Of a DNA stretch of 64,000 nucleotides, positions 1 through 64,000 are shown in pieces. The stretch covers positions 627,501 to 691,500 of the forward strand of contig CANNCO010000003.1 of assembly GCA_947503175.1 (NCBI GenBank), read 5' to 3'. The position numbers were made by a program, and so were the translations under genes. The DNA comes from an uncultured Paracoccaceae bacterium (GTDB lineage Bacteria > Pseudomonadota > Alphaproteobacteria > Rhodobacterales > Rhodobacteraceae). The notes beneath the pieces were generated by a model that did not search any database, had not been told where the DNA came from, and worked only from the letters and a program-made list of their open reading frames with translations. Position 1 is the first letter of the stretch. Each line of letters starts with the position of its first letter.

Positions 1-9988: not shown

Positions 9989-11518
9989 CTAAAGCAGCAG
10001 GAATGCCCACACGGCCGCACCGCCGGCAAGCAACCCGGCGGCAAAGATGCCCAGCGTCATCACGCGCCTGGACTTTGGCGGCGGCTCGTCGGGCATCCCC
10101 TGCCGGATCAGAGCGGCCTCCGCTAATTGCGGCAGTTTCGGCCCGAACCGGGCCAAAACCCGCGCCGTCTTGGCCAGATCGCGGAACAGCGCCTTCGGCC
10201 CCACATTATCCTTGATGTAATTCTCGACGATGGGCCGCGCGACTTCCCAGATGTTGATATGCGGGTGAAGCGAGCGCGACACGCCCTCGACCACCACCAT
10301 CGTCCGCTGCAACAGGATAAGTTCGGTCCGCGTTTCCATCCCGAACCGCTCGGTCACTTCGAACAGATAGCTCAGAAGCCGCGCCATCGAAATCCGCGTG
10401 GCATCCATCCCGAAAATCGGCTCGCCTACACTGCGCAGGGCGCGCGCGAATTCGTCGATATCCCTGTCGGCAGGCACATACCCGGCTTCGAAATGGACTT
10501 CTGCAACCCGGCGATAATCCTTCCGGATGAACCCGAACAGGATTTCCGCATAGACGCGGCGGGTATACTCATCAAGCCGCCCCATGATGCCGAAGTCATA
10601 GACGACGATATCCCCGTTCGGCGCGACCTTCAGGTTCCCTTGATGCATGTCCGCGTGGAAGTACCCGTCGCGCAGCGCATGCATCAGGAACATCCGCAGT
10701 ACGCGTTCGCCCAAAGCCGCGCGGTCATGCCCGGCAGCCTCGATCGCATTGACTTCGCCCGCCGGAATGCCCTCCGCCCAGCCCATCGTCATCACCCGGC
10801 GCGACGACAGAAACCAATGCACCTCTGGTACCGCGAAACCTTCGTCTTTTCCTGTATTCGCGGCGAACTCCGCGGCGCCGGAGGTCTCAAGCCTCAGGTC
10901 CAGCTCGCCCATAACGACGCCCTCGAAATGGGCAATCACGTCCATCGGCCGCAAACGCCGTGTCGCGGGCGCAAGCAACTCGATCATCTGCGCGGCCAGA
11001 TAGAACGCATCGATATCCTTGCGAAACGCCCGTTCGATCTTTGGACGCAGAACCTTGACCGCCACGTCCTCGCCGGTGTCCGCCAGCCTCGCCCGGTGCA
11101 CCTGCGCGATCGACGCCGCCGCCACCGGTTCGGAAAAATCGGCAAAAACCGTCTCGACCGCCACGTCCAGTTCCCGCGCGACGGTCTTTTTGGCCACAGC
11201 GGTGGGGAAGGGCGGCAGCTTGTCCTGCAACACCCGCAACTGCATGGCCAACTCGTCGCCGACCACATCGGGCCGCGTCGACAGGATCTGACCAAACTTG
11301 ATGTAAGCCGGGCCAAGTGCCGTCAGCGCGCGGGTCGCCGGCGGCAGCGCAGGATCGCCCTTGATCCCAAGGAACTTGAACGGCCAGCCCAGGATGCGCG
11401 CCACGATCCGCAAGGATGGCGGTGCCTGAAACGCATCAAGCACGACCCGCATCGCGCCAGTGCGCTCCAGTGTCGCGCCGGTCCGGATCAGCCGAAAGAT
11501 ATTGTGGGGGCCGCGCAC
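9989..11518 (-). CDS. ubiB: 2-polyprenylphenol 6-hydroxylase accessory kinase-like protein UbiB
   Basis: ABC1 family: ALGPAYIKFGQILSTRPD, HADMHQGNLKV; adjacent to ubiE. Confidence 0.92.
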   Translation of the reverse strand: MRGPHNIFRLIRTGATLERTGAMRVVLDAFQAPPSLRIVARILGWPFKFLGIKGDPALPPATRALTALGPAYIKFGQILSTRPDVVGDELAMQLRVLQDKLPPFPTAVAKKTVARELDVAVETVFADFSEPVAAASIAQVHRARLADTGEDVAVKVLRPKIERAFRKDIDAFYLAAQMIELLAPATRRLRPMDVIAHFEGVVMGELDLRLETSGAAEFAANTGKDEGFAVPEVHWFLSSRRVMTMGWAEGIPAGEVNAIEAAGHDRAALGERVLRMFLMHALRDGYFHADMHQGNLKVAPNGDIVVYDFGIMGRLDEYTRRVYAEILFGFIRKDYRRVAEVHFEAGYVPADRDIDEFARALRSVGEPIFGMDATRISMARLLSYLFEVTERFGMETRTELILLQRTMVVVEGVSRSLHPHINIWEVARPIVENYIKDNVGPKALFRDLAKTARVLARFGPKLPQLAEAALIRQGMPDEPPPKSRRVMTLGIFAAGLLAGGAAVWAFLLL

Positions 11519-12270
11519 TAAAGCTTCCAGCCCGAATGAAGCGCAGCAATCCCCATCGATAGGTTGCGATACTTCACCTGCTCGAACCCGGCCTCGCGGA
11601 TCATCCTCGCAAAGGTCTCCTGATCGGGGAACTTGCGGATCGATTCGACCAGATACTGATAGCTGTCCCGATCGCCCGCGATCACCTGACCCATCCGCGG
11701 GATCACGTTGAATGAATAGGCATCATAGGCCGCCTGCATCGCGGCATTGGGTAACTGGCTGAACTCCAGCACCATCAGCCGCCCGCCGGGCTTCAGAACC
11801 CGATATGCCTCGCTCAGTGCATCGCTGATCCGGGTCACGTTCCGGATGCCGAAAGAAATCGTATAGACGTCGAACTCCGCATCCTCGAACGGTAATGCCA
11901 TCGCATCGCCCATGACCCAGTCCAGCTGGCTGGCAAGGCTTTCGGCATCCGCCCGCTTCTGGCCTTCCACCAGCATGCTATCGGTCATGTCGCAGACAAC
12001 GGCGCTGGCCGCACCCGCGCGCCGCAAAAACCGGAACGCAATATCGCCCGTACCGCCCGCCACATCCAGCAGCCGCTGACCGGCCCGGGGCGCAAGCCAA
12101 TCCATCATCGCATCCTTCCAGAGACGATGAATACCGACGCTCATCACGTCGTTCATCACATCATACTTCGATGCCACGTTGGAAAAGACACCGTGCACCA
12201 GCCCGGCCTTTTCGTCTTCCGCAACCGTCCGGTTGCCGAAATGCGTTGTCTTGCCGGTTTCGTCGCTCAT
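11518..12270 (-). CDS. ubiE: Ubiquinone/menaquinone methyltransferase UbiE
   Basis: [46 protein letters not shown] at 12270 (ORF call over-extended upstream). Confidence 0.94.
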
Positions 12271-12355
12271 CGGCCCTTGCGTCCCTTGAAACTCACCCTT
12301 CTTATAGGTCGCCGCAGCCCCGCTGCAATGCGGCATACCCAGCAAGGAGTCACCC

Positions 12356-13207
12356 GTGCCCGAATTGCCAGAGGTTGAAACGGTCCGCCGGGGGCTTCTC
12401 CCTGTGCTCGAAGGGCACCGGATCGCGCGTGCACAGGTCAACCGGCCCGATCTGCGCTGGCCCCTGCCCGAACACTTGGCAGAGCGTCTGACCGGCAAGA
12501 CCGTCACCACGCTGCGGCGCCGCTCGAAATACATCCTCGCCGACCTGTCTTCGGGCGAAACGCTGATCATCCACCTTGGCATGTCGGGCCGGATGCTGAT
12601 TTCCGGTGCGCAGATCGGGCAGTTCCACCACGACCACGCCGCACCGGAGAAACACGATCACATCGTCATTGATACCGATCACGGCGCACGTGTCACCTTC
12701 AACGACGCCCGCCGTTTCGGCGCGATGGACCTCTGCCCAACCGACTCAGTCGATAGCCACTGGCTGCTTGAAAGGATCGGGCCCGAACCGCTCGGGAACG
12801 CCTTCAACGAAGACTACCTTGTTGCCGCCCTCCGTGGCCGCAACACACCGATCAAAACGGCCCTGCTGGATCAACGAATCGTCGCCGGACTGGGCAACAT
12901 CTATGTCTGCGAAACATTGCACCGCGCGCGGATTTCACCAAGGCGCAAGGCCGTAAACATCTCGGCGGCACGCGTCCGCACGCTGGTTCCCGCGATCCGC
13001 GACGTTCTCTCCGAGGCAATCGAAGCAGGCGGATCGTCCCTGCGCGATTACCGGCAAGCGGATGGAGAGCTCGGATATTTTCAGCATACTTTCCGGGCAT
13101 ATGGCCGCGAGGGCGCGCCATGCGTCACACCCGATTGCCCCGGTACGATCTCGCGCATCGTACAATCGGGCCGCTCCACCTTCTATTGTCCGACCTGCCA
13201 AAGATAG
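12356..13207 (+). CDS. mutM: Formamidopyrimidine-DNA glycosylase
   Basis: [14 protein letters not shown]-terminus and C-terminal zinc finger [31 protein letters not shown] start. Confidence 0.95.
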
Positions 13208-13293
13208 ACGACGCCGAGACCGATCCGGGGTTGAAAGCACCGCCCGGGCTGATAAGCCTTCCCTCTGACCTGCACCCATCAAAGAAGGATGCC

Positions 13294-14070
13294 ATGGCCT
13301 ATAAGACCCTGATCGTCGAAAACGAAGATCACGTCGCCACCATCACCCTCAACCGCCCCGACGCCATGAACGCTCTCAACGCGGAATTGTTGCGAGAGCT
13401 CAATCAGGCGCTGCGCGAGGCGGAAGAAAACGAAAAGATTCGCTGCATCATCCTTACGGGGTCCGAGAAATCCTTCGCCGCCGGTGCAGATATCAGCGAA
13501 ATGGCCGGGCTCAGCTTTGTCGAGGTGTTTTCCTCCGACAAGTTCGGCCACGAAATCGAGCAACTTGCCCGGTGCCGCAAACCCATCATCGCCGCCGTCG
13601 CGGGCTACGCGCTGGGCGGCGGATGCGAGCTGGCGATGATGTGCGATTTCATCATCGCCGCGGATACCGCGAAGTTCGGCCAGCCCGAGATCAATCTTGG
13701 CGTCGTCGCCGGCATCGGCGGCACCCAACGGCTCACCCGGTTCGTCGGCAAGTCCAAATCCATGGAAATGCACCTCACGGGCCGCTTCATGGACGCCGAA
13801 GAAGCCGAACGGTCCGGCCTTGTCAGTCGCGTCGTACCCGCCAAGAAACTGATGGAAGAGGCTTTGGCCACCGCCACCAAGATCACCGAAAAGTCGATGC
13901 TGACGACGATGGCGGTCAAGGAAGCGGTCAATCGCAGCTACGAATTGACGCTGAACGAGGGCCTCCTGTTCGAACGCCGCCTGTTCCACGCGCTCTTTGC
14001 GACCGAAGATCAGAAGGAAGGGATGCAGGCGTTTCTGGACAAGCGCGAGGCGCAGTTCCGGGACAAATAG
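13294..14070 (+). CDS. Enoyl-CoA hydratase
   Basis: [45 protein letters not shown]. Confidence 0.93.
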
Positions 14071-14071
14071 G

Positions 14072-14947
14072 ATGCCCGTCGCGATCCTCGATGGCGGCAT
14101 GGGTCAGGAACTGATCCACCGCTCCGGCCGCGATCCGACCGGCCTCTGGGCCACGCAGGTCATGATCGACGCGCCCCACCTGGTCCGTGAAGTTCACGAT
14201 GACTACTTCGCGGCAGGCGCATCCATCGCCACGGCCAACACATACGCCCTGCACCGCGACAGGTTGGAGCCTGCCGGACAAATCGCCCGGTTCGACGAGC
14301 TTCATCACCTCGCCTGCGAACTGGCCGTTCAGGCGCGCGATGCCCATGGGTCGGGCCGCGTGGCCGCGGCGCTCGGCCCTCTCGAATGGTCCTATCGCGG
14401 CGATGACGGCCCACCCTTCGCAGACGCCGCGCAATCCTTCTCCGAGATCGCCAAGATCCAGCAGGAACATGTCGATCTCTACATCCTCGAAACGGTGTCC
14501 TCTCTGGCCCGCGCAAAAGCCGCTTTGGCGGGAACGCTTCCTGTCGGAAAACCGGTCTGGCTTGCGGTCACCGTCGACGATGACGATGGCACGCGCCTCC
14601 GTTCCGGCGAGCCGGTCGAGAGCATCCTGGATCTGCTCAAGGACTATCCCTTCACCGCGCTTCTCGTGAACTGCTCGATCCCCGAGGCGGTGACGACAGC
14701 CGTCGCCAGGCTGAGCGGGGCGCCGGTACCGCTTGGCGCCTATGCCAATGGCTTCACCGGCATATCCCAAGCTTATCTTGAGCCCGGTTCCGCCGTTGAC
14801 AAGCTTGCCGCCCGCACCGACCTCGGACCATCCGAATACGCGGACTTCGCGGCACGCTGGGTCGAAGACGGGGCCGCAATCATCGGCGGCTGTTGCGACG
14901 TCGGCCCGGCCCATATCCGTGAACTCGTAAAACGCTTTGCCGATTGA
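14072..14947 (+). CDS. Homocysteine S-methyltransferase family protein
   Basis: ILDGGMGQEL start and GGCCDVGPAHI zinc-binding CC motif. Confidence 0.88.
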   Translation: MPVAILDGGMGQELIHRSGRDPTGLWATQVMIDAPHLVREVHDDYFAAGASIATANTYALHRDRLEPAGQIARFDELHHLACELAVQARDAHGSGRVAAALGPLEWSYRGDDGPPFADAAQSFSEIAKIQQEHVDLYILETVSSLARAKAALAGTLPVGKPVWLAVTVDDDDGTRLRSGEPVESILDLLKDYPFTALLVNCSIPEAVTTAVARLSGAPVPLGAYANGFTGISQAYLEPGSAVDKLAARTDLGPSEYADFAARWVEDGAAIIGGCCDVGPAHIRELVKRFAD

Positions 14948-14981
14948 CCTCGCGCGCCTCACGATTTGCCCCAGACCGCTG

Positions 14982-15010
14982 TTGACAGACCCGCGACTCG
15001 CGCCTAGAAG
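14982..15010 (+). promoter_or_regulatory. Sigma70-type promoter of rpsT
   Basis: TTGACA - 17 nt - TAGAAG, 45 nt upstream of the rpsT ATG. Confidence 0.7.
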
Positions 15011-15054
15011 CGCGACTTCAGATTAAACCGACCCGAAATTGGGAATCCGTACGC

Positions 15055-15318
15055 ATGGCTAACTCGCCTCAGTCCAAGAAACGCGCCCGCCAGAACGAGC
15101 GGCGCTTTGCCGTGAACAAGGCACGTCGGTCGCGCATCCGCACCTTCCTGCGTAATGTCGAAGAGGCGATTGCCTCGGGCGACAAGGATGCGGCAAGCAC
15201 GGCGCTCCGCGCAGCCCAGCCCGAGCTAATGCGCGGCGTCACAAAAGGCGTGTTTCACAAGAACACCGTGGCAAGAAAAATGTCGCGGCTGTCCAGCCGG
15301 GTGAAAGCGATCGGCTGA
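15055..15318 (+). CDS. rpsT: 30S ribosomal protein S20
   Basis: [39 protein letters not shown]. Confidence 0.96.
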
Positions 15319-15343
15319 TCGCCGCCAATTGGACAGACGACCA

Positions 15344-15371
15344 GAAACGCGCCTCCGGGCGCGTTTTTTAT
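15344..15371 (+). terminator. Rho-independent terminator of rpsT
   Basis: AACGCGCC-TCCG-GGCGCGTT hairpin followed by TTTTATT. Confidence 0.88.
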
Positions 15372-15531
15372 TAGCCTGATTTGGGTTACGCGCCGCTGCA
15401 AAAGTGTGCGCAAGACACGCCCTCCGGATTCGTTCCGACAAAGTGTGAGTCAAGGTTGAAGTTCTGTTGCGGAAAGGGTCGCGCCGTTGCTAGCGTCCTC
15501 TTGCGATTCACATCGTCTTGGGGGGACATGG

Positions 15532-15984
15532 ATGACAGGGCACGGCGCTGCCGCGCCGGTTGGTGAGGTTTCACCTGCCGACGCATGGGACTTGTTGGCA
15601 GATAGTCCCGACGCTGTGCTCGTTGATGTCAGGACGCGGGCGGAATGGAATTTCGTCGGCACACCTGACCTCGGGAGTTTGAGGAAGTCCACGATCTTCG
15701 TGGAATGGTCCTCCTTTCCCGACATGTCCATAAACCCGCGCTTTGTCGCGGACCTTGAGGAGAAGCTGGACGGAGCTGCACCGTCGCATCTGCTTTTCCT
15801 CTGCCGGTCCGGAGCGCGATCCTTGAGCGCCGCTCAGGCGGTCGCCGCGTATTTGTCCGATCAGGGCAAGTCGGCGGTCTGTCTGAACGTTGCCGAAGGG
15901 TTCGAGGGCGATCTGGATCCGGCAGGACACCGGGGGGCGGTCAATGGCTGGAAATCCCGGGGGCTGGCATGGCGCCAGTCTTGA
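15532..15984 (+). CDS. Rhodanese-like domain protein
   Basis: DAWDLLADSPDAVLVDVRTRAEW; active-site loop FLCRSGARS. Confidence 0.88.
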   Translation: MTGHGAAAPVGEVSPADAWDLLADSPDAVLVDVRTRAEWNFVGTPDLGSLRKSTIFVEWSSFPDMSINPRFVADLEEKLDGAAPSHLLFLCRSGARSLSAAQAVAAYLSDQGKSAVCLNVAEGFEGDLDPAGHRGAVNGWKSRGLAWRQS

Positions 15985-16014
15985 ACAAGAACTTGAAAAC
16001 CGGGTCGGGACAGT

Positions 16015-17397
16015 ATGACGGAAGAAATCTGGGGGGAAATTCGTGAAATTCTTATCGGGCGTGTCGGAAAAAATAACTATGTAAACTGGATCGAGCCGCT
16101 GGAGTTCTCTGAACTCGCCGATGGCGTCGCCCGGTTTCTCGTGCCCACCCAGTTCATGGGCACTTGGGTGTCGCAGAATTTCGGGGATCAGATCCTCCGC
16201 GCCTTGAAGGGTCATGGGCAATCGGTAAGCCGTATCGAGTTCGCCGTTCCCGCAATGGGGACAAAACCCTCCTGCAAGAAGGTCAAAGAAAAGGTGGAGC
16301 GCTCCGAACCCGAAGAATCCGAAGTCACAGTCGAGACGAAACCCGCCACGGACGCGCTGCCGGGCGCTTCGCTTGATCAGCGTTTCACCTTCGACAGCTT
16401 CGTCGTGGGCAAACCGAACGAGCTGGCCCATGCCGCCGCGCGCCGTGTGGCCGAGGGCGGTTCGGTCACCTTCAACCCACTCTTCCTTTATGGCGGTGTC
16501 GGTTTGGGTAAGACCCACCTGATGCACGCCATCGCATGGGAACTGAAAACCAAAAGCCCCGGTCTCCGCGTCGTCTATCTCTCTGCCGAACAGTTCATGT
16601 ACCGATTCGTTCAGGCGCTTCGCGAAAAGGACATGATCGGCTTCAAACAGCTCTTCCGCTCGGTCGATGTACTGATGGTCGACGACATCCAGTTCATCGC
16701 GGGCAAGGATGCGACGCAGGAAGAATTCTTCCACACCTTCAACGCCCTGGTCGATCAGAACAAACAGATCATTCTGTCCGCCGACCGAGCGCCGACCGAA
16801 ATCCACGGCATCGAAGAACGCATCGTCAGCCGTATGCAATCCGGCCTTCTCGTCGATCTGCACCCCACGAACTACGAGCTTCGCCTCGGCATCCTCCAGC
16901 AGAAGGTCGAACAGTTCTCGGAACAGTTCCGCAATCTCGAAATCGCCGAGGGCGTACTCGAATTCCTCGCCCACCGCATCTCGTCGAACGTCCGTGTCCT
17001 CGAAGGCGCGCTCATGCGGCTCTTCGCGTTCGGCAGCCTTGTGGGCCGTGAGATCACCCTGGAACTGACCCAGGACTGTCTGGCCGATATCCTGCGCGCC
17101 ACGGATCGCAAGATCACGGTCGAGGAGATCCAGCGCAAGGTTTCGGACCACTACAACATTCGGCTCAGCGACCTGATCGGTCCCAAGCGCGTCCGCACCT
17201 TCGCCCGCCCCCGTCAGGTCGCCATGTATCTGGCCAAGCACATGACCACCCGCAGCCTACCCGATATCGGACGGCGCTTCGGTGGTCGGGATCACACCAC
17301 CGTCATGCATGGCGTGCGCCGGATCGAGGAACTCAAGGCCCGCGACAGCCAGCTTGCCGAAGATCTGGAGCTTCTGCGCCGCGCGCTCGAAGGATAG
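16015..17397 (+). CDS. dnaA: Chromosomal replication initiator DnaA
   Basis: GGVGLGKTHLMHAI Walker A, DDIQFIAGK, C-terminal GGRDHTTVMHGVRRIEEL. Confidence 0.98.
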   Translation: MTEEIWGEIREILIGRVGKNNYVNWIEPLEFSELADGVARFLVPTQFMGTWVSQNFGDQILRALKGHGQSVSRIEFAVPAMGTKPSCKKVKEKVERSEPEESEVTVETKPATDALPGASLDQRFTFDSFVVGKPNELAHAAARRVAEGGSVTFNPLFLYGGVGLGKTHLMHAIAWELKTKSPGLRVVYLSAEQFMYRFVQALREKDMIGFKQLFRSVDVLMVDDIQFIAGKDATQEEFFHTFNALVDQNKQIILSADRAPTEIHGIEERIVSRMQSGLLVDLHPTNYELRLGILQQKVEQFSEQFRNLEIAEGVLEFLAHRISSNVRVLEGALMRLFAFGSLVGREITLELTQDCLADILRATDRKITVEEIQRKVSDHYNIRLSDLIGPKRVRTFARPRQVAMYLAKHMTTRSLPDIGRRFGGRDHTTVMHGVRRIEELKARDSQLAEDLELLRRALEG

Positions 17398-17558
17398 GGC
17401 GCGGCGCAATCCGCCATTATTTGCACCTTATGCAGGGGGCGGGGCCAACCCGCCCTTGACCCCGATTCGGGGATTGCCCACAGTCGGCGTAATCCGCTTG
17501 CGCGGGCGCAAAAAACCGATAGGTTTTCCGCCCCGGCATCCGAGGTGAGGGACAGGCC

Positions 17559-18677
17559 ATGAAATTCTCCATCGAACGCGCAGCGCTTTTGCGTGCAGTC
17601 GCTCAGGCGCAATCAGTGGTCGAGCGGCGCAACACCATTCCGATCCTCGGAAACGTCCTGATCGAGGCCGAAGGCGACAATGTCACCTTCCGCGCCACCG
17701 ATCTGGATATCGAGGTCGTGGACCGCGCGCCCGCGCAGGTCACCCGACCTGGTGCGACGACCGTCCCGGCCGTCACGCTGCACGAGATCGTGCGCAAGCT
17801 GCCCGATGGCGCGCTCGTGACCCTCGCCGATGACGGCGCGTCGGGCCGCATGTCCGTCGATGCGGGCCGCTCGAATTTCGCACTGGCCACCCTGCCGCGC
17901 GAAGACTTCCCTGTAATGACCAGCAGCGACTACGACGCAAACTTCTCCGCGCCCGCACCCTTGCTGCGCCGCCTCTTCGACAAATCGAAATTCGCCATCT
18001 CAACCGAGGAAACCCGCTACTATCTCAACGGCGTCTATATGCATGTCGCCACCGGCGACGACGGCCAGACGCTCCGCTGCGTCGCCACCGATGGCCACCG
18101 TCTTGCCCGGATCGACGCTGATCTACCGCCGGGCGCCGAAACCATGCCGGGCGTCATCGTCCCCCGCAAAACCGTGGGCGAGCTGCGCAAGCTTCTCGAC
18201 GATGACGATACTGAAATCGCCGTCTCCGTCTCCGAAACCAAGGTCCGCTTCGCCACCCCCGAGATCACCCTGACCTCCAAGGTCATCGACGGCACCTTCC
18301 CCGACTACACACGCGTTATCCCACAAACCAACACCCGCAAGCTCGAGGTTGACGCGGCAGAATTTGCCAGGGCCGTCGACCGTGTCGCCACCGTGTCTTC
18401 CGAACGCTCCCGCGCCGTCAAACTCAGCCTCGACAACGACAAACTGGTGCTGTCGGTGAACGCGCCCGACGCGGGCGCCGCGGAAGAGGAACTGGCGGTC
18501 GCCTATGGCGACGAGGCGCTCGATATCGGCTTCAACGCCAAGTATCTGCTGGAAATCGCCAGCCAGGTCGATCGCGAAAACGCCGTGTTCCTGTTCGACA
18601 CGCCGGACCGTCCGACACTCATGCACGAAGGCAACGACAAAAGCGCGATCTTCGTCGTCATGCCGATGCGCGTGTGA
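17559..18677 (+). CDS. dnaN: DNA polymerase III beta subunit
   Basis: Sliding clamp pattern, C-terminal VFVVMPMRV; between dnaA and recF. Confidence 0.97.
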   Translation: MKFSIERAALLRAVAQAQSVVERRNTIPILGNVLIEAEGDNVTFRATDLDIEVVDRAPAQVTRPGATTVPAVTLHEIVRKLPDGALVTLADDGASGRMSVDAGRSNFALATLPREDFPVMTSSDYDANFSAPAPLLRRLFDKSKFAISTEETRYYLNGVYMHVATGDDGQTLRCVATDGHRLARIDADLPPGAETMPGVIVPRKTVGELRKLLDDDDTEIAVSVSETKVRFATPEITLTSKVIDGTFPDYTRVIPQTNTRKLEVDAAEFARAVDRVATVSSERSRAVKLSLDNDKLVLSVNAPDAGAAEEELAVAYGDEALDIGFNAKYLLEIASQVDRENAVFLFDTPDRPTLMHEGNDKSAIFVVMPMRV

Positions 18678-18736
18678 CCGGGCCTATCAAACCGCTCGAA
18701 ACGCTCTAAGCCGCGCGGGGGGCCGGGGACTGATCC

Positions 18737-19825
18737 ATGCCCACACAAGCGCTCACCAGCCTGACCCTGTCCCATTTCCGGTCCCACCGTCTGGCGCAGA
18801 TCGACACCGATCCGCGCCCGGTTGCGATCTCCGGCCCGAACGGCGCGGGCAAGACCAACATCCTCGAAGCCGTCTCGCTCCTGTCCCCCGGTCGCGGGCT
18901 GCGCCGCGCCGCACCCGCTGATCTCTCGCGCAGGCCCGAGGCGCTGGGCTGGCGGATCGGGGCCACCCTCCGATCCGGCCACCAGACACATGAGATCGAC
19001 ACCCGCGCCGAACCCGGCGAACCCCGCCAGTTGCGCATCGACGGCAAGACCGCACCTCAGACGGCCCTTGGCCGCATCGCCCGTATCCTCTGGCTCGTTC
19101 CCTCCATGGACAGGCTCTGGATCGAGGGTGCCGAAGGCCGCCGCCGCTTCCTAGACCGGATCACCCTGTCCTTCGAGCCGCTCCATGCCGAGGCCGTTCT
19201 GACCTATGACAAGGCCATGCGCGAACGGAACCGGCTCCTGAAGGACATGGTTCGAGACCCCCATTGGTACACCGCGCTGGAAACCCAGATGGCCGAGGCC
19301 GGAACCCGCATTCGCGACAACCGCGCCGCCGCCCTCACCCGCCTTGCCGCCGCGCAGGACGGCGCGGATACGGTATTCCCCGCCGCAGCCCTCACCCTGA
19401 CCGAGCCCGAAGACGCGCCCGATCTCACCCCGGCGCTCGCCGATAACCGCCCCAATGACCTGCGCGCGGGCCGCACCCTGCTCGGCCCCCACCGCGCCGA
19501 TCTCGACGCGACCTATACGGCCAAGAACGTTCCCGCCGCCCAGTGCTCCACCGGCGAACAAAAGGCGCTCCTGATCTCGCTCATCCTCTCGAACGCCCGC
19601 GCCCTTGCCGAAGACACCCGCACCCCGCCGATGGTTCTGCTGGATGAGGTCGCGGCCCATCTCGACCCCGACCGTCGCGCCGCACTCTACGATGAAATCT
19701 GCGCCCTCGGGGCCCAGGCCTGGATGACCGGCACCGAACGCGGCCTGTTCGATGCGCTGGGTGACCGGGCCCAATACCTCTCCGTCACCGAAGAAGACGG
19801 CCAGTCCCACGTTGTACCCGGATGA
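18737..19825 (+). CDS. recF: DNA replication/repair protein RecF
   Basis: GPNGAGKTNILEAVSLLSPGRGLR; LLDEVAAHLDPDRR. Confidence 0.96.
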   Translation: MPTQALTSLTLSHFRSHRLAQIDTDPRPVAISGPNGAGKTNILEAVSLLSPGRGLRRAAPADLSRRPEALGWRIGATLRSGHQTHEIDTRAEPGEPRQLRIDGKTAPQTALGRIARILWLVPSMDRLWIEGAEGRRRFLDRITLSFEPLHAEAVLTYDKAMRERNRLLKDMVRDPHWYTALETQMAEAGTRIRDNRAAALTRLAAAQDGADTVFPAAALTLTEPEDAPDLTPALADNRPNDLRAGRTLLGPHRADLDATYTAKNVPAAQCSTGEQKALLISLILSNARALAEDTRTPPMVLLDEVAAHLDPDRRAALYDEICALGAQAWMTGTERGLFDALGDRAQYLSVTEEDGQSHVVPG

Positions 19826-20442
19826 CGATTTCACCCGCCGAACTGGCGCTCTATTGCGGCGCGCTCCTGATCCTGTTCCTCACGCCCGGGCCGGTCTGGG
19901 TGGCCCTTACTGCCCGCGCGCTTTCGGGCGGCTTCCACGCCGCATGGCCCCTCGCCCTCGGTGTGGTCGTCGGTGATGCGCTCTGGCCGCTTCTCGCCAT
20001 CCTCGGGGTTACATGGGTGGTGTCGGTCTTTTCCGGCTTCATGATCGTCCTGAAATGGGTGGCGGCGATCGTGTTCCTTGTCATGGGCGCACTGATCCTG
20101 CGAAACGCCGACAAAACCATCGCCAGCGACAGCCGCCTCACACGCCCGGGCATGTGGGCGGGCTTTCTGGCGGGCATCGCCGTGATCCTCGGCAACCCCA
20201 AGGCCATCCTGTTCTACATGGGCGTCCTGCCGGGCTTCTTCGATCTGACCCGTGTCACCGGCCCCGACATCGCCGCCATCGTCGCGGCCTCCATCGCCGT
20301 GCCCCTGATTGGCAACGTGTTCTTCGCCTTCTCCATCGACCGGGCGCGTCGCCTGCTCTCGTCACCCCGCGCCCTGCGCCGCACCAACATCATCGCGGGT
20401 ATCCTGCTGATCTGCGTCGGCCTTGTGATCCCCCTCACCTGA
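19822..20442 (+). CDS. LysE-family amino-acid exporter
   Basis: TPGPVWVALTARALSGGFHAAWPLALGVVVGD; multi-TM; ATGA overlap with recF. Confidence 0.85.
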   Translation: MTISPAELALYCGALLILFLTPGPVWVALTARALSGGFHAAWPLALGVVVGDALWPLLAILGVTWVVSVFSGFMIVLKWVAAIVFLVMGALILRNADKTIASDSRLTRPGMWAGFLAGIAVILGNPKAILFYMGVLPGFFDLTRVTGPDIAAIVAASIAVPLIGNVFFAFSIDRARRLLSSPRALRRTNIIAGILLICVGLVIPLT

Positions 20443-21018
20443 TCCTGGCTGCAGCCACGCGCGAATATAGGGCCGCACCCGGTCGTTGATTGACCGCGCG
20501 TTGTGCAAAGCACAGAATTTCAGCCCCATGGCGTTCAGCGCGAAAGCCAGAACGCCCTCGGCCAGAAGCTCCACATCCACATCGCGCCTGATGCCCGGTA
20601 TCTCCGGCAGCCAGAGCGTCAAAAGCTCCACCTGGTGCAGAAAGTTCAGCGCGATCTCGGTTGCCTCATCGACGGCAGTGGCACCCGAATACCGCATCAC
20701 GATATCGAAAACGAAACGGTCGCGCGCCATGAACTCGTACAAGGGATCGAATACGTCACAAAGCTCTTCGACCGTCTGCGGAACCGGCCCCGTGGCGATC
20801 TTCGCAAGGATGACGTGCATCTCCTCGCCTAGAAGCTGCGCCAAAAGACTGTCCTTGTCTTCGAAATGCGAAAAGAACGTCCCTTTCGCAACACCGGCAT
20901 CCCGCACGACATCTTCAACCCGCAAGCCGGCAGGGCCATCGCGGGCAACAATGGCCGTCGCCGCCTCGATCAGGCGGGCGCGGGTCTCAAGTCGGCGTTT
21001 CTGCGGAGCGCGGGACAT
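20362..21018 (-). CDS. TetR-family transcriptional regulator
   Basis: N-terminal HTH RARLIEAATAIVARDGPAGLRVEDVVRDAGVAKGTFFSHFEDKDSLL. Confidence 0.9.
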   Translation of the reverse strand: MSRAPQKRRLETRARLIEAATAIVARDGPAGLRVEDVVRDAGVAKGTFFSHFEDKDSLLAQLLGEEMHVILAKIATGPVPQTVEELCDVFDPLYEFMARDRFVFDIVMRYSGATAVDEATEIALNFLHQVELLTLWLPEIPGIRRDVDVELLAEGVLAFALNAMGLKFCALHNARSINDRVRPYIRAWLQPGSGEGDHKADADQQDTRDDVGAAQGAG

Positions 21019-21040
21019 GATGTCTGAATATCAATAGAAA

Positions 21041-21052
21041 TGACCACGGTCA
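21041..21052. promoter_or_regulatory. Candidate TetR operator copy 1 (TGACCACGGTCA)
   Basis: Exact 12-mer repeated three times between divergent tetR and flavodoxin-fold gene. Confidence 0.75.
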
Positions 21053-21063
21053 AATTTATATAT

Positions 21064-21075
21064 TGACCACGGTCA
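21064..21075. promoter_or_regulatory. Candidate TetR operator copy 2
   Basis: Identical TGACCACGGTCA. Confidence 0.75.
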
Positions 21076-21094
21076 CTTTTTGCGATTATGAAAT

Positions 21095-21106
21095 TGACCA
21101 CGGTCA
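21095..21106. promoter_or_regulatory. Candidate TetR operator copy 3
   Basis: Identical TGACCACGGTCA, 21 nt upstream of the downstream gene's ATG. Confidence 0.75.
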
Positions 21107-21126
21107 TTTTTATAAGGAATCATCCC

Positions 21127-21720
21127 ATGCCCACCAAGAAAATCCTTGTCCTCAACGGACACCCCGCCAGCGGCTCCCTGTCCCGCAAATTCGCCGAAAC
21201 CTATGCCAAAAGCGCCACCGAGGCCGGGCATGACATTCGTCTCCACCATCTCTCTGAAATGTCCTTCGACATGGATTTCGGTCAGGGGAACTACAAAAAC
21301 TGGAAACCTCTCGAACCGGAGCTTGAGAAATTCATGACCGATCTCGAGTGGTCGACCCATATTGTAGTCACCCTGCCCATGTGGTGGGGCGGTCTTCCGG
21401 CGAAACTCAAGGCCCTGTTCGACCGGGCCTTCGTGCCGGGCCGCGCCTTCGATCCGCGCAACCCCAACAAGATGGGTCTGCCCGCGCCTTTGCTCGGTGG
21501 CCGCACCGCGCGCGTCATCATGACATCGGACACACCGGGCTGGATTCTTCGCTGGATCTACAACCGCGGCATCATCCACCAGATCAACAAGCAGATCCTT
21601 GGATTTGTCGGGGTCAAACCAACGCGTCACACCCACTTCTCTCCTGCGTCCGAGGCCAAAGGCTCTACCGTCGAAGACTGGATCGCTGTGGTCTCCAGAC
21701 TGGGCACCGCCGCCGCTTGA
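21127..21720 (+). CDS. NAD(P)H dehydrogenase (quinone)/flavodoxin-fold oxidoreductase
   Basis: KKILVLNGHPASGSLSRKFAETY; LPMWWGGLPAKLKALFDRAF. Confidence 0.88.
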   Translation: MPTKKILVLNGHPASGSLSRKFAETYAKSATEAGHDIRLHHLSEMSFDMDFGQGNYKNWKPLEPELEKFMTDLEWSTHIVVTLPMWWGGLPAKLKALFDRAFVPGRAFDPRNPNKMGLPAPLLGGRTARVIMTSDTPGWILRWIYNRGIIHQINKQILGFVGVKPTRHTHFSPASEAKGSTVEDWIAVVSRLGTAAA

Positions 21721-21776
21721 ATAAATCGCGCCCGGACACTAAATATTGTGTCTCGAGCGTGACAATCCCCCCATAA

Positions 21777-24233
<2,457 letters not shown>

Positions 24234-24242
24234 CCCGGCGCA

Positions 24243-24270
24243 GCCCCGGCCCCCGCGCCGGGGCCTCCCG
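24243..24270 (+). terminator. GC-rich hairpin after gyrB, weak terminator candidate
   Basis: GCCCCGGCCCCCGCGCCGGGGC inverted repeat; no clear U-tract. Confidence 0.35.
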
Positions 24271-24387
24271 TGTCAGGACCGACCCAGTGCCCTCCCGCAA
24301 CGTCCTGCGGAAATCGCTCGTCGCCCGTCTTGCGCGCTCCCCTGATCCAAGGCACTGCTGACGCAGCATTACTCAGGACGTCGAACC

Positions 24388-24828
24388 GTGACCAAAAACG
24401 TGCTGCTTCTCAACGGGCCGAACCTCAACCTGCTCGGCCAGCGTGAACCCCACATCTATGGGACCGAAACGCTTGCCGATGTGGAACGTGACTGCGCGGC
24501 GACAGCGGGCGATCTGGGCCTGACACTCGACGCCCGCCAATCGAACCACGAAGGCCAGCTTGTCGATTGGATCCAAGAGGCGCGTGGCACCGCCCAGGGC
24601 ATCGTGATCAATCCCGGCGCCTACAGCCACACCTCGGTGGCGATCCTAGATGCGCTGTCGGCTTTCGAGGGCCCGGTTCTCGAAGTGCACGTCTCGAATA
24701 TCCACGCCCGCGAGGCGTTCCGGCACCACTCCTACGTCACGCAACGCGCGGAAGGCATGATCGCGGGCTTCGGCACCGATGGATACCGCTTCGCACTTCA
24801 GCGTATGGCAAAGATCCTCGCCGATTAA
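24388..24828 (+). CDS. aroQ: 3-dehydroquinate dehydratase type II
   Basis: [54 protein letters not shown]. Confidence 0.96.
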
Positions 24829-25697
24829 CCCCGGGCCATCTGCCTCTGCCGCTCGCGAAACCGCGCCCGATCTTCGTCGGTATGCTCGCCGATACAGCGG
24901 TGACAGCTCACGCCCTCTTCGTATTCCGGGCGCTCAAGATCCGCCGGCTCCATCGGCCGCCTGCACCCGTAGCACAGCACATGCGGCCCCTCGGCCAGCC
25001 CGTGCCCTACCGAAACCCGCTTGTCAAAGACGAAACACTCGCCTTCCCACAGGCTCTCCTCCTCTGGCACGTCTTCGAGGTACTTCAGAATACCGCCCTG
25101 CAGGTGAAACACCTCATCCACGCCCTGACAGATCAGCCAGCTTGTGGCCTTCTCACAGCGGATACCGCCGGTACAGAACATGGCGATCTTCTTGCCCTCG
25201 AACCGGTCCCGGTTCTTCTCCCACCACTCCGGAAACTCGCCGAAGCTCTGGGTATCAGGGTCTATTGCACCTGAAAACGTCCCGATTCCCACTTCATAAT
25301 CGTTCCGCGTATCAATCACCGCCACGTCCGGCGCCGCGATCAGCGCGTTCCAGTCTGCGGGCTTCACATAGCGTCCCACCGCGCCGCGCGGGTCCACATC
25401 CGGCTGACCCATCGTTACGATTTCACGCTTCAGCCGCACCTTCATCCGGTTGAACGGCTGCGCCTCGGCATGGCTTTCCTTCCATTCCAGTTCCGCACAG
25501 CCGGGCAGGGTGCGGATATGCGCCAGAACCGCCGCGATCCCGTCCGCCGTCCCCGCGATCGTCCCGTTGATCCCTTCCCGCGCCAAAAGCAGCGTCCCCG
25601 TCACACCCTCGGCCAGACACACCTCCAGCAACGGCCCCCGCAGGGACGCAGGGTCATCAAACGGCGTAAAGCGATAAAGGGTGGCGACGGTAAACAT
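24825..25697 (-). CDS. trhO: tRNA uridine(34) hydroxylase / rhodanese-domain protein
   Basis: [46 protein letters not shown]. Confidence 0.92.
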
Positions 25698-25795
25698 GGG
25701 CCCAGCATCTACCCAGACATGGCCGCCCCATCAAGCACCGTTGACACGGGGCCGTCCCGCCGCCTACCCAAGGTCCAACCAGCCCGGAGACTGCC

Positions 25796-26401
25796 ATGCG
25801 CCCCGCAAACGAAGCCCTGATTGTCATCGACGTGCAAAACGACTTCTGCCCCGGCGGCGCGCTTGCCGTCGAAGGCGGTGATGAGATCGTCGCGCCGATC
25901 AACGCGCTCCTGCCCGAATTTCAGGTCCGCGTCCTCACCCAGGACTGGCATCCGGCGGGCCATTCGTCCTTCGCATCGACCCATCCCGGCCAGGACCCGT
26001 TCTCGGTGATCGAAATGCCCTATGGCCCACAGGTGCTGTGGCCCGACCATTGCATTCAGGGCTCGGACGGTGCGGCCTTCCACAAGAACCTGAACACCGA
26101 TGCCGCCGATCTTGTGATCCGCAAGGGGTTCCGCCCCGGCATCGACAGCTATTCGGCGTTTTTCGAGAACGATCACGAAACCCCCACCGGGCTCGAAGGT
26201 TACCTGCGTGCCCGTGGTGTCGATACCGTCACCCTTGTGGGTCTCGCCACCGATTACTGCGTGAACTACTCGGCCGTCGACGCGGCCGGGTGCGGCTTCA
26301 AGGTACGTGTGATCACAAGCCTCTGCCGCGCGATCGACATGGACGGCTCGCTCGATGCCGCGCGTGACGGAATGAAGAATGCGGGCGTTACGCTTGCCTA
26401 A
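25796..26401 (+). CDS. pncA: Nicotinamidase
   Basis: LIVIDVQNDFCPGGALAV; QDWHPAGHSSFAS; GLATDYCVNYSAVDA. Confidence 0.95.
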   Translation: MRPANEALIVIDVQNDFCPGGALAVEGGDEIVAPINALLPEFQVRVLTQDWHPAGHSSFASTHPGQDPFSVIEMPYGPQVLWPDHCIQGSDGAAFHKNLNTDAADLVIRKGFRPGIDSYSAFFENDHETPTGLEGYLRARGVDTVTLVGLATDYCVNYSAVDAAGCGFKVRVITSLCRAIDMDGSLDAARDGMKNAGVTLA

Positions 26402-26838
26402 AGCCCCAGAAAAGCCCGGCCCTGCCACACCACGACCGCAGCGACCGCAATCGCCGTTGTCCCGCTGACCACGGCGTTCCGCACCGACTCAAACGGCGCC
26501 GTCAGGATGCGCTTGCGCGCCTCCGGCGCCGAGTCCAGCGTGGCCACTTCCAGATGATCCATGAACGCCTCGAAATCGAAACCGTTCATCTCCCGCCCGG
26601 CGATGTCATAGGCGGCCAGATTGGTCGCCAGACGCTCGACCAGCCGCAGCCGCGCCTCCCTGTCGCCCTCGTCGGTACCGCTGCTGTCCGGAAGGGTCAG
26701 CCCGAAACCCGATGCGATGAAATAGGCCTGAACCATTTCGTCGGCCCCGCGCAATGCCGCGACCGTTCCCGGATCACTGAACATCGCCAACAGGCCCCGG
26801 TCCCCGGAACGAAACTCGAAATCATAGCGAAGGGTCAT
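26398..26838 (-). CDS. Hypothetical protein with C-terminal TM segment
   Basis: 146 aa ORF convergent to pncA with 4-nt overlap; good coding character. Confidence 0.55.
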   Translation of the reverse strand: MTLRYDFEFRSGDRGLLAMFSDPGTVAALRGADEMVQAYFIASGFGLTLPDSSGTDEGDREARLRLVERLATNLAAYDIAGREMNGFDFEAFMDHLEVATLDSAPEARKRILTAPFESVRNAVVSGTTAIAVAAVVVWQGRAFLGL

Positions 26839-26998
26839 CGGACTCCCCTATGCAACGCCCCGGACGTCACGGGTTTGACGGCAAATTGTGGCGAAACCTT
26901 GCCAATTCCCTAACATTTCGCCCGATATCCCGAACCGGCACCGACCTAGACAAGTCCCGACACCCACGTCACAAAGCCTGGGTAAGGAGAGGGAACCC

Positions 26999-28291
26999 AT
27001 GGTCGACATCGCCACCCGCGTCTGGAACCACAAGTGGAAGATCGACCCGATCGTCCGGTCGCTGATCGACACGGATTTCTACAAGCTCCTCATGTGCCAG
27101 TCGGTGTTCCGCAACAAGCCCGACACCACCGTCACCTTCTCGCTGATCAACCGCACGACCGACGTTCCCCTCGCCAAGCTCATCGACGAAGGCGAGTTGC
27201 GCGAACAGCTCGACCATATCCGCTCGCTTTCCCTCACACGGGGCGAAAGCACATGGCTCCGCGGCAACACGTTCTACGGCAAACGCCAGATGTTCACGCC
27301 CGAATTCATGGAATGGTTCGAAAACCTGCGCCTGCCGCCCTACCACCTCGAACGCAAGGGCGACCAATACGAACTGACCTTCGAAGGCAAATGGCCCGAG
27401 GTCATGCTCTGGGAAATCCCCGCCCTCGCCATCCTGATGGAGCTTCGGGGCCGCGCCGTCCTTGGCGAAATGCGCCGGTTCGAGCTTCAGGTGCTCTACG
27501 CCCGCGCGATGACCAAGCTGTGGGAAAAGATCGAAACCCTCCGCCCGCATCAGGGCCTGCGCATTGCCGATTTCGGGACACGCCGCCGTCATTCCTTCCT
27601 CTGGCAGGACTGGTGCGTGCAGGCGATGACCGAGGGTCTGGGCCCCGCTTTCGTCGGCACCTCGAACTGCCTCATCGCCAAGAACCGCGATGTCGAGGCG
27701 ATCGGGACCAACGCCCACGAACTGCCCATGGTTTATGCCGCGCTGGCCGATACCGACGGCGACCTCGCGCGTGCGCCCTATGACGTGCTGTCGGACTGGC
27801 ACGAAGAACACGACGGCAACCTGCGCATCATCCTGCCCGATACTTACGGGACCCCCGGCTTCCTTGAAAACGCGCCCGACTGGTTGGCGGGCTGGACGGG
27901 CGTGCGCATCGATTCCGGCGACCCGGCGGAAATGGCCGAGGTCGCGATCCGCTGGTGGCAGGACCGCGGCGAAGACCCCCGCGATAAGCTGGTGATCTTC
28001 TCCGACGGCCTCGACGTGGACAAGATCATCGAGTTGCAATCCCGCTTTCAGGGCCGGGTCAGGGTCTCCTTCGGCTGGGGCACGCTGCTTACGAACGACT
28101 TCCGGGGCCTCACCCAGGGCGACGCCCTCGCCCCCTTCTCGCTGGTCTGCAAAGCCGTCGCTGCCAACGGCCGCCCCACGGTAAAGCTCTCCGACAACCC
28201 AAAAAAGGCCATGGGCCCCGAAGACGAGATCACCCGCTACAAACGTGTGTTCGGGGTAGGGGCGCAAGAGGAATTGGAGGTGGTGGTTTAG
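26999..28291 (+). CDS. pncB: Nicotinate phosphoribosyltransferase
   Basis: [43 protein letters not shown]. Confidence 0.94.
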
Positions 28292-28292
28292 G

Positions 28293-29084
28293 TTGGGCAA
28301 CGACGGAAAAAAGTTCGAACTGGAACGGATTGGAAAATATGAGCTGAGAAAGTCGGATTTTGACGCTCATGACCTTGACTCGGTCGCTGCACTCGCCGCT
28401 CTGAGTTATGCTGTGTCAGAAATCAACGTTGTCCTTCGGCTTTATCTATTTATAGATCACGATTTTGATGGGCCGCCTGAACTTGACTCGATCAATCATG
28501 TTCAGCGGAACGTATTGCTGAGGATCCTGTCCGCAAAAATTTTCGAAGCATCGGAGATGGTCCAACTCCGAGGCCGGTACAATAGATCGAACTCCGTGCA
28601 CCTAAAGTCCACGCTTCTTCCATTCCAAAAGAGCTTTAAGAGGCTAAAGAGGCATCCAGGATATACTTTAGTCCAAAACCTTAGAAATGAAGCTACCAAC
28701 CATTGCACCCTCAACGCCGCAAGACTGAACTTGTCTGAAATCCCCGACACGTCAGACTTTAGCTTCTTGCTCCATAGTATGGACGGGAACTGCCTGTATC
28801 TGATGGGTGAGACTGTCATGCACTATGGCCGTGTCTTGCGTCAATCAAACGAACGAGAAGCGGAAAATCCATTGGGTGATAGTACTGAGTACGATATCTG
28901 GATGAGTTGGAACATGGCTACATTACGCTGGCTAAGACGAGTGCACACTCGCCTCGCAGAAAAGCTGACAATTGATCACTTTGAAGGAAAGCTTGGGCGT
29001 GAGCTAACAATGTGGATTCCTGAGGGTGCTTCGGCCAAACCAAAAAGCAGACTAACGCCGTTCTTTGTCCGCAAAGATGAGTAG
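28293..29084 (+). CDS. Orphan ORF with HEPN-type RNx4H motif; TTG start immediately after pncB stop
   Basis: 263 aa, visibly AT-richer than flanks; motif LVQNLRNEATNHCTL at 28683-28703; GGAGG about 12 nt upstream of TTG. Confidence 0.65.
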   Translation: MGNDGKKFELERIGKYELRKSDFDAHDLDSVAALAALSYAVSEINVVLRLYLFIDHDFDGPPELDSINHVQRNVLLRILSAKIFEASEMVQLRGRYNRSNSVHLKSTLLPFQKSFKRLKRHPGYTLVQNLRNEATNHCTLNAARLNLSEIPDTSDFSFLLHSMDGNCLYLMGETVMHYGRVLRQSNEREAENPLGDSTEYDIWMSWNMATLRWLRRVHTRLAEKLTIDHFEGKLGRELTMWIPEGASAKPKSRLTPFFVRKDE

Positions 29085-29117
29085 TTTTGATTCAAGAGTA
29101 TGCATAGCCAACTTGCA

Positions 29118-30188
29118 CTACCCCCTCAAAACCCGTCCCTCCCCCAGATCCACATCAACCCCAACCTTCGCCCCCGGCTCCAGACCCAGCAGCACCGGCG
29201 TATCCGCGATCCCCGACAGAACCTGCACGGGCTGGCCGCTCTCCAGCGTCACCTCGACAATCGAGCTGTCCCCCTGAAACCCCACATCTCCCAGTGTCGC
29301 GGCAACGCCCGTCCCGTCCCACGGGCGCACGCGCATGTATTCGGGCCGCACGGCCAGCACCAGTTTCTCACCCGCCGCGAATTCCACCGGTGTGGGCAGG
29401 GTCACGGCCCCCAGCGACTGCACCCGCACCTCCGCCGATCCCGGCTTAAACTCCTCGACCTCAAAGAAATTCACCCGCCCGATGAAATCCGCCACGAACG
29501 TATCCGACGGGTGCTTGTACAGCGTCATCGGATCGGCCAGTTGCATCAGCCGCCCGTCCTTCAGGACCGCCACCCGGTCGGCCATCGCCAGAGCCTCGGA
29601 CTGATCATGCGTCACCATCACGAAACTCACGCCCACGCTTTCCTGCAGCTTCACCAGCTCCAGCCGCATCGCATCGCGCAGCTTCGCGTCCAGCGCCGAC
29701 AACGGTTCATCCAACAGCAGAACCCGCGGCCGCTTCGCCAACGCCCGCGCCAGCGCCACCCGCTGCCGCTGTCCGCCCGACAACTGATCGGGCATCCGGT
29801 GTGCGAAATCCGTCAGCTTCACCTGTTCCAGTGCTTCCGCGACCTTCTCCTTGATCTCCGCCCCCGGCAGACGGTCCATCTTCAGCCCATAGGCCACGTT
29901 ATCGGCCACCGACATATGCGGAAACACGGCATAGGACTGGAACACCATGTTCACCGGCCGCCGGTTCGGCGCGACATCCGTCACATCCTTCCCGTCGATC
30001 AGGATATCGCCCTCGGTCGGCGTCTCGAACCCCGCGATCATCCGCAACAACGTGGATTTCCCGCATCCCGACGGTCCCAGAAGCGCGAAAATCTCGCCCG
30101 GCTGGATGTCGATCGTCACATCCTCGACGGCGGTGAAACTCCCAAACCGCTTCGTCACATTGCGGATCGAAATGATGGCGTCTGTCAC
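29118..30188 (-). CDS. potA: Spermidine/putrescine-type ABC transporter ATPase
   Basis: GPSGCGKSTLLRMIAGFE, LSGGQRQRVALARALAKRPRVLLLDEPLSALD. Confidence 0.93.
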   Translation of the reverse strand: MTDAIISIRNVTKRFGSFTAVEDVTIDIQPGEIFALLGPSGCGKSTLLRMIAGFETPTEGDILIDGKDVTDVAPNRRPVNMVFQSYAVFPHMSVADNVAYGLKMDRLPGAEIKEKVAEALEQVKLTDFAHRMPDQLSGGQRQRVALARALAKRPRVLLLDEPLSALDAKLRDAMRLELVKLQESVGVSFVMVTHDQSEALAMADRVAVLKDGRLMQLADPMTLYKHPSDTFVADFIGRVNFFEVEEFKPGSAEVRVQSLGAVTLPTPVEFAAGEKLVLAVRPEYMRVRPWDGTGVAATLGDVGFQGDSSIVEVTLESGQPVQVLSGIADTPVLLGLEPGAKVGVDVDLGEGRVLRG

Positions 30189-31042
30189 TTGTGCTCCTCT
30201 TCGAAGCTTTGAAACCGCATGGCGATGGCGGTCAGAACCAGTGTGATCAGGATCAGCACGGTTGAGGCCGCGTTGATCTCGGGAGTGACCGAGAACCGCA
30301 CCATGGAATAGACCTTGACCGGGAAGGTCACTGTATCGGGGCCGGAGGTGAAGAAGGTGATCACGAAGTCATCCAAGGACAGCGTGAACGCCAACAGCCC
30401 GCCCGCGATCAGACCCGGCTTCATATGCGGCAACAGGATATCGCGGAACACCTGAAACTCGCTCGCGCCCAGGTCCTTCGCCGCCTCCTCCATCTCGCGG
30501 TTGAAATTGTTCAGCCGCGTCCGGATCACCATCGCGGCGAACGGGAAAGAGAAGGTGATATGGGCGATAATGATATTCGTCAGGTTGAAGGGCCACAGGG
30601 TCCCGGGCGACACGTAAAGCCCCATGGACGAGAAAAACACGGCAATCGCCACACCCATGCAGATCTCGGGGATCACGATGGGCAGGGCCACCAGCCCCTC
30701 ATAGCCGGGTTTCAGCGGAAACCGGAACCGCCACAGCACGATGGCCGTAATGGCCCCCAAAATCACCGCAAAGATGGTCGAGATCACTGCGATGGCCAGC
30801 GAGTTCACAAACGCCTCGATCAACGACGCGTTGTTCGCCGCCTTCACATAGTAATCCGTCGTGAACCCGCGCCAGATCACGTTGCCGCCCCTGCGCGAGT
30901 CGTTGAAGGAAAAGATGATCAGAACGACGATCGGCGCATAAAGAAAGATCGTCGCCAGCACGAACACCGTCTGCATCGACAGCTTGTGGGCATACTCGAA
31001 CGGCCCCCGTTTGTTGCGTCGCGCCTTAGCCACGTCGTTCAC
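30185..31042 (-). CDS. potC: Polyamine-type ABC transporter permease
   Basis: Binding-protein-dependent permease motif EEAAKDLGASEFQVFRDILLPHMKPGLIAG. Confidence 0.88.
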   Translation of the reverse strand: MNDVAKARRNKRGPFEYAHKLSMQTVFVLATIFLYAPIVVLIIFSFNDSRRGGNVIWRGFTTDYYVKAANNASLIEAFVNSLAIAVISTIFAVILGAITAIVLWRFRFPLKPGYEGLVALPIVIPEICMGVAIAVFFSSMGLYVSPGTLWPFNLTNIIIAHITFSFPFAAMVIRTRLNNFNREMEEAAKDLGASEFQVFRDILLPHMKPGLIAGGLLAFTLSLDDFVITFFTSGPDTVTFPVKVYSMVRFSVTPEINAASTVLILITLVLTAIAMRFQSFEEEHK

Positions 31043-31952
31043 TCCGCTTCTGTTTGCGCATCGCCGCGAAGGCCTGGATCGCCAGAATGATAAAGGTCAC
31101 GTAAAGCAGGAACAGCGACATCGCCGCCCCGAAGGGCCAGTCATTGGCCCCCTTGAACTGTCGCTCGATGACATTGGCGATCATATCCACCTGTCCCCGA
31201 CCCAGAAGGGCGGGCGTCAGGAACGAGCCCAGCATCGGGATGAAGGTGATGATCGCGGCGGTGATCACACCGGCCATGGTCAAAGGCAACAGAACCGACC
31301 GGAACGTCCGCCACTGGCTCGCCCCCAGATCAAGGCTTGCTTCCAGATAAGACCTGTCCAGCCGTTCCAGCGCCGCATAGATCGGCAGGATCGTGAACGG
31401 CAGATGCACATAGACCAGCCCGATGATCACCCCGCTCCAGCGCCCCAGAAATACGATCGGTTCGAACTCTTCCCCGATCAGGTCATAGGCCCCCAGCCCT
31501 ATCAGGGTCAGAAAACCGTCCGCCTTGGTCCACAACCATTCCAGCCCCTCGTTTACCCGCCCCCGGGTGCCAAGAATGTTCAAAAGCGCATAGGTCCGGA
31601 TCAGAAGGTTCGTCCAGAACGGCAGGATCACGATCAGCAACAGCCATGGCTTCCACTTCGCCGGTGCCGTCGCGATGACCAGCGCCACGGGATAGCCCAC
31701 GACCAGACAGACCGCCGTGGAGATCGACGCAAGCCAGATCGACCGCCAGAACAGGGTCTGGATCTCCGGCTCAAGTAACCGGCCGTAATTCTCGAATGTC
31801 CATGTCAGCTCGACCTCGGTGAGAGAGATCGTCTCGCTGAACGAATAGACAAAGATGATGCCAAGGGGCGCGATGAAAAACAGAAACAGCCAGCCGGCGC
31901 TGGGTGTGAAAAACGCCAGAAAGACGCTCAGGTTCTTGCGGAAACTTTCCAT
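31026..31952 (-). CDS. potB: Polyamine-type ABC transporter permease
   Basis: EASLDLGASQWRTFRSVLLPLTMAGV; operonic. Confidence 0.88.
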   Translation of the reverse strand: MESFRKNLSVFLAFFTPSAGWLFLFFIAPLGIIFVYSFSETISLTEVELTWTFENYGRLLEPEIQTLFWRSIWLASISTAVCLVVGYPVALVIATAPAKWKPWLLLIVILPFWTNLLIRTYALLNILGTRGRVNEGLEWLWTKADGFLTLIGLGAYDLIGEEFEPIVFLGRWSGVIIGLVYVHLPFTILPIYAALERLDRSYLEASLDLGASQWRTFRSVLLPLTMAGVITAAIITFIPMLGSFLTPALLGRGQVDMIANVIERQFKGANDWPFGAAMSLFLLYVTFIILAIQAFAAMRKQKRSERRG

Positions 31953-32003
31953 GCCCCCTACGAAATGGGCCGGTCCGAGATGTCAGACCGGCCCGATTTC
32001 ATG

Positions 32004-33074
32004 TCACCCTGCCGCCCGGACACGGGTCCAGGCCGCATCGATCTTGGACAGCACCTCCTGCCCCGGAAAGATCGAGACTTCGGATTTCGCAATCGCATCG
32101 GGCGGCGGGAAGATCGCGGGGTTCTGGGTGTAATCGTCGCTCAAAAGCGCCTTGGCCGCCATATTTGGCGTCGCGTAATAGATGAAGTCGGCAATCTCCG
32201 CCCCCACCTCTGCGTCAAGGATAAAGTTGATCAGCTCATGCGCGCCTTCGGGGTTCGGGGCCCCCACGGGGATACACAGATCGTCCTCCCACAACAGGCC
32301 GCCCTCGGCGGGTACGACGTAACCGATGTCATCGTCCTCATCCATCGCCTGAAGGATGTCGCCGTTCCACTCCTGCGCAAGGTCCACTTCGCCCGCAAGC
32401 AACAGGTCCTGCCCGTTATCCGGCGCAAAGGACGTGATCTTGGATTTCTGCGCGATGATCATCTCTTCGGCGGCGGCGATGTTTTCGTCGCTCCAGTCGT
32501 TCAGCGACTTGCCCATCAGCTTGAACGCCATTTGCATCACCGTCGTGGGCTCGGCCAGAAGCGCGATCTTGTTGGCGTACTCGTCCGACGTGTAAAGATG
32601 CGACCAGCTGTCCGGCACACCGCTCACTTCCGACGTGCGATAACCGATCCCGATCGTGCCCCACATATACGGCATCGAATAGCGGCGGCCCGGATCATGG
32701 GCCGGATCAGCAAAGGCCGGGTCGATATTCGCCATGTTGGGAATGCGCGAATGATCCAGCTCCTGGAGCAGTTCGGCCACGATGAACCGCTCGACAAAGT
32801 CGTTCGTCGGAACGATCAGATCGTAACCCGGGTTCCCATTGCGGAACTTGGCGAACAGTTCTTCGTTATCGGCGAACAGGTCGTACTGAACGTTGATCCC
32901 GGTCGCGGCGGTGAACTCCGACAGGGTGTTCTCGCCGATGTAAGTGTCCCAGTTATAGAAGTTGACGGTACCACCCTGCGCCGCCGCGAACTTCGGCAGC
33001 GAAAAGCTCAGGCCGACCGCACCCATCCCCTGCAGGACAGACCGGCGACCCGGCGAAAATCTTTTTCTTTGCAT
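32004..33074 (-). CDS. Polyamine-type periplasmic substrate-binding protein, Tat signal
   Basis: GRRSVLQGMGAVGLSFSL Tat-like signal; NFYNWDTYIGENTLSEFTAATGINVQYD (PotD/PotF fold). Confidence 0.9.
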   Translation of the reverse strand: MQRKRFSPGRRSVLQGMGAVGLSFSLPKFAAAQGGTVNFYNWDTYIGENTLSEFTAATGINVQYDLFADNEELFAKFRNGNPGYDLIVPTNDFVERFIVAELLQELDHSRIPNMANIDPAFADPAHDPGRRYSMPYMWGTIGIGYRTSEVSGVPDSWSHLYTSDEYANKIALLAEPTTVMQMAFKLMGKSLNDWSDENIAAAEEMIIAQKSKITSFAPDNGQDLLLAGEVDLAQEWNGDILQAMDEDDDIGYVVPAEGGLLWEDDLCIPVGAPNPEGAHELINFILDAEVGAEIADFIYYATPNMAAKALLSDDYTQNPAIFPPPDAIAKSEVSIFPGQEVLSKIDAAWTRVRAAG

Positions 33075-33119
33075 TTCTAGCTCCCATGCTTGACCCGTCT
33101 TTGTCGCGGGTACATTGTC

Positions 33120-33131
33120 GTGTTATAACAC
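33120..33131. promoter_or_regulatory. Candidate GntR operator
   Basis: Perfect 12-bp palindrome GTGTTATAACAC between divergent ABC operon and gntR. Confidence 0.5.
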
Positions 33132-33250
33132 CTGTCCAGCGCCCGATAAAGCGTATCAATCGGAAACGATCCAACCCGATGCTCGGGACGGACTCAAGCA
33201 TTAACTTCTGAACGATTTTTGGGCGTTTATGAAAAAGGACCCACAGGCCA

Positions 33251-33964
33251 ATGGCGCAGCAACATGACGTTGGATCAGACCGATATCGGCCCAGCACATT
33301 GGCCGATTCGCTGAATGCACGGCTCAAGGTCGACCTCAGCGATGGCGACTTCGCACCCGGAGAGGCAATCTCGATCCGCCGCATCGCCGAACGCGAGGGC
33401 GTCAGTGTCATTCCCGCCCGCGATGCGCTCCGTGGCCTCGTCGGTGCCGGCGCGCTTCAGTTCCGCGACAGCCGCACCATCGTTGTCCCGCCGCTCAGCA
33501 CAGACACCCTGTCCGAACTCAGCTATGCCCGCATCGCGATCGAGGGCGAACTGGCCGAACGCGCGGCCCGTGACGCAAACACGGACGATCTGATCGAACA
33601 GCTTGCCACCATCGATGCCGATGTCACGGACGCCGTCCTGACCCGCGACACGGCCCGCTACATGCGTACAAACCGCGCCTTTCACTTCGCGATCTACCGC
33701 GCCGCAAGCGCGCCGGTCCTTTTGGAACTGGCCGAGATGCTGTGGCTGCGCTTCGGCCCCGGAATGCGCATTGTCTGCGACAGTTTCGATGGCCAGCTGC
33801 CGGGCCAGGACCACCACCAGAATGCGATCCACGCGCTTCAGGCGGGCGACGCCGCCGCCTTCCGCATCGCGATCGCCAACGACATCGGGCAGGGCATGGA
33901 CCGCATCCTTGCCCACGCCGCCACCCTTCCCATCAACGACGAACCGCAAAGGGACGCTCCATGA
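33251..33964 (+). CDS. GntR-family regulator (FCD type)
   Basis: wHTH AEREGVSVIPARDALRGLVGAGALQFRDSRTIVV and helical FCD-like C-terminus. Confidence 0.85.
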   Translation: MAQQHDVGSDRYRPSTLADSLNARLKVDLSDGDFAPGEAISIRRIAEREGVSVIPARDALRGLVGAGALQFRDSRTIVVPPLSTDTLSELSYARIAIEGELAERAARDANTDDLIEQLATIDADVTDAVLTRDTARYMRTNRAFHFAIYRAASAPVLLELAEMLWLRFGPGMRIVCDSFDGQLPGQDHHQNAIHALQAGDAAAFRIAIANDIGQGMDRILAHAATLPINDEPQRDAP

Positions 33965-35361
33965 ACATCCGCCTCAACCACCTGCCGACAGCCGAGCTTC
34001 AGCGTCTCGACGCGGCCTATCACATGCATCCCTTCACGGATGGGGATGCGCTCGCCGAACGCGGCGCCCGGATCATCACCGGCGCCCAGGGCGCAATGCT
34101 CACCGATTCCGAAGGCGTACAGATGCTCGACGGTATGGCGGGTCTCTGGTGCTGCAATATCGGCCATGGCCGCCACGAGGTTGCCGATGCGGCCCATGCC
34201 CAGATGCTGCAGCTCAGCTACTACAACACCTTCTTCATGACCTCGCACCCGCCGGTGATCGAACTGTCCGAACGGCTTGCCGAACTCGCCCCCGGCCCCC
34301 TGAACCACACCTTCTATGCCTCGGGCGGGTCCGAGGCGAATGACACCAACATCCGCCTTGTCCGCCATTACTGGGCCGCCAAGGGCAAGCCCGAGAAAAA
34401 GATCATCATCGCCCGCAAGAACGGCTATCACGGGTCGACAATCGGTGCGGCAAGCCTTGGCGGAATGCAGGCCATGCATGCCCAGGGCGGCCTCCCGATC
34501 CCCGATATCGTCCATATCGATCAGCCCGACTGGTGGAGCGAAGGGGGCGACATGGACCCCGCCGAATTCGGCCTCGCCCGCGCCCGCCAGCTTGCCGAAA
34601 AGATCGCCGAACTGGGCGAGGACAAGGTCGCGGCCTTCATCGCCGAACCGGTTCAGGGCGCCGGCGGCGTGATCGTTCCGCCGGACACCTACTGGCCGGA
34701 ACTGCAGGCGATCTGCGACGCCCACGATATCCTCCTGATCGCCGACGAGGTCATCACAGGCTTCGGGCGGACCGGCAACATGTTCGGCTCGGAAACCTAC
34801 GACATCCGCCCCGACATCATGACCATCGCCAAGGGACTCAGCTCCGGCTACGCGCCCATTGGCGGCTCGATCCTGTCCGATGACGTGGCCGAGGTGATCA
34901 ATTCCGCCGGCGACTTCAACCACGGCTACACCTATTCCGGCCACCCGATGACCTGCGCCGTCGCTCTGGAAAACCTGCGGATCCTGACCGAAGAAAAGAT
35001 GGTCGAAAACGTCCGCGACAACACGGGCCCCTACCTTGCCGAGAAATGGGCAACGCTCGCCGATCACCCGATGGTGGGCGAAGCAAAAATCAAGGGCTTC
35101 ATGGCCAGCGTCGCGCTGACACCTGATAAGGCTGCGCGCGCTCCGTTTGCATCTCCGAAAGGAACCGTGGGCCTGCGCTGCCGCGACCGCTGTTTCGCGG
35201 GCAATCTCGTCATGCGTCACGTGGGCGACCGGATGATCATCTCGCCGCCACTGATCCTGACCCATGCCGAGATTGACATGCTGATCGAACGGGCCTGGCG
35301 CGCGATCGATGAAACCTATGAGGGTCTGAAGCGCGACGGTATGTTCACCGCCGCAGCTTAA
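33961..35361 (+). CDS. Class III aminotransferase (omega-amino acid/putrescine-pyruvate type)
   Basis: NTFFMTSHPPVIELSERLA; LLIADEVITGFGRTGNMFGSE; TIAKGLSSGYAPIGG. Confidence 0.92.
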   Translation: MNIRLNHLPTAELQRLDAAYHMHPFTDGDALAERGARIITGAQGAMLTDSEGVQMLDGMAGLWCCNIGHGRHEVADAAHAQMLQLSYYNTFFMTSHPPVIELSERLAELAPGPLNHTFYASGGSEANDTNIRLVRHYWAAKGKPEKKIIIARKNGYHGSTIGAASLGGMQAMHAQGGLPIPDIVHIDQPDWWSEGGDMDPAEFGLARARQLAEKIAELGEDKVAAFIAEPVQGAGGVIVPPDTYWPELQAICDAHDILLIADEVITGFGRTGNMFGSETYDIRPDIMTIAKGLSSGYAPIGGSILSDDVAEVINSAGDFNHGYTYSGHPMTCAVALENLRILTEEKMVENVRDNTGPYLAEKWATLADHPMVGEAKIKGFMASVALTPDKAARAPFASPKGTVGLRCRDRCFAGNLVMRHVGDRMIISPPLILTHAEIDMLIERAWRAIDETYEGLKRDGMFTAAA

Positions 35362-35382
35362 GCGAACCGGGTTCGGGCGGCG

Positions 35383-36591
35383 CTACGCCGCCCGCTTGAA
35401 CTTGCCACGCGACGGCCTGCGCCGACGACGCTGTGCGCTGGGCTTGCGCGCATCGCGTTCCGCTTCCCAGGCGGTACCACTGGCCACCGGTACAGTCGTC
35501 CCCAGATTTTTCTGGATCGCCCGCCATTCGCCGCTCTCGTCCTTCGAACAGAATGCCACGGCACGACCGGACGCACCGGCGCGTGCCGTCCGTCCGATCC
35601 GGTGCACATAGTTCTCGGGCACATTCGGCAGATCGTAGTTATAGACGTATTTCACATCCGGAATGTCGATCCCGCGCGCCGCCACATCGGTGGCCACCAG
35701 AACCGTCACCTCGCCCGACTTGAACTGCCGGATCGCCCGGTCGCGCTGACCCTGGCTCTTGTTGCCATGGATCGAATCCGCATCGAACCCGGCCCCCCGC
35801 AGCTTCTTCATCAGCCGCTCCGACCCGTGCTTCGTGCGCGCGAAAACCAGCGCCCGTTCGCCCATGTGATCGGCCAGAAGCTCGGTCAGAAGGCTCGTCT
35901 TCTCTTCCTGCACCACGTAATGCACCGATTGCGCGATCTTGTCGGCGGCCACACCGGGCCGCGCCACTTCGACCCGCACCGGATCGGTCAGGTATTCGCG
36001 CGACAGATCCGCCATCAGCTTCGGCATCGTGGCCGAAAACATCATCGTCTGACGGCTCTTCGACAGAAGCGGCGCGATCTTCCGCAGCGCATGGATGAAC
36101 CCCATGTCCAGCATCTGATCGGCCTCATCCAGCACCAGAAACCGTGTCTGATCCAGCCGAACCGCCTTGCGATCCAACAGGTCGATCAGCCGCCCGGGCG
36201 TCGCGATCACCAGATCGGCGCCCTTGCGCAGGCTGTCAATCTGCCGGTTGATCGACGCACCGCCCGTGACAATCGCCACCTTCAGATGCGAGCCGCGCGT
36301 ATAGGCGGCAAGGTTATCGGCGATCTGTTTCGCCAGCTCCCGTGTCGGCGCCAGCACGAGACCGAACACCTCTTTCGGCCCGGGTGCGACCCCCGCCGTC
36401 GTCAGCGCGTGGATCAGGGGCAGGCCGAACGCGGCTGTCTTGCCCGTCCCGGTCTGCGCCAGACCCATCACATCCCGCCCGTTCATCGCATGCGGGATCG
36501 CCTGCCGCTGAATCGGCGTCGGATCGGTAATGCCCTGTTCTTTCAGGCGGGCCACCAGTTTGGGCGAAAAGCCCAGCATATCGAAATCCAT
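35383..36591 (-). CDS. DEAD-box ATP-dependent RNA helicase (RhlE-like)
   Basis: AQTGTGKTAAFGLPLI, VLDEADQMLDMGF, SATMP, HRIGRTARAG. Confidence 0.93.
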   Translation of the reverse strand: MDFDMLGFSPKLVARLKEQGITDPTPIQRQAIPHAMNGRDVMGLAQTGTGKTAAFGLPLIHALTTAGVAPGPKEVFGLVLAPTRELAKQIADNLAAYTRGSHLKVAIVTGGASINRQIDSLRKGADLVIATPGRLIDLLDRKAVRLDQTRFLVLDEADQMLDMGFIHALRKIAPLLSKSRQTMMFSATMPKLMADLSREYLTDPVRVEVARPGVAADKIAQSVHYVVQEEKTSLLTELLADHMGERALVFARTKHGSERLMKKLRGAGFDADSIHGNKSQGQRDRAIRQFKSGEVTVLVATDVAARGIDIPDVKYVYNYDLPNVPENYVHRIGRTARAGASGRAVAFCSKDESGEWRAIQKNLGTTVPVASGTAWEAERDARKPSAQRRRRRPSRGKFKRAA

Positions 36592-36859
36592 TCGAATCGT
36601 CCTTTCGGCGCGGGGATCGAAACCCCGCAAAAAAAAATCAACCCGGGCCGCCAAAGGGCTGCCCGGAAGCTTCGGGTGCGCATCAAAGGCGAAAAACCGC
36701 CCGGCGCAGACCCCCTCGCGTGATGTAGGAAATCAGTTCAACGCTCGCCTGTGGCCCGTCTTGGGGCCGTCTGCTCACGCGGCAGAACGTCAACGTTGTG
36801 CCGCATATCGGTGGTTTCGGCTGATAAGTCAATGGTATGGAGATGGTGCCGACGGTGTA

Positions 36860-37010
36860 ACGCCGGACATGTGGCGTCTGTGCGGGACGGGGACGTGGCT
36901 GATGGCGTGGACGTCATCCATACGGATGTCTGGGTGTCCATGGGCGAGGCCCCGAAAACTGCGAAAAGCGCATCACGCTGCTCACACCCTGCTAGGTTAA
37001 CAGGGCCTCG
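36860..37010 (+). pseudogene. Ornithine carbamoyltransferase remnant, frameshifted
   Basis: DGDVADGVDVIHTDVWVSMGEA in one frame, then ENCEKRITLLTPC*VNRASM in the -1 frame; matches OTCase TDVWVSMGEA..W.KRI.LL.PYQVN. Confidence 0.75.
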
Positions 37011-37145
37011 ATGGGTGCAAGCGGCAATCGGCGGGCTTGCGCACCTTGAGGGGATCGTTGCAGGCACCCATGGCACGACGGTTTCACCTTCAATCGGTAG
37101 AATAGCCTGTCATGATGGGTGACACACAGCACAGGAGCCTCAAAG

Positions 37146-38507
37146 ATGATCCGTGATCTGGTCAGATTTTCCCGCGTTTTAGAGATCGTGGGGGATACGA
37201 TCAAAATCTCCGTGCCCGCAGATCAGAGCGATGCGACCATGGTACGTTTTGGCGATCTGGCGCTGATCGAAGGCGATGAGGGTGAAAGATCGCTCGCCCA
37301 GGTCATCAACATCGAACGCAGTGAGGTTACGTTACAGGTCTTTTCCGGAACCAAGGGTGTTTCGACCAGAGCAACTGCCACGTTTCTCGGGCATCCCATG
37401 CAAACCCCCTACTCCGAGAATATTCTCGGCAGGGTCTTCGACGGAGCAGGAGAGCCCATTGACGGCGGTCCCGACCTGTCGTCGGAGCCGCGTTTTGATA
37501 TCGGCGGCCCCTCGGTCAACCCGGCTGAACGTTCGGTGCCCAGAAAGATGATCCGCACCGATGTGCCGATGATCGACATCTTCAACACGCTTGTCGAAAG
37601 CCAGAAGATCCCGATCTTCTCGGTCTCGGGAGAGCCGTTCAACCCGTTCCTTGCCCGCATCGGCATTCAGGCAGATGCCGATGTGGTCGTCTTTGGCGGG
37701 CTGGGCCTGATCTTCGATGACTATTACACTTTCCGTCAGGCGTTCGAAGATGCAGGTGTGTTTTCGCGCACGGTGATGTTTGTGAACCAGGCCTCGGACC
37801 CGCTGGTCGAGCGGCTCTTGGTGCCGGACATGGCACTGGCGGTGGCCGAGAAATTCGCGGTGGAAGAAGGCAAGCGGGTCCTGGTTCTGCTGACGGACAT
37901 GACGGCCTATGCCGACGCCATGAAAGAGGTCGGAATCAGTCAGGAACGGGTGCCGTCCAACCGGGGCTACATGGGGGATCTCTATTCCCAACTCGCGCGC
38001 CGTTACGAAAAAGCCTGCGACTATGCCAAAGGTGGATCGGTCACGATTCTGACCGCCACGACGATGCCGGGCGGCGACGTCACCCACCCGGTTCCGGACA
38101 ACACGGGCTACATCACCGAAGGCCAGTTCTATCTGCATTCCGGCGTCATCGACCCGTTTGGCTCTCTGTCACGTCTCAAACAGAACGTGATCGGCAAGGT
38201 CACGCGCGAAGATCACGGCCAGATCATGAACACCATGATCCGCTTCTATTCCGAGGCGCGGGATGCGGCCCAGAAGCAGGCCATGGCGTTCGAGCTGTCA
38301 GACTACGATCACAAGGTTCTGAAGTTCGGCGAGTTGTTCCGGGCGCGGTTCATGGACATCAATGTATCGATCCCGCTGGAAGAGGCGCTTGACCTGTGCT
38401 GGCAGACTCTGGCCGAGTGTTTCCAGCCTGCAGAGCTTCTGATGAAGCAGGGGCTCGTCGACAAGTATTACCCGAAGGATGATGATGGCGCGGTTGCAGC
38501 TGAATAA
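37146..38507 (+). CDS. atpB: V/A-type ATP synthase subunit B
   Basis: PMIDIFNTLVESQKIPIFSVSGEPFNPFLARIGIQA; ERVPSNRGYMGDLYSQLARRYE; TMPGGDVTHPVPDNTGYITEGQ. Confidence 0.95.
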   Translation: MIRDLVRFSRVLEIVGDTIKISVPADQSDATMVRFGDLALIEGDEGERSLAQVINIERSEVTLQVFSGTKGVSTRATATFLGHPMQTPYSENILGRVFDGAGEPIDGGPDLSSEPRFDIGGPSVNPAERSVPRKMIRTDVPMIDIFNTLVESQKIPIFSVSGEPFNPFLARIGIQADADVVVFGGLGLIFDDYYTFRQAFEDAGVFSRTVMFVNQASDPLVERLLVPDMALAVAEKFAVEEGKRVLVLLTDMTAYADAMKEVGISQERVPSNRGYMGDLYSQLARRYEKACDYAKGGSVTILTATTMPGGDVTHPVPDNTGYITEGQFYLHSGVIDPFGSLSRLKQNVIGKVTREDHGQIMNTMIRFYSEARDAAQKQAMAFELSDYDHKVLKFGELFRARFMDINVSIPLEEALDLCWQTLAECFQPAELLMKQGLVDKYYPKDDDGAVAAE

Positions 38508-39078
38508 ATCATCGCTGGCCAGGCAGCAGACGCAGCTGAAGTCATATCAGCGGTTTCTGCCGTCGTTGGACCTCAAGCGACAGCAGTTGATGGGCGAACG
38601 CGCCAAGGCGGTGGAAGAGGTCGCAACGTTGGAGGCCCGGGTCCACAGCCTTGCCGGACAGGTCGGCGATCAGCTTCCAATGCTGGCGAACGAGGACATA
38701 AGCCTGGACGGTTTGGTTCGGCTGATGGACTACGAACTGACCGAAGAGAATGTTGTCGGAACCAGGCTGCCAAAGCTCGATCGGGTTGAGGTGAAAGTGG
38801 CCGACTATTCACCCATGGCCAAACCGCACTGGGTCGACGACGTCGCACGCTTGTTGCACGACATGATTGAGGCGCGGCTTCGGGTGCAGACTGCCAAGGC
38901 GCGGTTGAAGCTCTTGGACAAGGCGGTGAAGACCATCACCCAAAGGGTCAACCTGTTCGACAAGGTTCTCATCCCCGGCGCGCGCGCGAACATCAAGAAG
39001 ATCGGCATCTACCTCAACGACGAGGAAATGGCATCGGTGGTGCGGTCAAAAATCTCGAAACGCAAGAGAGCAACATGA
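38479..39078 (+). CDS. atpD: V/A-type ATP synthase subunit D
   Basis: Coiled-coil; LNKSSLARQQTQLKSYQRFLPSLDLKRQQL...TITQRVNLFDKVLIPGARANIKKI. Confidence 0.93.
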   Translation: MMMARLQLNKSSLARQQTQLKSYQRFLPSLDLKRQQLMGERAKAVEEVATLEARVHSLAGQVGDQLPMLANEDISLDGLVRLMDYELTEENVVGTRLPKLDRVEVKVADYSPMAKPHWVDDVARLLHDMIEARLRVQTAKARLKLLDKAVKTITQRVNLFDKVLIPGARANIKKIGIYLNDEEMASVVRSKISKRKRAT

Positions 39079-40871
39079 GCATTGCCGCACTCAAGAAGCT
39101 CACCCTTGCAGGGCCGATAGACCAGAAGGCAGAGGTGCTTGCCCACTTTCAGAATCTCGGCTGCCTGCACGTGGTGCCGATCTCCTTGGAAGTCACGCCA
39201 CCGGAAAAGGCCCCGACCCGCGGGGCAGAAGACACCTACAAGGCGCTTCGGTTTCTGGCGGATGTCGAGGGATCGCGAAAACAGCTGCGCCATGCCGCTG
39301 ATTTCGATGTGACGGCTTTTGTGGCCACGGTCCTGGACCTGCGGCAATCCATTCGAGAGACCGGTGACAGACGCGATGCTTTGGATGCCCGGATCAGGTC
39401 ACTGGAACCGTGGGGCGAACTTGTTTTTCCGGACCGCTCCGCTCTCGATGGGGTGTCATTGTGGTTCTACGAACTTCCCCTCAAGGACCGCGATGCCTTG
39501 CAGCATATCAGCGAGCCCTGGGAAATTGTCGGTCATGACCAAAAGACGTTGTTTGTGGTGGTCCTCTCGGTCGAGGAACCCGCCGATGATCTCTTGCCCG
39601 TGCCGCGCGTTCATGTGGGGGCCAAGCCGCGCGCCGCGCTGATCGCCGAGCTTGAGGACACGGAGATTCTGCTTGAGGAACTGCAGGCAGAGCGCATCGC
39701 GCTCACACGGTATCTCAAGGTCTTCAGAGAGCATGTATCAGAAGCGGAAACCGAGGCCGAGCTTGAATTTGCCATGGCCCAGACCCGGGACGACACAGAC
39801 ATCTTCGTGGTGCAAGGGTGGGTGCCGGAAACCGACATAGCCGCGATCGAAGACTACGCCGAAAGCGCTGGCCTCGCCGTGATCGAGCAATCCCCGGCAT
39901 GGAACGAAACACCGCCCACTCTCTTGGTTCAGCCCGAGACCGAAGCGGCGGCGGTGGATCTGGCGATGTTCTATCAGGTGCCGGGATATCGCGGCTGGGA
40001 TCCGTCGCTGCTGCTGGTGGTCTCATTCGCGATCTTCTTTGCGATGATCGTGGCCGATGCGGGTTATGGGCTTGTGATCCTGCTCGGCCTGCTTGCGGGC
40101 TGGTCCAGATTAGACGCGACTCCAAAGCTCAAGGCATGGCGGCGCCTTGGCCTGATCATCGCAGGCGCGACAGTGGTCTACGGTGCTGTGGTCGGCAGCT
40201 ATTTCGGGGCGGCCCCACCGGAAGGCTCGAGCCTCGGCAACCTGATCATCTTGGACCTGCACGATTTCGACACGATGATGCGACTATCGATCCTGATCGG
40301 CGTCGCCCACATCGTCTTTGCCATCGCCATGAATGCCTGGGTCAATCGGGCGCATCGTTCTGCCAAGGCGCAACTGGGCTGGATCGGTCTGATCGTTGGC
40401 GGTCTCTTTATCTGGTTGAGTGGTCAGACAGGCCCCGGATTTGTCTCAGGCGCTGCCCTGTTCGCCGTGGGATTCGCCTTGATCGTGTTTTTCACCAGCG
40501 AGCGGCCGATAGAAAAGCCGTCCGATTGGGCATGGCGCATCTTTGACGGCGTGACGGCGCTCAATGGCGCAATGGGGGCATTTGGCGATGTCCTGAGCTA
40601 TATGCGACTTTTCGCACTGGGTCTGGCCTCCGCCTCACTGGCGCTCACGTTCAACGATCTTGCCATGCAAGTGATCGAAGCCTCACCGGGTATCGGCCTG
40701 CTCTTTGGCCTGATCGTCCTCATCATCGGGCATGTGCTCAACTTCGGCCTCGCCCTCATGAGCGGCGTCGTCCATGGGCTGCGGCTCAACTACATCGAAT
40801 TTTTCAAATGGGGCTTACCGGAGGAGGGCGTGGCCTTCCGGCCGCTGACCCGAAAGGAGGTTCAGAAATGA
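39075..40871 (+). CDS. atpI: V/A-type ATP synthase subunit I
   Basis: Large N-terminal cytoplasmic domain and multi-TM C-terminus with GDVLSYMRLFALGLASASLA. Confidence 0.94.
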   Translation: MSIAALKKLTLAGPIDQKAEVLAHFQNLGCLHVVPISLEVTPPEKAPTRGAEDTYKALRFLADVEGSRKQLRHAADFDVTAFVATVLDLRQSIRETGDRRDALDARIRSLEPWGELVFPDRSALDGVSLWFYELPLKDRDALQHISEPWEIVGHDQKTLFVVVLSVEEPADDLLPVPRVHVGAKPRAALIAELEDTEILLEELQAERIALTRYLKVFREHVSEAETEAELEFAMAQTRDDTDIFVVQGWVPETDIAAIEDYAESAGLAVIEQSPAWNETPPTLLVQPETEAAAVDLAMFYQVPGYRGWDPSLLLVVSFAIFFAMIVADAGYGLVILLGLLAGWSRLDATPKLKAWRRLGLIIAGATVVYGAVVGSYFGAAPPEGSSLGNLIILDLHDFDTMMRLSILIGVAHIVFAIAMNAWVNRAHRSAKAQLGWIGLIVGGLFIWLSGQTGPGFVSGAALFAVGFALIVFFTSERPIEKPSDWAWRIFDGVTALNGAMGAFGDVLSYMRLFALGLASASLALTFNDLAMQVIEASPGIGLLFGLIVLIIGHVLNFGLALMSGVVHGLRLNYIEFFKWGLPEEGVAFRPLTRKEVQK

Positions 40872-41311
40872 GTGAACTGGTTTTGGCGCTCGGGTGGGTC
40901 GGGATATTCTCGCCGATGGCCCTGGGCGCGGTGGCAAGCGCAGTCGGATGCTCGATTGCCGGACAGGCCTCAATTGGCGCGATGACCGAAACCGACGGCG
41001 GCTACGGGCGCTTTGTCGGCATTTCGGCCTTTCCGTCGACCTTCGTGATCTATGGCATCGTGATCATGTTCACACTGAACCGCGAGGTCACGCCAGAGAA
41101 CGCCGGCGGGCTGTTCGGTGTCGGCCTCCTCGCAGGGATCGCTCTGCTCTATTGCGGGATCTGGCAGGGCCGGGCCTGTGCGGCGGCGATCAACGCGTCG
41201 AAGGAAAAGCCCGAGATATTCGGCCTGTCCCTTGCACCTGCGGCCATCATCGAGGGCTTTGGGGTCTTCGCCTTTGTCTTCGCCCTGGTCATCAGCGCGG
41301 GGATTGCGTGA
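40868..41311 (+). CDS. atpK: V/A-type ATP synthase subunit K (proteolipid)
   Basis: Two tandem hairpins; FPSTFVIYGIVIMF and AAIIEGFGVFAFVFALVI with carboxylate E. Confidence 0.93.
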   Translation: MSELVLALGWVGIFSPMALGAVASAVGCSIAGQASIGAMTETDGGYGRFVGISAFPSTFVIYGIVIMFTLNREVTPENAGGLFGVGLLAGIALLYCGIWQGRACAAAINASKEKPEIFGLSLAPAAIIEGFGVFAFVFALVISAGIA

Positions 41312-41985
41312 TGGCAGCACCCGAAGGCACCTCGAAAGGCGTTGATGCGCTCATTGCCCGGCTGCGTGACGATGGTGTCGCCGCGGGCAAGGCCGAAGCA
41401 GAACGGCTGAAGACGGAAGCGCAGTCAGAGGCCGCGGAAATTGTGTCGAAAGCCAGGGCCGAGGCCGAACAATACCTCGCACAGGCGCGCAAGGACGCGG
41501 ACAACTACCGCCGCGCCGGCGAAGAGGCGCTGAACACAGCGATGCGTGACGCGGTTCTGACGATGAAATCCGGGCTGATGGCGAAATTCCAGGCCGATGT
41601 GAAACGCATGGTCTCCAACGCCGCGGCAGAGCCGGAGATGCTGAAACGCATGATCCTCGAACTCGTGGGCCGCACCCGCGACGCTGCGGGCGGCGGTGAA
41701 ACGGATGTTATCCTGCCGGCACATGTCGTCAGTTCGGAGGCGATCAAGGATAACCCCGAAGACATCCAGTCCGGCCAACTGACGCAGTTTGTACTGGGTC
41801 TTACCCAGAAGATGCTGAAAGACGGTGTGACCCTGCACGCCTCCGATGATCTTCAGGCGGGCATTCGCGCGCGAGTGACGGGAAAGGACATCGAACTGGA
41901 TCTTTCCGATGAAGCGATTGCGTCGCTTCTGATGCAACACCTGCAACCCCGCTTTCGCGCCGTGATGGAAGGTGTGATCAAGTAG
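41311..41985 (+). CDS. atpE: V/A-type ATP synthase subunit E
   Basis: Coiled-coil stalk AGKAEAERLKTEAQSEAAEIVSKARAEAEQYLAQARKDADNY; operon position. Confidence 0.85.
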   Translation: MAAPEGTSKGVDALIARLRDDGVAAGKAEAERLKTEAQSEAAEIVSKARAEAEQYLAQARKDADNYRRAGEEALNTAMRDAVLTMKSGLMAKFQADVKRMVSNAAAEPEMLKRMILELVGRTRDAAGGGETDVILPAHVVSSEAIKDNPEDIQSGQLTQFVLGLTQKMLKDGVTLHASDDLQAGIRARVTGKDIELDLSDEAIASLLMQHLQPRFRAVMEGVIK

Positions 41986-41988
41986 GAC

Positions 41989-42678
41989 ATGACAGATCCC
42001 GACGCCTACATCGCGCTGATAACCAGCCTGCCAAGCCCGGAGCGGCTGTTTCGAGCCAAACAGCCCCCGATCTCGCGGCTGCGCCTGGATCGTCGTCTGG
42101 CGGTACTGGAGCCGGAACATCGCACGCTGCTGACCGAGATCGAGGCCGTGATGGCCTGGGGCTCATATGGCATGGGTGATGACGGCCAGGTGGCACGAAC
42201 GCGCGCCAAAGCGTTGATGGCCCGGCTCGACAACGACACGCTATGCGCAATCGTATCGCAGCGGATCGACCTGCGGGCGACACTGGCGGCCCTTCGGATG
42301 CGGCGTGACGGGCTTGGCCCCCCTGCGGATGGCTGGACACAAAGCCGATTGTCCCGACATATCATCGCGAACTGGTCAGAACCGACGTTCAGGCTCGACA
42401 CGCGCATGCCCTGGGTTCGGGATGCGCTCGAACTGCTGCAGAAACGGGACCCATTGGCGCTGGAGCGTTTCATTCTCGACGTGACGTACCGCCAGCTTCG
42501 GCGTCACGGCGCGCGGCATTGCTTCGATTTCGAGGCCGTCGTCATCTACGTCCTGAAATGGAGTATCTTTGACCGCTGGGCGCGTAGCGATGCGCGTGCC
42601 GCCGCCGCCCGATTTGAAGCGATGACCCAACAGGCACTCGGCGATTTCGCCGGGTTGGAACTGAAAGGAGCCATGTGA
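41989..42678 (+). CDS. DUF2764 family, putative V/A-ATPase C-like subunit
   Basis: YIALITSLPSPERLFRAKQPPISRLRLDRRL; located between E and A as in DUF2764-containing V-ATPase operons. Confidence 0.8.
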   Translation: MTDPDAYIALITSLPSPERLFRAKQPPISRLRLDRRLAVLEPEHRTLLTEIEAVMAWGSYGMGDDGQVARTRAKALMARLDNDTLCAIVSQRIDLRATLAALRMRRDGLGPPADGWTQSRLSRHIIANWSEPTFRLDTRMPWVRDALELLQKRDPLALERFILDVTYRQLRRHGARHCFDFEAVVIYVLKWSIFDRWARSDARAAAARFEAMTQQALGDFAGLELKGAM

Positions 42679-44525
42679 TGGCTTTGGACGCGAACCCCAG
42701 CGGCAATGGCACGGTGACAGCCCGGATCGTGGCCGTTCAGGACGACCTTGTGAAGATCGAAGCGCAAGTGGATGCCGACGGAAACCTCGCCGCCCTGGTC
42801 AAGAACGAGGTCGTCTATGTCATGCCATCCCGTCTTGGCGCCAATGGTCGCCAAGAGCGCCTGAAGGCCGAAGTGCTGCGTGTGCGCGGCGCGGTTGCGG
42901 ATGCACAGGTCTATGAAAGTACCCAGGGCGTCGCCGTCGGAGATCCCGTTGAACAAACCGGTCAGCTTCTGTCGGTGGAACTGGGGCCCGGACTCTTGGG
43001 CTCGGTTTTCGACGGATTGCAGGCCCCGCTGGCTGCCGTCGCTGCCGAGTACGGTATCTTCCTCCCTCGAGGCGCTTCGGTTGATGCGCTGGATTCCAAG
43101 GCAAAGTGGAGCTTCACGCCTATCGTCAAACTGGGTGACGAAGTTGTCGCGGGCGATACACTCGGAACGGTTCCCGAGGGCCGGTTCACCCATAAGATCA
43201 TGGTGCCCTTCGGCTGGGCCGGTCGCTACAAGGTTGCATGGATCCAAAAGGGGTCGGCGAAGGGCCACGAGGCAATTGCCCGGCTTGATGACGGGTCGGG
43301 CAACGAACGCAAAGTGTCACTGAACCAGAAATGGCCCGTGCGCCGATCGATCCCGGCGCCGCTCTTGAAAAAGGCCACGTCGCGCCGCTTGTTTCCCGAC
43401 GAACCGGTTCTGACATCCCAGCGTCTGATCGACACGTTCTTTCCGATCGCACGCGGCGGCACCGCTTGTATCCCCGGACCGTTTGGTGCGGGCAAAACCG
43501 TGCTGCAGAACCTGATCGCGCGGAATGCCCAGGTCGATGTGGTGGTTGTAGTGGCGTGCGGCGAACGTGCGGGTGAAGTCGTCGAAACCATCCAGGAATT
43601 TCCAGAGATGACGGATCCCAAATCGGGCGGAAGCCTGATGGATCGCACCATCATCATCTGCAACACGTCCTCCATGCCGGTCGCGGCGCGAGAAGCGTCG
43701 ATCTTCACCGGGATCACGCTTGGTGAATACTACCGGCAGATGGGCCTCGACGTTTTGCTCATAGCGGACAGCACGTCCCGGTGGGCGCAAGCGATGCGGG
43801 AAACCTCCGGCCGGCTCGAAGAGATTCCGGGTGAAGAGGGATTCCCGGCCTACCTGCAAAGCTCCATCAAGGGACTTTATGAACGGGCCGGCGTCATCAA
43901 AAGCAACGATGGCGACATCGGCAGCCTGACGATGATCGGCACGGTATCGCCTGCCGGTGGCAACTTTGACGAACCCGTTACGCAGTCGACGCTTTCCACC
44001 GTAAAGTGCTTTCTCGGCCTTTCGTCCGAACGTGCCTACAAACGGTTCTATCCGGCCGTCGACCCGCTGATGTCCTGGTCCCGCTACCTGGATCAGATGG
44101 AAGACTGGTATGACGAAAACGTCCAACCGGGTTGGGTCGCCAAGGTGCGAGACCTTCAGTCGCTGCTCGAACGCGGCGAACAGATAGATCAAATGATGCA
44201 AGTGACCGGCGAAGAAGGCGTGACGGCGGAAGACTTCGTTACCCAGCAACAGTCGCTGTTTGTCGACATGGTCTACCTGCAACAGGATGCGTTTGACGAT
44301 ATCGACGCAAGCGTCTCCGTCGACCGTCAACAGCTGACGTTTGAGCGCGTCTACAAAGTGGCCATGAGCGAAATGGAGTTTCCGAGCAAAAGCGACGCGC
44401 GCGCTGCTTTCACAGAGCTGACGGGCAAGTTCAAGAACTTCCACTACGAGGCCGAAGGATCGCCGAGATATTCAGAACTGCTGGGCGAAATCGATGCTTT
44501 GATCGACGGCATGGTGTCCAGATGA
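42678..44525 (+). CDS. atpA: V/A-type ATP synthase catalytic subunit A
   Basis: P-loop GPFGAGKTVLQNL; DSTSRWAQAMRETSGRLEEIPGEEGFPAYL. Confidence 0.96.
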   Translation: MALDANPSGNGTVTARIVAVQDDLVKIEAQVDADGNLAALVKNEVVYVMPSRLGANGRQERLKAEVLRVRGAVADAQVYESTQGVAVGDPVEQTGQLLSVELGPGLLGSVFDGLQAPLAAVAAEYGIFLPRGASVDALDSKAKWSFTPIVKLGDEVVAGDTLGTVPEGRFTHKIMVPFGWAGRYKVAWIQKGSAKGHEAIARLDDGSGNERKVSLNQKWPVRRSIPAPLLKKATSRRLFPDEPVLTSQRLIDTFFPIARGGTACIPGPFGAGKTVLQNLIARNAQVDVVVVVACGERAGEVVETIQEFPEMTDPKSGGSLMDRTIIICNTSSMPVAAREASIFTGITLGEYYRQMGLDVLLIADSTSRWAQAMRETSGRLEEIPGEEGFPAYLQSSIKGLYERAGVIKSNDGDIGSLTMIGTVSPAGGNFDEPVTQSTLSTVKCFLGLSSERAYKRFYPAVDPLMSWSRYLDQMEDWYDENVQPGWVAKVRDLQSLLERGEQIDQMMQVTGEEGVTAEDFVTQQQSLFVDMVYLQQDAFDDIDASVSVDRQQLTFERVYKVAMSEMEFPSKSDARAAFTELTGKFKNFHYEAEGSPRYSELLGEIDALIDGMVSR

Positions 44526-44719
44526 ACGCAGCATCCGGGCGGCAGATGCGGTCGCATGGACACTCGCGACCCCGGGGCAAACCGGTTGTCTTGCCCGTCT
44601 GATTTGGCCCGCAAGCGGACGCTCACTCACGCCGCAGCATCGGTTGATTTGGGTCCGAACCTGGCTTTCTGGGCATTCGGGTACGGCTTCTCACATGCGG
44701 CAGGTCGCGAACGCAACGC

Positions 44720-45139
44720 TCACTCCGGATCGACCCCACCGCGCAGCGCCTTCACCGCCCCACGCTTTTTCTTGGCATCGACCCGCTTCCGTTTCTGGTT
44801 CAGCGACACCCGCGTCGGCACCCGCCGCTTGGGCCGCTCGCACGCCTTGCGGATCAGATCGGCCAGCCGCTCCCGCGCCAGGTCCCGGTTCCGTGCCTGA
44901 CTGCGCTCCTCGCTCACCTGCAGCACGATCGCTCCGTCCTTGGTCCAGCGCCGTCCGGCCAGCCGTTTGAGCCGCGCCTTTACCGGATCGGGCAGGTTGG
45001 GTGACCGCGCTGCCTCGAACCGCAACTCCACCGCCGTCGCCACTTTGTTCACGTTCTGCCCGCCGGGGCCGCCCGCGCGCACGAACTGCTCGGTGATTTC
45101 CCAATCCTCGATCGTGATCTGGTCGTTCACGTTAATCAT
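44720..45139 (-). CDS. arfB: Alternative ribosome-rescue peptidyl-tRNA hydrolase
   Basis: RAGGPGGQNVNKVATAVELRF GGQ motif and basic C-terminal tail. Confidence 0.93.
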   Translation of the reverse strand: MINVNDQITIEDWEITEQFVRAGGPGGQNVNKVATAVELRFEAARSPNLPDPVKARLKRLAGRRWTKDGAIVLQVSEERSQARNRDLARERLADLIRKACERPKRRVPTRVSLNQKRKRVDAKKKRGAVKALRGGVDPE

Positions 45140-45201
45140 TTGTTATCCGCATGGTATGCGCATGGAATACACATCGGTTCCGCATTGGCGTTTTGTAACC
45201 G

Positions 45202-45230
45202 AAAAGGGCCACCGGATGTCGGTGGCCCTT
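45202..45230 (-). terminator. Rho-independent terminator of small minus-strand transcript
   Basis: AAGGGCCACCG-ACATC-CGGTGGCCCTTTT on the minus strand. Confidence 0.85.
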
Positions 45231-45302
45231 CGAGTCATTCAGAGATGGGCCAGTTAGGACTGGAGCCCAATCAGGAGTGTTTTCTACCCAGGGCTGCCTG
45301 GG

Positions 45303-45356
45303 TCAGACGGTCCCCCCGACTGTTCCGACACCTCTCTCCAATATCACTCTCGACAC
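45303..45356 (-). CDS. 17-aa small ORF MSRVILERGVGTVGGTV (GTG start)
   Basis: Preceded by GAAAGGAGGTGGTCCA (45358-45372), complementary to the 16S 3' tail. Confidence 0.5.
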   Translation of the reverse strand: MSRVILERGVGTVGGTV

Positions 45357-45425
45357 TGGACCACCTCCTTTCGTTTGTTACCGATAGGGGAAGGTTGGCA
45401 CAGATATTGCGTTTGTCAAAACAAA

Positions 45426-46046
45426 TTACGCTACCTGTGGCGTCATTCGCCTCACAATCATGCGAAACGGCACCAGCGCGATCAAAGCAAGGGCAAGTTT
45501 CACACCCCAATCCGCAATCGCCAGCGACACCCAAAGCGGCGCTTCGGGGCCCGTTCCGAGGATCGGCAGGATCTCTCCTGCCCAGCTCACGTCATTGGAA
45601 GGTTCAATGAAAACAAGGGTCTGGCTGAAGGCGATGGTAAAGAACAGTGCCGTATCCACGCTCGACCCGATCACGCTCGACGCAAGCGGCGCCCGCCACC
45701 ACGATCCTTCGCGGAGGCGATTAAAGACGGCAATATCAAGAAGTTGCGCCGTCAGGAATGCAATCCCGCTGCCAATCGCGATGCGCAGCGTCACCAGCGG
45801 CCCGAACTCGCCCACGATCTGCGTCCCGATCAGCGAACAGGCGACACCTGTCAAAAACCCAATGAAAACAACGCGCCGGGCGATCTGCGTCCCATAAACG
45901 CGGTTCATCACATCCGTCACAAGAAACGCAATCGGATAGGTGAACGCCCCCCATGTCAGCCATTGACCGAACAGGAACTGCACAAGGATATTCGATGCCA
46001 CCACGACGGCGGCCATGGCGATGACGCCAGGAAGCATTTGTTTCAT
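45426..46046 (-). CDS. Queuosine precursor transporter (VUT/YhhQ family)
   Basis: Multi-TM; NILVQFLFGQWLTWGAFTYPIAFLVTDVMNRVYGTQIARRVV. Confidence 0.88.
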   Translation of the reverse strand: MKQMLPGVIAMAAVVVASNILVQFLFGQWLTWGAFTYPIAFLVTDVMNRVYGTQIARRVVFIGFLTGVACSLIGTQIVGEFGPLVTLRIAIGSGIAFLTAQLLDIAVFNRLREGSWWRAPLASSVIGSSVDTALFFTIAFSQTLVFIEPSNDVSWAGEILPILGTGPEAPLWVSLAIADWGVKLALALIALVPFRMIVRRMTPQVA

Positions 46047-46054
46047 AAGGTTTT

Positions 46055-46082
46055 TCCGTTTTTTCAAGGTAGCGGAGACTTG
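46055..46082 (-). promoter_or_regulatory. preQ1-I-like riboswitch aptamer
   Basis: Minus strand CAAG-UCUCCGCUAC-CUUG-AAAAAA-CGGA: P1 CAAG/CUUG, pseudoknot UCCG/CGGA, A-rich tail, GCUAC core; 8 nt upstream of ATG. Confidence 0.7.
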
Positions 46083-46136
46083 GCCCCGCACCGTGCGGGA
46101 CGCCGCCAGATAACGGATCGTCCGGACAGGATCAAG

Positions 46137-47020
46137 TCATTCCGTCAGCCGGTACTCGACGATTTCCGTGCGCTGAAACCATCGAAAATTATCATCGGAA
46201 ATCATTATGATACGCTGAAGGCCCCGGTCGTCGCGCCAGACGGCGATCCCTTCCAGATTGTCATGCATCCCGCCCTCGGTCTCCAGCAGCGTCTCGACCG
46301 ATACTACCCCGTCCGGCCCCAATTCGAACCGCCTGACCCGCGTTGAAAAACCGAACAGGCCGAACCCCCGCTCCAACAGGTAAAGCCGGCCCACATCGTC
46401 GAAATCCGCACCGGTCGGGCGGAAGCTCTCTTCGGGCAAGGTCGCGGCGATCTCCCAGCCGTCATCGTTCTGCCGATAGACGGGTACGCGGTCCGACCCC
46501 CGTGGCGGTTTCTCGGGTATCGCGTAAAGCCTGCCCTCACCATCAATCGCCAGCGCCTCAAGGGCACTGTTGTAACGCAGATCGCGGAACGCGGCCTGAT
46601 CCCCCATTGGCTCTGCCACCGCATCACGATCGGCATAGCCCCACACCCGATGCTCGCGCTCAAAGGAGACATAGATCCGTCCGTCAGGCCCGACTGCGAT
46701 CCCCTCGGCATCGGTGAAATCACCATCCACCCGATTTCCGTCCGGCATCTTCCAGCCGCCGATCCAGGGGGATTCAATCCCCACGATCTTGTCCCCGTCC
46801 CGCAGCAGTTCTCCGATCAGCGTCTGGGCACTGTCACCGGTCGCCACGAAACCTGTCCCGTCGGCTTCAACATCGATCCCCGACATGCCGCCGAAATAGG
46901 GCTCCGGGCGGTCCCAGTGATAGACGCTGAGCAGTTCGGCACCAGCAATTCCCTGAGATGCGAAAAAACCGCTTGCGATCAGCGCGACGACAGAACGGCG
47001 GAACAGGCGCGCGGCAGATC
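46137..47020 (-). CDS. Esterase-like activity of phytase family protein, secreted; start uncertain, overlaps mepA 3' end
   Basis: GGMSGIDVEADGTGFVATGDSAQTL...DAEGIAVGPDGRIYVSFE; signal peptide LIASGFFASQGIAGA. Confidence 0.75.
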
Positions 47021-47836
47021 GGCCATCACGTATTCCCGGCGCGGCACCGGCGGCGGTGCATTCGGGTCGGGCGGTGGCGGGTTCAGAATGTCGCGCACCC
47101 ACCGTTCGGCATCGGCGCAGCCATCGCCCGGAGGCGGTGGTGCCTGATTGACACAGTTCGATGCCCCGCGCGGGCAGTTCAGCCGCACATGGAAATGGTA
47201 GTGATGTCCCCACCATGGCCGCACCTTGCGAAGCCAGTTGCGGTTGCCTTTTTCGTCGTTGCACATCTGCACCTTTGCGCCCGGAAACACGAAGATACGC
47301 GCAACCGCCTTGTCCTTGGCCGCAGCCTTGATGATCTCGTGATGCGCCCGCGTCCATGCGCTGTTGACGAACGCGCCCTTGGCTCGCCGCATCGAGATCG
47401 AAGAGATCTCTTCGCGCGCCTTCCGAGACAGGCGCAGGTTGTCGGCGGGCCGCATCCAGACATCGATATCCAGCCCGATCTGATGGGACCGATGCCCGGT
47501 CAGCATTGGCCCACCGCGCGGTTGGGAAATGTCGCCGATGTAAAGCCCGTTCCAACCCGGCTGGCGCGCGGCCTTCTTCGACAGCCTCTCGATGAACCGA
47601 ACGGTTTCGGGGTACCCCCAGTTCCGGTTCCGCGACAGGCGCATCGCCTGCCATGTGGGCCCGGTCTCGGGCAATTGCACAGCGCCCGCGACGCATCCTT
47701 TCGCATAGCTGCCGAAAGGCTCCGGCTTGTGTACAGACGCCCCGCGTTTCGCGCCGAACAGCTCTTTCGCAAGGGGTTCCGCGCCCGCCGGAAGCGCGGC
47801 AAGCAGTGCAACGATGCTCAGAATTCGGAGGATCAT
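46979..47836 (-). CDS. mepA: Penicillin-insensitive murein endopeptidase
   Basis: GGPMLTGHRSHQIGLDIDVWM; PWWGHHYHFHVRLNCP. Confidence 0.93.
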   Translation of the reverse strand: MILRILSIVALLAALPAGAEPLAKELFGAKRGASVHKPEPFGSYAKGCVAGAVQLPETGPTWQAMRLSRNRNWGYPETVRFIERLSKKAARQPGWNGLYIGDISQPRGGPMLTGHRSHQIGLDIDVWMRPADNLRLSRKAREEISSISMRRAKGAFVNSAWTRAHHEIIKAAAKDKAVARIFVFPGAKVQMCNDEKGNRNWLRKVRPWWGHHYHFHVRLNCPRGASNCVNQAPPPPGDGCADAERWVRDILNPPPPDPNAPPPVPRREYVMADLPRACSAVLSSR

Positions 47837-49170
47837 TCTGCCCGATCTCCGTTTGGTTTCACCCAGAATAGCAGAACAAACCCGATCAGGAAAAGCACGA
47901 TCAGCGGCACCACGCCCAATTGCTGACTTCCCGTGGCGGCCGTGACAATCCCGATGGACAGGGGCGCCAGAAAGGACGTGGCCTTTCCGGCAAGGGCGTA
48001 AAGTCCGAAACCTTCCGTGATCCGCGCCGGGTTCGCCTGCCGCACCATCATCGTCCGGCTGGCGGTCTGAAGCGCGCCACCCGCCGCGCCGATGATCGCG
48101 CCCACGACGTAGAATGCGATGTTGGGCAGGGAAGATCCCTCGGCAACGCTCATGCCAAAAACCGATGTGGGGGCGATGAAGATGATCGAAACCGCCACAC
48201 CGGTCAGCAGCAGAATACACGCGGTGATCACCGGTTTCGGCCCGAACGCGGAATCCGCCCGCCCGCCAATCCATGCGAACAGCGCCCCGGTGATGATTGC
48301 CAGAATACCGAAAACCCCGGTGTCGACCACGCTCCATCCCAGCACGCCGGCCGCATAGATGCCGCCGAACGCGTACATCCCGTTCAGCGCATCCCGGTAG
48401 AACATCGACGATCCCAGATAGGCGAACAGGCTGGGATGCGCGGGCAGACCACGCACGGTTTGAAGAAGCCCGGTCATCGCCGCCCGGATGGCGCCCGGTG
48501 CGGCACGGCCCGCCTTCGGGTCCTTCACCAGAAGGAAGAACGGCACCATGAACACGATGAACCAGATCGCGGTGAACGGCCCCACGGCCCGCGTGCCCTC
48601 CCGCGCTTCCGCGTCAAGGCCGAAAATGGGTGAGATGCCGATGAACGTTTTCCCGGTCGCCGCACTCTCGGCAAAGAACAACAGCATGATCACCAGCGCC
48701 ACCAGCCCGCCCAGATAACCGAAGGCCCAGCCATTCCCAGAAATCCGCCCGATCTCGTCCTGCGTTCCCAGATCGGGCAGCATCGCATTGGTGAAGATCG
48801 TCGTGAACTCCATCCCCACAAGGCCCAGTGCGAAAAAACCCAGAACAAGCACAAGGTTGAAATCCCCGGGCGCGGCCAGCCAGACCCCGGCGCTGCCCAC
48901 GACATAAAGGCACGAGAACAGCCAGATAAACCGCATCCGCCCGCCCGTGGAATCCGCAATCGCCCCCATCACCGGCGCAAGAAATGCGATCACGATCCCC
49001 GCAGACGCGATGCCAAAGCCCCACGCGGCCTGCGCCCGGCTGCCATCGCCCAGAATCTCCTTGATGTAGGGCGCAAGGATGAAGGTCAGCAAAAGCGTCG
49101 CGAAGGGCTGGCTCGCCCAGTCAAAGAACATCCATCCCCAGATGCGCCGCCTGTTCGGATGTGCTGCCAT
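47833..49170 (-). CDS. MFS transporter, UMF1 family
   Basis: WGWMFFDWASQPFATLLLTFILAPY; 12-TM pattern. Confidence 0.88.
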   Translation of the reverse strand: MAAHPNRRRIWGWMFFDWASQPFATLLLTFILAPYIKEILGDGSRAQAAWGFGIASAGIVIAFLAPVMGAIADSTGGRMRFIWLFSCLYVVGSAGVWLAAPGDFNLVLVLGFFALGLVGMEFTTIFTNAMLPDLGTQDEIGRISGNGWAFGYLGGLVALVIMLLFFAESAATGKTFIGISPIFGLDAEAREGTRAVGPFTAIWFIVFMVPFFLLVKDPKAGRAAPGAIRAAMTGLLQTVRGLPAHPSLFAYLGSSMFYRDALNGMYAFGGIYAAGVLGWSVVDTGVFGILAIITGALFAWIGGRADSAFGPKPVITACILLLTGVAVSIIFIAPTSVFGMSVAEGSSLPNIAFYVVGAIIGAAGGALQTASRTMMVRQANPARITEGFGLYALAGKATSFLAPLSIGIVTAATGSQQLGVVPLIVLFLIGFVLLFWVKPNGDRAE

Positions 49171-49304
49171 CGTTAACCGCCCGTTTGCCTCCGGCCACTA
49201 AGCCCGGCCCGGGGCGATGGCGCAATGCACAAATCCCGGTGGCTTGCGTCCCGGCCCCCGGACGCTTACCTATCCGCGAAGAAATTCAACTGCAGGACGA
49301 TCCA

Positions 49305-49598
49305 ATGAACGCACTATTCGGTATCCTTGATATGCTTCTGAGTGTGGCGTTCTTCATCATGATCGTCCACATTGTGTTCTCGTGGCTGATCACCTTTCAG
49401 GTGCTGAATATGCGCCAGCCGCTGGTCGCCCAGATCTGGGAAGGGCTCAGCCGTTTGCTGGAGCCGATCTATCAGCCGATCCGCCGCTGGCTGCCCAATA
49501 CCGGCGGACTGGACCTTGCGCCGCTGGTGGCGTTCCTGATCATTATCGCGCTTCGCGACTTCATTCTGCCCGATCTCTACCGCGCGTTGGTAGTGTAG
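49305..49598 (+). CDS. YggT family membrane protein
   Basis: LLSVAFFIMIVHIVFSWLI...LLEPIYQPIRRWLPNTGGLDLAPLVAFLII. Confidence 0.9.
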   Translation: MNALFGILDMLLSVAFFIMIVHIVFSWLITFQVLNMRQPLVAQIWEGLSRLLEPIYQPIRRWLPNTGGLDLAPLVAFLIIIALRDFILPDLYRALVV

Positions 49599-49677
49599 GG
49601 CTTTGGTCCTTGTTCACCGATTCTTCATCTGCGATGGTCATCCCAAACGAGCAGTTTGAATAAAATCGTCAGGACCA

Positions 49678-51715
49678 ATGCCCGAACCGAAAGCTCTGCT
49701 TTCCTCTGTCTTCGGATTCGATGCCTTCCGCCCGGGGCAGAAGGACATCGTGGATGCCGTCAACGCAGGCCGTAACACGCTGGCCATCATGCCCACGGGT
49801 GGCGGCAAATCCCTGTGCTTTCAACTTCCGGCGCTCTGCCGCGATGGCGTCACGGTCGTGATCTCGCCCCTCATCGCGCTGATGCGCGATCAGGTGCGCG
49901 GGCTTCAGGCGGCGGGTGTGGCGGCAGGTGCGCTGACCTCCGGCAATACCGAGGATGAGACGAACGCGGTTCACGCGGCCCTCGATCGGGGCGATCTGAA
50001 AATCCTCTACATGGCGCCCGAACGGCTTGCCTCGGGCGGCACCGACCGCTTCCTGCGCCGCATCAACACCACCCTGATCGCGGTGGATGAGGCGCATTGC
50101 GTCAGCCAGTGGGGCCACGACTTCCGCCCCGATTATCTGCGGATCGGAACCTTGCGAAAGGCGCTGGGCGTGCCGCTCGCCGCGTTCACCGCCACCGCTG
50201 ACGCCGAAACCCGGGCCGAGATCGTCACGCGCCTCTTCGATGGTGAGCCGCCAGAAACTTTCCTGCGCGGCTTCGACCGGCCCAATATCCACCTTGCCTT
50301 TTCGGTGAAGGACGGCCCCCGCCGCCAGATCCTCGAATTCGCTGCCGCGCGCAAAGGTCAGCCCGGCATCGTCTATTGCGGCACGCGCGCCAAGACCGAG
50401 ACCCTTGCCGCCGCACTGTCTGCCGAAGGGCATTCCGCATGCGCCTATCATGGCGGGATGGAACCCGATGCCCGCCGAAGCGTCGAGGCGCGGTTTCAGA
50501 CCGAGGATGGGTTGATCGTGGTGGCCACCGTTGCCTTCGGGATGGGGGTCGACAAGCCCGATATCCGCTGGGTCGCCCATGCCGATCTGCCCAAATCCAT
50601 CGAGGCCTATTATCAAGAGATCGGGCGGGCCGGGCGCGATGGCGCGCCCGCCGAGACCCTGACCCTTTTCGGCCCCGACGACATCCGCCTGCGCAGAGGG
50701 CAGATCGACGAGGGTCTTGCCCCGCCGGAACGCAAAAGCGCCGACCATGGCCGTCTGAATGCCCTTCTGGGTCTGGCCGAGGCGCAGGCCTGCCGCCGGA
50801 TCACGCTTCTGGGCTATTTCGGCGAAGATGCGAAACCCTGCGGCCATTGCGACCTCTGCGACCGCCCGCCGGAGCTGTTCGACGGGTCGGTGGCCATTCA
50901 AAAGGCCCTGTCTGCGATCCTGCGCACAGGCGAGTATTTCGGCGCGGGTCACCTGATCGACATCCTGACCGGCAACGCGACCGACAAGGTCCGGGGGCGC
51001 GGCCACGACCAACTGCCGACCTTCGGCGTCGGTCAGGATATCGACCGGCGCACTTGGACCGCGATCTTCCGGCAGATGATGGGCCACGACCTCGTCCGCC
51101 CCGATCCCGAACGCCACGGCGCCTTGCGGATGACCGAGGCCGCCCGTCCGATCCTGCGCGGCGAGGCCGACATCACCCTTCGCCGCGACACGATGCGCAC
51201 CGCCGCCCGTCCACAGGCCCGCGCGCTTGTGTCCGACGAGGACGCGCCGCTTCTTGCCGCACTCAAGGCCCGCCGCCGGGCCCTGGCCGAGGCGCAACGC
51301 GTGCCCGCCTATGTCGTCTTCAACGACCGCACCCTGATCGAAATGGCCGAAAAGCGCCCCGAAACGCTGGACGACATGGCCCGAATCGGTGGCGTCGGTG
51401 CGAAAAAGCTGGAACGCTACGGTGCCGCGTTTCTTGAGGTGATCACGGGCGAGGCCCCGACCCCCCGCGCATCCCTCCCGCAGGAAACTGGCCGGGGGAG
51501 AGGCGGGAGATCTCTACGACCGCCTGTTTGAGGTGCAGTCGCAACTGGCCCGCGGCCCCTGCGGCACGGAAAAGCCCATGTCCTGTCCCGCATCTCTCTT
51601 GGCCAAGGTCGCCTCGCTCCACGCACCCGATCAGGGGGCAATGCGTCGCGTTCTCGGCGAACGGCGCGACGAAAGGTTCGGCGCGGCCTTCCTTGACGTT
51701 CTGTCGGGGGCTTGA
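49678..51715 (+). CDS. recQ: ATP-dependent DNA helicase RecQ, interrupted by a +1 frameshift near 51461-51466
   Basis: MPTGGGKSLCFQLPAL, DEAHC, RecQ zinc and HRDC domains; ORF ends 51531 but the natural tail HPSRRKLAGGEAGDLYDRLFEVQSQLARG...FLDVLSGA continues in another frame to 51715. Confidence 0.88.
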
Positions 51716-51767
51716 GACAGACGGCGGGTCGGCTAAATCAGAAACATAAGTGAATTTGGGGGCAGGG

Positions 51768-52541
51768 ATGCTTGTCGTGATATCGCCGGCCAAGCGGCTG
51801 GACTGGGACGGGGCGAAAGCGCCCGAAACCGAACCTGTCTTTCTGAAAGAGGCGGGAACGCTTGCCGGCCACGCGCGTCAACTGACGCTGACCAAGCTCA
51901 AGGGTCTGATGGACCTGTCTGACGATCTGGCACGTCTCAATCGCGACCGGTTCCGTGCGTTCGAGAACGCGCCGGGTCATGATGCCGTTCGTTCCGCCGT
52001 CCACGCCTTTGCGGGCGACACCTATATGGGTCTCGAGGCAAAGACGCTGGATGACGACGACCTGCGCTGGGCGCAGGATCACCTGCGCATTCTCTCGGGC
52101 CTCTACGGCGCGCTGCGCCCCCTTGATGCGATCCAACCCTATAGGCTTGAGATGGGCAGCCGTCTTGCTACCCGCCGTGGCAAGAACCTCTACGATTTCT
52201 GGGGTGACAGGATTGCCAAGAAACTTCGGCAGGATGCCGAGGCCGTTGGGACTGACGTGCTTCTGAACTGTGCCAGCCAGGAATACTTTGGCGCGGTTCC
52301 GCCAAAATCTCTGGGCCTTCGTATCGTGACCCCAGTGTTCCTTGAAATGCGCGCGGGCAAGGCGCGCACGGTCAGCTTTTTCGCCAAGAAGGCACGCGGT
52401 GCCATGGCCCGCTACGTGATCGAGAACCGTCTGACTGATATCGAGGATGTGAAAGGCTTCGACTTCGGCGGCTACAGCTTTGACCCCGACCGAAGCGAAG
52501 GTGACAGCTGGGCCTTCGTGCGCGGCTATCCGGAAAACTGA
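51768..52541 (+). CDS. yaaA: Peroxide stress protein YaaA (DUF328)
   Basis: MLVVISPAKRLDWD; LSGLYGALRPLDAIQPYRLEMGSRL. Confidence 0.94.
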   Translation: MLVVISPAKRLDWDGAKAPETEPVFLKEAGTLAGHARQLTLTKLKGLMDLSDDLARLNRDRFRAFENAPGHDAVRSAVHAFAGDTYMGLEAKTLDDDDLRWAQDHLRILSGLYGALRPLDAIQPYRLEMGSRLATRRGKNLYDFWGDRIAKKLRQDAEAVGTDVLLNCASQEYFGAVPPKSLGLRIVTPVFLEMRAGKARTVSFFAKKARGAMARYVIENRLTDIEDVKGFDFGGYSFDPDRSEGDSWAFVRGYPEN

Positions 52542-52592
52542 CGCCGTAGCCTTCCCGGCACAAAACGCTGCGACCGAGGTAAAGCGGACGGG

Positions 52593-64000: not shown

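Follow-up and report, generated by a model that had tools for sequence, protein, structure and literature searches.

Genomic context and layout of the locus

The window, by which we mean the whole 64,000-nucleotide stretch of DNA that was analysed, contains on its minus strand a short intergenic element that lies downstream of a gene of the Vut_1 family and upstream of a gene encoding an ArfB-type peptidyl-tRNA hydrolase (Table 1). A preliminary description of this DNA had placed the element between arfB and a queuosine transporter, and the matches to PF00472 and PF02592 back both assignments. The parts that it had named on the minus strand, namely a TTGACA promoter, a Shine-Dalgarno (SD) sequence, a GTG-started 17-codon open reading frame (ORF), a hairpin with a CAGC loop, a second hairpin and a terminator, are likewise all present in the sequence.

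Table 1 Coordinates of the small-RNA locus and its flanking genes in the window.
Feature	Coordinates	Strand	Evidence
Upstream neighbour, Vut_1 family (yhhQ, queuosine-precursor transporter type)	45426..46091	-	PF02592 E=2e-29
Promoter: -35 TTGACA (45419-45414), 16-nt spacer with TGTGC at its end, -10 CAACCT (45397-45392)	45392..45419	-	sequence
A/C-rich leader AACAAA; class consensus CAACAA	45374..45379	-	information content, 183 loci
Extended SD GAAAGGAGGTGGTCCAG, complementary to 16S CUGGAUCACCUCCUUUC, 17 nt, one G-U	45356..45372	-	sequence, duplex energy
GTG-started 17-codon ORF, TGA stop (45305-45303)	45303..45356	-	start/stop conservation in relatives
Helix P1, start-codon hairpin: UCCAGUGUC (45360-45352) / GAUAUUGGA (45345-45337)	45337..45360	-	pairing and covariation
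Helix P2, perfect hairpin ACCCAGG-CAGC-CCTGGGT; first base is last base of stop codon	45286..45303	-	sequence and relatives
Second hairpin GGGCTCCAGT/ACTGGCCC	45268-45247	-	sequence
Internal anti-SD-like segment AACTGGCCCATCTC, can pair with GAGGUGGUCCAGU	45242..45255	-	SD-pairing z in relatives
Intrinsic terminator AGGGCCACCG-ACATC-CGGTGGCCCT-TTT; stem 45229-45205	45202..45229	-	sequence and relatives
Downstream neighbour, ArfB-type peptidyl-tRNA hydrolase, GGQ motif	44720..45139	-	PF00472 E=8e-22

The predicted transcription start site lies at about 45386-45384, and the short leader between the -10 element and the SD reads TAACAAAC. A generic promoter and terminator scan of the window detected neither the promoter nor the terminator of this gene. 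The TTGACA...TCTGTGNCANNCT promoter can nevertheless be anchored in 62 of the 69 loci of the Rhodobacter type, and a terminator-like hairpin followed by a T tract is present in 179 of 183 copies. The conservation of both signals indicates an independent transcription unit, and the element is read here as a putative autonomous small-RNA gene with its own promoter and terminator and a predicted RNA of ~180 nt, as part of the tentative overall explanation developed below. Folding of the 190-nt window RNA gave a z of -4.7. The 5' half of the internal anti-SD-like segment has an alternative pairing, namely the second hairpin.

Relationship to RF01867 and distribution

An Rfam search aligned the window RNA with RF01867 (Caulobacter sRNA CC2171) over model positions 1-159 of 159, with an E-value of about 1e-5 and a score of 37.3 bits, which lies below the curated gathering cut-off of 75. 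The window RNA and RF01867 have in common the 5' module AACAA.CGAAAGGAGGUG.UCCAGUGUC; more generally, the two groups share a module of the form CAACAA-n-GAAAGGAGGUGAUCCAGUGUC, a similar length and a 3' terminator, and differ in the middle region and its closing helices. The long-range helix CAUUGUC/GACAAUG that closes the middle region of RF01867 is absent, and the Rhodobacter type has P1 and the anti-SD segment instead. On sequence grounds, the window copy is a divergent, sub-threshold relative of RF01867 CC2171. For the preliminary description, an Rfam hit revealing a known RNA would have spoken against its proposal; this applies in part, since a homologous family does exist, but the match is below threshold and no reported function was found for it. 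RF01867 is named in Rfam 15 and in a Mesorhizobium huakuii survey, there as candidate MH_s33, and the portions of the literature on this family that were accessible yielded no published function.

By DNA similarity, 91 of the 121 genomes sampled from the window's family contain a relative, and the pattern AAAGGAGGTGRTCNNRTG occurs in 86 of the same 121, nearly always once, with zero matches to a reversed-pattern control. The union of the two lists places the gene in ~100 of the 121 genomes. Fourteen genomes were reached by similarity only; most of these carry a recognisable variant of the module and a few are not cleanly anchored. Among 196 genomes sampled across the class, RF01867 at E<=0.01 matched 46, the weakest of which are doubtful and several of which lack the module, and a strict pattern matched 37. 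The RF01867 search also retrieves Sphingomonas-, Rhizobiaceae- and Rhodobacter-type copies. The matches listed in a scan of GTDB contigs include Sphingomonas, Novosphingobium, Erythrobacter, Methylobacterium, Bosea, Bradyrhizobium, Mesorhizobium, Ancylobacter, Roseococcus and Hyphomonadaceae, among others. Of the 101 genomes in the family to which a Rhizobiaceae genome belongs, 55 have the pattern. A detectable copy is missing from many genomes, most small ones included, and a PLSDB search with the window sequence returned no plasmid-borne copies. As judged from these searches, the gene is scattered through many alphaproteobacterial families, usually with one copy per genome. The genome of Methylobacterium isbiliense (G318, locus L118) has two module matches instead of the usual single copy. 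An isolated pattern match outside the Alphaproteobacteria, with a different ORF, lies in the Gemmatimonadota MAG CP070812.1 (L152), maybe by chance or through a binning error.

The copies were sorted by peptide patterns into types that carry our own labels (RHO, SPH, CAU, MSS and BRA). Genes at the loci were called by codon-position GC, and names of genes outside the window were read from the sequence with no family search. Of the 70 Rhodobacter-type loci, 54 have Vut_1/yhhQ on the upstream side and 39 have arfB on the downstream side. In the Sphingomonas type, 8 of the 22 copies precede a branched-chain aminotransferase-like gene, and the neighbours vary in the other types. Leader-peptide attenuators likewise combine a short ORF with competing hairpins and a terminator behind it, but here no downstream gene is fixed across orders and the terminator ends an independent transcript. 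Because the neighbours change between orders, a leader for arfB or for the Vut_1 transporter was rejected, and the leader-peptide reading offered earlier is unsupported on these grounds, together with the terminator that closes the element. The link to arfB looks coincidental.

Complementarity to the 3' end of 16S rRNA

The SD stretch GAAAGGAGGTGGTCCA starts at 45372, and its complementarity to the 16S rRNA, GAAAGGAGGUGGUCCAG, extends over 17 nt with one G-U pair; the single G-U had been recognised in the preliminary description, which gave the length as 14 nt. The 16S 3' end used there (...GCGGCTGGATCACCTCCTTTCTAAGGATG) is right for the order, as records of Rhodobacterales and of Methylobacterium confirm. 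A search of the window's own assembly with RF00177 detected no 16S rRNA gene; of the 14 known genomes that served as its control only 9 were positive, and the rRNA may be masked. The tail was therefore taken from relatives.

The SD duplex upstream of the window start codon has a computed energy of -29.3 kcal/mol (-32.4 kcal/mol in its best 20-nt window) versus -19.9 kcal/mol for the best unrelated start, and is by far the strongest among all starts in the window. Allowing at most one mismatch, the 17-mer occurs in the 4-Mb genome at the SD site and at one site within a reading frame, and nowhere else. A chance SD is ruled out by this genome-wide rarity, the duplex energy and the family pattern without reversed-pattern matches.

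The information content of 183 copies is nearly flat upstream save for the -35 region, rises sharply from -9 to -4 (CAACAA) and is near-complete from GAAAGGAGGTG through NTGTC, a profile in which the search pattern enforces part of the conservation. Copies found by similarity only were fetched as well for that reason. The recognisable ones keep the AAGGAGGTG core, except for one with an upstream change, and in some of them TGATCC is replaced by TGCTTC, TGCTCT or TGGCC. In Caulobacter, 75.4% of genes are reported to initiate without an SD (PMC4117421). The namesake host of the family is thus mostly SD-less, yet this sRNA family keeps a near-complete match to the 16S tail.

Conservation of the reading frame and variation of the peptide

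The window ORF encodes the peptide VSRVILERGVGTVGGTV in 17 codons, and most relatives have 18. A stop is found at codon 19 in 65 of 70 Rhodobacter-type copies, as TGA in 29, TAG in 26, TAA in 10 and TGG in none (Fisher 3e-10 over the 70 copies, uncorrected for relatedness). A common stop position is likewise seen in 21 of the 22 copies of the Sphingomonas type and in all 8 of the Bradyrhizobium type. In the other frames, about half of the Rhodobacter-type copies share the place of their first stop, whose position is scattered in the Sphingomonas type. The NTG start codon is retained in the loci found by RF01867. Since start and stop codons are both conserved, translation appears to be selected. 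In Caulobacter, two earlier ncRNAs are reported to be actually translated (PMC4117421). The Rfam entry describes an sRNA, whereas the start and stop conservation seen here argues for translation; the results suggest that RF01867 is translated and has a wider reach than its cut-off implies.

The encoded peptide behaves differently. For the Rhodobacter type, pN/pS is 0.70 in both frame 0 and frame 1 and 0.88 in frame 2, and frame 0 exceeds the other frames in the Sphingomonas and Bradyrhizobium types; by this test, a weak one for 18 codons in a structured RNA, there is no coding-type selection on the peptide. The peptides vary by order, with the patterns VSRVILERGVGTV.., MSHGSAxxSV.., VSxxKRCHLAGIAR, VSHCHxP..TWIxAS and MSSDF...EQPL. 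A conserved peptide is thus unsupported both by pN/pS and by comparison across orders, and a literature search for the peptide strings returned unrelated text only among the matches listed.

The start and stop codons could also be explained if the RNA were a small mRNA for a functional micropeptide, its strong SD giving high output and the RNA conservation being incidental. The near-universal Ser at codon 2, encoded with a variable third base, would fit such a role, as would the LE..GVGT common in the Rhodobacter type. S. meliloti SEP1 offers a precedent: this Rhizobiaceae-conserved protein of 23 aa and pI 4.18 is reported to have the top translation efficiency among unannotated sORFs and to be detected by Western blot (PMC10117765). 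Copies in the Rhizobiaceae family are similar in length, encoding 20-29 aa and in many cases 22-23 aa, and SEP1 may for this reason itself be a member of the sRNA family; several of these copies are acidic. The micropeptide is nonetheless unlikely in our estimate, given that pN/pS in the real frame is no lower than in the others, that codons 4, 5 and 13-18 are free to vary, that the peptides are unrelated between orders and that one RNA motif, GGAGCAGCCTC, is read in two frames, as EQPL in most Rhizobiaceae-family genomes and as RSSL in others. At individual loci, the GGAGCAGCCTC hairpin motif is read as RSSL in L337, L348, L350, L352, L377 and L379 and as EQPL or EQPP in L334, L335 and L371.

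The dual-function sRNA that had been proposed from the sequence is supported in part: the conserved start and stop favour a translated ORF, whereas the peptide shows no coding-type selection. Spot 42/SpfP, Pos19 and rnTrpL/peTrpL are likewise small structured RNAs with a short ORF, whose translation in the present case is deduced from start and stop conservation; they differ in that the peTrpL and SpfP peptides are reported to matter and the peptide here is unconserved. Selection would thus act on the act of translation and not on the peptide, which is part of the same tentative overall explanation. A widespread, mostly single-copy RNA gene in which translation is selected and the peptide is not would be unusual.

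Secondary structure of the RNA

Helix P1 pairs UCCAGUGUC, which holds the start codon, with GAUAUUGGA in codons 4-7. In 61 distinct Rhodobacteraceae-like segments, 90.5% of the cells are paired at P1, versus 35-49% when the strands are slid. The covariation analysis that the preliminary description had called for gave partial backing: six both-side changes in P1 exceed the shuffle maximum of four, but such changes are few and the statistics ignore relatedness. The P1 partner also tracks the start region, with CUGG opposite AGUG in the Caulobacter and Bradyrhizobium types, and with UUGG opposite AAUG and CGG opposite GAUG in the MSS type, which has AATG and GATG starts (Fisher 5e-4).

Partition-function folding of the first 130 nt of each copy was compared with controls. 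In the Rhodobacter type the start codon has an unpaired probability of 0.13 versus 0.52 in the control, and the SD core is more exposed (0.64 versus 0.47). The start codon is unpaired with a probability of 0.01 versus 0.34 in the Bradyrhizobium type and 0.25 versus 0.37 in the Caulobacter type, and the Sphingomonas and MSS (Rhizobiaceae) types show little or no masking relative to controls. The prediction of a masked start codon is thus strong in the Rhodobacter and Bradyrhizobium types and moderate in the Caulobacter type.

Helix P2, defined by a C[AG][AG]C (CARC-type) loop and a stem of at least 5 bp, is present in 42% of the copies of the Rhodobacter type and 59% of those of the MSS type, versus 2% of shuffles. 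In clear examples of both types its loop lies ~69-77 nt from the SD, though their ORFs differ. Pairing with the SD is also possible for a segment that precedes the terminator (AACUGGCCCAUCUCC), at a mean z of -2.3 over 70 Rhodobacter-type copies, and CUCC of this internal anti-SD is conserved in >90%. In the Sphingomonas type, pairing of the internal anti-SD with the SD is not above chance. Because the P1 and anti-SD pairings use parts of the 5' module, these parts would have competing partners, the 16S tail on the one hand and the RNA itself on the other.

Proposed mechanism and alternative explanations

The explanation that we favour, while putting it somewhat below an even chance, is that the gene specifies an autonomous, translated and structured sRNA whose masked start codon is opened by the invading 16S tail, and in which translation rather than the peptide is the point. 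In the closed form P1 and P2 would be folded and the SD partly paired with the internal anti-SD. The free 16S tail of a 30S subunit would use the exposed SD core (GAAAGGAGGUG) as its toehold and could then displace the 3' strand of P1, since UCCAG of the P1 5' strand lies in the same 16S-complementary stretch. Displacement of P1 would free the start codon, and the ribosome would translate the short ORF up to the stop at or near P2, melting P2 and leaving the RNA in an open, ribosome-loaded form. Ribosome traffic would in this way toggle the RNA between the closed and open forms. Several Rhodobacteraceae have UGCUUC or UGCUCU instead of UGAUCC, and this weakens the case for strand invasion throughout the family. 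The most likely use of such an RNA would be as a regulatory RNA whose activity or stability is set by ribosome loading.

A more specific and, to our mind, doubtful version holds that the RNA is a switch whose ligand is the 16S tail. The 30S subunit would displace a self-made copy of the tail (the CUGGAUC-like strand of P1) and open the start, and passage through an ORF of irrelevant sequence would signal to a partner, either RNA or protein, how available ribosomes are. If the RNA were ribosome-gated, it would let bacteria gauge free 30S subunits directly through an RNA.

STAB-SD sequences, reportedly described by Agaisse and Lereclus in 1996, affect RNA stability rather than initiation. They share long complementarity to the 16S 3' tail with the present RNA, as do the extended SDs of S. 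aureus, which serve ordinary genes (PMC13009471). By analogy, the SD stretch might mainly protect the 5' end through ribosome binding while the downstream hairpin RNA acts on other RNAs; a precedent for STAB-SD is cited in PMC10783764. The position of the SD near the predicted 5' end, the short ORF and the structured 3' part with its conserved CARC-loop hairpin are consistent with such protection, which we nonetheless hold to be improbable: STAB-SD sites need no start codon, and here the SD is followed by a conserved start codon and the stop is kept as well.

The ribosome-binding decoy that had been suggested earlier, an RNA that would titrate 30S subunits or block their 16S tail and be translated only incidentally, gains from the extended 16S match, as the complement spans the whole free tail with a duplex of about -29 to -32 kcal/mol. 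A pure decoy would need neither a conserved start codon nor a conserved stop position, and the conservation of both weakens it; the gene is also single-copy and the match is shortened in several variants, so that we give a decoy little credence. A CrfA-like sponge role towards sRNAs of the anti-SD type, among them the alphaR8 family (SisA-D) with its UUUCCUCCCU able to pair with GGAGG (PMC12559287), is very improbable, as this pairing accounts for the GGAGG core only, whereas 16S accounts for the conserved A tract and UGAUCC, and start and stop conservation would be left unexplained.

Copies on viral-labelled contigs

Several copies, mostly of the Bradyrhizobium type, lie on contigs labelled as viral (L062, L063, L065, L067, L073 and L078). 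These contigs may include host DNA that flanks a prophage, or phages may carry the gene. On IMGVR_UViG_3300038438_000009 (L084) a Caulobacter-type copy occupies the contig end, from 9759 onward, and differs from the related locus L208 in the sequence upstream of AAAGGAGG, possibly marking a prophage junction at the gene. Near the end of contig IMGVR_UViG_3300023200_000007 (L066) lies a minimal version, CAACAATCG-AAAGGAGGTGATCAAGTGTCACCTCCTTTTT, which forms a perfect hairpin with the SD paired to its own anti-SD and has an ORF of 7 codons.
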